A DNA stretch of 64,000 bases from assembly GCF_000230675.1 (NCBI RefSeq), contig NZ_AGIK01000004.1, positions 124,001 through 188,000 of the forward strand. The letters run 5' to 3'. This document shows positions 1 through 64,000 of the stretch, one piece after another (position 1 is the first letter of the stretch; each line of letters begins with the position of its first letter). Source of the DNA: Synechococcus sp. WH 8016 (GTDB lineage Bacteria; Cyanobacteriota; Cyanobacteriia; PCC-6307; Cyanobiaceae). A program made the position numbers and the translations under genes. The notes below the pieces were generated by a model. That model saw only the letters and a list, made by a program, of their open reading frames with translations, searched no databases and was not told where the DNA came from.

Positions 1-95
1 ATCCCACCTGGATTCTTGAAAACGGAGAGCGCCGAGAAGGCGTTCAAACCCTGGAGCAACTCAAGGTGTGGTCATCCATGCCAGCCCGTCCGTAA
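1..95 (+). CDS. C-terminal tail of a thioredoxin-fold/VKOR-like protein (partial)
   Basis: The third forward frame is open from the window edge to a TAA at 93-95 and encodes 30 residues starting PTWILENGERREGVQTLEQL. The PTW (cis-proline region of a thioredoxin fold) followed by G-V-Q-T-L-x-x-L resembles the last helix of the thioredoxin domain fused to cyanobacterial vitamin K epoxide reductases, which drive disulfide formation. It ends 3 bases before the bicA start. Only the tail is visible, so the family is an inference from a short motif. Confidence 0.45.
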   Translation, partial: PTWILENGERREGVQTLEQLKVWSSMPARP

Positions 96-98
96 TCC

Positions 99-1745
99 AT
101 GGCGCGTCCAAAACTGGCCTTAGTTCACGGCTTCAGTTGGAGGCACTGGAGAGGCGACTTACTGGGGGGGCTCACCGCAGCCGTCGTGGCCCTTCCCCTA
201 GCCCTTGCATTTGGAAACGCAGCGCTGGGGCCTGGCGGGGCTATTTACGGGTTGTATGGGGCCATCATTACGGGCTTCTTGGCCGCTCTCTTTGGCGGTA
301 CCCCTGCACAAGTTTCAGGTCCAACAGGACCGATGAGCGTCACCGTTGCCGGTGTGATTGGAACACTCGCAGCCGTTGGAATCTCTCGGGAGCTTGGAAG
401 CAATGAGCTACTCCCGCTCGTGATGGGAGCCGTCTTAATCGGCGGGCTCATTCAGATTCTGATGGGGGTTTTGCGCCTTGGTCGCTATATCACCCTGGTT
501 CCTTATTCTGTAGTGTCAGGCTTTATGTCTGGCATTGGGGTCATCATTTTATGCCTACAAATCGGACCCTTATTAGGAATTAAAAGTCAGGGCGGAGTCA
601 TTGCTTCACTCGGGACAGTCTTTGGCCAATTCACTCCTAACACGGCTGCATTACTGGTTGGGGTGTTGACACTGGCAGTGGTTTTTTTAACCCCAAAAAG
701 GCTCAGCACCTGGGTTCCCTCACCATTGATTGCATTGGTGGTGATCACGCCTCTGTCCATGCTGCTCTTTCAAGACGGAATCCCCAGAATCGGAACCATC
801 CCAGAAGGTGGATTGAATTTCAGCCTGCCTAACCTAAAAGATCACTTACCCGTCTTATTACGCGCAGGACTTGTGCTGGCGGTTCTCGGTGCCATTGACT
901 CCCTTCTGACATCACTTGTGGCCGATAACATCAGCCAAAGTCGTCACCACTCCAACCGGGAGCTGATAGGTCAAGGCATTGCCAATAGCGTTGCTGGACT
1001 GTTCAACGGTTTACCTGGTGCCGGGGCAACGATGCGAACGGTCATTAATATCAAATCAGGGGGTCGAACGCCTATCTCAGGGATGGCGCATTCGGTGTTT
1101 CTGCTTGTGCTTCTACTGGGTGCAGGCCCGTTAGCCGAGAGCATTCCAGAAGCATTATTGGCAGGAATCCTCATCAAAGTAGGCCTAGACATTATTGACT
1201 GGGGATTCCTCTTAAGGGCCCACCGTCTCTCCATCAAAACAGCACTCGTGATGTGGGGCGTTTTGCTGATGACCGTGTTCTGGGATCTGATTGGAGCGGT
1301 CCTTGTTGGAATGTTCGTAGCCAACCTTCTAACCATTGAATCAATAACAACGCATCAACTGGAGAGCATGAATTCAGAGGACAGCTCTCAGCTCGACCAA
1401 GAAGAGCAGCATCTCCTCAATCGCTGCGGTGACGCACTCATGCTGTTTCGCTTGCAAGGGCCACTGAGCTTTGGAGCCGCGAAAGGAATTAGCGAACGTA
1501 TGACCCAAATCCGGCAGTACAAAATACTTTTGCTGGACGTCACAGATGTTCCGCACCTTGGAATCACGGCCACCTTGGCCATTGAAAGGATGGTGGAGGA
1601 AGCGGAGCACCACGAACGCCAAGTGTTAATTGCCGGTGCCAACGCAAAGGTCAAAGCCCGCCTGAAGCAATTCCGCATTCATGAACTCACAGGAAGCAGA
1701 AGAGACGCTCTGGCACACGCAGCTCAGGAACTAGACCCGAACTAA
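99..1745 (+). CDS. bicA: SulP-family bicarbonate transporter, BicA type
   Basis: This 548-aa protein has about a dozen hydrophobic segments in residues 20-410 and a C-terminal STAS domain (about 440-540, with the stretch LLLDVTDVPHLGITATLAIE). SulP landmarks are visible: SGPTGPM near residue 75, VSGFMSGIG near 140, and GAGATMRTVINIKSGGRTPISG near 310. The last segment and the IIDWGFL stretch are very close to cyanobacterial BicA as I remember it, so a low-affinity sodium-dependent bicarbonate uptake role at the plasma membrane is likely. A sulfate or other anion SulP paralogue is the alternative. It starts with ATG right after the preceding tail gene. Confidence 0.88.
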   Translation: MARPKLALVHGFSWRHWRGDLLGGLTAAVVALPLALAFGNAALGPGGAIYGLYGAIITGFLAALFGGTPAQVSGPTGPMSVTVAGVIGTLAAVGISRELGSNELLPLVMGAVLIGGLIQILMGVLRLGRYITLVPYSVVSGFMSGIGVIILCLQIGPLLGIKSQGGVIASLGTVFGQFTPNTAALLVGVLTLAVVFLTPKRLSTWVPSPLIALVVITPLSMLLFQDGIPRIGTIPEGGLNFSLPNLKDHLPVLLRAGLVLAVLGAIDSLLTSLVADNISQSRHHSNRELIGQGIANSVAGLFNGLPGAGATMRTVINIKSGGRTPISGMAHSVFLLVLLLGAGPLAESIPEALLAGILIKVGLDIIDWGFLLRAHRLSIKTALVMWGVLLMTVFWDLIGAVLVGMFVANLLTIESITTHQLESMNSEDSSQLDQEEQHLLNRCGDALMLFRLQGPLSFGAAKGISERMTQIRQYKILLLDVTDVPHLGITATLAIERMVEEAEHHERQVLIAGANAKVKARLKQFRIHELTGSRRDALAHAAQELDPN

Positions 1746-1860
1746 GAGGGCCAAGGCATTCAGCGGCGGTCAGTATTTATACTCGATACAAAGACTGTGT
1801 AACCGCGAGCACACAGCCGATGGAAATTGTCTGCAGAATATTCATACTTCTTAAATTTCA

Positions 1861-1956
1861 ATGGAAATCCTCACCGCGCTTGCCATCGCTCCATTCCTAG
1901 CCGCGCTTGTCCTAGGAGCCAGAGAGGCCGAGCTCGACGAGCAAAGCAACCGATAA
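1861..1956 (+). CDS. 31-aa single-span microprotein
   Basis: ATG at 1861 opens a 31-codon frame ending in TAA at 1954-1956. The product is a hydrophobic alanine/leucine helix (residues 2-20) followed by a charged tail, AREAELDEQSNR. Such one-span peptides are common in picocyanobacteria. No family is recognised. It stands alone between bicA and a convergent small gene, and there is no strong ribosome binding site, so the call rests on its composition. Confidence 0.45.
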   Translation: MEILTALAIAPFLAALVLGAREAELDEQSNR

Positions 1957-2202
1957 AGGCATTCTCAATCATTTACGTGCAGAATTAAACATCAACCTTT
2001 ACCCAAATCGATCACAGCAAAATAACATTCATCGATTTAAAACTTTTACATTTTTAGCACTTACAACCATTCACCATAAGTGATCGAATCGCATGTAGTC
2101 GAAATCAATCTTTTTTTAAAATATTTATAAAAACAATTGAATAATGAATTAAACCCTCCAAATAATAGACGCTCTACGATCAAAAATCGGCAACACGGAA
2201 GA

Positions 2203-2385
2203 TCAAAAGAAAACTTGTCCAGACATCCAATGGCCGTAGGGTCTCGATGAAGCCTCAGCAAACGCCAAAAACATCGTGACGCCAATGCCGAGAAGGGTGA
2301 TCGAAATGCCACTCATGATGGCGATATCGTACAAAGCGCGTATCTCAGAAGCGCTGCGCCCAGGAAGGGAAGAACGTCGAGCCAT
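2203..2385 (-). CDS. 60-aa one-span membrane protein, unknown
   Basis: The frame encodes a basic N-terminus (MARRSSLPGRSASEIR), a membrane helix around residues 22-44 (IMSGISITLLGIGVTMFLAF) and a short tail. The positive-inside pattern fits an inner-membrane or thylakoid microprotein with a cytoplasmic N-terminus. I do not recognise the family. The opposite-strand reading lacks protein-like composition. Confidence 0.6.
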   Translation of the reverse strand: MARRSSLPGRSASEIRALYDIAIMSGISITLLGIGVTMFLAFAEASSRPYGHWMSGQVFF

Positions 2386-2586
2386 TCACCTGAACAACAA
2401 ACTACAAATTAGTTATGAAGCATCAGAGAGAAGAAAACAGCTTTCATTGATGAAGCTCATCAATTCGTTTCACGGCGCAACATGGCGTGCCCAATGTTGC
2501 TGAAAAGGAAAGACTTAGCGCAAAGGAACCGGCTGTATTACAAACTTACGCACCTGGATTCAGCACAGACGATATCAGAGCCTCTT

Positions 2587-2859
2587 TTATCGAACAGGCG
2601 GATAGCAGCGCTGCCAACCCGCCTCACGCATGGTGTCCCAGGTGTCGACGGCCTGATGACGAAGCATCCGACGACGCGATAGGGGGACTGGCGGATAGGG
2701 CGGTTTCCACTGAAATGTCCTTAACGCGATCAATTCGCCATCAGCAGAGTTGCCAGCAGACTGGAAATGCACAAGCTGCTGTTGAAGCTCGTTAGAGAGC
2801 CAACCCTCACCACCAGGGATGTCTGGCAGGCGTTTTGAGTCCGGTCGGAGACGAGGCAT
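2587..2859 (-). CDS. DUF1651-like protein
   Basis: The 90-aa product has the hallmarks of the picocyanobacterial DUF1651 family: GEGWLSNE near residue 17, a basic RRRMLRHQAVDTW stretch near 62, and the ending EAGWQRCYPPV. The order GEGWL ... RMLRH ... W ... GW-x-RC-x-PP is shared with the protein at 28480-28752. The function is unknown. It is a stand-alone gene upstream of the L,D-transpeptidase on the same strand. Confidence 0.7.
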   Translation of the reverse strand: MPRLRPDSKRLPDIPGGEGWLSNELQQQLVHFQSAGNSADGELIALRTFQWKPPYPPVPLSRRRMLRHQAVDTWDTMREAGWQRCYPPVR

Positions 2860-2996
2860 AAGTAAATTATGACAGCCTCAAACCAAAATTGTCAGAATTA
2901 ATGATGAATAACAGATATTTGTTCTGATTCAGGTGCAAACCAACTGAACCACTAGAAGCGTTTACAAACCAAAAGGAATCGGAGTGGCAAGCCAGC

Positions 2997-3497
2997 TCAG
3001 CGAATCACAATGGGTGTCCCCACCTCAACCTGATTAAAAACTTCAATAACGTCACTATTCAACATTCTGATGCAGCCCAAACTTGCAGCAGCCCGAAGGT
3101 GGACCCAGCGTGGCCAAGCCGTTCCATGAACGGCGTAAACCTTTCCATCTGAAGCCGCCTTAAGATAAGGCATAAATCGAACACCCACTGGATCATTAGG
3201 CCCAGCAGGGAAAACCTTATGATGAGACTTTGAATAATAAGTAGGATCTTTTACTTTTTTCAGAATGCTATAAACACCGGGAATCGTGGGGGTTTCAGGG
3301 GCGCCGATCGCAATTGGATATCTCTTGATAACAGTTCCTGAGTCTTTGAGCCAAAGGTAACGCTCTTTAAGGCTCACCTCAATCTCAATCTCAGCTTTTG
3401 CTTCCACTGAAGAGATGCCGGTTAGGGCAATGGAGCCCAAAGAAGCAGCCAAAAATACATTTAAAAGAGACCTTGGCGAAAGCATTGGGCCACACAA
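2997..3497 (-). CDS. L,D-transpeptidase (YkuD domain), exported
   Basis: The 166-aa protein has a hydrophobic signal segment (about residues 5-33, ending VEAKA) and then a YkuD catalytic domain. The active-site pattern HGT...SLGCIRM (His near 124, Cys near 142) is intact. Such enzymes form 3-3 cross-links in peptidoglycan or attach lipoproteins to it in the periplasm. The family also uses VGVRFMPYL and the GxxETPTIPGVY substrate-loop signature, both visible here. The start could be Met5 (3485), which gives a cleaner signal peptide. Confidence 0.85.
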   Translation of the reverse strand: MCGPMLSPRSLLNVFLAASLGSIALTGISSVEAKAEIEIEVSLKERYLWLKDSGTVIKRYPIAIGAPETPTIPGVYSILKKVKDPTYYSKSHHKVFPAGPNDPVGVRFMPYLKAASDGKVYAVHGTAWPRWVHLRAAASLGCIRMLNSDVIEVFNQVEVGTPIVIR

Positions 3498-3572
3498 AAA
3501 AGTTCAAGTATTCTACATCAATTAACAGCTAAAACGCAGCAGACCAGACCAAGAAGCATTGGATAACAAGAA

Positions 3573-3890
3573 TTACGATTCAACCGCTTGATCACCCTCT
3601 TCCAAACTCTTAGAATCTTCAATTTCTTTGAGAATTCTTTTATAGATGCTTGCAATCACCACTCCATCAGCATTTCGCAAAACAACAGAGTCGATACCAA
3701 CAGAGCTTTTGGACAAATCCACCTCATCTTCATGCTTGATTTTCTCTTGAGATATTGCAAATTCGATTGCTGGCTTAAATGAAAATGAACTCGTCATCAA
3801 GCAGTTGCGACTGCGACCAAGCTGACAGGCCAACAGAACACTGGCAGCAAATACGGTTTTACTTAAGACAGCAAAGGGCCAGGCCGCCAA
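3573..3890 (-). CDS. Hypothetical protein with N-terminal export/anchor segment
   Basis: This is a 105-aa frame. Residues 1-25 are hydrophobic (PFAVLSKTVFAASVLLACQLG), with a Cys at position 22 that could be a lipobox-like site. The rest is charged and helical (EIEDSKSLEEGDQAVES at the end). No family is recognised. Its stop lies 76 bases upstream of the start of the convergently reading transpeptidase. Confidence 0.5.
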   Translation of the reverse strand: MAAWPFAVLSKTVFAASVLLACQLGRSRNCLMTSSFSFKPAIEFAISQEKIKHEDEVDLSKSSVGIDSVVLRNADGVVIASIYKRILKEIEDSKSLEEGDQAVES

Positions 3891-3963
3891 GTTAAGCAGC
3901 CAAACATCAATCAGAGAGAAGGACAGATGGCCACAGGCTTTTGGTGGATCAAGCTCTCAAGAG

Positions 3964-4098
3964 ATGGCCGTATCAAACCGACTGATTCCAGCTGAATTCC
4001 CTGACTCACGGTGGAAGCGTCAAAAATGGGCAGTTATGCCTATCGCCTTAGGGATACTCGGCTCCCTAGAACGATTGAGTGATATTCCCAAGCAATGA
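3964..4098 (+). CDS. 44-aa hydrophobic microprotein
   Basis: ATG at 3964 opens a frame of 44 codons ending TGA at 4096-4098. The peptide has a basic patch (SRWKRQKW, residues 15-22) followed by a short hydrophobic helix (AVMPIALGILGSL). That is a plausible membrane-associated peptide, but there is no strong ribosome binding site and no recognised family. Confidence 0.4.
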   Translation: MAVSNRLIPAEFPDSRWKRQKWAVMPIALGILGSLERLSDIPKQ

Positions 4099-4330
4099 AG
4101 CTCGATAGTGCAAACGCCCAACCGATGGGAAGCCTGATCCACGATGGAACTCACACACCCTTCCACGCCCTTGCCTGCCCCTTGAATCCCCGCATGGTTC
4201 GAATCGGCAAAAAAAGATAATCGGCCGAATCTTGATTGGGGCAATGACTAAAAAAGCAAGACATCAGCATTGCCACCGAACGGCTTGATCGCGCCAGACG
4301 CGCTGAGCCAATCAAATCCCCTTAAACAAT

Positions 4331-4352
4331 AAAAAACCCCGTATTAACGGGG
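4331..4352 (-). terminator. Rho-independent terminator
   Basis: On the minus strand a CCCCGT/ACGGGG stem (4337-4352) with a 4-base loop is followed by six T residues (complement of 4331-4336). It lies 25 bases after the stop of the minus-strand gene ending at 4377 and supports that gene being transcribed. Confidence 0.85.
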
Positions 4353-4376
4353 TGGATCACAACGATCAGGGCGACG

Positions 4377-4637
4377 TTAACGCGCCAGAGGAGCCAGCTT
4401 CGTAGGCGAAAGATGCGCGGAGGTGTAATCGATGCCCTCTGAATGGGCAGCAAAACAACGCTGAGCATCTTGAAGACGTTGCGCCTTCAGCTCTTTTTCT
4501 TTGATCAGGAGGAGGGTGTTCATGGGAACGACCGACAGCGCCTCAAACCCCGTTGCTTGTTTGAGATCGAACTGCGTCCCCTCATGGGGACCAACGTGAT
4601 CTGAATATAAGGGAAAAGGCAGGGTTAGCAAAGCCAT
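4377..4637 (-). CDS. Hypothetical 86-aa protein
   Basis: The frame is followed immediately by a good intrinsic terminator, which argues it is real. I chose the ATG at 4637 because GAAGG lies 8 bases upstream; the frame is open further (to a GTG at 4718), so a longer form is possible. The protein begins MALLTLPFPLYSDHVGPHEG and contains a lysine/glutamate-rich helix (LLIKEKELKAQRLQDAQRCF). No family is recognised. Confidence 0.55.
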   Translation of the reverse strand: MALLTLPFPLYSDHVGPHEGTQFDLKQATGFEALSVVPMNTLLLIKEKELKAQRLQDAQRCFAAHSEGIDYTSAHLSPTKLAPLAR

Positions 4638-4806
4638 GAACCGAACCTTCAATGGCGTAACAACCGTTCCTTCCTCAAACCCCATAGCTGGGGAGATAAA
4701 CCCGCCACAGATAGCCACGGACCCATACCAAACGGCGCTCCACTCCCATCACCGCGGGGTTGGCTTGCATCTGTATCCGTGAACACTGAGCAGGCCCCTG
4801 AGATAC

Positions 4807-5205
4807 TTGGTGCTGAAGGCGGGAGCAGCTCAAGTGGCAGGAAAGTCTGGCTTCACACAAAGCGAATTTGAAGAAATCAAACGCCTCTACGTGGAAGAGG
4901 GAAGAACCTTTTCCCAGATCGCCAAAGTCATCGGCAAAGGTAGCGAAAATTCGGTACGAAATTCTTTGTCAAAAGCGCGTGTCAATCGCGCTTCTACTGG
5001 AGAGAGGAAGCTCGAAAGATTTAAATCTGGACAGAAATATGGAAACATCACTCTACTCACAAGGCTCGTAAAGTCCAAAAAGCTTAGATACCATGTAGCG
5101 TGTGATTGTGGCTATGAATTCGACATTGATCCATACTTCCTGACACTTCCTGATGACCACAAAAACAGCATCTCACAATGTCAGAGATGCCGAGCAGGAA
5201 AGTAA
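4807..5205 (+). CDS. Putative DNA-binding protein: helix-turn-helix plus zinc ribbon
   Basis: The 132-aa product starts at a TTG. Residues 15-60 form an HTH-like unit (SEFEEIKRLYVEEGRTFSQIAKVIGKGSENSVRNSL) of the kind seen in resolvase/homeodomain-like regulators. A C-terminal Cys set, CDCGYEF ... CQRCRAG (about residues 99-130), can bind zinc. The arrangement is typical of phage and mobile-element DNA-binding proteins. Target and role are unknown. It overlaps no neighbour and is followed by a convergent sulfiredoxin gene. Confidence 0.65.
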   Translation: MVLKAGAAQVAGKSGFTQSEFEEIKRLYVEEGRTFSQIAKVIGKGSENSVRNSLSKARVNRASTGERKLERFKSGQKYGNITLLTRLVKSKKLRYHVACDCGYEFDIDPYFLTLPDDHKNSISQCQRCRAGK

Positions 5206-5243
5206 AGATATCAATCCCAACAAGGTATTCCAGTGCTGCTGAA

Positions 5244-5507
5244 TCACATCAAATGGAGACGGAACGTAGCCCGATCTACTTGACGAATATTGGCCTCAAT
5301 CGTTGTCCGGCCGAGACGCTTATGCGCTGTATACCGATGGCAGCCATTAAATCCATAGAACCTACCCTCAAACTCAATGAGATCGATAGGTTCTTGAAGC
5401 CCAATCTCCTTGATGCTTCTGATCAGATCATCAACTTTACTTTCATCAATCACACTCTCATGAGGGCGGTTAATGGATTCAATCGGAACGGCTACTCGCT
5501 TTTTCAT
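5244..5507 (-). CDS. srx: Sulfiredoxin (ParB/Srx fold)
   Basis: The 87-aa protein from the ATG at 5507 begins MKKRVAVPIESINRPHE and has the Srx active-site loop GFNGCHRY near residue 55 (canonical FGGCHR; here the first Gly is Asn but Cys-His-Arg is kept). Sulfiredoxin reduces over-oxidised 2-Cys peroxiredoxin using ATP. The IKEIGLQEPIDLIE segment is the expected ParB/Srx helix-strand. The frame is open upstream to 5687, but that extension is low-complexity and includes the neighbouring gene, so I reject the longer form. Confidence 0.8.
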   Translation of the reverse strand: MKKRVAVPIESINRPHESVIDESKVDDLIRSIKEIGLQEPIDLIEFEGRFYGFNGCHRYTAHKRLGRTTIEANIRQVDRATFRLHLM

Positions 5508-5547
5508 GATGAAGCAGTTGGTGAGAATGAAGCGATCGGTAGCGCTA

Positions 5548-5784
5548 TCACCGCCGAGATCGAACAAAAGCAAACAAGTTGTTGACCTTTTTGAGCAACT
5601 GTTGAAGAAGGCCGGGCTGCTGAGGTCCGCTTGGTCGTTGCAACACCATGGTCTCCAGCTCTGGACCTTCGGATTGAAACCCATCAAAAGCCATCAAGGC
5701 TTCGCCAGCCCCTTCCAGGTCATGCTCAAGAATGCGCTGATTGACCTGAGGGCTGTGGTGCGAGCGGTTGCGAATGGAAGACAT
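5548..5784 (-). CDS. Hypothetical 78-aa protein
   Basis: This acidic/glutamine-rich protein ends in a basic amphipathic tail (LLQQLLKKVNNLFAFVRSRR). It lies 40 bases upstream of the sulfiredoxin gene on the same strand, so the two may be co-transcribed. No family is recognised. Confidence 0.5.
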   Translation of the reverse strand: MSSIRNRSHHSPQVNQRILEHDLEGAGEALMAFDGFQSEGPELETMVLQRPSGPQQPGLLQQLLKKVNNLFAFVRSRR

Positions 5785-5977
5785 TCTCTACTCCTGATCT
5801 GACTCCTTTCTGTCTGAAAAGCAAGAGAAAAGCAAGTGTAGCGAGATGCTTCTTTAAGTAATCTTTAATCAGCTCACAGAGGAGCTGGATATCCAAATCA
5901 GGAGTGAAACCTATCCCAATGGCCGATATGAATCACATGAGAATCATCTGAAGCACATTGATTCATCGATCACCCAA

Positions 5978-6319
5978 TCAAAACTTCCTGGGATAGGGAG
6001 TATTACCCGCAAGCTCCACGTTCACTGCCTTGCAAATGTTCATCATTGCCGCAAGCCCAAAATTCACACCCATCGGGCCATCAATGAAATCCTGAAACTG
6101 CTCAGAAGTAATGCCCTCACGGACTTCCCAAATACAGAATATGGGACCTTCAGCAGACGTTGGACAAAAGGAATGATTAAAGAATCCAGCCTCTAAGTTT
6201 TTGACAACGGCGTCATCCCATCCACCACCAGGAGCCATGGCTGCCTGCGCAGCAGCCCACCAATCCTGGGCTTTTCCATGGCGAAACTCATGCTGGACAT
6301 GGAAGAAAGTAGAAGCCAT
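5978..6319 (-). CDS. Small dimeric alpha+beta-barrel-like protein
   Basis: From the ATG at 6319 the product is 113 aa beginning MASTFFHVQHEFRHGKAQDWW. It has an alternating strand/helix pattern with IFCIWEVREGITSEQFQDFIDG near residue 68, typical of stress-responsive dimeric alpha+beta barrels (ferredoxin-like fold). The biochemical role is unknown. Similar small folds occur at 6506, 12450 and 12896 in this window. Confidence 0.6.
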   Translation of the reverse strand: MASTFFHVQHEFRHGKAQDWWAAAQAAMAPGGGWDDAVVKNLEAGFFNHSFCPTSAEGPIFCIWEVREGITSEQFQDFIDGPMGVNFGLAAMMNICKAVNVELAGNTPYPRKF

Positions 6320-6505
6320 ACAAAATAATTTTTGAACACTAATCGTACTCAAGCCACTTTTTCAATACAAAGAGGTCAGAGAATTAACACGCAATGCTTT
6401 AGCAGCACTTACATGCCATCATCGACAACACCGGAGCGACTGTCACAACGCAAACAAAAAGAGTCAGAGAGAGAGTGCTTAAATCAATGAACAAGTTTTT
6501 GCCCC

Positions 6506-6778
6506 ATGGAAACCACCATCTGGACCTTTAGCTTGAGCGTTCCCTTCGCAGAGTGGGCTGCAATTTATGACAGTGAAGATGTAAGCAAAATGCACAAGGC
6601 AGTTGGGTTAACGTCACTATTTCGTGGCGTTAGCAAGAGCGATCCATCCAAGATCTGCGCCATTCAGCAAGGACCCGTTGGTGTTGCCCAGAAGATCTTT
6701 GATGACAACAAAGAAATGATTCGTGGCAGCGGCCACATTATTGAAAGCACGGTGATTAGCACCTATGCAGAAGAATAG
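6506..6778 (+). CDS. DUF3764-like small protein
   Basis: The 90-aa protein begins METTIWTFSLSVPFAEWAAIYDS and continues with a short conserved-looking core (GLTSLFRGVSKSDPSKICAIQQG). This resembles a picocyanobacterial family I remember as DUF3764, about 90 aa long. The fold is probably a ferredoxin-like barrel. The function is unknown. It is divergent from the gene at 5978. Confidence 0.6.
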   Translation: METTIWTFSLSVPFAEWAAIYDSEDVSKMHKAVGLTSLFRGVSKSDPSKICAIQQGPVGVAQKIFDDNKEMIRGSGHIIESTVISTYAEE

Positions 6779-6854
6779 TTGACGAAAGACTTGTGGACAG
6801 CGACAAACATGACTTGCGGTATCAACAAGCTCATCACTGCGACTGGACGGCAAT

Positions 6855-6878
6855 AAAAATCCCCGCTTATCGCGGGGG
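6855..6878 (-). terminator. Rho-independent terminator
   Basis: The minus strand reads CCCCGCGATAAGCGGGG and then a T-rich tract. The stem arms are at 6861-6866 and 6872-6877. It sits 22 bases past the stop of the minus-strand gene at 6900 and faces away from the plus-strand gene at 6506. Confidence 0.8.
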
Positions 6879-6899
6879 TAATGAATCAAGAGCCTTGGA

Positions 6900-7085
6900 T
6901 TAGTGATTCCTCGGCTCAACGTGAATCCTGCAGGCATCTGACTTAGCCAGTTCTGCGTCCGCAGCACAAAGCCGCCTCATAAGATCGTCCTTATCAAATT
7001 CAGAAAGCGAGCCATCAGAGGCCCACTTAAGACACGTTCTGCCAAGGCAGTTCTTGGCAGGTTTGCCTCCAGAAGATAGAGCCAT
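6900..7085 (-). CDS. Hypothetical 61-aa protein
   Basis: From the ATG at 7085 the product is MALSSGGKPAKNCLGRTCLKW followed by an acidic/basic helical region with three more Cys/His positions (LCAAD, DACRIHV). Two Cys pairs could bind a metal. A strong terminator directly downstream supports it. The frame extends upstream to 7139, but that part is not protein-like. No family is recognised. Confidence 0.6.
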   Translation of the reverse strand: MALSSGGKPAKNCLGRTCLKWASDGSLSEFDKDDLMRRLCAADAELAKSDACRIHVEPRNH

Positions 7086-7279
7086 AACGCAATTCGCGAT
7101 GGGAAACTCGCCTAGCTCTCTCGAGCATGCATGGTTCACACCGAGAGTGCTTCAGAGGTGTGAGAGAGCAGCCCACCTGCGGCAGATGTGGGAGTGCCCT
7201 TTCATGATTCTTCGCTTCCGACACCTCTGGGAATCCAGAAACCAGGGGTCAAGCCGCATGCTTCAAACGTCAAGACGAA

Positions 7280-7366
7280 GTGTCGGGCTTTGATGAGCAA
7301 CTGGGGCGAATGTTCCAGGTGATGGACCTTCTGGCTCCGATTGGAGTGCCCCCCAGCTTGCTATAG
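7280..7366 (+). CDS. Possible 28-aa peptide or decayed gene tail
   Basis: A frame open from about 7207 to TAG at 7364 encodes a coherent end, VSGFDEQLGRMFQVMDLLAP..., but the only start candidates are a GTG at 7280 and internal ATGs. It could be a microprotein or the 3' remnant of a broken gene. No ribosome binding site is seen. Confidence 0.25.
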   Translation: MSGFDEQLGRMFQVMDLLAPIGVPPSLL

Positions 7367-7756
7367 CCGGGATGAAGGGCGTGTCCATGGATGGTGAGAA
7401 AACTCGTGGAGCAGGTGCTTAAGAGGCCAGGCAGCTTCTTACTTTTGCTGGGGGGGAGTGTTTGCCATGCTTGGCACCTCCGATCTCGATGAAAGTATTC
7501 TCCACCCGATGAGCATTTTCTGCATCGGTTTAAACGCGCATTGCCTTCTGAACAGAAACAGCCGAGGATTGCAGAAGCATGCCAAGAACGCAATCACAGC
7601 AAAGTTCAAACAAATATCCTTTTAAGAAGCATTCGAGGAAGCAACCATCACGACCTGCTTTAGAAATTTTGCTTACGCAGGTCTAACTCCAACGTGCTTC
7701 AGAAAAGCCGAAGCCAAAATCCAACTCAAGTGCGATCCACACTTGTCATGAGTGGC
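7367..7756. other. Intergenic stretch without a clear gene
   Basis: I see no convincing frame, hairpin or repeat here. The long minus-strand frame across 7270-7593 is rich in Ser, Cys and Arg and does not look like a protein. Confidence 0.5.
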
Positions 7757-7984
7757 CTACTTGCGGTTCAGGTACTTCCAGCCTGCCCAGATGATCACAG
7801 CGAGAACAATCCACCCCAAAAATGCACGCAGGAGCACGACACCAATCAAGAGCACCACTGCCGTGCCAGCGGTATTTTTAACGATGGCCTTGCTGCGATC
7901 AGACATGTACTGCCAGCGAGGAATCAGAGCCATGAAGTCACTTAACGACAAAGCCACAGTGCCAGTGGTAGGCGTTTCTGTCAC
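7757..7984 (-). CDS. Two-span small membrane protein
   Basis: This is a 75-aa product with a GTG start. Two adjacent hydrophobic segments (about residues 38-53 and 55-70: TAGTAVVLLIGVVLLRAFLG, WIVLAVIIWAGW) end in a basic KYLNRK. No family is recognised. It is probably a thylakoid or plasma-membrane microprotein. Met18 (MALIPRWQYMS) is an alternative start. Confidence 0.65.
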   Translation of the reverse strand: MTETPTTGTVALSLSDFMALIPRWQYMSDRSKAIVKNTAGTAVVLLIGVVLLRAFLGWIVLAVIIWAGWKYLNRK

Positions 7985-8174
7985 GTTTGAGTAGGAGCAG
8001 CGATCACCGGCATCCTCACGAGTGTCTTAAGCAGCTTCGATGCACCTGTGCTGAAGGGTGGCCTCAGGTTGGATGGACATGACGGAGCGATCCGTCTCAC
8101 AAAAAACTCATCGCCCCTTGCTAAGGCGGGAAGCGGAGTCACCCCGATCAAGCGCAGGGTCAGGAAAGATCGCC

Positions 8175-8933
8175 ATGGCTACCTTCAAGATGATCATCCC
8201 CACAGCCATGACCTCTTCATCCAGGCTTAGAGACGTGCACGTTTTTCGGATGTCAATGCCGGAACACGAATGCCCCTGGGGACTGAAAGCGATTGCATTA
8301 ATGGAGAAGCAAGGGATCAGCTTTGAAGACCATCGATTAACAAGCCGAGAGGAAGTCAACACCTTCAAAGCTCAACATGGCGTTGCCACAACGCCACAGA
8401 TTTTCAACGGCGATGAACGAATAGGGGGTTATACAGAGTTGGCCGCCATGCTCGGAGAAGAAGCTCAGGGAGCTGAGTATTCCTACATGCCAGTGGTAGC
8501 AGTCTTCGGAACTGCACTTCTGATCTCACTGGTTCTGGAAGGCAATGTGATCCAACACTTCATGGGGATTTCCATCTGCACACTGGCAATGCTCAAGCTC
8601 ATTGATGTGGAGTCCTTCGCGGCCAGTTTCGTGAAATACGACCTGGCCACAAAACGATGGCGCCTATGGGGCAAGCTCTATCCGGGAGTGGAACTACTGA
8701 TCGGGCTTGGTTTTTTAATGAAACCGCCGCTTCCAATGGCAGGGTGGATCGCACTGATTGTTGGTATCCAGGGAATGATTTCAGTCCTCAAAGCGGTTTA
8801 CATCGACAAGCTCGCTTTGAACTGCGCCTGCGTTGGAGGGAATAGCAAAACACCCCTAGGAATCATCAGCTTCACTGAATATGCAATGCAGACCCTGATG
8901 GGCATCGCTGTCGCCTTCCAATTAGCATTTTAA
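8175..8933 (+). CDS. Glutaredoxin-MauE/DoxX fusion membrane protein
   Basis: The ATG at 8175 is preceded by AGGAAAG 6 bases away, so I use it although the frame is open from 8058. Residues 15-90 are a glutaredoxin-like domain (VHVFRMSMPEHECPWG, GVATTPQIFNGDERIGGYTEL). It has one active-site Cys (CPWG), so it is monothiol-like. Residues 105-250 hold four membrane helices like MauE/DoxX redox-associated proteins, with a second Cys pair in LNCACVGG. It probably exchanges thiols at the membrane; the partner is unknown. Confidence 0.75.
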   Translation: MATFKMIIPTAMTSSSRLRDVHVFRMSMPEHECPWGLKAIALMEKQGISFEDHRLTSREEVNTFKAQHGVATTPQIFNGDERIGGYTELAAMLGEEAQGAEYSYMPVVAVFGTALLISLVLEGNVIQHFMGISICTLAMLKLIDVESFAASFVKYDLATKRWRLWGKLYPGVELLIGLGFLMKPPLPMAGWIALIVGIQGMISVLKAVYIDKLALNCACVGGNSKTPLGIISFTEYAMQTLMGIAVAFQLAF

Positions 8934-9125
8934 ACTTCTCGAAAAACACATCAATACACAAACAAATCGATAAAAAAAGCAATATGGTCTTGCTATTACA
9001 GAAAATATAGCCAGCTTCAAAGCTAGTCTTTAGAAGCAGATGAACGTCAGCAAGTCACTAAAACCAATCATTTCGAGGAATCACTCTTTCTGCCCAATGA
9101 AGGCTATTAGCAATGCCAACCTATT

Positions 9126-9980
9126 TCACAAGCGTCTTCGCCAAAGAACGAAGGGAATGATAGTAACCAACATTAAAACACTATAGACAGCGGATGGGAG
9201 ACTAAAGCGACTTAAACCACCTTGAACAAGCTCCTCACTGATCAGCGAACCAACAACAATACCTATCGTGCCATTTTGAAACCCAGCCTCTACAGAAAGG
9301 GAAGTAATCTGAGATTTCTTTAAACGCAGCAAGTGACCAACAAACAAGCCAACCGCTAGCATGATCACATTAAGCAGCAGCAGAATTGGGCCCAAAACAG
9401 GGAGATTTGCGATAAAAACATTCCACTGGCCAATCAATACTCCAATCAACACTGCCACAAACAAACCATTGGATATTTGACTGCTTGGCTGCTCCCAACG
9501 AGACGCTTGCATCGGGCTGCATTGGCGAAGCAAAACACCGATCAATACAGGCAATGTTGACAAAGAAAAAACTTTTAAACTTAAAGGGAGTATTGACAAC
9601 TCAATGCCTTGTTGTGGAACAAGAACGGGTGCTGTAACACTCAACACAAGAGGAAGAGTTACAGCCGTAACAAGACTAGCCAGTGCGGTGTAAGAAATGG
9701 AGAGTGCTACATCTCCACGAGAAAGCTTAGTCATAATATTCGACGTTATTCCACCCGGACAGCAACTCAAAATCATGACACCAAGGGCAAAATCACCTTG
9801 CAGTCCAAACGCCCATATCAATACAAAAGCAATCGCTGGAAGCAGCAAGAGCTGAGCAAGTGCTCCAGCAATCAAGGCCTTTGGCTGCTGAAATGCGAAT
9901 CCAAAGTCTTGCGGCGTTAGAGAAAGCCCCAAAGAAAACATAATGAAAGCAAGACTTCCAGTAAGAAAAAGTTCAATCAC
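9126..9980 (-). CDS. Bile acid:sodium symporter (BASS) family transporter
   Basis: The 284-aa protein has about nine hydrophobic helices. Family motifs are present: CCPGGITSNIMTKLSRGD near residue 74 and VEAGFQNGTIGIVVGSL near 230 (the E-A-G-x-Q-N crossover motif). Members use sodium to move organic anions; in plants and cyanobacteria some carry pyruvate or related acids. The substrate cannot be told from sequence. It is a monocistronic gene with no visible partner. Confidence 0.85.
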   Translation of the reverse strand: MIELFLTGSLAFIMFSLGLSLTPQDFGFAFQQPKALIAGALAQLLLLPAIAFVLIWAFGLQGDFALGVMILSCCPGGITSNIMTKLSRGDVALSISYTALASLVTAVTLPLVLSVTAPVLVPQQGIELSILPLSLKVFSLSTLPVLIGVLLRQCSPMQASRWEQPSSQISNGLFVAVLIGVLIGQWNVFIANLPVLGPILLLLNVIMLAVGLFVGHLLRLKKSQITSLSVEAGFQNGTIGIVVGSLISEELVQGGLSRFSLPSAVYSVLMLVTIIPFVLWRRRL

Positions 9981-10342
9981 AATTGGGCCAATTCCAAGCT
10001 AGCCGAGAATAATCCATAGACATGCTCCCGCAGCACCAGCCTGCTCAGCATCAATGCTGCGAAAATCAAGAAACTCTAAAAAGCTTTTTCAACCTGATCC
10101 TTAATTTGAATAGGGCCAAAATTTGTTACTACTCAGACAGATATTGAATCCAAAAATCTAGAGAATAACGGATGCGGTGGATCGCTTGAGGCATAGGGTT
10201 ATCCCAGGCATGTTTTTTCGGAATACCAGGACCGTACCCAGGCTCCGCTCCGTTGATTCCCCTCTGCTGCGGTTTAAAGCCCGACTAATCTTTAAAGATA
10301 CACAATGATGAGCTTTCGGTGGAAGCCACAGACTCAGTACTG
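9981..10342. other. Intergenic stretch without a clear gene
   Basis: I find no convincing gene, RNA or repeat. It holds the upstream regions of the divergent genes at 9126-9980 and 10343-10543. A minus-strand frame at 10158-10424 is the shadow of the downstream gene. Confidence 0.5.
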
Positions 10343-10543
10343 ATGATGCGCCACGTTCATGAGCACGGCTTCCAGGCTGATGGCTGCACATGGCAATTAG
10401 CCAAACAACAAGGGAATAGAGCAATCCGAGGAATGGGCTCTAAAAAGTTCGCTAAGGCTGTTCAGGAGCTTGTCTCTCTCGGCTATGGGGTGGTGAAAAT
10501 CGAAAAACCTCTTACTTACCGCTCTCTGAAGGAGATGGCATAA
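10343..10543 (+). CDS. Hypothetical 66-aa protein
   Basis: The product (MMRHVHEHGFQADGCTWQLA...) contains a basic helix-rich core, GSKKFAKAVQELVSLGYGVVKIEK, with a strand-helix look. A GTG at 10319 would add 8 residues. It is followed by an A-rich stretch with a weak AAAAGG/CCTTTT inverted repeat (about 10548-10575). No family is recognised. Confidence 0.55.
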   Translation: MMRHVHEHGFQADGCTWQLAKQQGNRAIRGMGSKKFAKAVQELVSLGYGVVKIEKPLTYRSLKEMA

Positions 10544-10670
10544 AAAAAGGCCAGCTTCCACGCAGACCTTTTGAGTGATTGAAGACCGCTCCCTCAAGCG
10601 ACGTTCGTTTGCAGATCCCGTCCGAGGAACGCTACACATATAGTAACAGGCTTGTAAAGCTTTGTAAAGC

Positions 10671-10766
10671 TCACTGCTCTTGGGCTTGATTCAACTTGTA
10701 GATGTTGAGAGCGAAGCAGGCGGTCCCGAAGCTCACAAGAAGCACGAGAAGATCTTGGGTGTTCAT
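10671..10766 (-). CDS. 31-aa single-span microprotein
   Basis: ATG at 10766 to TGA at 10671 encodes MNTQDLLVLLVSFGTACFAL followed by NIYKLNQAQEQ. It is one membrane helix with an amphipathic tail, a layout shared with small photosystem or cytochrome subunits, but none is recognised by sequence. It lies downstream of another one-span gene on the same strand. Confidence 0.5.
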   Translation of the reverse strand: MNTQDLLVLLVSFGTACFALNIYKLNQAQEQ

Positions 10767-10800
10767 GGGTTGAACCGGTAAGGAGTGTTCAGAAGGGGAC

Positions 10801-10932
10801 TCAGTTTTGAGCTGATTTTGCTTTCTTCACGACTGGCAGATCGGAAGGCTGGGCAAGGATGTACACCACGGCAGCGGAGACAATTCCGGTGAAGGCGATC
10901 AGGCCAAAGATGGCGGTTGAGTAGTCGGTCAT
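10801..10932 (-). CDS. 43-aa single-span microprotein
   Basis: From the ATG at 10932 the product is MTDYSTAIFGLIAFTGIVSA and on to LAQPSDLPVVKKAKSAQN: one membrane helix and a lysine-rich tail. The frame is open to 10998, but that extension is arginine-rich and would overlap the neighbouring Cys-rich gene. It reminds me of a small thylakoid subunit, but I cannot name it. Confidence 0.6.
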   Translation of the reverse strand: MTDYSTAIFGLIAFTGIVSAAVVYILAQPSDLPVVKKAKSAQN

Positions 10933-10949
10933 CAAAAGCGCTCGTGAAC

Positions 10950-11051
10950 TTATGTAACGGACCCTAGAGGTTTTTGTAACGGGTTGCAAAGGTCGCACGC
11001 CTCAGGCTGATCGTTGCAGCGGGCATCACAGCAGCGGTTGATGCAGGTCAT
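10950..11051 (-). CDS. Cys-rich 33-aa peptide
   Basis: ATG at 11051 to TAA at 10950 encodes MTCINRCCDARCNDQPEACD and a short tail, with six Cys in 33 residues. The frame is open about 13 codons further upstream without an ATG (ending CYRSEL before the Met). The ELMT-x-x-x-RCCD core recurs in the peptide at 15026-15190. It may bind a metal. It lies 17 bases upstream of the microprotein at 10801. Confidence 0.45.
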   Translation of the reverse strand: MTCINRCCDARCNDQPEACDLCNPLQKPLGSVT

Positions 11052-11327
11052 CAGCTCACTGCGATAGCAGGTGGCATCCCCATGCGACCGTCAATCCCAT
11101 TAGAGGCAAAGCCTCGATGAGCGAAACAAACAATGTTGAACGACCAAGAGAGGGCTTCAGCAACGATGACCACAAAAAACAAGCTATTTGCTTCTTCTAT
11201 CCCCCACCATGGATGAGATCTTGATTGCCTAGGATTTTGAAAAATGACAGGCAATTCCAGCACAAACGAGAAGCGGAAAAAATTGCTCTCTGCCATTACG
11301 AGCGAAGTATTAATAGAAGAATGACCG

Positions 11328-11636
11328 TTATTCCATCCAAAGTTTTTTGAAAGCATAGGGAGCAGATTCACGCTGCTCCATAGATGCTTCACGAATGAAG
11401 GTGATGCAAGCATTTGAGCCATCAAACTGCTTGTTATTGATGACCATTTCCATCGCAGCATTTAAGCTTTTCCCTTTTTTTAATCCTGCATCAAGAGTTT
11501 TTACAGCACCATCAGGATCGCACTTACCAAGCTTCAGTGGTTCTGTGTCTTTGGCATGGCTTGTTGGAATGACACCGACAGACAGGATGAAGCTCAAGAA
11601 CAACAGATTGATCAACGTCATCGTCCTATCGCTCAT
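11328..11636 (-). CDS. Secreted hypothetical protein
   Basis: From the ATG at 11636 the 102-aa protein has a signal peptide (MTLINLLFLSFILSVGVIPTSHA, cleavage near residue 28). The mature domain of about 75 residues has two Cys (GKCDPDGAV, SNACITFIREA) that may form a disulfide. The second Met (MTL...) is also a good start, with AGG just upstream. No family is recognised. Confidence 0.65.
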   Translation of the reverse strand: MSDRTMTLINLLFLSFILSVGVIPTSHAKDTEPLKLGKCDPDGAVKTLDAGLKKGKSLNAAMEMVINNKQFDGSNACITFIREASMEQRESAPYAFKKLWME

Positions 11637-11926
11637 AACAATGAGTAAAGCATTAATCTCTTGAAATTTCCGCCCTGGGATATGACAAAAGATGCATGAG
11701 GGAAGTAAAACCGTTAAGCCCTTGATCAACATCTTTCAAGACGATCAGGGTTTTGATGGCAGCGGGAGCGCGCAGCTTTCCCCCAGCAGATCTATCGCAC
11801 AACAACATCAACGCTACACCTGGTCAGCCACAGACCTTCGGACTGATCACCCGTTTGGGGGTAGAGCGAGAACAGCGCTGCTGTTTTGCTGAAAGGCCGA
11901 ACAGCCCAGACCTCTGGTCTGATCCG

Positions 11927-12379
11927 ATGAACAGGACCAACGAATTCCTCAGCCCCAAACAAGGCAACAAGCTCGGGAAATCAGGTCTGCTGATGCCCCC
12001 CTTACGCGATGTCCAGTTCTCCTTCGACATCGAAGACCTCACCCCTCACCAGGACGAATACTGGAAATGGTGGGTCCATAGGATGCAGCTGGCGATCAGT
12101 CGCAGCTACGAAAACGATGATGTGCCAGTCCTGATCACTGACATCGCTGAGGAGTTCAGCTATGCCTGTAAGTGGGAGCTGGAGATCATCAGGACCATCT
12201 CAGACATGGCCCTAGAGCTGAGGCGAATGCGCCTCTCAATCAACGAAGAGGAAACAGACGGAACAACTCTTCAAAGCGACTATGCGGCAAGCTTCTACCC
12301 AAGTCCCAGCGGGAATCACTCGGCAAAAAGCACGATGCGTTCATTCATCTGGGCTGATTGTCATTTGACAGGTCACTGA
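11927..12379 (+). CDS. Hypothetical 150-aa protein
   Basis: The product begins MNRTNEFLSPKQGNKL and contains VQFSFDIEDLTPHQDEYWKWW and a long helical middle (WELEIIRTISDMALELRRMRL). The frame is open upstream to 11753, but that part is not protein-like. The last 30 residues are low in structure. No family is recognised, but the codon pattern and length suggest a real gene. Confidence 0.55.
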   Translation: MNRTNEFLSPKQGNKLGKSGLLMPPLRDVQFSFDIEDLTPHQDEYWKWWVHRMQLAISRSYENDDVPVLITDIAEEFSYACKWELEIIRTISDMALELRRMRLSINEEETDGTTLQSDYAASFYPSPSGNHSAKSTMRSFIWADCHLTGH

Positions 12380-12449
12380 TCAGTTCCGTAACACAAGTGA
12401 CACTTACTCATTAGAGCCACTGGTAGAGAAGGTCATTGGTTGAAAGTTA

Positions 12450-12767
12450 ATGCAGCACTATTTAATCGTCTGGAATTTCCCAACAGTGGAAGGGTCCTGG
12501 GATGCCTGCACTCCATTTGCTGAATACATCAATGCTGGCGGCCCTGGAGATTGCTTCGATGGCTTTGAGCTCAAATATCGCGTCTGCGAGCCCATCGGTG
12601 GAACAGGAATGGCCATTGCTGTTGCTAGCAACATAGGCAAGGTCTGGGCCCATCTTGCCCCTTGGATCAAGGGCTTTGGCATCGAATTCGAAGTGACACC
12701 TGTTGTTTCCGATGCTGAGTTCGCGGCCATGTGGCCAGGAGTTCAAGCTGCTGCCTCCACTGACTGA
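12450..12767 (+). CDS. DUF3303-like protein
   Basis: The 105-aa product starts MQHYLIVWNFPTVEGSWDAC and has the layout of the DUF3303 family: an N-terminal strand, GFELKYRVCEPIGGTGMAIA in the middle and VTPVVSDAEFAAMW near the end. Members are predicted ferredoxin-like barrel proteins of unknown role. It precedes a second small barrel protein on the same strand. Confidence 0.7.
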   Translation: MQHYLIVWNFPTVEGSWDACTPFAEYINAGGPGDCFDGFELKYRVCEPIGGTGMAIAVASNIGKVWAHLAPWIKGFGIEFEVTPVVSDAEFAAMWPGVQAAASTD

Positions 12768-12895
12768 CCAGCTGGTTGCATCACCGCCACCCTCAGTCCG
12801 TTGACTGCTGCGACTGAACGTATTGAGGGTGACTTTGTCATAATCAAGAAAATTCAAGGCTATAAATAGCGACGTTCGATCAATCCACTCCCTTC

Positions 12896-13255
12896 ATGCT
12901 TCTGGCCCGGATCCACGTGAAGCAGGGCTGCGTGGACCAGTATCTAGAGCTTGCCCGTGTGACTGATGCAGCCGTTCAGTCTTCCGAGCCTGGAATGCTT
13001 CATCACACCTTTGATCAGGATCCGGAAGACCCACAGATGTTTGTTTGGTCAGAGGTGTACTCCAATGACAAAGCCTTTGCCCTTCACGTCTCAAATCCTC
13101 CAGTCCAGGAATATTTGCAAAAGCATGCTGAACTAGGGGATGGCTTGAGCATTGAGGTTTACGGCACTGTTGGCGAGGAGTGCAGAAAGCTGATGGAATC
13201 TTTCGGTCTTCCTCTCAAGATTTACCCATCCAAACTGGGATACAGCAGATTCTAA
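12896..13255 (+). CDS. Antibiotic biosynthesis monooxygenase (ABM) domain protein
   Basis: The 119-aa protein starts MLLARIHVKQGCVDQYLELA. The pattern SSEPGMLHHTFDQDPEDPQMFVWSEVYSND and HVSNPPVQEYLQKH matches the ABM dimeric barrel, which includes heme-degrading and quinol oxygenases and many proteins without known activity. No catalytic residue can be assigned. An intrinsic terminator follows 62 bases after the stop. Confidence 0.75.
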   Translation: MLLARIHVKQGCVDQYLELARVTDAAVQSSEPGMLHHTFDQDPEDPQMFVWSEVYSNDKAFALHVSNPPVQEYLQKHAELGDGLSIEVYGTVGEECRKLMESFGLPLKIYPSKLGYSRF

Positions 13256-13316
13256 GCGAAACCAGATCAATGCCAACTTGGTGACTCAAATCGTTCGCAC
13301 TGATTGAGAATCGTTC

Positions 13317-13337
13317 CCCGCCACAGGCGGGTTTTTT
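13317..13337 (+). terminator. Rho-independent terminator
   Basis: CCCGCC / GGCGGG (13317-13322 and 13326-13331) with a 3-base loop is followed by six T. It ends the transcript of the ABM-domain gene. Confidence 0.9.
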
Positions 13338-13409
13338 GTTGAAGCAGAGAAAGCCTTATAAACAAAAGCCTCCTACTTAGCTGCAGATCATCTTCCTCAA
13401 GACGTCGAT

Positions 13410-13736
13410 CTAAACATCAATTCCATTCAGCTTTGCTGCCAATACAGCATCCGCTTGCGTTAGGCCATCCACCTTATGGGTGTAAATCACAGCTTCCGCA
13501 TGTGCCCAGCCCAGGGAAAACTCAGCATGGTGTCCCTCGACCTCACAGATCGCACCAGCTGCATTCACCCAATCGAGGGCCGTCTGAAAATCGATGAATC
13601 GCAACGAACGCGTGAGATGATGGTTATCAACCACTTCCCAGCCAGGCAGTTGAGGCAGCAGATCAGCAAGTTCTGCTTCTGTGAGTTTGGGAGCCCCTTC
13701 TTGGCAGGGGATACAAGTCTGTTTGGCTAAATCCAT
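13410..13736 (-). CDS. phhB: Pterin-4-alpha-carbinolamine dehydratase
   Basis: From the ATG at 13736 the 108-aa protein shows the family pattern LTEAELADLLPQLPGWEVVD, then CEVEGHHAEFSLGWAHAEAV and the THKVDGLTQADAVLAAKLN ending. The two adjacent His are the catalytic pair. The enzyme dehydrates 4a-hydroxytetrahydropterin; in cyanobacteria it may act in pterin recycling. The family Pro after HH is Ala here. The frame extends upstream to 13841 without protein character. Confidence 0.85.
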   Translation of the reverse strand: MDLAKQTCIPCQEGAPKLTEAELADLLPQLPGWEVVDNHHLTRSLRFIDFQTALDWVNAAGAICEVEGHHAEFSLGWAHAEAVIYTHKVDGLTQADAVLAAKLNGIDV

Positions 13737-13791
13737 TGAGATCACCGTCAACATTTTCAGTATGGCCACAGCATTGATAGACCTGCATTGA

Positions 13792-13941
13792 ATCCATACA
13801 GGGGAAGCTGCTGATGGATACAAGGTCGAAACCTTCTTCAAACGACAGCCTGAGGGGGAGAAGCTGAAACAGGCCTACAAGCTTGAAGCCCATGCCAGGG
13901 CCTGGGCCTCTACAGCCGAAACAGACGGTCAACAACCATGA
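13792..13941 (+). pseudogene. Open protein-like frame without a start codon
   Basis: From a TGA at 13789 to a TGA at 13939 the frame encodes about 49 residues with a coherent look (GYKVETFFKRQPEGEKLKQA, then YKLEAHARAWAS), but it has no ATG, GTG or TTG. It may be the 3' part of a broken gene or use a rare start. No family is recognised. Confidence 0.3.
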
Positions 13942-14236
13942 ATGCAATAAAAACCCTGAAATACATCGAGCAGCTTGGCGAGAAGGATGAACGAGAAGAC
14001 GACAAATGTAAACACTGCAACCAATTCAATGGCGTTAAAGAACATCAAAACCGTTCGCGCTCAATGGAGGCGTGGAGAGGTGATGCACTAGCAAGAAAAG
14101 CTTGGCGCAGAAGCGTTTCCTAAACGCAATGAAACAAATTTCAGCATGGCCGATGGCCACCCTTTCTGTATTAAAGACTACGCATATACTTCTAATCAGC
14201 AGTAAATTGGAAGGAACACGCAAAAGGAGAACAGCG

Positions 14237-14494
14237 ATGGAAATAGAGGCATTCCGCAAACAATTGATTGACGCCAACCCCAAAATGACTTCACCTGCAA
14301 AACAGGAACTGATATCCGAAGATTTAGTCATCGCTTACGAAGCGTTAGACCGCATAACAGATAATCTCGGGGAGTTAATTGACGAGACAAATGACACCGA
14401 AAAGCTCGTTTACTACGCACAAATGAGAGGAGAATTATGCTCTCACTTCAATGGGTTAGCCATGCTGTTAGAAGACTATAGCCAGGATGTTTAG
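14237..14494 (+). CDS. Hypothetical helical protein, first of a tandem pair
   Basis: The ATG at 14237 has a strong AAAGGAG site 8 bases upstream, so the open extension to 14102 is rejected. The 85-aa product is all-helical. It contains ELISEDLVIAYEALDRITDN and LGELIDETNDTEK, and the first of these aligns with the next gene's EAISRDLVIALEATERLNKS. No family name is known. Confidence 0.65.
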   Translation: MEIEAFRKQLIDANPKMTSPAKQELISEDLVIAYEALDRITDNLGELIDETNDTEKLVYYAQMRGELCSHFNGLAMLLEDYSQDV

Positions 14495-14578
14495 CAATCA
14501 CCGTTCCAGGCGACTCCCAATTTTGTATTAGAAATTACCCAAAGCAAATCCAAATCACGGATAAGATTTGGGTATTAA

Positions 14579-14941
14579 ATGCAAAATCCAATGACAACAA
14601 CACCAAGGCTTCACAGGCCGATCCGTCGATCAGGAGCAGGAAAGCATGACAAATCCCACCCTCCAAATCCAACGGCTGCACCCCCGGCTACGTATCAGGA
14701 GGCCATCTCGCGTGATTTAGTGATTGCACTTGAAGCAACGGAAAGACTCAACAAAAGCCTTGACGAACTGATTGAAGGGAATGGATGTAGCGAGTTTCTT
14801 GCCTCCCATAGACTACTAGTAGAGAAGATAACGTCCAATCGCAATATTTTGCACATGCTGATTCGAAATACCATGGATATCAGCATCAAGACGGACAAGC
14901 CAGAGCTTAGAACCAAATACCCCGACTATTTCACAAAATAA
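14579..14941 (+). CDS. Hypothetical helical protein, second of a tandem pair
   Basis: The 120-aa product has a basic, Pro-rich N-terminus (about residues 1-40) and then the helical core EAISRDLVIALEATERLNKS and LDELIEGNGCSEF, shared with the gene 85 bases upstream. Duplication followed by divergence is the simplest explanation. The function is unknown. Met5 is an alternative start. Confidence 0.6.
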   Translation: MQNPMTTTPRLHRPIRRSGAGKHDKSHPPNPTAAPPATYQEAISRDLVIALEATERLNKSLDELIEGNGCSEFLASHRLLVEKITSNRNILHMLIRNTMDISIKTDKPELRTKYPDYFTK

Positions 14942-15025
14942 ATCGAGGCCATGAAAGCATCATCACCCGAAAACAACTGAGCTCTCTGACTGTTTATCCC
15001 TAAAAGCAGTTTAGAAGTCAGCTCA

Positions 15026-15190
15026 TCAAATTATTGTCGTAATCGCAAGGACAAACTGATCCCGCCACAAGCGGGATTGAGCTTGTCCACTAAGCCTATG
15101 AGTAACATCACAGCAACGCTTGACGCGGGTCATCAACTCAGCCATTAACTCGGGAGATGGTGTGTTGTGCGAAGAAAGTCTTTTGCTCAT
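15026..15190 (-). CDS. 54-aa peptide with RCCD motif
   Basis: ATG at 15190 to TGA at 15026 encodes MSKRLSSHNTPSPELMAELM, then TRVKRCCDVTHRLSGQAQSR and a hydrophobic tail. ELMTRVKRCCD matches ELMTCINRCCD of the peptide at 10950-11051, and the DNA under it is also similar. This argues both are coding or come from one ancestral gene. Confidence 0.45.
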   Translation of the reverse strand: MSKRLSSHNTPSPELMAELMTRVKRCCDVTHRLSGQAQSRLWRDQFVLAITTII

Positions 15191-15213
15191 AATCAATCAA
15201 CATACTATTTCCA

Positions 15214-15474
15214 ATGATTAACTCTGAAAACAATGCACGACTGCCCGGTATGAACAAAATTATCAGCGGAAATCCTCAGAGCAATCTGTGTCATTTCCTC
15301 CAGAAAGGATTGCTTGGTGCTCTTACAGCCACAGCAGTCCTACACGGTGAGGGGTTGGCACATACCTATTCAGGCCAACACATCCATACAAGATCAGCCG
15401 CCTTCCTGCGCAACTGCATGGGCCAATCACCAGCGACAGTTACCTCGATCAACAGTGGGTGCCCGAACCGTTAA
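15214..15474 (+). CDS. Possible secreted hypothetical protein
   Basis: An 86-aa frame has a hydrophobic stretch (LLGALTATAVLHGEGLAHTY, about residues 33-52) that could be a signal peptide or anchor, then a His/Thr-rich tail. There is no clear ribosome binding site and no recognised family. It is the last candidate gene before the integrated element. Confidence 0.4.
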   Translation: MINSENNARLPGMNKIISGNPQSNLCHFLQKGLLGALTATAVLHGEGLAHTYSGQHIHTRSAAFLRNCMGQSPATVTSINSGCPNR

Positions 15475-15785
15475 AAAGGGTTAATCGGGATTGGCTCGTC
15501 GGTGATACGCCTGCAAACGGTGCAACGTCATTTTTCAGGGCAAAAAGGGCTTTGGTACCTGGCGCGAGTGATCCAAAACCAAACCTCAAACCAGGCAGCT
15601 TCAAACCATGCACCAGCAGGTTCGATTGGTTGGCTGAGAGCGAATAAGTTCTAGCCGAAACACTGATAAGCATCTGCTGGTACGAACCCACCTCAGGTCT
15701 TGCGAGAACTGATGCATGAACCCACCGCTGCCGAGCGAAGTCAAATTCGCCATAAACGGCCACCTGGAGACCGAGATTGCACACT
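15475..15785. other. Intergenic stretch at the chromosome side of the left att site
   Basis: I see no reliable gene. Short frames on both strands here (for example 15459-15647 plus and 15449-15847 minus) lack start signals, and the latter runs through the terminator and att repeat. The stretch ends at the displaced ssrA terminator. Confidence 0.5.
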
Positions 15786-15810
15786 AAAAAAGCGGACCCT
15801 TGAGATCCGC
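15786..15810 (-). terminator. Displaced ssrA terminator
   Basis: On the minus strand GCGGATC/GGTCCGC (7 bp with one T-G pair, arms at 15792-15798 and 15804-15810, loop TCAAG) is followed by a run of six T. It lies 13 bases beyond the left att repeat in ssrA orientation, where the native end of the tmRNA gene would be, yet no gene here now uses it. I infer it was the ssrA terminator before integration separated them by 27 kb. Confidence 0.75.
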
Positions 15811-15822
15811 TGTCTTGGAAAG

Positions 15823-15864
15823 ATTGAAGGGGGCATTCCACCCCCACGAGTCACTTGGGTGATA
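15823..15864. repeat. Left attachment repeat (att)
   Basis: These 42 bp are identical to 43297-43338. After one mismatch the match continues for four more bases (GGCT). Inside is an inverted repeat GGGGG-CATTCCA-CCCCC with a 7-base spacer (15829-15845), a typical tyrosine-recombinase core. This copy is the displaced ssrA 3' end. Confidence 0.9.
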
Positions 15865-15980
15865 CGGCTATCCACGAGTATTACGGAATCAGTGCTGACG
15901 GGCATAAGGATTAACAACTCAGTCAGAGACTAAAACAAAAGACGACTGTTGACGACTGCTCACTATTAGACAAAACTAAC

Positions 15981-16000
15981 TTGTCGGAAATTTGTCGGAA
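15981..16000 (+). repeat. Tandem TTGTCGGAA motif, left end
   Basis: Two copies of TTGTCGGAA (15981-15989 and 15992-16000) stand 11 bp apart, one helical turn, just before the integrase ATG. The same pair in the same orientation occurs inside the right end (43225-43245). They are candidate arm-type or excisionase binding sites. Confidence 0.6.
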
Positions 16001-16004
16001 AACG

Positions 16005-17273
16005 ATGCCGCGTCGCAACCTCAGCGAAATGCCCTTGTGGGAGATGAGGTTGGTCTCAATCACCAGCAAGTGGGCTGGGTGGAGCGTCACCAACGACAAA
16101 GGCTACGTCTGCATCCGCTATCGGGTAGCCAGCAAGCCAGCGCAGCAGGTGAATCTTCCCAAACTCCGTTATCGGGAGGAGGACGAAGAAGCGGCAATTA
16201 ACTGGACCAGACAGCTCTACAAGGTGTGGAGCGGAGCAGATGGAGAGCGAACTCTGAAGGATTGCTTGGCAGAGGTGAAAGGCAGCAGCGATGTTCAGAC
16301 GCAGGAGGAAGAGGTGACCTGGGCCAAGATCGCCTTAGCGATGAAGGAATCGAAGACCCAGTTCGGGGACAAGATCCAGCAACACACATGGAAATCGAAC
16401 TGGGAGCCGATTCTCTCGGAAGCGGTGCGGGTACTGGGGAGAAAGAACTCCCCGGCGGATGGCTACGAGTTACTGAAGGCAGTGATTAAAAAATGGCAGC
16501 ACGCACCATCTACCCAGAAGGAATGTGGCCGCTATTTGGCGCGGTGGATGGAGTTCGCGGTTCGGCGCTACAAGGTGCCGCGCTCATGGCTCATCACCCA
16601 AGCGGATCGCGATGAGCTGATCCCAAAGCGTATTAAGAGACGAAAGAAGGCCGTCCTTGAAGACAACGAAATCCTGGCGTTTATCGCTGTAGTGCAGAAG
16701 GAGAATCCGGCCTGGGCAAATCTGTTCCGGATGCTCACGCAATACGGATTACGACCGACCGAATTGCAACACCTTTCAGTGGTGAAAGACCCAGTAACTC
16801 AAGAGAAAACTTTCTGGTGCAGCTACGAAAAAATCGGCGGCGAAGAAGAGACGGATCCCAGATACCTGAGAGCCATGTATCTACGCAATGAGGACGACAA
16901 CCCAGTGCAGTGGCCACTGGTTGCGGAGTGGGAGGCGGGGACGTTGAAGTTGCCTGAGGGTCAGCTAAACGGAGCCGCGTGCAATCGACACGTTCACCGC
17001 AAGCGGAAGGGTGTGCCCACTGGACCAACGCAAAAAGAGTGGATTCGACTGGTGGAGAAGTACGCCGCAAAGCCCGCTCCCGAGTGGTTGAGGGTCTATT
17101 CCTTCAGAGACACATTCGGCGTCCGATGCAAACGAGAGGGGCTAGACAAAGGCGCAATTTGCGACGCAATGGGGCACTCTGAAGCCGTTCATGACCGCTC
17201 ATATCGAACGATCACGGATTCAATTGTCGCCAGAGCTTTCGAGTCGTCAGCAACATCGATCCCTTTGGAGTAA
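16005..17273 (+). CDS. int: Tyrosine recombinase/integrase (left end)
   Basis: The ATG at 16005 is preceded by GGAAAA; a TTG at 15981 would add 8 residues. The 422-aa protein has an N-terminal DNA-binding half and a C-terminal catalytic domain. The catalytic domain shows the first Arg in YGLRPTELQHL (about residue 248), a degenerate box II YSFRDTFGVRC in which Tyr replaces the usual His, and MGHSEAVHDRSYRTI with the GH box and the Tyr nucleophile near 399. It resembles integrases of picocyanobacterial islands. It lies about 140 bp inside the left att repeat and points inward. Confidence 0.85.
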   Translation: MPRRNLSEMPLWEMRLVSITSKWAGWSVTNDKGYVCIRYRVASKPAQQVNLPKLRYREEDEEAAINWTRQLYKVWSGADGERTLKDCLAEVKGSSDVQTQEEEVTWAKIALAMKESKTQFGDKIQQHTWKSNWEPILSEAVRVLGRKNSPADGYELLKAVIKKWQHAPSTQKECGRYLARWMEFAVRRYKVPRSWLITQADRDELIPKRIKRRKKAVLEDNEILAFIAVVQKENPAWANLFRMLTQYGLRPTELQHLSVVKDPVTQEKTFWCSYEKIGGEEETDPRYLRAMYLRNEDDNPVQWPLVAEWEAGTLKLPEGQLNGAACNRHVHRKRKGVPTGPTQKEWIRLVEKYAAKPAPEWLRVYSFRDTFGVRCKREGLDKGAICDAMGHSEAVHDRSYRTITDSIVARAFESSATSIPLE

Positions 17274-17282
17274 ACACCAGTA

Positions 17283-17378
17283 GTGGTGGTTTAGTGGCAT
17301 AAATGGTTGGCAATCTCTACCAATGGTGGTACGTTAAATGACGAAAGCAGCACAGGCGGCCAGTTGTTACCACCACCT
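17283..17378. repeat. GTGGTGGT direct and inverted repeats
   Basis: GTGGTGGT at 17283-17290, TGGTGGTA at 17324-17331 and their inverse TTACCACCACCT at 17367-17378 fill the gap between the integrase and the next gene. They could be operator or origin repeats for the adjacent replication module. A role is not shown by the sequence. Confidence 0.45.
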
Positions 17379-17422
17379 CTCTGGAGGGTGACTGCAATCC
17401 AACCGATTTCACAAGTTTCAGG

Positions 17423-17836
17423 GTGCCCAGCCTAAAAGCCCCTTCCGGACGATTGCTCCGACCTATCCACGGCACAGAGGGTCAGAAACTCCCAGCGTGG
17501 CTTGAGCCACATCGGGAGAAGCTCACTTACTTCGTGAACTGCGCAGTCCGTATGGATTGGGAGGTTTCACAACCGCACTGGAAACGGTGTCATGTTCGTC
17601 TTGGAGAGAAGGCCGTGGTGCTGGTGTTCAAGCCCGGCCACGACCTGCCCCAAAACGCTGATCGCCTAACCCGCGCGCAGCGACTCCACTTCTGGAAAAT
17701 CGTTCAGAAGTGGGTGGCAATGGAAATGGGCAACCGAGACAAATCGACGAAATCGGACGCCAAAAAAAGCAATGAAAATTGCGTCCATAGAGACGGCACA
17801 GCCGAACTCAACAGCAACAACAGCCGAGGTCGCTAA
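17423..17836 (+). CDS. Hypothetical element protein, 137 aa
   Basis: A GTG start gives a basic protein (MPSLKAPSGRLLRPIHGTEG...) with a compact middle, WKRCHVRLGEKAVVLVFKPG, and a Lys/Asn/Ser-rich tail. It lies between the integrase and the primase-helicase, where satellites often keep regulators or excision factors. Its end overlaps the next gene by 65 bases in another frame. No family is recognised. Confidence 0.6.
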   Translation: MPSLKAPSGRLLRPIHGTEGQKLPAWLEPHREKLTYFVNCAVRMDWEVSQPHWKRCHVRLGEKAVVLVFKPGHDLPQNADRLTRAQRLHFWKIVQKWVAMEMGNRDKSTKSDAKKSNENCVHRDGTAELNSNNSRGR

Positions 17837-18047
17837 AGAGGCACGGCTTGCAATAGAAACCCTCCTCCGAATGAGGCGGATGGAGAGAGGCCCCTTCGCA
17901 GAACATCGCGACTGGGTCTTCATCGGAGCCGGCACTAGACAGCTCCGATGGAACAAGGAGCAAGCAATCAAAAGCCTGTGGAACTTCAAGCGGCAGCCCG
18001 CGTCGGAGGTTGAAACCTTCAGCGCGTCGGCCAGCCCACTGAGTTGA
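17772..18047 (+). CDS. Small basic element protein, possible regulator
   Basis: The 91-aa product has a helix rich in Arg and Glu (EARLAIETLLRMRRMERGPF) and the segment WVFIGAGTRQLRWNKEQAIK, which could be a winged or MerR/excisionase-like DNA-binding unit. That is only a guess from size, charge and position. It ends 16 bases before the primase-helicase gene and is probably in the same operon. Confidence 0.55.
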   Translation: MKIASIETAQPNSTATTAEVAKEARLAIETLLRMRRMERGPFAEHRDWVFIGAGTRQLRWNKEQAIKSLWNFKRQPASEVETFSASASPLS

Positions 18048-18063
18048 AGCGGAGCCAGACACC

Positions 18064-20061
18064 GTGACAACACAAAATAAGCGCCCCAGCTGGTGGGGCA
18101 AAGAGCTACGCCGTTTGGACGGGCTTCCTCTGCTCCCATGTGGAGCGGGTGATACCTACAAAGCCCCTCTTCTTAGCGGGTGGCAAAACAAGCGGTTCAG
18201 CCTGGATGAGGTGATGGAGTTCCCTGGGCTTCGATGCATTGGCATGAGGTGCGGACCAGAAGCCGATGGCTTACTGACCATTGACTTCGATGGTGAATCC
18301 GCCATCGATTACGCGGTTGAGAAGTTCAACTTCGACCTCTCCACTATCAATCTCAACAACTGGATAATCGTCAGGGACAGCGACGAAAACAGATTTAAGC
18401 TCGTCGTAAAGGTCCCGAAATCACAGTGGGATGGTCTCCCTGGGAAGACCGTCATCAAGACCGGGGAAAAAGAACAGATCGAGTTCTTCTGGTCCTCAGG
18501 TCAGGTAATTGTTGCTGGAGAGCATGTCTCCTCCGGGGATAAATACCACTGGGCAGACACAGGGCCACGAATGGTCAGGGAAATCCCCCTATCGCTATTT
18601 GCTCTGTGGAAATCGGGCTTTAGCCAGGGCCATGATCATTACTCCAGCCGAAGCGAAGGCAGTCGAACTCGACAAGAAGACGCGCATTGGATCGACTGCA
18701 TCCCCTGCCCGATTTGTGGCCGAACTGAACACGACTGTCGCCAAAGCCGCGACAAGAAAGTGATCCTCTGCCACTACGGCTCCCGCTGGAGTCCACCTTT
18801 GATGGCAAAGGGCGAGATGCTTGTTCGCGGCGGGATCACCTGGGCCTACTGCGGTGACAAAACTACCGCCGTCGGAGAGTCGGCGCTATTCCGCATCCAT
18901 GAGGAGCAGCCAAATCAAGCGTTACGCCAAAAGCGTGTTGAACCTGGCTTCGCTTTAAAGCTGATGGCTCAACAGCTCGGCGACGTTCCGAGGCTGAATG
19001 TAAGAAGCCGTGGCATCCACATCAATGGGGCCGAGGCCACAGCGACTCAAACAGAGAACCTCTACCTCCGTTTATCGATGCCTCCAAGCCCAAACAAGTG
19101 GAGTCAGAAGATTGCTCGCGATGCCTTCATCGAACTTGCTCACGAGCACGAGTTCGATCCTGTCGAGGTCTACCTAAACAGCCTCGAAGCAGACCCTCTC
19201 GCCGATGAGGACTGGCATCAGCTCAGCCGATTCCTGTTCGACTTCAGCGACCCCATCACCGATGCCTTCATGCCTCGGTTCCTAGTGGGCGCGGTAGCCA
19301 GAGTGATCAATCCAGGATGTCAACTCCGGCAGACACCGGTGCTCCTTGGTGGGCAGGGGATCGGCAAGACAGAGATGGGCAGGGCGCTGTTCGGACATGA
19401 GTTCTACGGCGACGGTTTAAGTCCGGCACTCGACATCGACGATGTGACCCGCCTCCAGTTCGTTTGGGGGATGGAGCTTGGCGAGCTGAACGGCATCACA
19501 CGACAAACACAGCAAGAAAAGCTCAAAGCCTTTCTAAGCAGGCGGGTAGATCTAGTTCGGCGTAAATATGCTCCCGGCACCGAGCCAATTCAGAGGCGCT
19601 CGACGTTCTGGGCGACCACGAACAAATCGCCACTGACGGACAACACCGGCAGCAGCCGATTCGTGATGATCCCCCTTGGGAGCGACAAGCTCCCGATCTC
19701 CAGGGTGAAAGCCGCAAGGGATGCGATTTGGGCCAGAGCCCTCCTCGAATACCGCAATGGCTACCAGCACTGGAGCACAGACGAGGAGATGGGCGAGATC
19801 CTTGCCAGAAACTCCGCCTACGACCTGGTGGATCCGTGGTTGGAGCCGCTGCGCGAATGGATTCTGATGCGTGGCACCACTGCCTACATCAAGCGGGCAG
19901 AGGTTTACGACTTTCTCGACATCCCTAAAGAGAGGCAGAACAACTACAACGCCCAACGCATCAGGGAGCTTATGACACATCTTGGGTGGGTCACGGACCG
20001 CCGCCGTATCGACAAGGACAAGTGGGTCCGTGCGTTCTGGAACCCTCGCCAGCCGGAATAG
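18064..20061 (+). CDS. Primase-VapE-type replicative helicase
   Basis: The 665-aa protein (GTG start) combines an N-terminal prim-pol-like region (TIDFDGESAIDY near residue 75 with the acidic pair), a zinc-finger-like CPICGRTEHDC ... CHYG (about 214-240), and a C-terminal VapE/D5-like ATPase. The ATPase shows Walker A GGQGIGKTE near 430, WGMELGELNGITRQTQQEKL near 470, and the KSPLTDNTGSSRF arginine-finger region. Such proteins start replication of phage satellites and related islands. It is the strongest sign that the left part of the element replicates autonomously. Confidence 0.85.
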   Translation: MTTQNKRPSWWGKELRRLDGLPLLPCGAGDTYKAPLLSGWQNKRFSLDEVMEFPGLRCIGMRCGPEADGLLTIDFDGESAIDYAVEKFNFDLSTINLNNWIIVRDSDENRFKLVVKVPKSQWDGLPGKTVIKTGEKEQIEFFWSSGQVIVAGEHVSSGDKYHWADTGPRMVREIPLSLFALWKSGFSQGHDHYSSRSEGSRTRQEDAHWIDCIPCPICGRTEHDCRQSRDKKVILCHYGSRWSPPLMAKGEMLVRGGITWAYCGDKTTAVGESALFRIHEEQPNQALRQKRVEPGFALKLMAQQLGDVPRLNVRSRGIHINGAEATATQTENLYLRLSMPPSPNKWSQKIARDAFIELAHEHEFDPVEVYLNSLEADPLADEDWHQLSRFLFDFSDPITDAFMPRFLVGAVARVINPGCQLRQTPVLLGGQGIGKTEMGRALFGHEFYGDGLSPALDIDDVTRLQFVWGMELGELNGITRQTQQEKLKAFLSRRVDLVRRKYAPGTEPIQRRSTFWATTNKSPLTDNTGSSRFVMIPLGSDKLPISRVKAARDAIWARALLEYRNGYQHWSTDEEMGEILARNSAYDLVDPWLEPLREWILMRGTTAYIKRAEVYDFLDIPKERQNNYNAQRIRELMTHLGWVTDRRRIDKDKWVRAFWNPRQPE

Positions 20062-20086
20062 TCATCTCTCCTCAATAACCAATATC

Positions 20087-20114
20087 CCCCTTTATTTAGA
20101 AATGGATAAAGGGG
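20087..20114 (+). terminator. Hairpin after the primase-helicase gene
   Basis: CCCCTTTAT (20087-20095) pairs with ATAAAGGGG (20106-20114) over a 10-base loop, 25 bases after the stop. There is no T run, so it may be a weak or Rho-assisted terminator or an mRNA-stabilising structure. Confidence 0.45.
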
Positions 20115-20187
20115 TGGTTCGGATGGTCAAATAATCCAGCTACCCGTCACAACCAAGTCAAGACAAAATGTCGAACGCGTTAACCCA

Positions 20188-20274
20188 ATGAGCCTAAAAG
20201 ATCATTGGTCTCAACAGCAATTACGCCAACAGCAACGCCAAGCATCACTGCTACCGACAAGCAATCACTTTTAG
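20188..20274 (+). CDS. Short peptide like the start of a GvpC-type protein
   Basis: ATG at 20188 to TAG at 20272 encodes MSLKDHWSQQQLRQQQRQAS and eight more residues. The opening resembles the N-terminus of cyanobacterial GvpC-like proteins (MALKDKW... with a Gln/Arg-rich helix), which are much longer. It may be a truncated remnant or a microprotein. Confidence 0.35.
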   Translation: MSLKDHWSQQQLRQQQRQASLLPTSNHF

Positions 20275-20582
20275 CGTTTTCTATCTAATGACCACTTTCA
20301 GCCATAAACCCTAGGCTACTGATAATCACGCAAACACCGGTGAATAGGGAAAATTCACCGAATCTTAGCTATATTCAGCTTTGAGCAAAAATAAATAGCC
20401 TTACCATTGAGCTCAGATCATGGATCCAAGAAATAGTTTTATCGCTCTATAGGAAACAGCTAATTGAACAGCATCTGAATTAAGCTGACCTGTTCAGATG
20501 ATGGAATACAAGGAACATTTAAACATAAAGAAACTATTTCAAAGCACAATCCACTAGCACCCTAGAAGAGGTTAACAAACCC
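20275..20582. other. AT-rich intergenic stretch in the element
   Basis: I find no convincing frame, terminator or repeat. It separates the rightward replication module from the minus-strand gene at 20583. Confidence 0.5.
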
Positions 20583-20819
20583 CTAATCCCCCAACTCGGG
20601 GCGATCTACGACAATGGGAGTGAGGTGGAGGAATACATAGCATAGTTCTGCCATCACAGAGTCCCGCATTCCGGCGGAAAGACCTTCAAGACAGTATTCA
20701 ACAAACCCTGGCTCAGGAGAAGAAGAACAGAAGCCGTTAATCGCTTCAATTGCAAAATCGACGAGCTTCGGACCAGAGGGTAAATAAAATAGAATAAAAA
20801 TTCGGAAGAAGGATCCCAA
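20583..20819 (-). CDS. Hypothetical 78-aa protein
   Basis: The frame encodes MGSFFRIFILFYLPSGPKLV and then an acidic region with several Cys and Met (FCSSSPEPGFVEYCLEG, MAELCYVFLHLTPIV). The composition is protein-like but no family is recognised and no start signal stands out. Confidence 0.4.
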   Translation of the reverse strand: MGSFFRIFILFYLPSGPKLVDFAIEAINGFCSSSPEPGFVEYCLEGLSAGMRDSVMAELCYVFLHLTPIVVDRPELGD

Positions 20820-20961
20820 GGGAAGAACTAAAGCCCTAACAAAAGCACCAAAACAAACGAGAGATCAAAGTTTCACACATTATTTTAAAGCTTAATACTA
20901 AACAGAAAGATTTGATTCTTTGGCTCAACCATGCTAAAAAAAGCAAAAAAAACACTGCCTT

Positions 20962-21519
20962 ATGGATAGTCACGGCGAACTCATCCTCAGAAAGGGGCCA
21001 TTTGGGTTGAGAATGGGACTGAAGAGGGATGAATACCCCGGCTCACTACAAGAGGTCAAGCCAGGGCTCTACCAGCCGACAGAAGTCCCAAAGCCTCACT
21101 CAGCCTTTGAGTTCCATGTTCTTCAGTTTGGCCCATCCTGTGGCCTTTCCTGGATAAAAGCGATTGGGAAAACCATAGAGACGAACGATTTTGGAACACC
21201 TATCGAGAATGCTTTTGATGACATGAAAAAGAAGCTGGTTAAGGCATATGGAGAGTCAGAGAATTTCTCTTACTTAATGCAAGGAAGTATTTGGAGCGAA
21301 CCGCGAGACTGGATGCAAGGCTTACTCAATGGAGATAGAGTTTTAGCCGCAAGATGGGAAGCTCATTCGCACAAAGAACTTCCTAACCAACTATCATCTA
21401 TCTTTTTGGTAGCCTGCGCAACTGATACGTCAAATGGTTATATAGCAATTGAGTATGCATTTGAAAACCATGCAGCCGCAGAAGAAGAAATTGCAGAGCT
21501 AGAAGACGATGCTCTCTAA
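20962..21519 (+). CDS. Hypothetical element protein, 185 aa
   Basis: The soluble product begins MDSHGELILRKGPFGLRMGL. It contains a mixed strand/helix body (FEFHVLQFGPSCGLSWIKAI, NAFDDMKKKLVKAYGESENF) and an acidic end (EEEIAELEDDAL). No catalytic motif or known family is seen. It is flanked by AT-rich spacers, so it is probably its own unit. Confidence 0.65.
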   Translation: MDSHGELILRKGPFGLRMGLKRDEYPGSLQEVKPGLYQPTEVPKPHSAFEFHVLQFGPSCGLSWIKAIGKTIETNDFGTPIENAFDDMKKKLVKAYGESENFSYLMQGSIWSEPRDWMQGLLNGDRVLAARWEAHSHKELPNQLSSIFLVACATDTSNGYIAIEYAFENHAAAEEEIAELEDDAL

Positions 21520-21767
21520 AAATGCACAGTGAAGGCAGCAACTGAGCAGCAAAGACAACGCAACCAAAGGCAAGGTCGAATCCAACAATCGTACCCAGGC
21601 AGAGGGATCTAGACCCTCTAATTGCTAAAGACATTAACAAAGAAAGCACTAATTACAGCCTTGGCCATGTTGAAGCATTTTAGTTGCTTGGTTCAATACA
21701 TGAGACTCTCATTCCGTGAACATACCATCGTCAATATTCAACAAGAGTCACATCACTGACAAGAGGA

Positions 21768-21872
21768 ATGACAATGGCCCTGATGTTACTCATTTACGCA
21801 ATTAGAGACAAATACTTAAAGCCCGGCTACACATCGATTGAGAAACACTTGTTACTTAGCATTCGTCGATAG
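21768..21872 (+). CDS. Possible 34-aa microprotein
   Basis: Two in-frame ATGs (21768, 21774) lie after AAGAGGA. The peptide MTMALMLLIYAIRDKYLKPG ... HLLLSIRR is hydrophobic, then basic. It ends 5 bases before the stop of the convergent terminase-like gene. The call rests on the ribosome site and composition only. Confidence 0.35.
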   Translation: MTMALMLLIYAIRDKYLKPGYTSIEKHLLLSIRR

Positions 21873-21877
21873 CTTCA

Positions 21878-22243
21878 CTAGCTCCGTATCCGTGGAACTC
21901 GTTGTCTAGCTGTTGCGTTGATCCCTAAGCCCGTCATCCAATCAAGCTGCTTAATGCAAGCAACAACAGCTCCAGGATTATTCTGTTGTTTTGCCTGACC
22001 AGCGGCAGCCATCAGCGTCTGGATGGACCAAGCCAATAGCTCTTGCCTATCGATACCGGTCTCATCAACATCGGCCTTGATCTGCGACCAGGCACGTTTA
22101 AGAAGTTCATACCCGCGAGCTCTGCTAATCCCCCACTCCTTTCTCGCAAAAGCGAGACAAGAGGAATTTGGCTGACCCTCCAAGATCATGACTTGAAGGT
22201 GATCGACTCGTTCAGCGGTCTCTAAAGCAGTAGCTCTTGCCAT
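21878..22243 (-). CDS. Terminase small subunit-like HTH protein
   Basis: The 121-aa protein has a helix-turn-helix-like N-terminal half (CLAFARKEWGISRARGYELL, residues 29-48) and an oligomerisation-like second half (LLAWSIQTLMAAAGQAKQQN, NPGAVVACIKQLDWMTGLGI). This is the layout of phage small terminase subunits. In satellites such a protein redirects DNA packaging into helper capsids. A plain transcription factor is the alternative. It lies downstream of the large helicase gene on the same strand. Confidence 0.55.
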   Translation of the reverse strand: MARATALETAERVDHLQVMILEGQPNSSCLAFARKEWGISRARGYELLKRAWSQIKADVDETGIDRQELLAWSIQTLMAAAGQAKQQNNPGAVVACIKQLDWMTGLGINATARQRVPRIRS

Positions 22244-22385
22244 ATTCGAGCAACCTCCTTATTGATCACGAAACCAAGGCGATAATTTTAATAATAGAAC
22301 AATCCCTATAGAAGAGAAACGACTTCTTACAAATAAAACAAACTCTCAATTCAACAAGGGAAAAAAGAACATCGACTTCAAAAGG

Positions 22386-25300
22386 CTAGGAAAGCAGGTC
22401 TCTAATATAAGTATCAAGCAGGTTCAACTCTCGCTGTGGGTCACGAAACCAGTCTGTTGACCAAACACGATAAACCTTCCATCCAAGCCCCTCTAAGACT
22501 TGTTGACGCAGGCGATCTCGCGATCTCGCACTAAAAGAAGAATGGTATGACGCCCCGTCACATTCAATTGCCAATAGGTAACGCGAAGGATCTCTTGGAT
22601 CACGTATTGCCATATCGATTCGGTAAGAGGCAACACCAACTTGGAGATCTACCTGATGACCGAGAGAAACCAAAGAGTTTCGTACAGAATCTTCAAAAGG
22701 ACTTTCGACTTCACCTCCAGATCGCTGCAAGTCATCAGCAATTGAACCTGATAAAGCGAAGTCAAGATAGCCACGTAGAGCACGCACACCCCTACTTGAG
22801 TTCTCAGTGATTGAGATGTCTGATGGCATCAAGGAAGAGACTACTATGACCTTGTGCTTAGCACGAGTGAAGAGTACATTTAGACGCCTCCAACCTGAAT
22901 CTTTATTAATTGGACCAAAGTTTTGCATGACACGACCGTCAGAGCCAGGTCCATAGACAGTTGAGATAATGACAACATCACGCTCATCTCCTTGAACATT
23001 CTCAAGGTTCTTTACGACTAATTCGTCAAGGGTGGATTGATGGGTAGAAGAAAACTTCTCAAGCAAAGGGTCATTCTGGATCTCCCTCTCCAATGCCATC
23101 TTGAGTTCCGAAGTTTGAGCCTGATTCATTGTGGCTACCAAGATTGTCCTATCAGGCTCTGCAGAGATCTGACGCTTAAGCACCTGGATCACCTGCTCTA
23201 CTTCCGACAAATTGATACCACCGGAATACAATGGGTTCTCAACTTGAACAAGATTTACTTGGGAGTCAACTTTATTTGAGGCGAAGATTGTCAGGGAGTT
23301 TTCGTAAAAGTAGTAATTCGAGAAGCTTATTAATGATTGATGACGTGAACGGTAGTGCCAACCGAGCGAGCAACCGTTAGCGGCTAGAACCTTATCTGCA
23401 AGCTCAAGGATAGATTCATTATCTTCAATCTCGACATCGACTTCATCTTCATCTGAGACGAGATCTCTTTTCTGAAAGAAGTTGGTTGGTGGAAGCTGAT
23501 TTCTGTCGCCGACAATAATGACTTGCTTAGCTCGTGCAATTAATGAAAATGCTTGCTCAGGCTTCATCTGTGATGCCTCATCAATGACGAGTACATCAAA
23601 AAGAGCAGGACGCTTAGGAAGCAGCTCTGCTGCAGAAGCAGGCGACATCATCCAACATGGCTTGAGACGAGAAAGCGACTCAAAGGCTTGCTTGACTAGC
23701 AACCTAGTTGGCAAATGACGGCGCTGCTTTCTGATCTCGTGTTGAATTAATGGCCCCTCAGTAAAAAGCCGTGGGCTTCCAGTAGATGTCCCTGGTAACA
23801 GAGCATTCTTTGTTCCAGCACACAAGGAAGCTGCTAGAGCCTTGGAAGAGTCAAGGATAAAGTCTTCATCAACCTCTCTAAATAGTTCACGTAGAGAATT
23901 GACTGAGGCACCAGATAAGGTACTTATTTGCGCTTCTAATTGCAACTCACGAGATTGCATAGAAGCAATTGCTACTGTCAGGATACGCCTTGGAGGCAAA
24001 CCTGACTCAACAGATAGCTTGACAACCTCTGCGACCCCCTTAGAAATTCCCTTCTGAGATAGAGAGGAGACAACTCGAAGGTATTTGAGAATTTCAGGCT
24101 GAAAAGATACTGCCTTATCAGTAAGGCTAAGCAGGGTAGAAAAGGCGTCAGCAACAGTAACATCAGATAGAAAATTTTCTACAGAGTTAGCAGAGAGAAA
24201 ATCCGCTATGGGAGCTGTAGATGAAATAGTATTAAGGGAATCTTTCCTAGAGAAGCATGCAAGATTTTTTCGAAGTGCCGAGCAAGTAGCAGAGACCCCA
24301 TACGACGAGAGTGACTCGCTAATAGCAGGTGGTAATGATGAGAATTTTATATCATTAAAAGTCGAGAGTAGTGACTCAATATTGGAGCCACTCAGTGAGA
24401 ATGAAAGATCCTTATCAGAGAAAATATTATTGCTGATTAGGAATTGATAAAGAGAATCTACCGCATCCTTAAAAGCCGAAAGATCGCGAGCTAGAAGTGA
24501 TAGATCATATGGATCTAATGCAGAAATTGAATCTCTTATTCCCTCCCCAAGAAGACTTATCTTTGAACCTATAGATGCTAAGCTGGCACCAGAAACCTTT
24601 TCTGCTTCCTGAAGAGTCCTTGCCGATAGGCATATCAGCTCCGGGACAGAGATAGATTCAGAGATCGTGGCAAGTAGTTCCAGTGCAGATGCTGCTAGCT
24701 TCGGATCATCTAAAGAGCCATAAAATTGAACCAGGTCACATTCATGATCATCGGCGGAATCTAATTGGCTTGAAAGGTCGCGTAGCTTCTCAAGTGGAAG
24801 AACCTCATTGATCAAAGCTTCTTCCTCGGAACTACGCCTTATATATTCAGAACACTTTGAATATATTTTGGCAAGTTGAGGCAGCGCCGGTCTTTTTGTT
24901 TGACTATTACTAACAAGCTTCCAAAGTAATTTAGCAGAACGAACTTTGGCATCAACAATACACCCCAAGGGACCAGTATCTCGGATTGATTGCACACTAT
25001 CCCGAAAGCGAAGAGCATCAACTTCACCAAGAGAACTAACTTCCACGCCAAGTCCAGTCAGCTCAGTAGCAAGATTTGAGTTTCGCTTAATTTCTAAAAG
25101 TGCGGCGTAGCAACTTGAGACATGTTGAGAAGACTCAGAATGAGCAATAACCTGTGCTGCGATTTGGATAGGTATCGCAGAAGCAGACCTAGAGAAATCT
25201 ATACAAGCAGCAGTATCTCCATAACAGAGCTTTTCTGTGATTGCTCGATCCATACGAGAAAGAAGTCGTCCAGTAGCCCGACAGAAGTCAAAAGAATCCC

Positions 25301-27287
25301 TTAGCAAATCCTGAAAATGCTGTACCGAGTCAATATTTTTCTCATCCTTAACTAGATTATCAATTGCTATCAAGCAGTCTTGGAGCTGAGAAAACCGTTT
25401 TGATTCTCCAAGAAGTGGATATGTCCAGGAAGGTATATGGTCCTGGACACTTTCTCGTGTCTTGATGAGACGTAAAGCCTCTGAAAGATTAGTAGCAAAG
25501 CTCTCATTAATAGGAACGTCAGGTGCAACGCCGAAGGATTCGGACAGCTTCTCAACAGTAGAGAGTTGATCAAGGAGAAACTGATAGTATTCGTCCGTTA
25601 ATTCAGAGATGGTAAGTCTCTCTTGATTGGACTCCTGAAGGAGCAATTCATAGTCAACCCTGAGATTGTGAAGAGCATCTAAAAGACTTGCTAGCTCACT
25701 TTCAGTAACAGGAAGTCCTACAATTGTTGAAATGTTTTGTAGACCACAATCAGAAAGAAGCTGTGAGGTTTGCGAAAGCTGATCCAACTCATCAGTAGCT
25801 CTCTCAAGAAGAGCAGGTGTTATAACATCAACATTAATTTCTTGAGCCCTAGACAAGGCGAAGAGTTCGGATTCATCAGCTACCGCTAGCTTATTCGATA
25901 CCAACTTCCAAATTGAATCATGAATAGAGGTATCCCCAAATGAAGTCGATAGTGTTTTATTAAGAAGTCCTGAGTGATCGTTAAGTTCGGTCCTAAGAGT
26001 CTTGAGTTGCTCTAGAGATTGAGAGTAGTTCTTTTGAGAGTACTTTTCAACCTGATAATCGATTCGCCTCTTGATCTCTTGATGAAGCTTAAGCTTGGAA
26101 CAACCAGCATTATGCATTTCAAGACAAAACTCTTCCAGCCCTTTCTCGCTAAGCCTATTCTTAACTACCTCCAGTGCAGCAAGCTTATCTGCAGCAAATA
26201 AAACTCTTTTACCACTATCTAAAAGACAGGCAATCATATTGGTAATGGTCTGACTTTTCCCAGTTCCTGGTGGACCTTGAACAACGAGGTTATAGCCCTG
26301 AATAGACTTTTTGATGACTGCATATTGTGTGCTGTCAGCATCAGAAATAAGCTTTGGAACTTCGAACGCAGTCAAAGACTGCTCATCTTCATCCTGTGAA
26401 GACGAAAGCTCGCCCATCGGCTCAATGCTGGCCGATGGAGTTCCCTGGATAAAATCAGATAAAAAACTATTTGAGCTAAGCGGATCTTCATCCCAACACG
26501 AAAAGTCAAGATCATTATATATAGAGATATTGGTAAAACTAAAAAGTCCTAGAGTAGCCCACTGTTTAAGATGCCAAGGCTGTCCTGAGTGATTCTCATT
26601 ACGTTCAGACAAAAGGACCTTAAGTTCATCAAAAAATTCCGATAACTGAGGCTGACCTTCTTCATCAACAGATAACGCTGGTAGCTGAAGCCCCTCATCC
26701 TCACTTAGCTTTCTCCAAAGAGAGATGTTGATCGAAGGATCATCCTCTCCTCCATCAACAAAATATATATATCCATTTGTCGACTTCTCCCTTGAAATCT
26801 GGACAGGTAAGAGAACTAAAGGAGAGAAACGCTCTTCAGTCCCTATCGAGCCTCTACTTTCATACCAATGAAGAAAACCAATAGCAATATTTAGAGTATT
26901 AATTCCTCTTTCTTGAAGACTGAGGCGGTTTTCAGATCTGAGCTTCTCGCAGCTAAGGCTAAATACAGGTTCTTCTTCAATAACCTGAATGAAATCATCG
27001 GAATGCTGAGACGAGAGAGTAGATATATCTGTCAAAAGTGTAAGATCTACCTCATAGGCATTTTCCGGTGGCTTTGCTATAAGCTGAAGCCGTGATTGCT
27101 GATCTAACTTTTTAAGAATTATTTCTGGCACCTCATCAGCTATCCGAAGATAGTTTTGCTTTTTTGATCTTGAAGTAGGGCCTGAGTGCTTAAAATTTAT
27201 AAGCTTATTTCGACCACCAAGATCAAGCAGCAGCTTACGTTGTGCCTCTAATTTGGCGAGAAGTTCAGTTGAATTTTGACTAGACAC
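22386..27287 (-). CDS. DUF4011-type SF1 helicase with C-terminal Vsr-like nuclease (putative defence protein)
   Basis: The 1,633-aa protein (GTG start) opens with a DUF4011-like region (LLLDLGGRNKLINFKHSGPT, residues 16-35). Walker A QGPPGTGKSQT is near 337, then come a long helical insertion, VLVIDEASQMKP near 1,230, VGDRNQLPPTNFF, WHYRSRHQSLI, NVQGDERDVVII and LNVLFTRAKHKVIVV (helicase motifs II-VI). The C-terminal 100 residues carry the nuclease signature RIDMAIRDP ... LLAIECDGASYHSS ... DRLRQQVLEGLGWKVYRVWS (MTES_1575/Vsr-like). Proteins of this architecture occur in anti-phage islands. It appears to act alone, as no partner gene is adjacent. Confidence 0.82.
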   Translation of the reverse strand: MSSQNSTELLAKLEAQRKLLLDLGGRNKLINFKHSGPTSRSKKQNYLRIADEVPEIILKKLDQQSRLQLIAKPPENAYEVDLTLLTDISTLSSQHSDDFIQVIEEEPVFSLSCEKLRSENRLSLQERGINTLNIAIGFLHWYESRGSIGTEERFSPLVLLPVQISREKSTNGYIYFVDGGEDDPSINISLWRKLSEDEGLQLPALSVDEEGQPQLSEFFDELKVLLSERNENHSGQPWHLKQWATLGLFSFTNISIYNDLDFSCWDEDPLSSNSFLSDFIQGTPSASIEPMGELSSSQDEDEQSLTAFEVPKLISDADSTQYAVIKKSIQGYNLVVQGPPGTGKSQTITNMIACLLDSGKRVLFAADKLAALEVVKNRLSEKGLEEFCLEMHNAGCSKLKLHQEIKRRIDYQVEKYSQKNYSQSLEQLKTLRTELNDHSGLLNKTLSTSFGDTSIHDSIWKLVSNKLAVADESELFALSRAQEINVDVITPALLERATDELDQLSQTSQLLSDCGLQNISTIVGLPVTESELASLLDALHNLRVDYELLLQESNQERLTISELTDEYYQFLLDQLSTVEKLSESFGVAPDVPINESFATNLSEALRLIKTRESVQDHIPSWTYPLLGESKRFSQLQDCLIAIDNLVKDEKNIDSVQHFQDLLRDSFDFCRATGRLLSRMDRAITEKLCYGDTAACIDFSRSASAIPIQIAAQVIAHSESSQHVSSCYAALLEIKRNSNLATELTGLGVEVSSLGEVDALRFRDSVQSIRDTGPLGCIVDAKVRSAKLLWKLVSNSQTKRPALPQLAKIYSKCSEYIRRSSEEEALINEVLPLEKLRDLSSQLDSADDHECDLVQFYGSLDDPKLAASALELLATISESISVPELICLSARTLQEAEKVSGASLASIGSKISLLGEGIRDSISALDPYDLSLLARDLSAFKDAVDSLYQFLISNNIFSDKDLSFSLSGSNIESLLSTFNDIKFSSLPPAISESLSSYGVSATCSALRKNLACFSRKDSLNTISSTAPIADFLSANSVENFLSDVTVADAFSTLLSLTDKAVSFQPEILKYLRVVSSLSQKGISKGVAEVVKLSVESGLPPRRILTVAIASMQSRELQLEAQISTLSGASVNSLRELFREVDEDFILDSSKALAASLCAGTKNALLPGTSTGSPRLFTEGPLIQHEIRKQRRHLPTRLLVKQAFESLSRLKPCWMMSPASAAELLPKRPALFDVLVIDEASQMKPEQAFSLIARAKQVIIVGDRNQLPPTNFFQKRDLVSDEDEVDVEIEDNESILELADKVLAANGCSLGWHYRSRHQSLISFSNYYFYENSLTIFASNKVDSQVNLVQVENPLYSGGINLSEVEQVIQVLKRQISAEPDRTILVATMNQAQTSELKMALEREIQNDPLLEKFSSTHQSTLDELVVKNLENVQGDERDVVIISTVYGPGSDGRVMQNFGPINKDSGWRRLNVLFTRAKHKVIVVSSLMPSDISITENSSRGVRALRGYLDFALSGSIADDLQRSGGEVESPFEDSVRNSLVSLGHQVDLQVGVASYRIDMAIRDPRDPSRYLLAIECDGASYHSSFSARSRDRLRQQVLEGLGWKVYRVWSTDWFRDPQRELNLLDTYIRDLLS

Positions 27288-27537
27288 TACTGTTCAAGCC
27301 ATAATACTAATCACAAGCCTAGCCCAATCAAAGATTACCGGCTAGCCCGCCAAACATGATGATTCCACCAGCAATCCAGACTACGAGTTCGGCTTTACTT
27401 GCTGGTGGTGCAGAGGCAGCTATTTCAGCTGGAACTTGGGAAGAAAAATCAGTCATTGTGTTTGAGAAAGAATTTTTTATCGGTAGATTGATAGCGACAC
27501 ACGCGCCCCCTGCTTTTCCCTTTCGGGTGTTGTCTTG

Positions 27538-28074
27538 CTACTTAATACTCTCCCAACTATGGCGTTGAATTTCAGCGAGACTTGGGTGTTTCCGAGCCCA
27601 AAGCTGCAGTAAAGGATTGGCGTTTAACTTCTCTTCCCAGCTCATGCGAAATATGGTCATTTTAGGTCGAACTTCATTTTCTGGCTGCCATGTCAAATCT
27701 GCAACAGGGCAGCTTCCTCTCGACAGCTCTAAACCCAATACTTCCAAATCTTTTGCAATCTTAATTCCTTGCGCTGAACGATACCCATTACCAAAAAGGT
27801 CCTTATATGAATAGTCAGTATCTGCTTTCCATTTTTCACGGCATAGTTGCCGCGCGCCCGTATTTGTCTCCCATGCCCAATCGGAAACAGAGTTCAGCTT
27901 TGTTCTGAATTTATCTTCAGGACATTTATCATTAGCCAGTGAAGATTCGGCTCTCCTCGCTTTCGAGATCATATCTTCTGATAATTCTCGAAGGGCTAGA
28001 CATTCGGCCATGCTTCCTGCAATAGATGGTGAGGCAAAACCTATTGACAAAACCAATGGGATGATCCGAATCAT
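27538..28074 (-). CDS. Exported hypothetical protein
   Basis: From the ATG at 28074 the 178-aa product has a signal peptide (MIRIIPLVLSIGFASPSIAG). The mature region has several Cys (ECLAL, KCPED, QLCREKW, GSCPVADL), suggesting periplasmic disulfides. Its start overlaps the stop of the upstream gene by 4 bases (ATGA), so the two are translationally coupled. No family is recognised. Confidence 0.65.
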   Translation of the reverse strand: MIRIIPLVLSIGFASPSIAGSMAECLALRELSEDMISKARRAESSLANDKCPEDKFRTKLNSVSDWAWETNTGARQLCREKWKADTDYSYKDLFGNGYRSAQGIKIAKDLEVLGLELSRGSCPVADLTWQPENEVRPKMTIFRMSWEEKLNANPLLQLWARKHPSLAEIQRHSWESIK

Positions 28075-28355
28075 TTGCCCTCTACGCAAGTCCAACGACC
28101 ATCAAAGTACCAAATAGGCTTATAAATCTTTGTGGTGATTTGACGGCCAGCCGCTTCACACTGTTCGATTGACTCCATAGGCAGAATTTGTACTGACGGA
28201 CTGCTGTATTGGGCGACTCTCGGTTTACTGCCACCATCAGGCTGTTTGTAAGAACCCAACACTAAATAAGTAGTTGCTGCATTTGCAGCAGGTGCCATGG
28301 CAATGAGCCCACCCATCGCTGAGGCAAGGGCAAGTAAAAGTGGAGTTGTTTTCAT
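28071..28355 (-). CDS. Exported hypothetical protein
   Basis: From the ATG at 28355 the 94-aa protein has a clear signal peptide (MKTTPLLLALASAMGGLIAM ... ANA). The short mature domain includes YLVLGSYKQPDGGSKPRVAQ and CEAAGRQITTKIYKPIWYFD with a Cys pair. It is the first gene of a two-gene secreted operon. The function is unknown. Confidence 0.65.
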   Translation of the reverse strand: MKTTPLLLALASAMGGLIAMAPAANAATTYLVLGSYKQPDGGSKPRVAQYSSPSVQILPMESIEQCEAAGRQITTKIYKPIWYFDGRWTCVEGK

Positions 28356-28479
28356 AGCCTCGATTTGAGTACCGGAGGTCATCATCCCTCCTAAACTTCT
28401 TCATTGTGGTTCCCACTGCAATACCAGTCATCACCCGTTCGGGTACATGCAGCATTTGCATAATCCCCCAAACGGGTAA

Positions 28480-28752
28480 TCAGCAAGGCGGCGGCGTGCA
28501 GCGTTCCCAACCGATCTTCTGCAGGTTGATCCACATCTCGATGCCTAGGTGTCTGAGCATTCGCTGCTGCCTGACGGGTTTCCCAAGCCGTGCTGACAAG
28601 CGGTAGTAGCTCACCAGAACGAACTGAGCATGTTGCGTTGCTGCATCGGGCTTGATCTGGAGGAGCATCCCTTCTTGCCTGTTCAGCAGCCAGCCCTCAC
28701 CATCGAGCCTCTCTTTGTATAGGGCGTAATCAGGCTGCTGCTGCCACATCAC
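28480..28752 (-). CDS. DUF1651-like protein
   Basis: The 90-aa product, MMWQQQPDYALYKERLDGEG and so on, contains GEGWLLNRQEG, HAQFVLVSYYRLS, RMLRHLGIEMW and the ending KIGWERCTPP. These match the DUF1651 pattern also seen at 2587-2859. The frame is open a few codons upstream (SSPQQTAV before the Met), a leader shared with a fragment at 41716-41793. The function is unknown. Confidence 0.75.
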   Translation of the reverse strand: MMWQQQPDYALYKERLDGEGWLLNRQEGMLLQIKPDAATQHAQFVLVSYYRLSARLGKPVRQQRMLRHLGIEMWINLQKIGWERCTPPPC

Positions 28753-28809
28753 AGCAGTTTGCTGAGGCGAGCTGAATCAGTCAGTATTGATGGAATTGGA
28801 TTTGCCGTT

Positions 28810-29361
28810 ATGGCCTTTAAGGCTGGGCATCGCAGGGGTCAGGTCTGGGATGACGTGAAGACCCTCGACAAAATCATTGGCAATACTCGGTTCAACCTGA
28901 CCGGAAAGTCAGAACGCGAGTTTGAAATTCACTTCATGTCATCCGTTAACGCCAACGCTGATCGGTTGAACGGGAAGATTCATTCACAGGTTGACAAGGA
29001 AACTGTCGTCCAAAGCGTCTACTTATTTGGCAAGAAGCATCGTCCAGACCTCACGATCAACGAGGACGGTATTGCGATTGAAATCAAGTACCTCTCAGGC
29101 AGCCTGGACGGCCTCAAGCAAGCGATTGGTCAGAGCATTTTTTATCGAGTGCGCTACCGATTTGTGATTAACGTTTTCGTCCTCGATGAGAAGTACAAAG
29201 AGACTTATCTAAAGGGTGCGAACGATGCGGAGAAGGATTTGGAGGAGATTTTCCGAGAACTCAGTACAGATATGAATATCTTCAGCTATATAATCCCAGC
29301 CTTCAACCCTGGCTCGAATATCAAAGCCCTTCTGGCCTGGAATGATATTTCTGACGCATAA
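28810..29361 (+). CDS. Putative PD-(D/E)XK nuclease-like protein
   Basis: From the ATG at 28810 the 183-aa protein has FGKKHRPDLTINEDGIAIEI followed by KYLSGSLDGLKQAIGQ. The D ... E-x-K arrangement (PD, then EIK) followed by a Gln-containing helix is the core of restriction-like nucleases. A TTG at 28759 would add 17 residues. It is divergent from the DUF1651 gene, with starts about 60 bases apart. It may be a stand-alone nuclease of a defence system; the activity is inferred from motif only. Confidence 0.55.
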   Translation: MAFKAGHRRGQVWDDVKTLDKIIGNTRFNLTGKSEREFEIHFMSSVNANADRLNGKIHSQVDKETVVQSVYLFGKKHRPDLTINEDGIAIEIKYLSGSLDGLKQAIGQSIFYRVRYRFVINVFVLDEKYKETYLKGANDAEKDLEEIFRELSTDMNIFSYIIPAFNPGSNIKALLAWNDISDA

Positions 29362-29411
29362 AAACACTCCTACTGCTGCTGTCGTGGGATTGACCTGAGC
29401 AATTAATGAAT

Positions 29412-29870
29412 CTAATTTTGCCAGAATGGCATGGTCCACTTGCCAGATCGATCTTTTTTAAACCGAGCCAATTCGTTATTGCCTTCATCCATCAAGCAAA
29501 TAGTCTTATCATCGATGATTGATTTGGCATACACAGGCCGTCTATATGTGCCTCGTTCGTTCCAAATCTCAACGCATGCATTGTAATCATCAGCTCCTTC
29601 GATAGGCCCTTCTGGCTCGCTAACTTCAAGGATTAATTCTGGCTTGTCAATGTTTGCATTGTTTGCTTGCTCACCTGACAAGGCATCAGAAATTTTACGT
29701 AATAGCTGATGCTGACGCCTGTCAGATAGTCCAACTGTGGCGATCAATGCCAGAGGCCCCAATAGCAATCCAGCGAATCCCCATGCTGTTCCATTGTGAT
29801 TTTTATCAGCAGCAACAATTGCACATAAAAGAGCAGTAATTATCCAAGCTAAAAATAAAGCGAAACCCAT
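29412..29870 (-). CDS. Two-span membrane protein with soluble C-terminal domain
   Basis: The 152-aa product has two N-terminal helices (MGFALFLAWIITALLCAIVA; GFAGLLLGPLALIATVGL) with a hinge DKNHNG. A basic linker (SDRRQHQLLRKISDAL) precedes a beta-rich C-terminal domain ending FKKDRSGKWTMPFWQN. Similar N-terminal hairpins are found in many bacterial membrane sensors. No specific family is recognised. Confidence 0.6.
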   Translation of the reverse strand: MGFALFLAWIITALLCAIVAADKNHNGTAWGFAGLLLGPLALIATVGLSDRRQHQLLRKISDALSGEQANNANIDKPELILEVSEPEGPIEGADDYNACVEIWNERGTYRRPVYAKSIIDDKTICLMDEGNNELARFKKDRSGKWTMPFWQN

Positions 29871-29981
29871 GCGTTGAGTATATTTTGGTTAACTCTAGTC
29901 TTCAGGACAGCTGTAGAAATTTGAAAGCAACATTCCTAAATGCGATGCCTAGAAATGGTCTCGGCGCCGTGACAGTTAGAG

Positions 29982-30326
29982 ATGGTCACATCACCAAGAG
30001 GTGGCATCACCCGACGCTGGCAAAGTGGGCTGATGGAAGGGAAAGCAGCGCGAAAGGTAGCCCGGAAGGCTCAAATTCCAGAGCTTCTGAAAAAGCGCGA
30101 GGAAGAGGCAAACCTCCCCGCTGAAGAGGTCAAACAGAGAAAACGTGAGCAGGACAAGCGCAATAGGGAAGCAACAAGAGAAATGATGCGTAAACAGGCA
30201 GAAAAAATGGATTTCAGCCCTGGTCCATCAGTCCCATCAACTCCAGCCGTCAGAACTGGATCCCGTGGCGGCAAGTACACGGAAGCCGTCACCAAAGAAG
30301 GACGCCCTTACCGCCGCTATTTCTGA
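29982..30326 (+). CDS. Basic coiled-coil protein with RGG-type tail
   Basis: The 114-aa protein is highly charged (ELLKKREEEANLPAEEVKQR..., a coiled coil at about residues 34-72) and ends RTGSRGGKYTEAVTKEGRPY plus RRYF. The tail resembles the PRGGxY...G...YR element ending the next gene and, more loosely, a small basic adaptor repeat known from large DNA viruses. The role is unknown. Confidence 0.55.
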   Translation: MVTSPRGGITRRWQSGLMEGKAARKVARKAQIPELLKKREEEANLPAEEVKQRKREQDKRNREATREMMRKQAEKMDFSPGPSVPSTPAVRTGSRGGKYTEAVTKEGRPYRRYF

Positions 30327-30348
30327 GCCTCCAACCCCTCCAGCTCCG
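30324..30348 (+). repeat. 25-bp repeat, copy 1 (from the stop codon of the gene at 29982)
   Basis: The sequence starting TGAGCCTCCAACCCCTCCAG matches 30775-30799 with one mismatch in 25. In both cases it starts exactly at the TGA of a gene encoding an RGG-type tail. Confidence 0.7.
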
Positions 30349-30390
30349 TCTGATCCCTGACTTCATCTAAAGCACTGGCAAACTGGGCTG

Positions 30391-30777
30391 ATGGGCTACC
30401 GCAGGCACTACGACTACCCAGATAATCCAGGAACTCGTATTGGCCACGTAACGGCAGTTGCAGGCTTCTGGGGGATGGGTGGCTGGATAGTCGGCGCAAT
30501 CGTTGGAGGAGCGGATGGAGTATGGGGCGTATATATCGGCGGATTTTTATTAATTTTCTTGGTTGGGCATTTCTACATCTGGGGCGCTCCTGTTCAAAAC
30601 CAAGGCACAGAAGCTGAGATGTTGGCAGACCCAGATCTAAATACGCAGGATTTTCAACTCCACTGGAAAAGACTGGAGATGTTCGGCCACTCCAAATACA
30701 ACGGAGAAACGGAATACATGGGGCCACGCGGAGGCGTTTATAAGTACACAGCTTCTGGTCACAAGAATTACCGCTGA
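30391..30777 (+). CDS. Membrane protein with RGG-type tail
   Basis: The 128-aa product has two hydrophobic segments (about residues 22-45 and 48-70: GGWIVGAIVGGADGVWGVYI, GGFLLIFLVGHFYI). A soluble tail ends YMGPRGGVYKYTASGHKNYR, close to the tail of the previous gene. It probably forms a unit with that gene. No family is recognised. Confidence 0.6.
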   Translation: MGYRRHYDYPDNPGTRIGHVTAVAGFWGMGGWIVGAIVGGADGVWGVYIGGFLLIFLVGHFYIWGAPVQNQGTEAEMLADPDLNTQDFQLHWKRLEMFGHSKYNGETEYMGPRGGVYKYTASGHKNYR

Positions 30778-30799
30778 GCCTCCAACCCCTCCAACTCCG
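30775..30799 (+). repeat. 25-bp repeat, copy 2 (from the stop codon of the gene at 30391)
   Basis: Second copy of the repeat at 30324-30348, again beginning at the stop codon, 24 of 25 bases identical. Confidence 0.7.
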
Positions 30800-31074
30800 C
30801 TAACACCTCCTTAATCAGCCCTAAAAATCCCTATTTCCGTGTCAAGCAGAGATAGTTAATAAAATTCCTGAGCTGTTGCCTAGTGAGAGCCTGCGGGCTC
30901 AACACATCCACATGCATTTGGGCTGGAAGGGACCCAGTCGGAACTACTAATCCGTCCGCGAAGCAGAAAGTTTCCTTGATCAAATCACATCTCTTAAGCA
31001 ACTTGCTGCATTTGAGAACGGTACGAGGCACAACGTGATTAATATTTAGCCCTAAAGGGGTTGCATTGACATCC

Positions 31075-31992
31075 CTACTTTTCAGTAAATATCATCGCGC
31101 GTGTACGCACCATAAAATCAGGAACTTCAGCAAGTGCATGCAGCTTGCTCTTGGTACTCATAGCAGTAGCAAATACCTCTGCAGCTAAACCTCCTACCCT
31201 TTCTTGTTCAAACTTGGCTTTTTTAGCTGTCTTCCATAAATCTTCCTTGAGCGCCTCGATCGTGTGCTGCTGCATCACCTTTTCCGCATGCTCAAGCGAC
31301 CAAAGAGCATTTTTCTTTAATCCCTCTTTCAATTCTTCGCTAAAGTATCTGTTGGAATCATAGTTTTTCCAGTCTTCATTTTTAACAGCTTCGCTTGCTT
31401 CCATATGTTTTCTCATGGCGCGAGCTGTACTCAGCATATTCTTAGTGCACCTCTCCCAAAGAGCTTGTTCGAACTTTTTTTCTCTTTCTAAAAACAGGCG
31501 AGTTTTATCTGAGACTTCTATCCTCCAATCGATATCTATTGCAAGCTCTGTTGGATTTGGACCTCTATGAGGAAGAATACCGTTGGCGAGAAGATTTAGC
31601 TGCCCCCAACCCTCATCATTTTTCTTGGCAAGCTGAAGGTAGGCCGGCAGTCTTGTGTAATGAGACAAGTGATTGGAGATTATTTCATACATTGCTGCCT
31701 CCCTATACGCTTTGTCTAAGTATTTTAGAGCCTTTTCATAATCCTTTTCTCCTTTACACTTAACAGCTTCAGAAACCCACTCTTGAATTTGTTTTATCGA
31801 TTCATCGCTCTGACGCGGTTTATCTGCTGCTGAATCTTGCTGATGGGAGAGCCTTGGAGAAAGCTCTGGTGCCGCTGGTGGCATTGCAGCCGACGCACTT
31901 GGTTGAGTCGTCCTGGCTTTTGAGCTGAAGAGCTTTATGGCGACTAGATAAGCCACCGCCAACACGACTAAAAAAAAGAAAAGAGCCCCCAT
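31075..31992 (-). CDS. Membrane-anchored helical protein
   Basis: The 305-aa protein has one N-terminal membrane helix (ALFFFLVVLAVAYLVAIKLF), a Pro/Ala-rich linker and a long all-helical domain with TPR-like helix pairs (KGEKDYEKALKYLDKAYREA near residue 78) and ERCTKNMLSTARAMRKHMEA. No catalytic motif is seen. It is divergent from the large nuclease-helicase gene at 32133. Confidence 0.6.
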   Translation of the reverse strand: MGALFFFLVVLAVAYLVAIKLFSSKARTTQPSASAAMPPAAPELSPRLSHQQDSAADKPRQSDESIKQIQEWVSEAVKCKGEKDYEKALKYLDKAYREAAMYEIISNHLSHYTRLPAYLQLAKKNDEGWGQLNLLANGILPHRGPNPTELAIDIDWRIEVSDKTRLFLEREKKFEQALWERCTKNMLSTARAMRKHMEASEAVKNEDWKNYDSNRYFSEELKEGLKKNALWSLEHAEKVMQQHTIEALKEDLWKTAKKAKFEQERVGGLAAEVFATAMSTKSKLHALAEVPDFMVRTRAMIFTEK

Positions 31993-32132
31993 CTATGAGC
32001 CGGCCGCGGATGATCTCCATATTCTGGACACAGCGACAGGCGAACAGCTTTCAGCCTCAAGTTTTGCTGCGGGTGCAATCTGCTGATAGCTCAGTTAAAT
32101 ATCTATGAACCTGATATGCCTCAGCCATATCA

Positions 32133-35100
32133 ATGCGCCTGATCACTCCTAGCCAGCTGTCGCTGTTTTCGATCAGCCCGGTGATCGGGGCGTGGTGGCA
32201 GGAGCTGGAAGCTCGCAAACTATTTGAAGGCAACAAACCAGCGGTAAGCGAGCTTGACCAGCAGCTGTTTGCCGATGGCTTGCGTCATGAGGAGGTGTTG
32301 CTCGAGAAGCTGGAGAAGGAGGGGCATCGCATCGCTCGTTTGCCTGGCAAGCAAACGGAAGCTGATTACACCGCCACGAAGCAAGCGATGGCTGAGGGGT
32401 ATGACTTCATCCATCAAGCCTCGCTTTGTGATGGTGGAATGCGTGGCAGCGCCGATCTGCTCAGGAAGATTGAGGAGCCGTCAGCGCTGGGTGAGTGGAG
32501 CTACATCCCTATTGAATGCAAGCTCGCCAGCAAACCAAAAACTACTTTCCTGGTTCAGGCTTCTGCCTACTGCGAACTGCTAATCCCGCTTTTAGGTAGT
32601 CGGCCGGATCAGTTCGATCTGTATCTGGGTGGCGGCAGGTTTCAGCGATACAACACTGATCAGTTCTGGGCCTGGTATCAGCATCTACGCCAACGCTTCT
32701 CAGCTTTTCAGGAACGTTTTGACCCCAGCCAAGCGCCTGAGGATGCACCTGGTGACCACAGCAACTGGACAGCGTTTATTGAGGAACGGCTAGAGCAGCA
32801 GCGCGATTTAATCCTGGTGGCGGGGATGCGCCAAAGCCATCGCCAGAAGCTGCGCGCAAAAGGCATCACCACGATCGAGGAGTTGGCTGCTCTACCCGCC
32901 GGGTGCAGCGTGAAAGGACTTTCTGGTGAGGCGTTGCATGAGTTGCGCCAACAAGCTGAACTGCAGCTCACTCCAGTAGGTGCTGATGGCCGTCCGGCTT
33001 ATCGACTGCGACCTGCCATCACTGGCAAAGGACTGAGTGCCTTGCCTGCGGCTGATCCCGGCGACATCTGGTTTGACATGGAGGGGATCCAAGATTCGGT
33101 GGCTGGCACCAAGCTCGAATATCTGTTCGGAGCTTGTTATCGCGATACGCCTGATACCCATCCAGTGTTCAAGGCTTGGTGGGCCCACACCCCAGAGGAA
33201 GAAAAAGCCGCCTTTGCTGCTTGGGTGGATTGGGTAGAAGACCGGCGCAGGAGCCATCCCGGCCTGCACGTCTATCACTACGCGGCCTATGAAAAAACAG
33301 CGATGCGACGGCTGGCGCAGCAACACGCCACTCGGGAACTAGAGATCGACAACTGGCTGCGCAACGGTTTGCTGGTGGATCTGTTGCCGGTGGTGACTAG
33401 TTCGATCGTGCTGGGTGAGCCCAGCTACTCGATCAAGAAGGTGGAGCACCTTTATATGGAGCAGCGTGAGGCAGGGGTCACTAACGCCGGAGATTCGGTG
33501 GTTGCCTATCTGCACTGGCAGCTCTCTGACGAACCGGAGGTTCCTGGCGAGGCTCCTACCTACAGCTCAAAGCTGAAAGCGATTGAGGACTACAACCGGG
33601 AGGATTGCGAAAGCACTGCGTTTTTGCACGACTGGCTGCGCCAGCGCAAAGCGGAACTGGGTCTGCCGGAATACCCACTGCAGCAGTTAAGTGAAGACGA
33701 GCAGGAGCTACGGGAGCCGCAACCGCTGGAGCTGCTTAGCCAACAACTCCTCGATGAGATTCCTGATCCACTTACTGATGACAATGCGATCGGACCGCTT
33801 GGCTTGAGCTGGAAAGCCCAAAAGCTTCTCGCTCAATTGCTGCCCTTCCACCACCGGGAGGCAAAGGTGGGCTGGTGGGCCTATTTCGATCGCAGGAGCA
33901 AAGCTGAACTTAGCCCCGACGAGCTGATCGACGACGGAGAAGCAATCGCAGAAGTTAAGTGGGTAGGGATGGAAGAGCGGCCCAGCGCCAGGACAGGCGC
34001 AGACATTCATCACTTCCGTTTTGACCCCAGCCAGCCACTGAAACTGCATGCCGGTAATGGCGACGGACGGCTCACCGTGGAGCTACCAGCCACCCGCCTG
34101 AAGCTGGATGTCGATGCCCTCGATAGCAAGCAGGGCAGCGTGAGCTTGAAGTTGCCTTGGAGGAAACGCGATCAACGCCTCGCCAATGGAGAAGGAGAGG
34201 GCATCCCTAAGGAGCCAACCTCAATCATCAGAGTCCCGGCGGACATCAGTAAACCGTTGCGAGAACGGCTGGAAGAGCAGGCGATGGAGTGGGTCCACGA
34301 GAACAAACCAATTCCCAAAGCAATCGTGCAGCTGCTTGAACGGAAGCCGCTTAAAGAACTCAATGAACTGAACGCAGTGATTGCTGGAGATCCCAATGCT
34401 GTAGCGGGTGCACTGGCGAGTTACCTGCAGGAGCATTCCGGCATCAGCCTGGCGCTGCAGGGTCCACCGGGCACCGGCAAAACCACTGTCACTGGTCAGG
34501 TGATTGCCCAACTGGTTGCAGTAGGCCAGCGGGTAGCGATCAGCTCGAATAGCCATCCGGCGATCAACAACCTGCTCAGGAAAGCTAAAAGCACATGCAC
34601 TGCAGCAGGCGCATCGAGCGAGGTGGTGAAGTGCAGCAATGCCAAGGAGGATCCACTGGCGGCTGAAGGCTTTTCTGTAGTGAGGCCAGACCAGCTCACA
34701 GAAGAGATGGCAGTAGTAGGTGGCACCACCTGGATGTTCTGCAAAGAAGAACTTGATGATCAGTTCGATCTGTTGGTGGTGGACGAGGCGGGACAGATGT
34801 CGCTCGCCAATCTTCTGGTGATGGCTCGCTGCGCTCGCTCGATCCTGCTGGTGGGCGATCAACAGCAACTAGCTCAGCCATCTCAAGCCGATCATCCTGG
34901 CGACTCAGGTCAAAGCTGCCTTGAGTATTGGATGGAAGGCGCATCTGTGGTGCCGTCTGATCGCGGCGTGTTTCTAGGCACTAGCTGGCGTATGGAACCC
35001 AGCCTCACGGCAATGGTGAGTGAGCTGTTTTACGAGGGCAGGCTCAAGGCCAATCCTGGAAATTGCGCAAACCGCATCGAATGGGCCAAACCATGCCAAA

Positions 35101-35606
35101 GCAAAGCGGGATTACTGCTACCTGAGCAGGGCCTTGTTTTTGAAGCAGTGGACCACAGCGGTAATAGCGTCTGCAGCGAGGAAGAAATCAATCGCATCGA
35201 AGAGCTGGTGGATGCCCTGCTGGGGGGCCACTACCAACACGCCAAAGCAGGAGAACTAGATGAAGGCCCGCTGACTGCCAACCAGATCTTGGTGACAGCG
35301 CCATACAACGTGCAGGTGAACCGGCTGAAGCAACGGCTCAATGGTCGTGCTCGGGTTGGCACGGTGGATAAGTTCCAGGGTCAGGAGGCTCCGGTTGCCA
35401 TTCATTCGCTTACGGCAAGCAGCGGTGATGAGGCACCCAGAGGGCTGAGTTTTTTATTGGAGCCAAATCGATTGAACGTGGCAATCAGTAGGGCTCAGTG
35501 CCTGTCGATTGTGGTGGGCTCCTCCAACCTGGCCAGTGGCATCGCAAACACGGTGGCGGAAGCCGAGCAGATAAATCGGTTATGCAGGCTTCAATCGCAC
35601 CAATGA
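32133..35606 (+). CDS. TM0106-type RecB-like nuclease / RNase H-like / SF1 helicase fusion
   Basis: The 1,157-aa protein begins with a RecB-like PD-(D/E)XK module: MRLITPSQLSLFSISPVIGA at the N-terminus, GSADLLRKI near residue 107 and YIPIECKLAS near 127, giving the D ... E-x-K set. A 3'-5' exonuclease-like RNase H fold follows (DIWFDMEGIQDSV near 311, HVYHYAAYEKTA). A helicase with Walker A QGPPGTGKTT near 776, LLVVDEAGQM near 883, VGDQQQLAQPS, TVDKFQGQEAPVA and RLNVAISRAQC completes it. It looks like a DNA-processing or defence enzyme; cellular repair is the alternative. Confidence 0.82.
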   Translation: MRLITPSQLSLFSISPVIGAWWQELEARKLFEGNKPAVSELDQQLFADGLRHEEVLLEKLEKEGHRIARLPGKQTEADYTATKQAMAEGYDFIHQASLCDGGMRGSADLLRKIEEPSALGEWSYIPIECKLASKPKTTFLVQASAYCELLIPLLGSRPDQFDLYLGGGRFQRYNTDQFWAWYQHLRQRFSAFQERFDPSQAPEDAPGDHSNWTAFIEERLEQQRDLILVAGMRQSHRQKLRAKGITTIEELAALPAGCSVKGLSGEALHELRQQAELQLTPVGADGRPAYRLRPAITGKGLSALPAADPGDIWFDMEGIQDSVAGTKLEYLFGACYRDTPDTHPVFKAWWAHTPEEEKAAFAAWVDWVEDRRRSHPGLHVYHYAAYEKTAMRRLAQQHATRELEIDNWLRNGLLVDLLPVVTSSIVLGEPSYSIKKVEHLYMEQREAGVTNAGDSVVAYLHWQLSDEPEVPGEAPTYSSKLKAIEDYNREDCESTAFLHDWLRQRKAELGLPEYPLQQLSEDEQELREPQPLELLSQQLLDEIPDPLTDDNAIGPLGLSWKAQKLLAQLLPFHHREAKVGWWAYFDRRSKAELSPDELIDDGEAIAEVKWVGMEERPSARTGADIHHFRFDPSQPLKLHAGNGDGRLTVELPATRLKLDVDALDSKQGSVSLKLPWRKRDQRLANGEGEGIPKEPTSIIRVPADISKPLRERLEEQAMEWVHENKPIPKAIVQLLERKPLKELNELNAVIAGDPNAVAGALASYLQEHSGISLALQGPPGTGKTTVTGQVIAQLVAVGQRVAISSNSHPAINNLLRKAKSTCTAAGASSEVVKCSNAKEDPLAAEGFSVVRPDQLTEEMAVVGGTTWMFCKEELDDQFDLLVVDEAGQMSLANLLVMARCARSILLVGDQQQLAQPSQADHPGDSGQSCLEYWMEGASVVPSDRGVFLGTSWRMEPSLTAMVSELFYEGRLKANPGNCANRIEWAKPCQSKAGLLLPEQGLVFEAVDHSGNSVCSEEEINRIEELVDALLGGHYQHAKAGELDEGPLTANQILVTAPYNVQVNRLKQRLNGRARVGTVDKFQGQEAPVAIHSLTASSGDEAPRGLSFLLEPNRLNVAISRAQCLSIVVGSSNLASGIANTVAEAEQINRLCRLQSHQ

Positions 35607-35853
35607 TCAAGTAATAAATGAAGTAAAAGAGCCTCTCGTATAACCCAATTAATAGAGGACGATTTATGAAGGCTGCGATGCCCATGAAAACTTCCACGCC
35701 TTGACTGATAACGTATGGATCACCTGGGACACTCCCTGCAGCATGAAAGCTGATAAAAGATCACTGTTCACAGTGCTCAACACATAAATAGTCGAATGAG
35801 GTTGCGACAAGGAGAGTGAAGCCTTAGTCTGCTGGGGTTGTATAGAAAAATGT

Positions 35854-36063
35854 ATGAACTACAGCAAAGAATTGCTTATTAAGTGCTTGACAAATGAGTA
35901 TGAGCACTTGCTCCATGACAGCGAAGAGCCATTAGACATGACTATCGAAGAGCGCAGAGAATGGTTCAATACTCTCTCTGTTGAGCAGCTCATTGAAGAG
36001 ACAGGTTGGGACGATGAAGAAGACCTAAAAGAGTTTATCGAAAATTGGAAGGGTGAGGAATAG
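35854..36063 (+). CDS. 69-aa acidic helical protein
   Basis: MNYSKELLIKCLTNEYEHLL and LSVEQLIEETGWDDEEDLKE followed by FIENW define a small acidic domain. The same domain forms the C-terminus of the TPR protein at 37288-39486 (QLRQAVINDYAYL ... MSWEELMQET ... YMETW). Stand-alone copies occur in marine picocyanobacteria as far as I recall. The function is unknown. The frame continues open after its TAG for 54 codons. Confidence 0.65.
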   Translation: MNYSKELLIKCLTNEYEHLLHDSEEPLDMTIEERREWFNTLSVEQLIEETGWDDEEDLKEFIENWKGEE

Positions 36064-36117
36064 AGAGGACTAGGTTATGAGTTCATATACATAAACTCAT
36101 CAAGAGGATGGAAACGA

Positions 36118-36228
36118 ATGGGGGATGATAATTTTCACGTTTCCATAGAAGGAATTTACAAGGATGATAAATCGATTAAGTCTCTCTATGTTGAATTGCT
36201 AAATGACGATCCTGACTTTGACTTCTGA
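36118..36228 (+). CDS. Possible 36-aa acidic peptide
   Basis: ATG at 36118 to TGA at 36226 encodes MGDDNFHVSIEGIYKDDKSI followed by KSLYVELLNDDPDFDF. AAGAGGA lies about 10 bases upstream. The frame is in phase with, and open back to, the stop of the previous gene, so it may be a separate peptide or a former C-terminal extension. It resembles the peptide at 36997-37113. Confidence 0.4.
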   Translation: MGDDNFHVSIEGIYKDDKSIKSLYVELLNDDPDFDF

Positions 36229-36396
36229 AAAGCGAAGGAACACAAAGGCTTAAACTCTACTTTTGGAACGCTATATCCTGGTGTAGAATATCTACCTTCT
36301 TCGCATCTTACGTGCAGATGGATACTCTGAGGGCTAACGGATAACGATTCTGTGAGATTGGTCTTAACATCTCACTCACTTCACCAAGAGAAGAAG

Positions 36397-36834
36397 ATGA
36401 GCAGTAGAAAGCAGATTGGGAGATACCTGAGCTACAAAATGGCCTTTGACAGGCTTGAAGAATCCCTATCTGAAGGATGGTTGCTAGAGGCTTTGGCGAT
36501 CGAAGAAAGCATAATTTCAGATAGGTTAATGTCAATACTGAAATCACGAAACATTAAACCAAACGCCAGACAAAGTCTCAGAGGAATGATTGAGCAAGTA
36601 AAGAAATTACTTACAAATACTGGCAATCTGTCAAATGATGACATCTTCAAGGAGCTAGACGATTGGCGTCATCAAAGGAACGAATGCATTCACAGCCTCT
36701 GCAAGCCAAACGATGAATCGCAATCAGAGCGATCCACAGAGTTGTTTAATGAGAAGCTTTGGCATACCTCTAGAAAAGGATATATATTGGCAGAGCTTAC
36801 TAGGGATCTAGCAAATCAAATAAAAAGATCTTGA
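36397..36834 (+). CDS. HEPN-like protein (Rx4H motif)
   Basis: From the ATG at 36397 (AAGAGAAGAAG upstream) the 145-aa all-helical protein contains WRHQRNECIHSL, an R-x4-H motif (Arg94, His99). This is the signature of HEPN ribonucleases found in toxin-antitoxin and abortive-infection systems. The preceding helices (EGWLLEALAIEESIISDRLM, RGMIEQVKKLL) fit a four-helix HEPN bundle, including its dimer helix. No obvious nucleotidyltransferase antitoxin is adjacent. The toxin role is inferred. Confidence 0.6.
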   Translation: MSSRKQIGRYLSYKMAFDRLEESLSEGWLLEALAIEESIISDRLMSILKSRNIKPNARQSLRGMIEQVKKLLTNTGNLSNDDIFKELDDWRHQRNECIHSLCKPNDESQSERSTELFNEKLWHTSRKGYILAELTRDLANQIKRS

Positions 36835-36996
36835 TAGATCAAAAATTCTCGCGATAACTTCAGAAGGATGTACTTAGATTGTCAAGTTCAACTCTCCCTT
36901 TTTTTATTGCATTTAGATCAATAGAGGGGCACTGTATTGCCTTCTTGAGAGCCAAGAATCAAATTCTTCTCTCGCAATAACGATTCCTTTATTGAA

Positions 36997-37113
36997 TTAC
37001 TCTTGATTTGGTAGTTCATCTCCAGACCACCAACAATAAATCTGTTTCAAAAAACAACCATGTTGATCTATCTCTGCAATTTCAAAGTCGAAGTCTTCAT
37101 CATCTCTGCCCAT
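36997..37113 (-). CDS. Possible 38-aa acidic peptide
   Basis: ATG at 37113 to TAA at 36997 encodes MGRDDEDFDFEIAEIDQHGC and FLKQIYCWWSGDELPNQE. It is the only protein-like frame in the 450-base gap after the HEPN-like gene. The order MG-DD-F ... I ... I ... K-x-[IL]-Y ... D is similar to the peptide at 36118-36228 on the other strand. The evidence is composition only. Confidence 0.35.
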   Translation of the reverse strand: MGRDDEDFDFEIAEIDQHGCFLKQIYCWWSGDELPNQE

Positions 37114-37287
37114 GAACTTTATTTCTGACCAAACTCCTTTTTCTCTACAAATAAATCGAGTTGCATTTTAGATACTTCCGAGCTTGCTGAAAATTATCGA
37201 AAATCTTAAGTGTGTGACTTGATAATCCGTCATAATAAATGACTGCATAGCATTTAGATGCTTTGTGCCTAACTTTGATATGGGTGA

Positions 37288-39486
37288 TTAATTGACAAGC
37301 GTTGTACTACCATCTTCGTTCTTTAGATATTTCATCTCTGCATACATTGTTCTATCGAGCCAGGTCTCCATGTATTCACTTAAAGGGTGATTGAGTTTTG
37401 GGTTTTCATTTTCAATAACAGATGTTTCTTGCATCAGCTCTTCCCATGACATGGATGCTGCATTTAATTTGAAATCTTCCAGGGAAGTTTCATCAGATTG
37501 AGTACCCCCATCTCCGAAGCAGAGATACGCATAGTCATTGATGACAGCCTGACGAAGCTGTTCGATGGTGTATTCGGTATTGATTACACGTTCCTTAGGG
37601 TCTTCTTTCGTAGTTGCTACTCGCCCATGGTTTCCCCACTGGTTCAAAAATTGCCTTGTATCTCCCGAGTAGTCCCTATGAATCTCGTTAGCCAATTGAT
37701 CATCCGACATCGTATCAAGTTCATTGCGATAATCTTGTATGAGGACCTGTGCATCTTTTCCTGCATCTTTACTAATCCAATCCTGTTTCCTGGAGAGAGC
37801 GTCAATAATCTCTTCTCTCCTATATGGCCCATTACCATAATCAGTAAAACATTGATTGGTAGAAGATAAAATATTAAATGCTTTCACTTCGAAAAAATCA
37901 GATTCTTCTGCTGAGGTAACTAAGTCTATATTTGTTGAAGCAATAGTCCAAAGCATCGTCTGACGTATTACATAGATCTCGTCAAACATTTTTTGCTGCT
38001 CAAGACCAGACTGAATTTCCAAAAATCTTAAATAATTTTCTCCATTGTCCCTTTCTTCTCTTGAGCCACAATCAGTTAAATTAAGGAGCTTATTGCAGTA
38101 AATCGAACACCCGTAGACGATATATTCCTCGATCTCATTGGCTCTTTCGGACTGCTTTTTGATCTCTTCGTCATTTAACACTTCATGAAGACGGGTATCG
38201 GTATCGGCAAAAATTTTATATAGAAAATACTCACCAAAGGCTTCGTTGTCGTCATTCATTTTACCATTCATATTGATAGACATGCAGGCATAAGTTAGAT
38301 TCCTTAGACGGAAAAGAAAGTATGAATCGTGATATTTAAAGGAGATCTTTAATTGATTGAAGTATTCAGTGATGAGTTCGCTTCGAAGCCCAGAAAACTC
38401 TTCTACTACTTGCGTTTGTCCGCCGTCATCGCGCAGCATCTCAATATACTTCTCATACCGGAAGATGTAAGCGGCATTTCTGCATAGCAATGCCTGAGCA
38501 ATTCTCCACTCTTCAAGGTTGTCTGTTGGTTTTAGCAAGTCAATTGAAGGTTCTTTTTTCTTTAGTTTTTGCTGAATATGTAAGATATGCTTTTCGACCT
38601 CTTCATCTGTTGTGCTATTTAACTTGTAGGTATTTAGGTCCTCTAAAGCACTTTCGTAATCCAATAAAAATAGACTAAGTAAGCCTCTTAGCCTGTAAGC
38701 TTCCCAAAAGTTAGCATCAATATGTAATATATTTGAATATTCCTCGGCCGCCTTCTTGTACTCCTCGAGTCGAGAGTAAGTAATGCCTAAATAGCTTCTG
38801 GCCTGCAGATCATTAGGGTTTAAATCAATGGCAGCTTGCAAGTCAGACTTGGCACTGATATGATCATCGATAGTAGATTCAAGAACAGCTCTTGAGACGT
38901 GCGATTGTTGACTTAATTCTTTGTATTCATCCATTGCAATAGATTTGCTGTAGTCCTCTATTGCATCAGAAGTCTGTTTTATTTTTTCGTTTGTCCTCCC
39001 TCTCTCAAAGTAAGCACGCTGAGTTGGTCTTGTTTTCAATGACTGATCAAAAAAGGTAATGGCTCTCGGGAAATTCCCAAGTTCATAGCAACAACAACCC
39101 ATTCTTAAAAGAATACTCTCCACATTGATATGAGATAAATGTTCGGGATAATCATCTAAGGCTGAGAAGAAAAGCGCTAACGATTCTTGAAAATTACCCT
39201 TTTGAAACTCTTCCTCTCCTTCCTCTATATGACTTAGAAATAATGATTGGGACGTGGATGGATTGCAATGCTCACTATCCCGTTCGGGATTTATGCGGCG
39301 AAAAGCCTTGTAGATAATGTCAGCAGAAAAATACAGGCCGATCACGAGCCCGCAAATGCGGATCCATGACGGTCCTTTCGTCAAAAGAGCATTCGCCTGC
39401 AGAGCAATTATGAATAGAAAGAATGATAACCATGCATAGTCACTCCACTTAAGACGCTTTATGAAAATGGATATAGGTGATTTCAT
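37288..39486 (-). CDS. Membrane-anchored TPR protein with two copies of a small acidic domain
   Basis: The 732-aa protein has two N-terminal hydrophobic segments (AWLSFFLFIIALQANALL; ICGLVIGLYFSADIIY), then TPR repeats (about residues 80-300; for example GNFQESLALFFSALDDYPEH, EEYKKAAEEYSNILHIDANF). After a helical middle, two tandem copies of the acidic domain of the gene at 35854 follow (about 570-625 and 638-711, each with [MT]S-x-x-[QE]L ... W). It starts 4 bases after the rmuC stop, so they form an operon. TPRs suggest a scaffold; the partner may be RmuC. Confidence 0.72.
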   Translation of the reverse strand: MKSPISIFIKRLKWSDYAWLSFFLFIIALQANALLTKGPSWIRICGLVIGLYFSADIIYKAFRRINPERDSEHCNPSTSQSLFLSHIEEGEEEFQKGNFQESLALFFSALDDYPEHLSHINVESILLRMGCCCYELGNFPRAITFFDQSLKTRPTQRAYFERGRTNEKIKQTSDAIEDYSKSIAMDEYKELSQQSHVSRAVLESTIDDHISAKSDLQAAIDLNPNDLQARSYLGITYSRLEEYKKAAEEYSNILHIDANFWEAYRLRGLLSLFLLDYESALEDLNTYKLNSTTDEEVEKHILHIQQKLKKKEPSIDLLKPTDNLEEWRIAQALLCRNAAYIFRYEKYIEMLRDDGGQTQVVEEFSGLRSELITEYFNQLKISFKYHDSYFLFRLRNLTYACMSINMNGKMNDDNEAFGEYFLYKIFADTDTRLHEVLNDEEIKKQSERANEIEEYIVYGCSIYCNKLLNLTDCGSREERDNGENYLRFLEIQSGLEQQKMFDEIYVIRQTMLWTIASTNIDLVTSAEESDFFEVKAFNILSSTNQCFTDYGNGPYRREEIIDALSRKQDWISKDAGKDAQVLIQDYRNELDTMSDDQLANEIHRDYSGDTRQFLNQWGNHGRVATTKEDPKERVINTEYTIEQLRQAVINDYAYLCFGDGGTQSDETSLEDFKLNAASMSWEELMQETSVIENENPKLNHPLSEYMETWLDRTMYAEMKYLKNEDGSTTLVN

Positions 39487-39489
39487 TGC

Positions 39490-40929
39490 TTACTCTCCAG
39501 ATTGAATTTCTCTGACGACGCTATCTATACCATCACCAATCGTTGTTTCACTGTTCTGACCCGCAAGCTCAGCAAATCGTCTCCCCTGCGGTAACAAGCG
39601 ACTCTGCGCAGAGCCAACTGCCTCGTTATAGCTCTTGTTGAGTCTTGCCAAATTGCTTCCTACAGCGTTGAACTTGTCGACAAACATCAAGAACCGCTTA
39701 TGCAGCTCAACAGCATTGTTCTGGATCTCCTCAATATTTGCCGCTATTTCACCTTGCTGAATTGTCATCGATAAGCCCTTGAGAATCGCGAGGAGACTTG
39801 TTGGGAAAGTCAGGATGATCTTCTTGCTAAACGCGTACTCCAGAAGGTCAGGATCGCGTTCCAATGCCATTGATAGGGCTCCTTCAACAGGAATGAACAG
39901 AACGACTCCGTCAACGACCTGTCCCAAGGAACTCAGCTTTCCTGCGTAATCCTTCTTACTAAGGAGATCAATATGACTACGGACTTTTTTGAGGTGCTCC
40001 TTTAAGGCTGCCTCACGCTGTGTTTCGTCTGTGGCCTGCAAGGCATCCAGATAACTCTCGATCGGTGCCTTGGAATCCACGATGAGCCTGCGCGAACCAG
40101 GAATAGTGATCACGCAGTCCGGGCGATAGGCACCTTCATCTGTATCGACATGCACTTGCTCGTCGAAATCGCAGTAGCTGATCAGACCAACGAACTCCAA
40201 GATTCTGTGAAGGTTCACCTCTCCCCATCGGCCCTTCACGTTGGGGGAACGCAAAGCAGATGTGAGCTGCTGAGCTGCGCCTTTAACGTCTTCGCTGCGT
40301 TGACGCAGATCCATGGTGGTCTGGGCCAATGCCCCAAGCTTCTCTACTGACTCCTTCTGTAAGACCTGCATCTGCTGCCGCAGCTGCTCCATTTGTTTGG
40401 CAAAAGGCTCACTAACGCTTTCTTTGGTGGATTTGAGCAAGGCGTCCCTAGAGCCATCAAGCATCTGACCACTAAGGGAGCGAAATTGGGTCAGTAGATC
40501 AGCCCGAGCTTGCTCCAGAAATTGAGTTTGAGTCTCTTGCGAACGGAGCTTCTCAGCTATCTCTGCCGCCTGCTTGCTGAGGGTCTCTTTCTCTGACCTG
40601 ATCTGCTCAAGGACGTTAGTTGTCGTGGACTGCGAAGACTTCAGCTCATCTCGCTCGCGGCTGACTGCCTCAAGCTGTGTACGGCTGACAGCAGCAACCT
40701 CTTTGGCTTCTTGCAGCTGCAACTGCTGTTGTTTGAACTCCGCGTTCTGTGCCTCAAGCTGATCCCCAAACTTGCCCAACCCCTCATTGGCTTGCCCTAG
40801 GCGCTCTTCTAGACGCCCTAAGTCGCCAGTGCCACCTGCGGGCCTAGAACGCCCAAACATCTTGCTGAGGATGAAACCAACGATCACGCCGGTTAAGACA
40901 CCCGTGATGAAGAGGAGAACTGCTGGCAA
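39490..40929 (-). CDS. rmuC: DNA recombination protein RmuC
   Basis: The 479-aa protein (TTG start) has one N-terminal membrane helix, a coiled coil to about residue 215 and the RmuC core: SPNVKGRWGEVNLHRILEF near 235, YRPDCVITIPGSRRLIVDSK near 270 (PD ... DSK, a PD-(D/E)XK-like site), VVLFIPVEGALSMALE, and ANIEEIQNNAVELHKRF. RmuC limits recombination at inverted repeats; its nuclease activity is predicted. Finding it inside a mobile element, coupled to a TPR protein, is unusual. Confidence 0.85.
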   Translation of the reverse strand: MPAVLLFITGVLTGVIVGFILSKMFGRSRPAGGTGDLGRLEERLGQANEGLGKFGDQLEAQNAEFKQQQLQLQEAKEVAAVSRTQLEAVSRERDELKSSQSTTTNVLEQIRSEKETLSKQAAEIAEKLRSQETQTQFLEQARADLLTQFRSLSGQMLDGSRDALLKSTKESVSEPFAKQMEQLRQQMQVLQKESVEKLGALAQTTMDLRQRSEDVKGAAQQLTSALRSPNVKGRWGEVNLHRILEFVGLISYCDFDEQVHVDTDEGAYRPDCVITIPGSRRLIVDSKAPIESYLDALQATDETQREAALKEHLKKVRSHIDLLSKKDYAGKLSSLGQVVDGVVLFIPVEGALSMALERDPDLLEYAFSKKIILTFPTSLLAILKGLSMTIQQGEIAANIEEIQNNAVELHKRFLMFVDKFNAVGSNLARLNKSYNEAVGSAQSRLLPQGRRFAELAGQNSETTIGDGIDSVVREIQSGE

Positions 40930-41046
40930 CGACTTTTGGATTAGATCACGCGCGACTCATAACCCGAACCAACTGAAATAAGCAAACGCTTGCAAAGAAT
41001 GCATAGGGTCGGTTAGTAGTATTTGCAATTAAGCCATATGTCCTGA

Positions 41047-41634
41047 TTAAACCTGGGAGTAATAAGCATTTTCTTCGGGCTCATCGTAAAGTTCAACAGG
41101 AAAGTCATTGAAATAAGCTTCAAAAGTCTTACTCCAAACTTCTCCCCATGGAGTCATTGTTGTTGACTCATAGTCTTCCTTAGTCTTCCGATAAGCAATG
41201 ACGTCATCAATTAGAATCTCGTGGGTGTAGCTTGCGGATTCGTTGTCCAACTCTTCTTTCATTTCTTCCAATTCATCATCATCCATTTTGGTTGCAACTT
41301 CATCTAATCCGTATTTCTCAACCATCTCCGAGGTTAAGTAGAACCTGTGCATATGCTCGTCAAAATCATAAAATATCCCATCATCATTCTCTACGAACTC
41401 AGTACCGCGATCCACTTCTTGTTGATGTGAAACTGCTATGCAAACTTCAACATAGGCATGGTTGTCCTTACCCCAATTCCAGGCAGGTGTTTGAATTTGT
41501 GCTGTTTTGCCGTTCGATCTCCATCTCTGAGCTTCCTCCTTGGCTAATTCAACAGATGGAAACCACTTCCAGTCGCCGTCTTGATTGAATACTTCAAACC
41601 AAGTGCTAAGTCCTTGTGGTGGCAGTTCAGTCAT
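41047..41634 (-). CDS. Acidic hypothetical protein, 195 aa
   Basis: The product (MTELPPQGLSTWFEVFNQDG...) is rich in Asp, Glu and aromatic residues, with a long acidic helix DEVATKMDDDELEEMKEELD and the ending PVELYDEPEENAYYSQV. No catalytic motif is seen. Strong overall negative charge can indicate a DNA mimic or a halophile-style protein; that is speculation. It lies downstream of the Yfr1-like region and upstream of rmuC on the same strand. Confidence 0.6.
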   Translation of the reverse strand: MTELPPQGLSTWFEVFNQDGDWKWFPSVELAKEEAQRWRSNGKTAQIQTPAWNWGKDNHAYVEVCIAVSHQQEVDRGTEFVENDDGIFYDFDEHMHRFYLTSEMVEKYGLDEVATKMDDDELEEMKEELDNESASYTHEILIDDVIAYRKTKEDYESTTMTPWGEVWSKTFEAYFNDFPVELYDEPEENAYYSQV

Positions 41635-41715
41635 TTGATTAGTAGTTCAAGAGAATTGTGTTTTTGATACTTAAACTTTAGCGGAAGCATCGCTATCTCC
41701 ATACTCCTCAAATGA

Positions 41716-41793
41716 TCAGATACATTCCGGAGCAAAATGATCAGGCTGTTGCTGCCACATCAGTGCAGTTTGGCGAAATGGCCCATTGGGTTG
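41716..41793 (-). pseudogene. DUF1651 leader fragment
   Basis: The last 25 codons before a TGA read QPNGPFRQTALMWQQQPDHF and APECI. QTALMWQQQPD matches QTAVMWQQQPD just before the DUF1651 protein at 28480-28752, and the DNA is similar over about 34 bases, but the remainder of the protein is missing. It looks like a truncated copy. Confidence 0.5.
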
Positions 41794-41827
41794 ATACCCA
41801 CTCACTCGAAAGGATGAGTCAAGGCAT

Positions 41828-41854
41828 AAAAAAAGAAGGCGACTAAGCCTTCTT
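41828..41854 (-). terminator. Rho-independent terminator
   Basis: AAGAAGGC / GCCTTCTT with a 6-base loop is followed on the minus strand by a run of T. It is the 3' end of the Yfr1-like transcript candidate; no protein gene on this strand ends nearby. Confidence 0.88.
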
Positions 41855-41900
41855 CGGGGGGTGTGAGGAGCCAAACCTTGTGAGGAGTTGGCCAATCCCA
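41828..41900 (-). ncRNA. Yfr1-like small RNA candidate
   Basis: In minus-strand order: a stem GCCAA/TTGGC (41888-41892 with 41870-41874) has ACTCCTCACAA across its 5' arm and loop. It is followed by an unpaired GCTCCTCACAC and a C run (41855-41870), then a terminator hairpin AAGAAGGC/GCCTTCTT (41833-41854) with a T run. Stem-loop, unpaired CTCCTCACAC and terminator hairpin is the known layout of the cyanobacterial regulatory RNA Yfr1, which pairs with mRNA leaders. The canonical Yfr1 lies elsewhere in the genomes I recall, so this would be an additional, element-borne version. Confidence 0.6.
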
Positions 41901-41980
41901 TGATGATGAGGCGCCTGCAGAACAGTCAATCAACTGATACGGAGGGACTTGCTCAGTCGTATTTCTGAGGCATTATTCAC

Positions 41981-42070
41981 GTGTGAGGAGGGCTTCTTCA
42001 CGGAGTGGAAACTAGGCAACACGCCCAACGAGAAGCCGAGAAACCCTGCCTTTGGCGGGGTTTTCTTTTA
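41981..42070 (+). ncRNA. Plus-strand RNA candidate carrying an anti-Yfr1 sequence
   Basis: GTGTGAGGAG (41981-41990), the exact complement of the Yfr1 motif, is followed by a GGCTTCT/AGAAGCC stem (41991-41997 with 42031-42037) enclosing GGAAAC, and then by a strong terminator. Yfr2-family RNAs also contain a GGAAAC motif and can pair with Yfr1, so this could be a Yfr2-like or decoy RNA. There is no protein-like frame on this strand. The 5' end is a guess. Confidence 0.45.
42041..42070 (+). terminator. Rho-independent terminator
   Basis: AAACCCTGCC / GGCGGGGTTT (42041-42050 and 42054-42063) with a 3-base loop is followed by a T-rich tract. It terminates plus-strand transcription although no protein gene precedes it on that strand. 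Confidence 0.9.
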
Positions 42071-42079
42071 TCTGCGCAT

Positions 42080-42108
42080 AAAAAAGGAGCGGTTTCTCAC
42101 TCCGCTCC
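42080..42108 (-). terminator. Rho-independent terminator of the right-end recombinase transcript
   Basis: GGAGCGG / CCGCTCC (42086-42092 and 42102-42108) is followed on the minus strand by six T. It lies 135 bases after the stop of the recombinase gene and is the first terminator downstream of ssrA in the integrated state. Confidence 0.88.
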
Positions 42109-42242
42109 CATGCCGTGTGTCTTGCGTGAGCAGCCTTCACTGCTATAGCAATCATGAGTTAGCGCAAGGAACATGTTTGTCACGCTACATACAAAGTCGA
42201 AAATTGCTTGAGGCAGGCTGTTATCAACTATTGAGTGTGCTG

Positions 42243-43328
42243 TTATCCGAGTCTCAATGAACTGCTGTCTTTTGGGTTTGCCGCAACGTAATGAGCAGTC
42301 GTTCCAGATGAACTGTGTCCGAGTGTTGCTTGAAGCGTGAAGACATCGACACCTCTCCTGATTGCATGTGTCGCGTGGGTATGGCGGCACCGGTGCGGAT
42401 AAAGCCGTACTCCGGCTTCGCTTCCCCATTTCGCCATGCGAGCAGCAACTGCCTGACGGGTCAATGGGCCATCTCTCCTATCGGAGGGGAACAGCCAGCC
42501 CTCAGGCTCGCCGCGGCCCAACGACTCGAATAACTCCAGCGTTGCGGAGCTGACCCGAATAGCGCGGGGCTTATTGCCCTTGCCCAAGAGCTGAATGTTC
42601 CCGCCCTCCTCCAAACGCTCAATGTCCTGCCAACAGAGACGGCACAATTCAGAGACGCGACACCCCAACAAATACGACCCACGCACCATCACGTAGTCAC
42701 GCGCCGCGATAGCTGAACCCTTTAACTTCTTGGCACTAATTACATCAAGAACTGATGTCAGATCAGACTCAGATAGCGGCTTGGCCAGCTTTGGTGCCGA
42801 CATTCCTGTTCTTCGGGGGATTGGGTTCCGCGGCACTCCTGACACAGCTGATCTCGTAGGTTCAGCGGCCCAGCGATAGAGCGCGCTGACGGCACTGATC
42901 CGTCGATTAAAAGAACGCGGCATCAGCTCGCCTGCATCAACTTGTTCCCGCAGCTGGGACACCCAGTCCTGAACAAGCGCAGGGTCCAACTCCCTCAGGT
43001 GCAGGTGGGGATGGTGCTGATCCCTCCAGCCTGTGAAATGCCTCAGCTCTCGCCTATAACCATCTTTGGTTTCCTGAGATCCAGTGCGACTGCACTGATC
43101 AAGGAATCGTTTTAGGAGGAGATTGTCCCCCCAAAGGACAGCGCCAGCATGAGCGGCATCAAAGAGCCGACTGACGTATGCCAAAGCCTCCGCCTTATCC
43201 AGCCCCAAGAACACCGCAGGAAGCTTGTCGGAAGATTTGTCGGAAACCGCTTTACTGGCTTCTGGCGTAACTACCAGATCATCTGCAGCAGTAACAATTG
43301 AAGGGGGCATTCCACCCCCACGAGTCAC
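42243..43328 (-). CDS. Tyrosine recombinase (right end)
   Basis: The 361-aa protein has an N-terminal SAM-like core-binding domain (about residues 60-170) and a complete catalytic set: Arg in LLGCRVSELCRLCW (near 223), Lys in LGKGNKPRAIRV (near 248), HRCRHTHATH (near 313), LGHSS (near 335) and TTAHYVA with the Tyr nucleophile. Both candidate starts, GTG at 43328 and ATG at 43310, lie inside the att repeat, so its 5' end is formed from ssrA sequence. It resembles XerC/D-type and integron-like recombinases more than the left-end integrase does. Confidence 0.85.
   Translation of the reverse strand: MTRGGGMPPSIVTAADDLVVTPEASKAVSDKSSDKLPAVFLGLDKAEALAYVSRLFDAAHAGAVLWGDNLLLKRFLDQCSRTGSQETKDGYRRELRHFTGWRDQHHPHLHLRELDPALVQDWVSQLREQVDAGELMPRSFNRRISAVSALYRWAAEPTRSAVSGVPRNPIPRRTGMSAPKLAKPLSESDLTSVLDVISAKKLKGSAIAARDYVMVRGSYLLGCRVSELCRLCWQDIERLEEGGNIQLLGKGNKPRAIRVSSATLELFESLGRGEPEGWLFPSDRRDGPLTRQAVAARMAKWGSEAGVRLYPHRCRHTHATHAIRRGVDVFTLQATLGHSSSGTTAHYVAANPKDSSSLRLG
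43225..43245 (+). repeat. Tandem TTGTCGGAA motif, right end
   Basis: TTGTCGGAA occurs at 43225-43233 and 43237-43245, 12 bp apart, in the same orientation as the pair at the left end. It lies inside the recombinase coding region 52 bp from the att repeat. Confidence 0.6.
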
Positions 43329-43338
43329 TTGGGTGATA
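43297..43338. repeat. Right attachment repeat (att), within ssrA
   Basis: Exact copy of 15823-15864. The inverted repeat GGGGG-CATTCCA-CCCCC occupies 43303-43319. This copy is contiguous with the intact tmRNA gene and contains the recombinase start codons. Confidence 0.9.
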
Positions 43339-43612
43339 AGGCTGACTTCACCCCATCTCCCTTAAAAGGGTCAGGCAGCAACAGGGGCTGCTTGACGGGA
43401 GAAACGTACGATGTTGTTCGCAGTTACGGGATTTGCTCTTACCGAGCAGGCTTCAGTAACCCTCCTTATGCCCCGTCGAAACCATTGCAGCCCCGAAGGG
43501 AGAATGGAGCTGAGCGGAATCGAACCGCTGTCCGAAACACCGGTGTGGACCACCTAGTCCGTTCAAGAACGGACCTCATCATTCTGGCATCAAGACCGAA
43601 AGATGCCTCGCC
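43297..43612 (-). ncRNA. ssrA: tmRNA, circularly permuted two-piece form
   Basis: Reading the minus strand, the acceptor part comes first, ending GCGGTTCGATTCCGCTCAGC plus TCCA (3' end at 43505). A 10-base intervening segment follows, then the coding part starting GGGGCTGCAATGGTTTCGAC (43494). GGGGCTG pairs with CAGCTCC to form the acceptor stem; CCA is not encoded. The tag frame at 43371-43421 gives ANNIVRFSRQAAPVAA and a stop. tmRNA rescues stalled ribosomes. Outer ends are approximate; the 3' part overlaps the att repeat. Confidence 0.92.
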
Positions 43613-43964
43613 TCTCGAAGAGCAAAAAACATCAGTGCCTTTGCGACGCCCCTAGGACGCAGCAAGCAAGCAGGGAAGACATTCGGAAAAACCAAATATT
43701 GATACCAACCAAAAGCCAGATTTCAGATACCCACTCCATGCAGTTTTCTTGCTATTCAAAAAGGCAAAAATGATCAATAAACCATCAACAAGAGCATTAT
43801 CTTGACAGATACATTTAAAAACAAAACAGGAGCTTTTCTGCAAATTCGCCACCGCTTTTGTCAAGGCGATCGCATGTCCCGGAGGCTCTCTGGGCTTACA
43901 ACCAAGACAAGAGACTTAGGCTCAGATACCGTGTCAATCAGTAGGCATAAATCGAGACGTAGTA
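43613..43964. other. Intergenic region between ssrA and the methyltransferase gene
   Basis: It holds the divergent upstream regions of ssrA (minus) and the gene at 43965 (plus). I see one GCGATCGC (HIP1) octamer at 43866-43873 and no protein-like frame. Promoter elements are not obvious enough to call. Confidence 0.6.
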
Positions 43965-45119
43965 GTGAACAGAAAGCAAGCAAAATCTGAGCGCATTAAA
44001 GGTGTCTCCGTGCTACCTCAAGGATTGGAAGAAGCTGGAGTCACTGAGCTTCTTGCCTTAGGAGCGAAAGCGGTGAAACCACTGCGTAGGGCCGTCTCAT
44101 TCGAGGCAGATATGGCTTGCCTGTATCGGCTTCATTTGCAATGCCGTCTGCCTTTTCGATTGCTGCGGGAAGTAGCCCGATTCCCATGTGATGGACGCGA
44201 GTCGCTGTATTCAGGGGTGCAGGAAGGACTGAACTGGGAACGCTGGCTGCATCCCTCGATGAGTTTTCGGGTGGATGTCACTGGGACAGCTCCCGGCCTT
44301 AATCACAGCCACTACTCCGCACTGCAAATCAAGAACGCGATCGTTGATCGACAACGCGACATCTGGGGACAACGGTCTTCGATCGATCTCGATGAACCTG
44401 ATGTTTGCCTGCACGTGCATCTCGATCGAGAGGGTGGCGTGCTGAGTCTCGATGGATCAGGCGGCAGTCTCCACCGCCGCGGCTATCGCGCCGAAATGGG
44501 GGATGCTCCCCTCAAAGAGAATCTCGCCGCTGGCTTGATCCGCCTGAGTGGATGGACAGGAACCACTCCGCTCGTGGATCCCCTCTGTGGCTCGGGAACG
44601 TTGCTCATCGAAGCGGCGTCACTGGCTGCAGGGCATGCCCCTGGCCTCAACCGCAGCTTTGCCCTCGAAGGTTGGGCTGATTTTGATGACGACCTCTGGA
44701 GAGAGGAGAAAGAACGCGCGCTCAAGCGCCAAGAGCAGGGCCAATTCCAACCCCTCATCATTGGCTGCGAACAGGATCCATCGATTGCCAAACAGGCTCG
44801 CAACAACGTTGAGGCCGCTGGTCTTTCCCACTTGATCTCCATTCAAACGGGAGATTTCCGAGATCTCCAGCTCCCCGAAGGACCAGGAACGATCGTTTGC
44901 AATCCTCCTTATGGATTACGCATCGGAGCCGGTCAGGATCTTGAAGCGCTGTACGGCGATCTCGGTGCCATGGTGAAAAGCCAAGCCTCAGGATGGGATT
45001 TCTGGCTGCTTAGCGGCAATGCTGGAGTCACGGGAGCCCTGCGGATGAGAGCGTCCCGACGGATCCCGATCAACAACGGAGGCATCGACTGCCGCTGGTT
45101 GCATTACCAAGTGCGTTGA
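43965..45119 (+). CDS. THUMP-domain rRNA methyltransferase (RlmL-like)
   Basis: The 384-aa protein (GTG start) has a THUMP-like N-terminal region (about residues 15-160) and a class I methyltransferase domain: LVDPLCGSGTLLIEAASLAA near 200 (SAM-binding loop), CEQDPSIAKQARNNVEAAG near 270, and VCNPPYGLRIG near 305 (the NPPY catalytic motif for base N-methylation). It probably methylates a guanine in 23S rRNA, as RlmL does, though without the second domain of E. coli RlmKL. Confidence 0.85.
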   Translation: MNRKQAKSERIKGVSVLPQGLEEAGVTELLALGAKAVKPLRRAVSFEADMACLYRLHLQCRLPFRLLREVARFPCDGRESLYSGVQEGLNWERWLHPSMSFRVDVTGTAPGLNHSHYSALQIKNAIVDRQRDIWGQRSSIDLDEPDVCLHVHLDREGGVLSLDGSGGSLHRRGYRAEMGDAPLKENLAAGLIRLSGWTGTTPLVDPLCGSGTLLIEAASLAAGHAPGLNRSFALEGWADFDDDLWREEKERALKRQEQGQFQPLIIGCEQDPSIAKQARNNVEAAGLSHLISIQTGDFRDLQLPEGPGTIVCNPPYGLRIGAGQDLEALYGDLGAMVKSQASGWDFWLLSGNAGVTGALRMRASRRIPINNGGIDCRWLHYQVR

Positions 45120-45129
45120 CCCCAATCGA

Positions 45130-45528
45130 TCAACGTCCCATCACGGCGCGGGTGGTTTTGGACAACCCTTCGAGGGTCTGCGGCAAATAAGGCCCCTTGG
45201 CCAGCTGTCCTCCAATCCGCAAGCTCGCACCCGCAACCACCACATTCAAGAACGCAAGGGTGAGCAAAGACTGCGGCAACGTCCAACTGAAAGCGGTCAA
45301 GGACCAGACCACAAAAGCCGTTTCAACAGCCACGAGAGCCAAGAGCATCAAGGTTCCGCCCATGGCCAAAAACACACCCCCGCCAATCAGGCGGCGCTTC
45401 TCTCGACCAACTTCCTGCAGAGCAATACGGACATGCAGGTCCATCACCGAAGCGGCTAGCGAGGTCACTCGACCCGCCGCCCCGAGACCTCTTGGGCGGC
45501 TCTCCTGAGATCCAGGTAGTTCACTCAT
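45130..45528 (-). CDS. Holin-superfamily III-like membrane protein
   Basis: The 132-aa product has an N-terminal amphipathic stretch and two membrane helices (LIGGGVFLAMGGTLMLLALV, LPQSLLTLAFLNVVVAGASL), the pattern of the YqjE/phage-holin-like family. Its start overlaps the previous gene's stop by 4 bases, so it is translationally coupled to the YqjD-like gene, as in many bacteria. Confidence 0.7.
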   Translation of the reverse strand: MSELPGSQESRPRGLGAAGRVTSLAASVMDLHVRIALQEVGREKRRLIGGGVFLAMGGTLMLLALVAVETAFVVWSLTAFSWTLPQSLLTLAFLNVVVAGASLRIGGQLAKGPYLPQTLEGLSKTTRAVMGR

Positions 45529-45953
45529 GAGGAACGACGACCTCCAGTGAGCAGGGCACCGACAAGAAGGCCAACCCCAGCAGCGATGGCGATGGCCAGC
45601 AGCGGCCGCTCTCGCACAGGGCGCTCAATCTTGGGTCGCAAGGTGGCATTGAGATCATCAAGCAGATGTTCGAGTTGCTCCTCCAAGGGCTCAAGGGTGT
45701 CCGCAAAACTGCGCACGCTCTCCCCGGGGTGATGCATCAAATCTTCCAGCTGCAGCTGCACGGTTTGCACCGCTCGATCGCTTTGGGAAGCAATCAATTG
45801 CACAACCTCATCAAAACTGCCCCGGGTGGCATCTAAGGCTTGATGCGTCACCTCGGGCCAACGGCGCTGGATTTCAGGAACGAGAGACTCAAAATGATCC
45901 CGAAACCGTTGCGCAAAATCCTTGTCTTCCTCTTGGGATGGAGCTGAGTCCAT
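45525..45953 (-). CDS. YqjD/ElaB (DUF883)-like membrane protein
   Basis: The 142-aa protein is a long helical rod ending in a membrane anchor with small-residue packing (RERPLLAIAIAAGVGLLVGA, GGRR). This is typical of YqjD-type proteins that sit at the inner membrane and may bind ribosomes. It is the first gene of a pair with the holin-like gene. Confidence 0.7.
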   Translation of the reverse strand: MDSAPSQEEDKDFAQRFRDHFESLVPEIQRRWPEVTHQALDATRGSFDEVVQLIASQSDRAVQTVQLQLEDLMHHPGESVRSFADTLEPLEEQLEHLLDDLNATLRPKIERPVRERPLLAIAIAAGVGLLVGALLTGGRRSS

Positions 45954-45998
45954 GGGTAGGGGTAACGCCTTTTTCAGACTAGAGATGGTGTCTAGAAG

Positions 45999-46421
45999 AT
46001 GACACCCATCTCAGCGCAACTGTCTCGATACCTATTCCTAGAGCACACGAATGCTCCAGATGATCCGGCATGCAGGCATGTGGATTTACTGCTTGAAGAT
46101 GGCGAAAGCTGCCGCACCTGGCGTCTGCGCAGTGTTCCCCTTCCCAATGGCCCCAGCCTCAAAGCCACCCCATTGCCAAGGCACCGACTGATCTGGCTGG
46201 AGCGAACATCAGCGGCCGTGTCTGGAGGGCGCGGCTGGGGACGGCGCATTGTGGGGGGCACTTTCCAGGGGGTCTTACCCGACAACCCGAAGGCGCTGAT
46301 CAGGGTTGAGCTCCGCGGCACTGCCGCCCTTCGCTTTCCAGACCCCTTGATCCTCGAACTAGCCGATGGCGAATGCCGGCTGCATTCATCAGCAGATCAA
46401 AGACCGGCGCCAAGCCCTTGA
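45999..46421 (+). CDS. Conserved hypothetical protein (LigD phosphoesterase-like fold possible)
   Basis: The 140-aa protein has RYLFLEHTNAPDDPACRHVD followed by LLLEDGESCRTWRL and an LRGTAALRFPDPLILELADG end. The H-x-D-L-x-L-E-D-G pattern recalls the 3'-phosphoesterase domain of LigD, but key His positions cannot be confirmed, so this is tentative. It ends 50 bases before smc on the same strand. Confidence 0.5.
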   Translation: MTPISAQLSRYLFLEHTNAPDDPACRHVDLLLEDGESCRTWRLRSVPLPNGPSLKATPLPRHRLIWLERTSAAVSGGRGWGRRIVGGTFQGVLPDNPKALIRVELRGTAALRFPDPLILELADGECRLHSSADQRPAPSP

Positions 46422-46471
46422 GCTTTTCAGAAGCTTCGCTAGTTTTGATTTGCTGACAGCTGTGTCACCTG

Positions 46472-49400
46472 TTGGTCCATATCAATCAGGTCGGACTAAC
46501 TCACTTCAAGTCCTTCGGTGGGGCGATGACCATCCCCCTCGAGACCGGGTTCACTGTGGTGACCGGTCCCAATGGGTCTGGAAAGAGCAATATTCTCGAT
46601 GGCGTTCTTTTTTGCCTAGGCCTGGCCAACAGCCGGGGCATGCGTGCTGATCGCTTACCCGATCTTGTTAACAGCGGCATGCTCAAGGCAGGCAAGTCAG
46701 CTGAGACCACCGTCAGCGTGCGTTTTGATCTGAGCGACTGGCAGCCAGATGCCGCGGAGGAGGGGATTGAACCCCCTGAAGACGGTCCCTGGATTCAAGC
46801 TGATGCCAATGAGTGGACGGTCACGCGCAAGCTGCGCGTGATGCCGGGGGGGTCTTACAGCAGCACCTACAGCTCAGACGGGGAACCGTGCAACCTGCAG
46901 CAGCTGCAAACCCAGCTGCGCCGATTGCGCATCGATCCTGAAGGCAGCAATGTCGTGATGCAAGGCGACGTGACGCGGATTGTCTCGATGAGCAATCGGG
47001 ACCGCCGCGGCCTCATCGACGAGCTGGCAGGTGTCGCGCTCTTCGACACCCGCATTGAACAGAGCCGCCGAAAGCTCGACGACGTGCAAGAGCGGCAAGA
47101 TCGCTGCCGCATCGTTGAACAAGAACTCCTAACCGCCCGCCAACGCCTGGAAAAGGACTGTGCAAAAGCACGGGCCTATCAAGACCTACGCGATCAAGTG
47201 CAACGTGGCAGGCAGCAGGAGCTTGTGCTGGCCTTCGAAGCCGCTGAAGCGGAGCTGAAGCAGCTCAAAACCCGCCAACACCAACTCAGCGAGCAGGAGA
47301 TCCGCGACAGCGCCGCCATCAAGGAGAAGGAAACAACCTTGTCTGAGCAGGCCACACGCCTCCAAACCCTTCAGGAGAGCGTTAAGGCCTTAGGCGAAGA
47401 CCAACTGCTCAGCGTGCAGGCGGAATTGGCCGGTCTCGATCCTCAGAACCGCGCTCTCGAACGTCAAGCCACGCAACATCAGCAGGAAGGCGAACGCTTA
47501 CAAGGACTGCGACAGACCCTCACCAGCCGCCGACAGCAACTTCAAGCAGACAGCGAAGGGCTCAAGCAAGCCAACAACCCAGAGGTGCTTCAGGCAGCAG
47601 AGCAAGCCTGCCGCGATGCCGAAGCTGCTGTTGAAATCTCGCGCAGGCGCCTCGGCGATGTCGCCGGGCGATCAGGAGCCTGGCTGGATGAGCAACGCCA
47701 ACGGGCCGCACGCCGCTCAGACTTACAAACCACGCTCACGCCTCTTCAGGAGGAACAACAGCAACTCCAAGAGCGTTTGCGTCTGGACGAAGCGCGTCAA
47801 TCCGAGCTGCAGCTGGAACGGGACGAAGCCGGTGCCGAAGACCGTGAAGTTCAAGACCAGCTGGAAGCCCTGGAACAAGAGTGGCAAACGCTTCTGGAAA
47901 GCCTGCGCAGCGGCAAAGAACAGCTCCAAGAACGCGCTGAAGCTGTTGCGATCCAACAACGCACCCGCACAAGGCTGGAAGAGGAACAGACCCGCCTGGA
48001 ACGGGAAATCGCCCGATTAGAAAGCCGACGGGAAGCTCTGCAGGAAACAAGGGGGACGGGGGCCTTGCGCCTCTTGCTGGAAGCGGGACTGGATGGAATC
48101 CATGGAGCCGTTGCTCAACTAGGCGAAGTGGAAGATCGCCATCGCCTAGCCCTCGAGGTCGCGGCTGGAGCACGCATGGCCCAGGTGGTTGTCGACGACG
48201 ACCGGATTGCAGCCCGTGCCATCGATTTGCTGAAGAGCCGGCGGGCGGGCCGTTTGACGTTTTTACCTCTCAACAAAATTCGATCCCAAGCCGCTGGCGG
48301 TAGCGGTGGCTCAGCGATGGCCCGTGGCCGCCGACCGGATGGAGACCAGGGCGCCGGCCTGATCGCGCGAGCTGTGGAATTAATCCGCTATGAGCCGATC
48401 TATAGCGACGTGTTCGGGTACGTCTTTGGCGACACACAGGTGTTCAGCGACCTAGGCAGTGCTCGGCAACAAATCGGGCGTTTCCGCGCCGTCACCCTCG
48501 AAGGCGAACTGCTCGAAAAAAGTGGCGCGATGACCGGCGGCAGCTTCAGCCAGCGCAGCGGTGGGCTGAGTTTCGGGGTGAGCAGTGACAGCGACGAAGC
48601 CGAACCGCTTCGGCAGCGGCTGCTCGAGCTTGGCGAAACCCTGGTGGCTTGCAGGCGAGAAGAAAGCCGACTGCTTCAAGCGCTCGAGCAAGAACGACCA
48701 CGGCTGCGTCAGCTGGAACAAAGGCAAGCGGCCCTGGATGCGGAGAGAACTGCAGCCAAGCGAGCCCATGGACCCCTGCTGGAGCGTTGCCGCCAACGCA
48801 GCGAGCGTCTCAACAGCCTTCAAGCCAACCGCACGCAACAGGAACAGCGACTTCTCGTTCTCAAAACCACCATCAGTCCTCTGCTCGAGGAACTCGAGAG
48901 AATTTCCACTGAGGAGCGAAAGGTTCAAGCCGAAGCGGATGCCGGGAACTGGCAACAACTCCAAGCCGAACTTGAACAGTCGGACAACGCCTTGGAGCTG
49001 GCCCGCCGCCATCGCGATGATCGCCTCCAGCATCAGCGTGAACGCGAATTGGCACAAACCCGCATCGCTGACCAACAACAGGCGATCGAAGAGGAAGAAA
49101 GCAGTCTCCAACGCGCCGTTACAGCACTCGCTGAAGCCCATCAACGCTGGCGTGATGAACAGAAGGAGTTGCAGGAACGTCGCCAGGCTTTGGAAAGCCA
49201 GCAACAAATCCTCCAAACCAAATTTGGGGAGGAGCGTCGCGCTCGGGATGCGGCAGAAGCGTCCTTGGCCGAGCTGCGTCAGAACCTCCAGCAAGCCCGC
49301 TGGGAACTCGAACGGTTGCAGGAGGAGCGTCAAGCGATTCAAGAGCAACTGCGCAGCGGTGGAATCCGCCTAGAGGAGCTCAAGCCCACACTGCCCAACC

Positions 49401-50083
49401 CCCTTCCTGAAATCCCAGAAGAGATCCGCGATGCCGGCCTTGAGGCCCTGCAGGAACAGCTGCAGCAACTTCTGAAACGGATGGAAGCCCTCGAACCGGT
49501 CAACATGCTGGCCCTCGAAGAGCTAACAGCACTGGAAGAACGGCTGGGGGACCTGGGCGAACGCCTCGACGTGCTCAGCCAGGAGCGCGAAGAACTGCTG
49601 TTGAGGATCGAAACGGTGGCCACCCTCCGGCAAGAGGCGTTTATGGAAGCCTTTCAAGCCGTCGATGGGCATTTCTCAGAGATCTTTGCAAGCCTGTCCG
49701 AGGGCGATGGCAAGCTGCAGCTGGACAATCCGGATGATCCCCTCGAGGGAGGGCTCACCCTGGTCGCTCATCCGAAAGGCAAGGCTGTACGCCGCTTGGC
49801 GGCCATGTCCGGTGGGGAGAAGTCACTGACCGCACTCAGTTTTCTGTTTGCACTGCAACGCTTCCGCCCCTCACCCTTCTATGCCCTCGATGAAGTGGAC
49901 AGCTTCCTCGATGGCGTGAATGTGGAACGGCTTGCGGCCTTGATTGCCCGTCAAGCCGAAGAAGCCCAGTTCCTTGTCGTCAGCCACAGGCGACCGATGA
50001 TTGGCGCCTCACAGCGCACCATCGGTGTGACCCAGGCCCGTGGCGCTCACACCCAGGTTGTGGGATTACCCGATGCAGCCTGA
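46472..50083 (+). CDS. smc: Chromosome segregation protein SMC
   Basis: The 1,203-aa protein starts at a TTG (MVHINQVGLTHFKSFGGAMT, the usual cyanobacterial SMC opening). Walker A GPNGSGKSNILDG is near residue 31. Two long coiled coils flank a hinge at about 520-700 (GLDGIHGAVAQLGEV ... GSFSQRSGG). The C-terminal head has MSGGEKSLTALSFLFALQRF and FYALDEVDSFLDG. It forms the condensin ring with ScpA/B. The length fits the family. Confidence 0.95.
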   Translation: MVHINQVGLTHFKSFGGAMTIPLETGFTVVTGPNGSGKSNILDGVLFCLGLANSRGMRADRLPDLVNSGMLKAGKSAETTVSVRFDLSDWQPDAAEEGIEPPEDGPWIQADANEWTVTRKLRVMPGGSYSSTYSSDGEPCNLQQLQTQLRRLRIDPEGSNVVMQGDVTRIVSMSNRDRRGLIDELAGVALFDTRIEQSRRKLDDVQERQDRCRIVEQELLTARQRLEKDCAKARAYQDLRDQVQRGRQQELVLAFEAAEAELKQLKTRQHQLSEQEIRDSAAIKEKETTLSEQATRLQTLQESVKALGEDQLLSVQAELAGLDPQNRALERQATQHQQEGERLQGLRQTLTSRRQQLQADSEGLKQANNPEVLQAAEQACRDAEAAVEISRRRLGDVAGRSGAWLDEQRQRAARRSDLQTTLTPLQEEQQQLQERLRLDEARQSELQLERDEAGAEDREVQDQLEALEQEWQTLLESLRSGKEQLQERAEAVAIQQRTRTRLEEEQTRLEREIARLESRREALQETRGTGALRLLLEAGLDGIHGAVAQLGEVEDRHRLALEVAAGARMAQVVVDDDRIAARAIDLLKSRRAGRLTFLPLNKIRSQAAGGSGGSAMARGRRPDGDQGAGLIARAVELIRYEPIYSDVFGYVFGDTQVFSDLGSARQQIGRFRAVTLEGELLEKSGAMTGGSFSQRSGGLSFGVSSDSDEAEPLRQRLLELGETLVACRREESRLLQALEQERPRLRQLEQRQAALDAERTAAKRAHGPLLERCRQRSERLNSLQANRTQQEQRLLVLKTTISPLLEELERISTEERKVQAEADAGNWQQLQAELEQSDNALELARRHRDDRLQHQRERELAQTRIADQQQAIEEEESSLQRAVTALAEAHQRWRDEQKELQERRQALESQQQILQTKFGEERRARDAAEASLAELRQNLQQARWELERLQEERQAIQEQLRSGGIRLEELKPTLPNPLPEIPEEIRDAGLEALQEQLQQLLKRMEALEPVNMLALEELTALEERLGDLGERLDVLSQEREELLLRIETVATLRQEAFMEAFQAVDGHFSEIFASLSEGDGKLQLDNPDDPLEGGLTLVAHPKGKAVRRLAAMSGGEKSLTALSFLFALQRFRPSPFYALDEVDSFLDGVNVERLAALIARQAEEAQFLVVSHRRPMIGASQRTIGVTQARGAHTQVVGLPDAA

Positions 50084-50143
50084 ACAGCGAGCTCCCTGGT
50101 CTTGCGTCAAAATGAGTCGAATTGCTCTGGCTGAGGCCTGCAT

Positions 50144-51313
50144 TTGAGCTCGTCCCCGTCCCCCAACGACCCACTGGCAACCGTCCCCAGCGACAGGCTT
50201 TGGCTTCGGTCGGAATTAATGGGGACCCAAGTGATCACCAGAGATTCCGGCAGACGCTTGGGCGTTGTTGGTGAAGTGGTTGTGGATATCGACCGTCGCG
50301 AAGTGGTCGCCCTCGGGTTGAGAGACAACCCGCTCACCCGGTTCTTACCGGGACTGCCCCGTTGGATGCCCCTTGATCGCATACGGCAGGTGGGCGATGT
50401 GATCCTGGTTGACTCCGCAGACTCCCTCAGTGAGGGCTTTTCCCCGGACCGATACAGCCGGGTGATCAATTGCCAGGTGATCACAGAATCGGGTCAAACG
50501 CTCGGCCGCGTGTTGGGCTTCTCCTTCGACATCGAGACGGGCGAACTCACCACGCTTGTGATGGGAGCCGTTGGCGTTCCTCTCCTGGGGGAAGGCGTGC
50601 TCAGCACCTGGGAAATCCCTGTCGATGAAATCGTTAGCAGTGGCGCCGACCGAATCATTGTGTACGAGGGCGCCGAAGACAAACTCAAGCAATTGAGCAG
50701 CGGTGTTCTGGAAAAACTGGGCGTTGGAGGGCCGAGCTGGGAGGAACAGGAGCGGGAGCGTTACAGAGTGAACATCGTCCCCGTTGAAAACCAGCTCAGC
50801 TCAGGACAAGCCGTCGAGGAGGCACCCAGAATGCTGGAGGCCTCCGACTCACAACGCTTCGAAACCGAACGCGAACTCGAGTACGTCGAACTCGAAGATC
50901 GCCGCAGTGAGAACACGCGGGAGCGTCGCTATCTGGATGAAGCGCCGATGCAGGAGCGTGACAGCTCCTATCGAGAGCCCTATCGCCAATCCGAGAGCTA
51001 CAACGAGACGCCGTCGTATCGCGAGCCCGAACCCTTCAAAGAACCGGAGGCCTACAGCGAGGACCGCAGATTCCGTGAGCCGGAGCCAGAGCGTTTTCGT
51101 GAACCCGAGCCCTTCCAGGACCAAGACCGCTACCAAGAGCCCCAGCGCGCCGCTGCACCGCAGCAACTGGATGCTGCCCCACGCTTGGAACAGAGGCCAA
51201 GACCGGCCTCCCGTCGCCCGATCGAACGCCCAGGCGAACCCCTCGATGTGGAACCGATCGAAGCTCGTTCTCCCCAAGAACCGGAGAGCCAACCCCTCGA
51301 TGATCCCTGGTAA
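50144..51313 (+). CDS. PRC-barrel domain protein with disordered acidic tail
   Basis: The 389-aa protein (TTG start) has two PRC-barrel modules (about residues 20-90 and 100-175: VITRDSGRRLGVVGEVVVDI; QVITESGQTLGRVLGFSFDI). A tail from about 215 is rich in Arg, Glu and Pro with repeated YREPEP/FREPEP units. In cyanobacteria such proteins are thought to bind membranes or photosynthetic assemblies. The tail is probably disordered. Confidence 0.8.
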   Translation: MSSSPSPNDPLATVPSDRLWLRSELMGTQVITRDSGRRLGVVGEVVVDIDRREVVALGLRDNPLTRFLPGLPRWMPLDRIRQVGDVILVDSADSLSEGFSPDRYSRVINCQVITESGQTLGRVLGFSFDIETGELTTLVMGAVGVPLLGEGVLSTWEIPVDEIVSSGADRIIVYEGAEDKLKQLSSGVLEKLGVGGPSWEEQERERYRVNIVPVENQLSSGQAVEEAPRMLEASDSQRFETERELEYVELEDRRSENTRERRYLDEAPMQERDSSYREPYRQSESYNETPSYREPEPFKEPEAYSEDRRFREPEPERFREPEPFQDQDRYQEPQRAAAPQQLDAAPRLEQRPRPASRRPIERPGEPLDVEPIEARSPQEPESQPLDDPW

Positions 51314-51339
51314 AGCCAGGGATCAAGCCACGCCTCAAC

Positions 51340-51765
51340 TCAACTGCTGGCTTTCTTTTTGAAGTCGAGGGAAGCGCTGTTCGTGCAGTAGCGCTGACCG
51401 GTGGGTGCGGGTCCATCGTTGAACACATGCCCTAGATGGGCATCACAACGCGCACAGAGAATCTCTGTTCGCATCATCCCGTGGCTGCGATCTTCATGGG
51501 TGCGAATCGCCCCCTGGGTCACACCATTCCAGAAGCTTGGCCAGCCGGTACCCGATTCAAATTTTGTGCTGGAGCTAAACAGAGGCGCATCACAGCAGAC
51601 GCAGTGATACATGCCGTCTTCCTTGTGATCCCAATAGGCACCAGTAAACGCCGCTTCGGTGCCGCCCTGACGCGCCACTTGAAACTGGGTTGGGCTGAGT
51701 TGCTGCCTCCATTCCTCAGGAGTGCGTTCCACCCGATCTCCACCGGCTACTGCCTCACCCGTCAT
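51340..51765 (-). CDS. msrB: Peptide methionine-R-sulfoxide reductase
   Basis: The 141-aa protein has the MsrB zinc CxxC pairs (YHCVCCDAP, EILCARCDAHLGH), the substrate motif GTGWPSF near residue 75 and the catalytic end GQRYCTNSASLDF with Cys near 128. It reduces methionine-R-sulfoxide in oxidised proteins, with electrons from thioredoxin. It is convergent with the PRC-barrel gene. Confidence 0.95.
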   Translation of the reverse strand: MTGEAVAGGDRVERTPEEWRQQLSPTQFQVARQGGTEAAFTGAYWDHKEDGMYHCVCCDAPLFSSSTKFESGTGWPSFWNGVTQGAIRTHEDRSHGMMRTEILCARCDAHLGHVFNDGPAPTGQRYCTNSASLDFKKKASS

Positions 51766-51792
51766 GACTCAAACATTTGACTGGCGGGGACG

Positions 51793-53079
51793 CTAGTCGG
51801 AAAGAGCCAATGGCAAGAGTCCCTGAACCTCCTCAGCAAGTGCCCTAACCGCCCCAGGTTCACCGCGAAGGCCACGCAAGTCATCGCGTTGACCCTGCAG
51901 CCTGTTCGGTGACGCAAGCCAGGACTCAGCCTCAAGGGCAATTTGCTCAGGCGTGATCGGTCCCACCCGTTCAGGAACCACCATGCGACCAGCACTGATG
52001 TTGGGCCAAGCCATCAATCCATGGTTCCGGAGACGCCAAGCGCTGAGCAACAAGCCGATCAGACGCCGGAGGCCTGGCAGACGGGCTAAAAGCCCGAGCC
52101 ATCCATCCCAAGCCTGCATCACCCCCAGATGCTGCGTAGGCACCAACACGATCATGGGCACACCAAGAGCGCCAAGTTCAGCCGTGTTCGCTCCCACTGT
52201 GGTGAGCGCCAGCTTGCACTGACTCAGAGCCCCATGAGCTGGAGGGCTTTCCTGCAGGTAAATCTCTGTGCCATGACGCGTCAGCAACCGCCTCAAACCC
52301 TCGCCGGCGCGGGCCGGTTCAATTGCGGCGACAGCGCTGTTGTACGAGGCCGCAATCGGATTCGAGCGACTCGCATAACGTTCCAAGTCTCCGATGGTGG
52401 TCGTGGGTGCCACCGGCAACAAAAAACGACAGCCAGGGCGTTGAGCCGCCAACCGGTCTGCGGTTTCCAGCAAAAAAGGAACACCCACACTGAGTTTTGC
52501 CGGTTTCGAACCAGGCAACAAAGCCACCCACTCACCCGATGGAAGAGGGGCCTCCTCTCTGGCATGGCTGGAAAGATCCGCCATTAAATCGCCCACGACG
52601 CGGCAGCGCGAGCGGAAGCGACTGGGCAGCTGATCCCTCACCGCTGGTGCCATGGCTGCAATGCGATCGTTCCAACGCGGCCAACGCGCCACCCACTCCG
52701 CGTAAGTGATGTGGCGATAACCAAGCCGAGCTGATAACAACACACTCCAAAATTGATCCCCGCCCAAAAAGACCACCACGCCGCGATCAGGCCATACCCC
52801 AAACCGAGATGGCCTCAACAGCAGCAACCAAAATTGCCGGGCCAGAGTGATGCGATCAAACAAATGCCAACGGGAGGCCGCGGAGGCTTCCGTCCCGGTG
52901 GCATTGGGACAGGGAACCAAAACCAGCCGCAAACTCAATAACGACCCAGGAGCTCTGGGGCGCATCAAGAGGCGGCGATGCAGCTGCTCTGCAAGGGGAC
53001 GAACCCAGGTTGTGAGTTCACCAGGGCCGTTGGAGACGAACACCACAGCCAGGGTTTGGTCCTTGGTGTGTGACGTCAC
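51793..53079 (-). CDS. LpxB-like glycosyltransferase (lipid-A-disaccharide synthase-related)
   Basis: The 428-aa protein opens VVFVSNGPGELTTWVRPLAE, a nucleotide-sugar loop of the LpxB/MurG fold. It also has HITYAEWVARWPRWNDRIAA, ALLPGSKPAKLSVGVPFLLE near 190, and LALTTVGANTAELGALGVPM near 290. It belongs to a cyanobacterial family related to but distinct from true LpxB, so the acceptor is unknown. Confidence 0.8.
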   Translation of the reverse strand: MTSHTKDQTLAVVFVSNGPGELTTWVRPLAEQLHRRLLMRPRAPGSLLSLRLVLVPCPNATGTEASAASRWHLFDRITLARQFWLLLLRPSRFGVWPDRGVVVFLGGDQFWSVLLSARLGYRHITYAEWVARWPRWNDRIAAMAPAVRDQLPSRFRSRCRVVGDLMADLSSHAREEAPLPSGEWVALLPGSKPAKLSVGVPFLLETADRLAAQRPGCRFLLPVAPTTTIGDLERYASRSNPIAASYNSAVAAIEPARAGEGLRRLLTRHGTEIYLQESPPAHGALSQCKLALTTVGANTAELGALGVPMIVLVPTQHLGVMQAWDGWLGLLARLPGLRRLIGLLLSAWRLRNHGLMAWPNISAGRMVVPERVGPITPEQIALEAESWLASPNRLQGQRDDLRGLRGEPGAVRALAEEVQGLLPLALSD

Positions 53080-53107
53080 TCAGTGCCGTTGGGACTGTGA
53101 AAAATGA

Positions 53108-53189
53108 TGCGGATGGCGAGACTTGAACTCGCAAGGCCGAAGCCACACGCTCCTTAGACGTGCGTGTCTACCAATTCCACCACATCCGC
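53108..53189 (-). tRNA. trnL: tRNA-Leu (anticodon AAG)
   Basis: The minus strand starts GCGGATG and ends CATCCGC-A (acceptor stem), with a GTG/CAC D-stem and an anticodon arm CACGT-CTAAGGA-GCGTG giving anticodon AAG. It has a long variable arm (GGC-TTCG-GCC) and a T-arm GCGAG-TTCAAGT-CTCGC, so the class II shape is complete. CCA is not encoded. A34 would need editing to inosine or be read directly. Confidence 0.93.
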
Positions 53190-53290
53190 GTGGCGACGTT
53201 TCCCAAGGGGCTCGTCGATGGATGAGTATACCGACAGGCCTGAAAAGGCCTAACCGCTGATACGATCCGCGCTGGCTCGGATGCTGCGGA

Positions 53291-54634
53291 ATGCCCATCG
53301 GCAAGGTGCTGATCGCCAACCGCGGCGAGATTGCCCTAAGAATCCTGAGGAGTTGCCGTGAACTCGGCATCAGCACGGTTGCGGTGTACAGCACCGTGGA
53401 TCGTTCTGCACTGCACGTTCAACTCGCTGACGAGGCGGTCTGCGTCGGAGAAGGTCCGAGCAACAAGAGCTACCTCAACATCCCCAACATTCTTGCGGCA
53501 GCCACCTCCCGCGGGGTGGATGCGATTCACCCCGGCTATGGGTTTTTGGCGGAAAACGACCGCTTCGCTGAGATGTGCCGTGATCACGGCATCACGTTTA
53601 TCGGTCCGTCTCCCCATGCCATCCGATCGATGGGGGACAAGTCGACGGCAAAAGCCACCATGCAGGCTGTGGGCGTTCCAACGGTGCCTGGCAGCGAAGG
53701 CCTCCTACCCACCCCAGAGGCCGCCGCTGAGCTCGCTGCTGCCATGGGCTATCCCGTGATGATCAAGGCCACCGCGGGCGGCGGCGGCCGTGGCATGCGG
53801 CTCGTGCCCAGTCCTGATCAGTTGGTCAAGCTCTACGAAGCGGCGCAGGGGGAGGCCGATGCAGCGTTTGGAAATCCAGGGCTGTACATGGAGAAATTCA
53901 TCGACCGGCCCCGTCACGTCGAAGTCCAAATCCTGGCGGACCGTCACGGCAACGTGGTCCATCTCGGTGAACGGGACTGCTCGATCCAACGACGTCATCA
54001 GAAACTTCTCGAAGAAGCGCCAAGCCCGGCCCTGGACCCTGAGCTGCGTCGTCGCATGGGAGATGCAGCGGTCGCGGCGGCGCGCAGCATCAATTACGAG
54101 GGCGCCGGAACGGTGGAATTCCTCCTGGACCGAAGTGGTGGGTTTTATTTCATGGAAATGAACACCCGCATCCAGGTGGAGCATCCCGTGACGGAAATGG
54201 TTACGGGTATCGACCTGATTGCTGAGCAGCTACGCATCGCCGGCGGGGAGCCGATCAGCGTCCGGCAAGAAGATATCCAGATGAATGGGCATGCGATCGA
54301 ATGCCGAATCAATGCCGAAGATGCCCAACACAACTTCAGACCAGCCCCAGGACGGATCACGGGTTGGTTACCGCCTGGAGGCCCTGGAGTCCGCGTCGAT
54401 AGCCACGTGTACACCGGCTACGACATCCCCCCCTTCTATGACTCCCTGATCGGCAAGCTGATCATCTGGGCGCCCAATCGCCCTGCAGCCCTCGAACGCA
54501 TGAAGCGAGCTCTCAACGAGTGCGCCATCACCGGCATTCCAACAACGGTGGACTTCCACCTGCGCATGCTCGACCGCCCTGAATTCCAAAGGGGCGACGT
54601 GCACACCAAGTTCGTTGAAGAGGAGATGCTCTAA
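53291..54634 (+). CDS. accC: Acetyl-CoA carboxylase, biotin carboxylase subunit
   Basis: The 447-aa protein starts [20 protein letters not shown] and has the ATP-grasp glycine loop [14 protein letters not shown] near residue 158, [20 protein letters not shown] near 213, [20 protein letters not shown] near 290 with the carboxylation-site Arg, and [20 protein letters not shown]. It carboxylates biotin on BCCP in the first step of fatty-acid synthesis. Confidence 0.97.
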
Positions 54635-54699
54635 GCGGGAGCAAAGGGGTTGCCAACGGCGCTCCCACCATGGATTAAGGCCGTGATTAGGGCAGTGAT

Positions 54700-55032
54700 T
54701 CAGGCCGTGATTTGGGCGAGGGACTGGGCGCGGAGCAGCACCAAGGAGAGCAATCCTTGCTGCCCAACCAAGAGTTCGCGCAGCAAGCTGAGCAGCCCAA
54801 CCCAGATCACGGGAGTGACATCCACGCCCCCGATGGGAGAGACAACTCGGCGGGTCACCCCCAAGATCGACTCTGTGGGCCAGGCCACAAGTGGCCAAAA
54901 GCCCTTGGATAGATCCACCTGCGGATACCAAGTGAGCACGATGCGCGCCAGGAATGTGAGGGTCCATGCGGCCAACAGCAAACCCAGTGCCAAGTTGAGA
55001 AGAGGGAGGATGGCGACAAGCGTTGGCGTCAC
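54700..55032 (-). CDS. YggT-family membrane protein
   Basis: The 110-aa protein (GTG start) has an N-terminal hydrophobic helix (ILPLLNLALGLLLAAWTLTF), the conserved LARIVLTWYPQVDLSKGF, WPTESILGVTRRVVSPIGGV and a second hydrophobic region. YggT/Ycf19-type proteins sit in plasma or thylakoid membranes; in cyanobacteria and plastids they have been linked to nucleoid distribution and cell division. It is convergent with accC. Confidence 0.85.
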   Translation of the reverse strand: MTPTLVAILPLLNLALGLLLAAWTLTFLARIVLTWYPQVDLSKGFWPLVAWPTESILGVTRRVVSPIGGVDVTPVIWVGLLSLLRELLVGQQGLLSLVLLRAQSLAQITA

Positions 55033-55132
55033 AAAGCCCTAAGCATTGGAGATCTCATCGTAGAAACTTGACCTTGATCCCTAAGATCGCAGCCAATCAG
55101 GCCTCGCTAAACGCATTCGGTCCTAATTCCTT

Positions 55133-55255
55133 ATGACGCCCTCCCTCTCCAATTTTCTGACCAGCCTCGTTGCTGGTGTCGCGATCGTTGTGATCCCTGC
55201 TTCTATCGGGCTCTTTTTCCTCAGCCAAACCGATCAGGTTGATCGCAAACTTTGA
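55133..55255 (+). CDS. psbX: Photosystem II subunit PsbX
   Basis: The 40-aa product is MTPSLSNFLTSLVAGVAIVV plus IPASIGLFFLSQTDQVDRKL, a single membrane helix and the QTD end typical of PsbX. It is a peripheral subunit of photosystem II near cytochrome b559. It is followed after 80 bases by ycf66 on the same strand. Confidence 0.93.
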   Translation: MTPSLSNFLTSLVAGVAIVVIPASIGLFFLSQTDQVDRKL

Positions 55256-55335
55256 AGACCCTTTCACGCTCCGTAGACTGGGCTCACTAGACCCGAGCTT
55301 CGGTTCCACGCAGGTCGTTATCAGAGAGCTTCACT

Positions 55336-56325
55336 GTGGTTAATGCCAGTCTGAATTGGGCCAGCATTGTTGGGATTGTGCTGGCTGTAGGTGGAGCACT
55401 GCTCTACTTCATGCGCAGTTTCAAGCCCGCTCTCGCTCGTGATTACGACGTGTTCTTCGCGGCGATCGGCCTTCTCTGCGGTGGAATTCTTTTCTTCCAG
55501 GGCTGGAGACTCGACCCAATCCTCCAGTTTGGACAGTTCCTGTTGGCGGGAACCACGGTGTTTTTTGCCTACGAGAGCGTTCGTCTTCGGGGGATTTCAG
55601 CGGAACAGGCAAGGCGCTCGGCCTATTTCGATGACGAGCCCGAAACCGCAAGCCCCGCTGGAGGTTTGCGGGGTGGTTACGACGATCCCTACGAACGATT
55701 CGACGAACCCCAGCCGATACGACGCCGGTTTGGTGGCCAAGGCCCGGATGAAGACGAGAGGCCTGAACAAGATTTCTACCGCCCCCGTCGGACCTCCAGA
55801 GCTGCGATCCCAGAGCAGGCCGCGAGTCGGAGCCGTCAGCGGCCCGATCCCCCCTCCGATTGGTCAGACAGCAGCGAACGGGAGAGGCGCATGGCCCGAT
55901 TTGGTCGTGGCGACGACTCTGCACCGAGTGGTCCAAGCTTTGGAGATCGCCGCAGCCAACGCCAGGATCAACGCCGAGGCTCTCGGCCAACTCCCGTCGC
56001 TTCGTCCAGGCCTGAACCCTCATCACGCGCCTCTGCTGGGGAGGCTGGCCTCAACCAGCGCACGACAGGATCAGCTGGCCGATCAGCGACTGGATCAGCA
56101 CGCAGCGGCTTAGACGGACAACCTGGCATCCCCCAAGGCACACCGCTGCGTCGAGAACCCGAAGATGCCGCTTACTCCCCAAGCCCGCGGCAACCCTCTT
56201 CCAAACCCCCGGTGAGCAGACGCAACCCAGCCCCTGAAAACGGGCCTGCAACGTCTAGGGACACCAATCGCACCCCTCCCCGCAGTTCCCGCCCCAGGGA
56301 TAACAACTCCCGCTTCGACGACTGA
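55336..56325 (+). CDS. ycf66: Ycf66-family protein
   Basis: The 329-aa protein (GTG start) has an N-terminal three-helix membrane region (VNASLNWASIVGIVLAVGGA, DYDVFFAAIGLLCGGILFFQ, LLAGTTVFFAYESVRLRGIS), the conserved part of Ycf66. A long Arg/Pro/Ser-rich, probably disordered tail follows from about residue 90. Ycf66 is found in cyanobacteria and some plastids; its function is unknown. Confidence 0.88.
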   Translation: MVNASLNWASIVGIVLAVGGALLYFMRSFKPALARDYDVFFAAIGLLCGGILFFQGWRLDPILQFGQFLLAGTTVFFAYESVRLRGISAEQARRSAYFDDEPETASPAGGLRGGYDDPYERFDEPQPIRRRFGGQGPDEDERPEQDFYRPRRTSRAAIPEQAASRSRQRPDPPSDWSDSSERERRMARFGRGDDSAPSGPSFGDRRSQRQDQRRGSRPTPVASSRPEPSSRASAGEAGLNQRTTGSAGRSATGSARSGLDGQPGIPQGTPLRREPEDAAYSPSPRQPSSKPPVSRRNPAPENGPATSRDTNRTPPRSSRPRDNNSRFDD

Positions 56326-56348
56326 TCAGTCTGAGCATTCACTCCGGT

Positions 56349-56876
56349 ATGACTCGACGCCTCCTCCTCGTGCTGCTCGCACTGGGAGTTGCTGCCTGTG
56401 AAGGTCGCTCGACCCGAGCACCATCTGGCCTGCTGGAGCCACAACAACAAGACCCTGCCCTCAGCGGTGATGGGCGGTTGTTAGCCGTGATCGAAGACCA
56501 AAACGGCAGACCGACCGTCCAATTACGCAACGTGCAAGGTGGGGGTTCGTTGCGTTTACGCCACCTCTCTCGTCATCAGCCCCATAGCTCGCCGTCCTTG
56601 AGCTGGAACGGCCGTTATTTGGCCGTCATTACCCAACGCGGCAACCACAGGCTGGTCTTGATTGAAGATCGCCTCAATGGCAAAGCCCACCCCCTGCGCT
56701 TGCCCTCCGGGCGAGATCCCGTGCAAGTCAGCCTTGCTCCTGATGCCCGCAAGCTCGCCATTCAAACCGCAGACCAGGGACGTTGGCGTGTTGAAGTGAT
56801 CGATCTGAGTGGCTTGCTGGAGCCCGACGGGCCTGGAGGCCAGCGACGCACGACGCCGAACGAGTCAAACCGATGA
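56349..56876 (+). CDS. TolB-like lipoprotein
   Basis: The 175-aa product has a lipoprotein signal (LLLVLLALGVAACEG, lipid-Cys17) and three beta-propeller-like repeats of the TolB/WD40-like type (SGDGRLLAVIEDQNGRPTVQL, LSWNGRYLAVITQRGNHRLV, LAPDARKLAIQTADQGRWRV). It overlaps the next gene by 4 bases, so the pair is coupled. It is a partial propeller and may act as a dimer or with the second protein. Confidence 0.7.
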   Translation: MTRRLLLVLLALGVAACEGRSTRAPSGLLEPQQQDPALSGDGRLLAVIEDQNGRPTVQLRNVQGGGSLRLRHLSRHQPHSSPSLSWNGRYLAVITQRGNHRLVLIEDRLNGKAHPLRLPSGRDPVQVSLAPDARKLAIQTADQGRWRVEVIDLSGLLEPDGPGGQRRTTPNESNR

Positions 56877-57358
56877 GACAGCGATTCCTGCCATCGGCCT
56901 TCCTGCTCTGTTTCCTCGTTTTGGGCTGCGGTCAAAGCGGGATCCGTCCCATGTCCAGGGTCGGGGCATCGCTGCGTCGAAGCGCCGAGAGCAGGCGCCT
57001 TCCCTCGATGGGACAACGTTGGCTCGCCACCCTGGCCAGTCGCAACGGAAGAGAGCGCGTGGAACTCATTGACCTGAGCAACGACACACCGGTGCCCCTG
57101 AATGGGATCAATCAGGCCGATTCCCAGACCATCAGCCTCAGCGTGAGTGGGGATGGGCAGAGGATCGCCCTTGTCCGTCAACGCGAAGAACGAACCGAAC
57201 TCATGCTTTATCGACGCAATGCCAGCGCGTTGCAACGCCTACCCATTAATCCGCCGGGTGTCCCCCGTTCTGTGAGCCTGAATGGGAATGGTCGACTTCT
57301 CGCCGTTCAGGTGAGCCGCAGAGGGCGTTGGGATGTGGACTTAATTCGCCTGCCCTAG
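56873..57358 (+). CDS. TolB-like lipoprotein, second of a pair
   Basis: The 161-aa product has a lipoprotein signal (FLLCFLVLGCGQ, lipid-Cys19) and the same repeat type (GQRWLATLASRNGRERVELI, VSGDGQRIALVRQREERTEL, LNGNGRLLAVQVSRRGRWDV). Both proteins are short relative to a full propeller. Similarity between them suggests duplication. Confidence 0.7.
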   Translation: MRQRFLPSAFLLCFLVLGCGQSGIRPMSRVGASLRRSAESRRLPSMGQRWLATLASRNGRERVELIDLSNDTPVPLNGINQADSQTISLSVSGDGQRIALVRQREERTELMLYRRNASALQRLPINPPGVPRSVSLNGNGRLLAVQVSRRGRWDVDLIRLP

Positions 57359-57595
57359 CTAGGGAATCAACCCTGCCCAATGCAAAAAGGTATCGCCGCT
57401 GAGGGCTTCCGTGAGCACGACAGCTAGAAATCCGATCATGGCGAAACGGCCATTGATCCTCTCGGCATAGGCACTCCAACCAAAGGCAGGCACATCTTTG
57501 GTGGTGGCACTGGTGGTGGAAAGGGGCTCTGGAGCAGCCGACGCAGAGGAGGGGTCCTCCGGAGTGCGATCGCTGACTTGATCAGGCTTGTTCAT
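57359..57595 (-). CDS. hli: High-light-inducible chlorophyll-binding protein (HLIP)
   Basis: The 78-aa protein has the one-helix LHC motif AERINGRFAMIGFLAVVLTE near residue 49, with the Glu and Asn-Gly-Arg chlorophyll ligands. A variable Ser/Ala/Pro N-terminus precedes it. HLIPs protect photosystem assembly and dissipate energy. It overlaps the ABC transporter gene by 4 bases at its start (ATGA), so it is translated from the same mRNA. Confidence 0.95.
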   Translation of the reverse strand: MNKPDQVSDRTPEDPSSASAAPEPLSTTSATTKDVPAFGWSAYAERINGRFAMIGFLAVVLTEALSGDTFLHWAGLIP

Positions 57596-59580
57596 GGTTG
57601 ATAACTGCTAGCGGGAATCAGGCTCCAATCGCCATCCCCACGCAGTTCAAGCACGTTGTCATGGAAGTGCTTGAGGGAAGGGCGATGGCCAACACTAATA
57701 AAGGAGAGATCTCGATCCACAAGCAACTCATAAAGCTGCTTCTCTGTCTTCACATCAAGGGCGCTGGTCGCCTCATCCAGAACCACAAAACTCGGAGAAT
57801 TCAACAACAAGCGTCCAAAGGCCAGTCGTTGCTGTTCTCCAAGAGAGAGAATTCGGGGCCAATCCTGCTTGATATCCAGGTCGGGATAACGCGTCACCAA
57901 CTTCTGCAAACTGACTTGCTCCAACACGCTTCTCAACTGCTCATCACTAAAGCGATTCTCATCTGCTGGATAACAAAGCTGTTCTCTTAACGAGCCCAGC
58001 AACATATAAGGCTTCTGGGGGATGAACAGCAGATCCCCCATCGAGGGCCTCTCAACACTGCCCCTGCTGGGCTCCCAAAGGCCGCTAATCATCCGCAGCA
58101 GGGAAGTCTTTCCACATCCGGATGGCCCCACAACCAAAAGCTTGTCGTGGTCACCGATATCAATCGTGAGATCTTCGATGACGGGATTCTTTCCATTCGG
58201 AGGATATAAGTCTGCAGACCGAATCACGATGCCGTTGCTTCCTGGCACCTCGCGACTGTTGCTGCTGGGGGCCTGCTGGCTCACCTGCTCAATTTTGGTT
58301 TGGAATCCTTCGAGACGACTAATGCCGGCGGCAAACTGAGCAAGCTGCTCAATGCGAGCCACGATGAAGAACAACGATCCCTCCACCATGTTGAAAGCAA
58401 AGTTAGCCTGATTGAACACGCCAAAATCGATCTCTCCTGCGAAATACACAGGTGCCATAACCAAGAAGGGCAGAAAAACTCCCGCATACGACACCGATCG
58501 CCGCATGACATCGATGATGACCTGCCAAATAATGAGGAGATTGAAGTTTTTAACAACAGAACCCAGACGCCGATAGGACTCTTGCTTTTCTTGCCCCTCC
58601 CCCGAGTAAAAGGCAATGGATTCAGCATTGTCCCTGATATGAACCAGTCCGTAACGGAAATCAGCTTCATAGCGGAGCTGGTCATAATTAATGCGCACGA
58701 GGTTGCGCCCTGAAACAATCAGAAGCGTGGTGGCAACCGCCGAGTAGGCAAACAGAGCGAACGTCAGCCTAGAGCTAATACTCCAGAGCACCAAGATGTT
58801 GAGCGAAAACGTTAAGAGCGCATCAAAAAGACCCAAGGCAAGGCTCAAACTTTGCGCCGTAAAAGACTCCGTATCTTGGGTAATCCTCTGGTCAGGGTTA
58901 TCAACATCCGTTTCGTCTTCACTATTAGGATTGAGAACGTAATAAGCCCTGTTTTTCATATAGTCGCCAATCAACGATTTAGACAGCCACTCCCTCCAAA
59001 TAATTCCCAGCTTTGCAGTGATATAAACCTGAGTCACCCGAATGGGAAGGGCTATCACAAAACAGGCACCATAAATAGCCAATCGTCCATAGAAACCACC
59101 TTGGTCCTTATCCACCAAGGCATTCGTGATGTCTCGGTAGATAAATCCGATCCCCGTATTAATGCCGTTAACAGCAAGCAACATGAACACAATCGTTGCC
59201 AATAAGCCCCAATTGAGCCAACGCCGCTGGCGCAATTGCTGACGGAAAGCAATGAAACTGGCCAAACCAACCAGAAACAGCCCAACGAAAGCCACTCCCC
59301 ACCAACTCGACCAAATCGTGGCGATCGTTCCCGAAACACCCGACAGATATTTCTCCGTTAAGTCGGGTTGAAACCGATCCAGGCTTCGAATCAAAGCGGT
59401 AAGAACCGCAAGCACCAACCCGCCAACACAAAACAGAAGGCACAACAACAGCCAAATGAACTGCCATCCGCTGGCCTGATCAAGCGGCAAGAAAAAAGGT
59501 TGGGCCAGGTGACGCAGCTTCGCGAGCTGATGACGCAGATTTTTAAACGGGCCGCTGCTGGCGAAAGGGGACGCTGTCAT
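57592..59580 (-). CDS. ABC transporter, fused permease/ATPase (SbmA/YddA type)
   Basis: From the ATG at 59580 the 662-aa protein has an N-terminal region with about six helices (ABC_membrane_2: WLLLCLLFCVGGLVLAVLTA ... WREWLSKSLIGDYMKNRAYY ... YSGEGQEKQES). A C-terminal ATPase shows GPSGCGKTSLLRMISGL, LSLGEQQRLAFGR and FVVLDEATSALD. Relatives move peptides, lipids or cobalamin. The coupling to an HLIP gene suggests a thylakoid-linked substrate; this is inference. Confidence 0.85.
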   Translation of the reverse strand: MTASPFASSGPFKNLRHQLAKLRHLAQPFFLPLDQASGWQFIWLLLCLLFCVGGLVLAVLTALIRSLDRFQPDLTEKYLSGVSGTIATIWSSWWGVAFVGLFLVGLASFIAFRQQLRQRRWLNWGLLATIVFMLLAVNGINTGIGFIYRDITNALVDKDQGGFYGRLAIYGACFVIALPIRVTQVYITAKLGIIWREWLSKSLIGDYMKNRAYYVLNPNSEDETDVDNPDQRITQDTESFTAQSLSLALGLFDALLTFSLNILVLWSISSRLTFALFAYSAVATTLLIVSGRNLVRINYDQLRYEADFRYGLVHIRDNAESIAFYSGEGQEKQESYRRLGSVVKNFNLLIIWQVIIDVMRRSVSYAGVFLPFLVMAPVYFAGEIDFGVFNQANFAFNMVEGSLFFIVARIEQLAQFAAGISRLEGFQTKIEQVSQQAPSSNSREVPGSNGIVIRSADLYPPNGKNPVIEDLTIDIGDHDKLLVVGPSGCGKTSLLRMISGLWEPSRGSVERPSMGDLLFIPQKPYMLLGSLREQLCYPADENRFSDEQLRSVLEQVSLQKLVTRYPDLDIKQDWPRILSLGEQQRLAFGRLLLNSPSFVVLDEATSALDVKTEKQLYELLVDRDLSFISVGHRPSLKHFHDNVLELRGDGDWSLIPASSYQP

Positions 59581-59605
59581 GACGCCATTCTCACAAGCCA
59601 GACCT

Positions 59606-59998
<393 letters not shown>

Positions 59999-60016
59999 CT
60001 ACCCCGCAACCATTCA

Positions 60017-61549
60017 ATGCTGGCACGCTGCTCAAGTGCATCCCTTCAAGGGATGGAGGCGCTACCCGTCACGGTGGAAGTGGATCTGGCCCCAGGGCTT
60101 CCCGGCTTGCAGCTTGTGGGACTTCCAGATACCGCCATCCAAGAGTCGCGCGAACGCGTCCGGGCAGCGCTGCGCAACAGCGGGTTTCGCGGCCCCCTGG
60201 TTCGGGTCATTGTCAATCTGGCGCCAGCCGATCGACGCAAGGAGGGACCCGCCTTCGATCTGCCGATCGCGCTGGCCTTGCTCGTCGCCAGCGGTCAGCT
60301 TGATCCCCAAAAACTGGAAGGGCTCTGCTGCGCCGGAGAACTGGGCCTGGCGTGCCAAGCGAAAACCCAGCAAGCCAAAGCCTTTGTGGTGCCATCAGCC
60401 AACGCAGCCGAGGCGTCACTCGTGGACGGACTCCCCATCGTGAGCGCCAAAACGCTTGGCGAGCTCGTTGAGCAGTTACGGCATGGAAGCCAGAACAACC
60501 GTTGTTCTCCCCCCAAAAAGAAAGAGCCTGCAACGACCACCATCCCAACCAGCGCATCAGAACCTCCGTCCGCAGCACCCCTCACGATTCAGCATTTCGC
60601 TCGAAAAGCCCTGGCGATTGCCGCCGCCGGTGGGCATCACCTTCTGATGGTGGGACCTCCTGGCTGTGGCAAAACGATGTTGGCGCGAGAGCTCCCCAGT
60701 CTTCTTCCGCCGTTGAGCGACTCAGAGGCCCTAGAGCTCACCCGCCTTCAATCCATTGCTGGCACGCTCGGCAGCGTGACAAACCTGGTGCGGCAACGAC
60801 CCTTCCGAGCACCGCATCACAGCACCACGGCAGCAGGGCTTCTCGGGGGAGGGATCAATCCCCGTCCCGGCGAATTGAGCCTGGCCCATGGAGGCGTGCT
60901 GTTTCTTGATGAGCTCACTGAATTTCCGAGAGCCATCCTCGATCAGTTGCGTCAGCCTCTGGAGGAGGGCGTTCTCTGGATCAGCCGAGCACGATTGCGC
61001 TGCTCTTTCCCCTGCAGGGTGACCCTGGTGGCGGCGACCAATCCATGCCCTTGCGGATGGCATGGTGATCCTTCCAATCGCTGCCGTTGTTCTGAACTTC
61101 AACGGCAGCGCTACTGGAATCGTTTGTCTGGGCCATTTTTAGATCGGCTCGATCTTCAATGCCGCCTCGAACCCGTGCCGACCAGCCAACTTCGCCGGTG
61201 CTTCAAGACAGCAGAAGACCCAACGGAGACTCCAAGAAAAGGCAGCTTCTCTCCCAAAGCCATCCAAGCCGCGCGCATCAAAATGTGCCAACGCAACCCG
61301 GGCAAGCAGCTCAACAGCCAACTCAGCGCGCTGGAGCTCGGGCGTTACGGCCAGATCGCAGAGCGAGCCTTTCAATACTGGGAGCAGGTGGTGTCGAAAC
61401 GGCAGTTGAGCATGCGCAGCAGCTTGAGACTTCTGCGCGTTGCCCGAACCATTGCCGACCTAGACGCTGTGCCAACAGTGGGCGAGCAACACCTAGCGGA
61501 AGCGATCTGCTTCCGAAGCTATGACCACGCGCCCAGAGCTAACAGCTAA
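60017..61549 (+). CDS. comM: YifB/ComM-family Mg-chelatase-like ATPase
   Basis: The 510-aa protein has an N-terminal Lon-like fold (VEVDLAPGLPGLQLVGLPDT), ATPase motifs GGHHLLMVGPPGCGKTMLAR near residue 213 and GGVLFLDELTEFPRAILDQL near 295, VAATNPCPCGWHGDP near 343, and the C-terminal domain RSSLRLLRVARTIADLDAV. In naturally transformable bacteria ComM helps branch migration during DNA uptake. Confidence 0.9.
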   Translation: MLARCSSASLQGMEALPVTVEVDLAPGLPGLQLVGLPDTAIQESRERVRAALRNSGFRGPLVRVIVNLAPADRRKEGPAFDLPIALALLVASGQLDPQKLEGLCCAGELGLACQAKTQQAKAFVVPSANAAEASLVDGLPIVSAKTLGELVEQLRHGSQNNRCSPPKKKEPATTTIPTSASEPPSAAPLTIQHFARKALAIAAAGGHHLLMVGPPGCGKTMLARELPSLLPPLSDSEALELTRLQSIAGTLGSVTNLVRQRPFRAPHHSTTAAGLLGGGINPRPGELSLAHGGVLFLDELTEFPRAILDQLRQPLEEGVLWISRARLRCSFPCRVTLVAATNPCPCGWHGDPSNRCRCSELQRQRYWNRLSGPFLDRLDLQCRLEPVPTSQLRRCFKTAEDPTETPRKGSFSPKAIQAARIKMCQRNPGKQLNSQLSALELGRYGQIAERAFQYWEQVVSKRQLSMRSSLRLLRVARTIADLDAVPTVGEQHLAEAICFRSYDHAPRANS

Positions 61550-61560
61550 CGGACCGTCGC

Positions 61561-61707
61561 TTAACGCGATCCATGGTGAGGAACGTCGCGATAGGGCTGG
61601 ACTCCAATCGGAGGTGGAACCGTCTTCTTCTCTTCACTTGGATTTCCAACAGCATGCGACAGGGTTTCTGCTAACCATTCGCGCAGCGAACTAAACATGA
61701 ATGCCAT
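61561..61707 (-). CDS. 48-aa hypothetical protein
   Basis: ATG at 61707 is preceded by GGAGGAGA, a strong ribosome site. The peptide is MAFMFSSLREWLAETLSHAV then GNPSEEKKTVPPPIGVQPYR and DVPHHGSR: an amphipathic N-terminal helix and a Pro-rich tail. It looks like a genuine small gene of unknown role. Confidence 0.65.
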   Translation of the reverse strand: MAFMFSSLREWLAETLSHAVGNPSEEKKTVPPPIGVQPYRDVPHHGSR

Positions 61708-61844
61708 GGTGGGTCTCCTCCGAGATGCACCCAGTCTCGTCAGGCATTCAAGAAAAAGAAACAGTCGAAATACCGATCATTCAGCGTGCCACGGCAATGA
61801 ATCCGACGTAGCACGCCGATCTAAAAGCTAAAACTGCGAACGAA

Positions 61845-62015
61845 TCAACGACGGCGACGGCGCTGCTGAGCTTTGCGCTTGTACTTCTCGATTGGAGTTT
61901 CGTGATGGCGGAGACGCTTGAGATCCGCGAAGATCCCGGCCTTGGAGACCTGACGCTTAAAGCGACGTAGGGCAGATTCGATGCCTTCGTTTTCTCCGAC
62001 CGTGACCTGAGTCAT
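61845..62015 (-). CDS. rpsU: 30S ribosomal protein S21
   Basis: The 56-aa product, [40 protein letters not shown] and a basic tail ending QRRRRR, is a clear S21. It binds 16S rRNA near the anti-Shine-Dalgarno region and aids initiation. Confidence 0.97.
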
Positions 62016-62068
62016 TCAACAAGCGATGATTTCCAGCTTGTCAATGTAGCAAGCGATCGGCAAATGGA

Positions 62069-62650
62069 TCAAAGGGCATCTGGCAATCCAGGCATGCTGT
62101 CCCGATACACATAAAGATGTCCCAGGGTGCGCTTGCCGTATTGACGCCTCATCAGCTTCCAACCTGGTTCAAGGTTCAGCTTGAGGAAACCGTTTCCAGG
62201 ACCTCCTGAACGAGCCACCACCATGGTGGGACGGGAGGGATCACGCGTCGGAACGGCCAAGAGCTCGATGTCCGCGCCAGTTTTGACGACGGAGAGTCGA
62301 TAACGCGTTCCAAGGTCATCCCCTCCAATCCGCAGGGAATAGCCATTGCCATCGATGTAGCGGTTACAGATTCCTGTGAAGTCAAAAGTGGCCAACAGCG
62401 GATCCACGACAGCAGGCGACGATCCCGAAACCGCAAAACAAGGACGGGCGCTCGTGCGCTGCTCGTAAATGTTCAGCTGCGAGTTCTCACCCTTACCGAT
62501 GGGAGCCGACACCATCACAAATTGGCTTTCGTCGACGTCTGCAGCCGTGAAGACAGAGCCTTGCGCTTTTGCTGCTTGCGGGAGGCCTGTGGCCGCAGCA
62601 GCGGCAAACACAGCAAATGCAACAGCAGCGTTCCAAGGACGGCCCATCAA
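62069..62650 (-). CDS. DUF3747-domain exported protein
   Basis: The 193-aa protein has a signal peptide ending PQAAKAQG and the DUF3747 body (VFTAADVDESQFVMVSAPIG, QLNIYEQRTSARPCFAVSGS, LATFDFTGICNRYIDGNGYS, LRIGGDDLGTRYRL). The family is common in cyanobacteria, is likely extracytoplasmic and has no known function. Confidence 0.85.
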   Translation of the reverse strand: MMGRPWNAAVAFAVFAAAAATGLPQAAKAQGSVFTAADVDESQFVMVSAPIGKGENSQLNIYEQRTSARPCFAVSGSSPAVVDPLLATFDFTGICNRYIDGNGYSLRIGGDDLGTRYRLSVVKTGADIELLAVPTRDPSRPTMVVARSGGPGNGFLKLNLEPGWKLMRRQYGKRTLGHLYVYRDSMPGLPDAL

Positions 62651-62706
62651 TCAATTCCGATCGTTAAAGGGATCGTATTAGTCCCTTTGGATCTGAGCAC
62701 GTGCCA

Positions 62707-62898
62707 TCAGGCCGGTTTGTTGAGACGAATCGCGACCAAAAGTGACCCAAGCGTCGCTGGAAGACTCAAACCAAGGATCCATCGCGTTGGGTTGACGCCC
62801 AGATCAGGATCGCCGTAAGCCAATTCAAAAACACAGCCAGTGGCTGCGATTCCAAGCACGCATGCCAGGGCCAGGAACAGCCCAGAAAGGGGTTTCAT
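62707..62898 (-). CDS. Small two-span membrane protein
   Basis: From the ATG at 62898 the 63-aa product has two hydrophobic helices (SGLFLALACVLGIAATGCVF; WILGLSLPATLGSLLVAIRL) separated by a short loop. ATG at 62904 is 2 codons earlier. It lies 10 bases downstream of def and probably shares its mRNA. No family is recognised. Confidence 0.7.
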   Translation of the reverse strand: MKPLSGLFLALACVLGIAATGCVFELAYGDPDLGVNPTRWILGLSLPATLGSLLVAIRLNKPA

Positions 62899-62908
62899 TG
62901 GCATCGGT

Positions 62909-63517
62909 TTAAGGCGTCATGGGGCGGACGTCTGTGGCGCGGAAGCCATGATCTTTTAGCTCCTTTTTAAGGCCAGTGGCATCGGTCACGCGATCCACAA
63001 ACAACACCCCACGGAGATGGTCCATCTCGTGCTGAATGCAACGCGCCATCAAACCGTCGGCCTTCATGGTGCGGGGCCGCCCCATCTCATCCCTGAAACT
63101 CAATTGAATGGCCGTAGGACGGACCACATCGAGGTACACCCCTGGGATGCTGAGGCACCCCTCCTCGTACGTATCCACCGATGCGCTGCAGGTGGTGATT
63201 TCTGGGTTGATCAGCACCAGAGGTGGCGTGCTGGGGGTCTCAAAGTCGAGGTCGATCACCAGCAATTGCTGATGCACCCCAACCTGAGGTGCCGCCAAGC
63301 CGATGCCACGGGCCGTGTACATGCTGCGCAACATGTCGCGGGCCAAGTCGCGCACACGCTCGTCCACCTTGCCAATCCTGCGCGCATCACCCCGTAGCGC
63401 GTCGTCGCCAAGGGTATAGATATTGAGCGGAGCACTCTCTAAGGGCTCCTTAGGCACGGCAATGGAGGAGCTGCTCTTCTCAGCCGATCGTGCCAACTGG
63501 GCGAAGCTCCTAGCCAA
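62909..63517 (-). CDS. def: Peptide deformylase
   Basis: The 202-aa protein has all three active-site motifs: GIGLAAPQVG near residue 71, EEGCLSIPG near 119 (Cys metal ligand) and QHEMDHLRG near 161 (two His ligands and the catalytic Glu). It removes the formyl group from new proteins. An N-terminal extension of about 30 residues is usual in cyanobacteria. Confidence 0.97.
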   Translation of the reverse strand: MARSFAQLARSAEKSSSSIAVPKEPLESAPLNIYTLGDDALRGDARRIGKVDERVRDLARDMLRSMYTARGIGLAAPQVGVHQQLLVIDLDFETPSTPPLVLINPEITTCSASVDTYEEGCLSIPGVYLDVVRPTAIQLSFRDEMGRPRTMKADGLMARCIQHEMDHLRGVLFVDRVTDATGLKKELKDHGFRATDVRPMTP

Positions 63518-63582
63518 AACCCCTCCTACTTTGAAATTGTTCTGATCTTAGGCAGACCTGATCTCTGCTTGATCCGTTCGAC

Positions 63583-64000
63583 ATGTCTCTGCAACAGCCC
63601 CTACCTGCCACAACCGCTCTCGGACGGACTTCGCTGCTGCGTGCTCCGCAACTGCTGGGGGATTGGCTGCTCTGGCTCGAGCAGCGTCCCCACGAGAAAG
63701 GCCGCACCACAGCATGCATCCGGCGCTGGGGGGAGCCAGAAGCCACACCTCTGGAGCTCACACCAGCCCCCATCAATTTGCGCAGCAGGGTGCACGACTA
63801 CGGCGGAGCGCCGCTCACGGCGGCGCTAACGGAAGGAACACTCCAGCTGGTTTGGGTCGATGACAACGACGGTTGCCTCTGGTTCCAAGCCTGGACAGGT
63901 CTTGATGGAAATACCCCCCAAGCGCTGCACGCCCTCGACAGCCCCCAACGGCTGACCGCCCCCCGTAACAGCGCGCTGGGGGGCGGCGTGATTGACCCTC
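63583..64000 (+). CDS. S9-family peptidase, N-terminal part (truncated by window end)
   Basis: The frame from the ATG at 63583 is open to the window edge (139 codons). It encodes LLRAPQLLGDWLLWLEQRPH, HDYGGAPLTAALTEGTLQLV and WVDDNDGCLWF, the start of the beta-propeller of acylaminoacyl-type serine peptidases. The catalytic domain lies outside the window. It is divergent from def, 65 bases apart. Confidence 0.8.
   Translation, partial: MSLQQPLPATTALGRTSLLRAPQLLGDWLLWLEQRPHEKGRTTACIRRWGEPEATPLELTPAPINLRSRVHDYGGAPLTAALTEGTLQLVWVDDNDGCLWFQAWTGLDGNTPQALHALDSPQRLTAPRNSALGGGVIDP

Follow-up and report, generated by a model that had tools for sequence, protein, structure and literature searches.

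The feature at 41828-41893 on the minus strand of the window (the whole 64,000-nucleotide stretch of Synechococcus sp. WH 8016 DNA analysed here) probably encodes a trans-acting sRNA of the Yfr10 type and lies divergent from the gene of its own sponge, Yfr2, the two forming a module carried as cargo of a tmRNA island. The regulatory network of Yfr1, Yfr10 and Yfr2 is already known; the new elements here are two seeds in one RNA, divergence from the Yfr2 sponge, multiple copies and mobility. Coordinates of the features are collected in Table 1.

Table 1. Features of the sRNA/Yfr2 module and of the tmRNA island in the window
Feature	Position	Strand	Evidence
Yfr10-type sRNA (two-seed), predicted 66 nt	41828..41893	-	Covariance model, fold, paralogs and orthologs
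5' hairpin of sRNA, GGCCAACTCCTCACAAGGTTTGGC	41870..41893	-	Fold and homolog comparison
Seed 1, CUCCUCACA, hairpin loop and 5' side	41879..41887	-	Sequence
Seed 2, CUCCUCACAC, single-stranded, hairpin/terminator linker	41861..41870	-	Fold, homologs
Intrinsic terminator of sRNA	41828..41855	-	9-bp stem 41855-41832, T run after
Predicted sRNA promoter, TTGACT (41929-41924), 18-nt spacer, CATCAT (41905-41900)	41900..41929	-	Consensus scan
Motif copy GCTCCTCACAC	41861-41871	-	Sequence
Motif copy ACTCCTCACAA	41878-41888	-	Sequence
Motif copy CCTCCTCACAC	41981-41991	-	Complement of Yfr2 5' anti-seed on plus strand
Palindromic CAGTCAATCAACTG in shared spacer, possible regulator site	41923..41936		Conserved in most of 26 aligned divergent pairs
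Predicted Yfr2 promoter, TTGCTC (41949-41954), 16-nt spacer, CATTAT (41971-41976)	41949..41976	+	Conserved alignment columns
Yfr2-family sRNA (Rfam RF01701, Cyano-1), 5' anti-seed GTGTGAGGAG at 41981-41990	41977..42041	+	54.3 bits, gathering 41
Terminator of Yfr2	42040..42064	+	11-bp stem, CTTTT tail
Tyrosine recombinase (integrase)	42243..43328	-	PF00589 2e-28, PF02899
att repeat, inside and just past 3' end of tmRNA coding part	43297..43338	-	Repeat comparison
Far-end att repeat	15823..15864	-	47 bp at 98%, 42-bp identical core

Anatomy of the sRNA

The minus strand from 41893 to 41828 (GGCCAACTCCTCACAAGGTTTGGCTCCTCACACCCCCCGAAGAAGGCTTAGTCGCCTTCTTTTTTT) folds as a hairpin, a single-stranded seed and a terminator, with z-scores of -2.4 to -3.2 against dinucleotide shuffles; folding thus bears out the layout given in a preliminary description of this DNA. 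Covariance model R1 scores the window sRNA at 94.7 bits, the window copy being itself among the R1 training sequences. In the fold, the CACA of seed 1 is unpaired within the hairpin and its UCCU is mostly paired, and the second motif lies outside the hairpin. The predicted promoter matches 9 of 12 consensus positions and is weak by itself, so the start of the sRNA, which this promoter-like site would place at the foot of the hairpin (~41893), is given as an approximate position that we infer. A separate terminator-like site at 42103-42086 belongs to the integrase gene, which is encoded on the minus strand too; the sRNA terminator therefore serves no protein gene, as had been proposed. Occurrence of the motif exceeds chance: exact TCCTCACACCCCC is found at five sites in the 2.69-Mb genome, namely the canonical Yfr1 and the four copies of the window sRNA, and a reversed-pattern control gave one match only, with one mismatch permitted.

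Relationship to Yfr1 and Yfr10

The window sRNA shares with Yfr1 (RF01116) a similar size and the arrangement of a stem-loop, single-stranded ACUCCUCACAC and a terminator stem-loop, the window having GCUCCUCACAC, which differs in the first base. The Rfam Yfr1 model (gathering threshold 38 bits) gave no match at 41828-41900, even at E<=5, and the C1 paralogs of the window sRNA reach ~13-15 bits with this model. A covariance search for the usual chromosomal gene placed the canonical Yfr1 of the genome at C1:96564-96620 (69.2 bits), with one canonical match per genome in all 31 genomes of the genus. Membership of the window sRNA in the Rfam Yfr1 family was rejected on these grounds, and with the canonical Yfr1 located elsewhere the window sRNA is an extra RNA, differing from Yfr1 also in its additional hairpin seed and its neighbours. 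The earlier characterization as Yfr1-like consequently stands for layout and seed and fails for family membership.

Judged by its motif, neighbourhood and fold, the window sRNA appears to belong with the Yfr10-type RNAs, distinct from Yfr1. The Yfr1 motif is carried by an RNA other than Yfr1, one copy of it (seed 1) lies in a loop atop a stem, and the gene adjoins a Yfr2-family gene, divergently and at 83 bp. In Yfr1 the motif separates two stem loops; in Yfr10, which was detected in Synechococcus WH8102, it occupies a loop atop a stem (PMC6778093), and in Prochlorococcus MED4 the Yfr10, Yfr12 and Yfr18 genes adjoin Yfr2, Yfr4 and Yfr5 in tandem order (PMC2518516). With this family (Yfr10, Yfr12 and Yfr18 of MED4, Yfr10 of WH8102) the window sRNA shares the motif in a non-Yfr1 RNA, its placement in a hairpin (seed 1), the Yfr2-family neighbour and complementarity to the Yfr2 5' end. 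It differs in being divergent from Yfr2, whereas the MED4 order is tandem, in having a second motif copy at the Yfr1 position, and in occurring as several near-identical copies per genome, one of them on an ssrA island.

The divergent Yfr2 gene and predicted pairing with the sRNA

The plus-strand gene at 41977-42041 carries the 5' GUGUGAGGAG and the GGAAAC loop motif and is a member of Cyano-1 (RF01701), which we take to be the Yfr2 family given these matching features; the window sRNA is its partner and not a member. This gene was missed in the preliminary description, which gave the positions of three motif copies correctly and read the third from the complement of the Yfr2 5' anti-seed. The plus-strand Cyano-1 match there rules out CCTCCTCACAC at 41981-41991 as a further sRNA motif. 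The two genes are separated by a spacer of ~83 bp. The Yfr2 promoter was not returned by the consensus scan and was placed from alignment columns. Many solo Yfr2 genes, L124, L147 and L160 among them, have ~30-50 bp before their start a palindrome, CTGGCACAGTGCCAG, that is possibly a GntR (CGRE1) site; the window copy of it is degenerate.

In the window, seed 2 and the Yfr2 5' end (41981-41990) form a perfect 10-nt complement. Published descriptions give a Yfr2 5' motif that is nearly complementary. Perfect seed complements of 8-12 nt (median ~9.5 nt) are found in most sRNA/Yfr2 pairs; row G015_C21 of this test is to be disregarded, since the sequence matched there was the complement of the sRNA itself and not Yfr2. 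The cofold gain for the window pair is modest (-12.4 kcal/mol). RNAduplex energies, equalled by 378 of 1000 shuffles, are uninformative because the terminators cross-hybridise, and replacement of UCCU did not consistently weaken predicted pairing across loci, the Yfr2 segments used having been ill-chosen, with the anti-seed cut off. Genome-wide, TGTGAGGAG has 23 sites vs 14 for the reversed-pattern control, an excess approximately accounted for by four Yfr2 genes and seven complements of sRNA seeds. Perfect 9-nt target sites in mRNAs of the genome showed no excess over the control, and none was convincing at a start codon.

Yfr2 is known to bind both Yfr1 and Yfr10, which protect it from RNase E, and the repression that Yfr1 exerts on a GFP reporter in E. 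coli was relieved by Yfr2 (PMC6778093). A mechanism of mutual titration, transferred from this published work, is proposed for the window pair. The sRNA and Yfr2 would be transcribed from back-to-back promoters in the 83-bp spacer, where they may be co-regulated, and would pair with one another in trans, seed 2 contributing 10 bp and seed 1 contributing 9 bp. As a sponge, Yfr2 would prevent Yfr1 and Yfr10-like RNAs from reaching their mRNA targets; the extra sRNA would conversely tie up Yfr2. The island copy may affect the Yfr1 targets of the host. Titration of the Yfr1 network in this manner is plausible by analogy; the window sRNA may be expressed as a short RNA, and its binding by Yfr2 is predicted from the complementarity.

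Copies and linkage across the genus

The window genome contains four copies of the sRNA and five Yfr2 genes. Three of the four sRNA copies diverge from a Yfr2 gene 80-87 bp away, and the fourth lies just past the third, near ruvA. The sRNA is not confined to the mobile element, since three paralogs lie on the chromosome of the same genome near ruvA; up to six copies occur in relatives, and the site in the ruvA neighbourhood is common to the clade. Copies in G024 and G027 match the window sRNA exactly throughout its 66 nt, and the same sRNA is present in named Synechococcus records.

With a covariance model built on the four copies, 24 of the 31 genomes of the genus gave matches, and linkage was counted between these matches and 111 Yfr2 matches. 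In 31 cases sRNA and Yfr2 diverge across a gap of 79-87 bp; the other sRNA matches comprise five that are divergent at 322-455 bp, five weak ones that are convergent, and 21 that have no Yfr2 within 600 bp. At 75 of the 111 Yfr2 loci no model-detected sRNA partner was present within 100 bp. When the remaining loci were scanned, five more proved to carry the motif in divergent position at -115 to -118, as in the window, and some others had apparent decayed sRNA remnants upstream. The sRNA/Yfr2 pair is on this distribution a repeated chromosomal module of the marine Synechococcus genus. When the family was searched more widely with a refined model, most weak matches outside the genus were canonical Yfr1 or single-seed RNAs, and a few lay near Yfr2 (divergent in L090, tandem in L093 and L095). 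Yfr1-motif RNAs with other stem types were seen in G003, G018, G005, G009, G019 and G029 (L029-L032, L040, L041, L073); nearly all have two seeds, and five are convergent with Yfr2.

Conservation of the two seeds and of structure

The stems of the sRNA differ between subfamilies (GGCCAA/GGTCAA, AGTTGG, GGATCAA, GGAAAGC, GGTTGG). Counted over distinct sequences, UCCUCAC lies inside the first hairpin in 15/28 of the GGCCAA/GGTCAA subfamily, 9/9 of AGTTGG, 3/3 of GGATCAA and 3/4 of GGAAAGC. The 15/28 subfamily is that of the window. Of 45 distinct homologs, 43 retain an intact seed 2, and the hairpin is almost always followed by UCCUCACAC. Seed 1 is less well conserved in the window subfamily, which indicates that the principal seed there is seed 2. 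Both seeds, one in a hairpin loop as in Yfr10 and one in a linker as in Yfr1, are combined in one RNA in four subfamilies.

In the alignment of 45 sequences, 4 of the 5 pairs in the outer stem of the 5' hairpin are altered on both strands of the stem, with 97% of cells paired; the terminator stem has 98% of cells paired, and overall 95.5% of cells are paired and 113 are altered on both sides vs 27 in shuffles. These figures are biased because the alignment was fitted to the model; slid and shuffled controls lay far below the observed pairing. In a model-free count, a perfect 5-bp hairpin abutting the seed was found in 35 of the 45 distinct sequences vs 1.5 expected from shuffles. Taken across relatives, these patterns show a seed-adjacent hairpin kept via compensatory changes.

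The tmRNA island

The location of the sRNA on a mobile element, claimed at the outset, is confirmed: 42-bp repeats of the tmRNA end, in the same orientation, bound 27.5 kb, and an integrase stands at the tmRNA-side border with the sRNA/Yfr2 pair beside it. With the end of its target RNA directly repeated at the two borders and an integrase at one of them, the element has the make-up of an ssrA-integrated mobile island. Within the genus the integrase is patchy (11 of 31 genomes), and tmRNA is near universal. A repeat at 28729/41740 was considered as an element border and rejected, as it represents the starts of two DUF1651 genes: a truncated start at 41740-41772, comprising the first codons, and a full copy 13 kb off at 28480-28752.

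Several other genes were observed on the island. An integrase-like gene (15981-17273) is present at the other end, followed by a VapE-like plus Prim-Pol protein (18064-20061); together with the att repeats and the integrase, these give the island a satellite or tycheposon-like appearance. A 1633-aa DUF4011/helicase/MTES_1575 nuclease protein (22386-27287, minus strand), with strong PADLOC matches to PDC-S37 and Hhe, is a candidate phage-defence gene. A 1157-aa protein with RNase_H_2 and AAA_12 helicase domains (32133-35606, plus strand) resembles MkoA (PADLOC), and an RmuC-family protein (39490-40929, minus strand) matches the PADLOC model of a reverse-transcriptase-associated RmuC. The tycheposon-like tRNA/tmRNA islands of picocyanobacteria that bear a primase-helicase likewise have a tyrosine recombinase by the target RNA gene, an att repeat, a VapE-like and Prim-Pol replication protein and defence-type cargo; the window island differs in bearing the sRNA/sponge pair. 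Elsewhere in the window, a glutamine-II riboswitch was detected at 4542-4599 on the minus strand (Rfam RF01704, 44 bits).

In G021, a DUF1651 gene, the sRNA, Yfr2 and the integrase follow in the same order as in the window, at 83% identity, and a Yfr2 and/or sRNA copy is located 1.3-22.5 kb downstream of tmRNA in G000, G001, G006, G021, G024 and G027. This order and this proximity in six genomes suggest that tmRNA islands recurrently carry the module. In G011 the integrase and tmRNA are present at 92%, and no sRNA/Yfr2 pair was found near them. The module resides both on tmRNA islands and at clade-shared chromosomal sites. No copy of the sRNA was found in the viral contigs and phage records searched.

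Alternative explanations

The position of the sRNA beside the integrase inside the att-flanked 27.5-kb island, together with the repeated gene order in G021 and the copies on the same side of tmRNA in six genomes, would also fit an island-borne decoy or hijacker, in which the sRNA (with Yfr2) rewires the host Yfr1 network for the benefit of the island, e.g., during phage attack or excision. This is unlikely, as the module also occurs away from islands, for instance near ruvA at a location common to the clade, the pair is absent near the close relative of the integrase and tmRNA in G011, and the phage and viral sequences searched hold no copy. That the island carries a seed RNA together with its sponge further argues against a one-way decoy.

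It is very unlikely that the pair is a relic, i.e., a duplicated, unexpressed copy surviving by chance on the island: decayed remnants do seem to lie upstream of several other Yfr2 genes, the neighbouring DUF1651 is truncated and the promoter is weak, but the window copy is intact in all its parts and shares its 66-nt identity with the copies in G024 and G027. That the structure is the 5' leader or attenuator of a downstream DUF1651 gene is extremely improbable. In the G021, G001 and G006 loci such a gene does lie downstream of the sRNA and in the same orientation, and its truncated start is left behind in the window; however, the downstream gene is cut short in the window and different or absent at most other copies, the constant neighbour is Yfr2, on the other side, a strong terminator ends the RNA, and the invariant part is the seed. 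The reading as a Yfr10-type sRNA divergent from its Yfr2 sponge has points against it as well, namely the weakness of the sigma-70-like sites, the modest cofold gains, the inconsistent effect of UCCU replacement on predicted pairing, the intactness of seed 1 in only about half of the window subfamily, the many Yfr2 loci that have no model-detected partner within 100 bp, and the tandem order in MED4.

Significance of the module

Few cyanobacterial sRNAs are as conserved as Yfr1 and Yfr2, and the copy number of Yfr2 is very variable between strains. The divergent pair with its fixed spacing gives a concrete reason to consider how much seed RNA and sponge are made and in what ratio, as set by one shared promoter region, and tmRNA islands offer a route for gaining copies of the pair. 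It is possible, if doubtful, that a two-seed sRNA and its own sponge, transcribed back to back, form a mobile unit of fixed spacing and multiple copies by which tmRNA islands change the dose and ratio of Yfr1 and Yfr2 in their hosts. The two-seed design, on unrelated stems in four subfamilies, also raises a question of valency: whether one sRNA may hold two Yfr2 molecules or two mRNAs.
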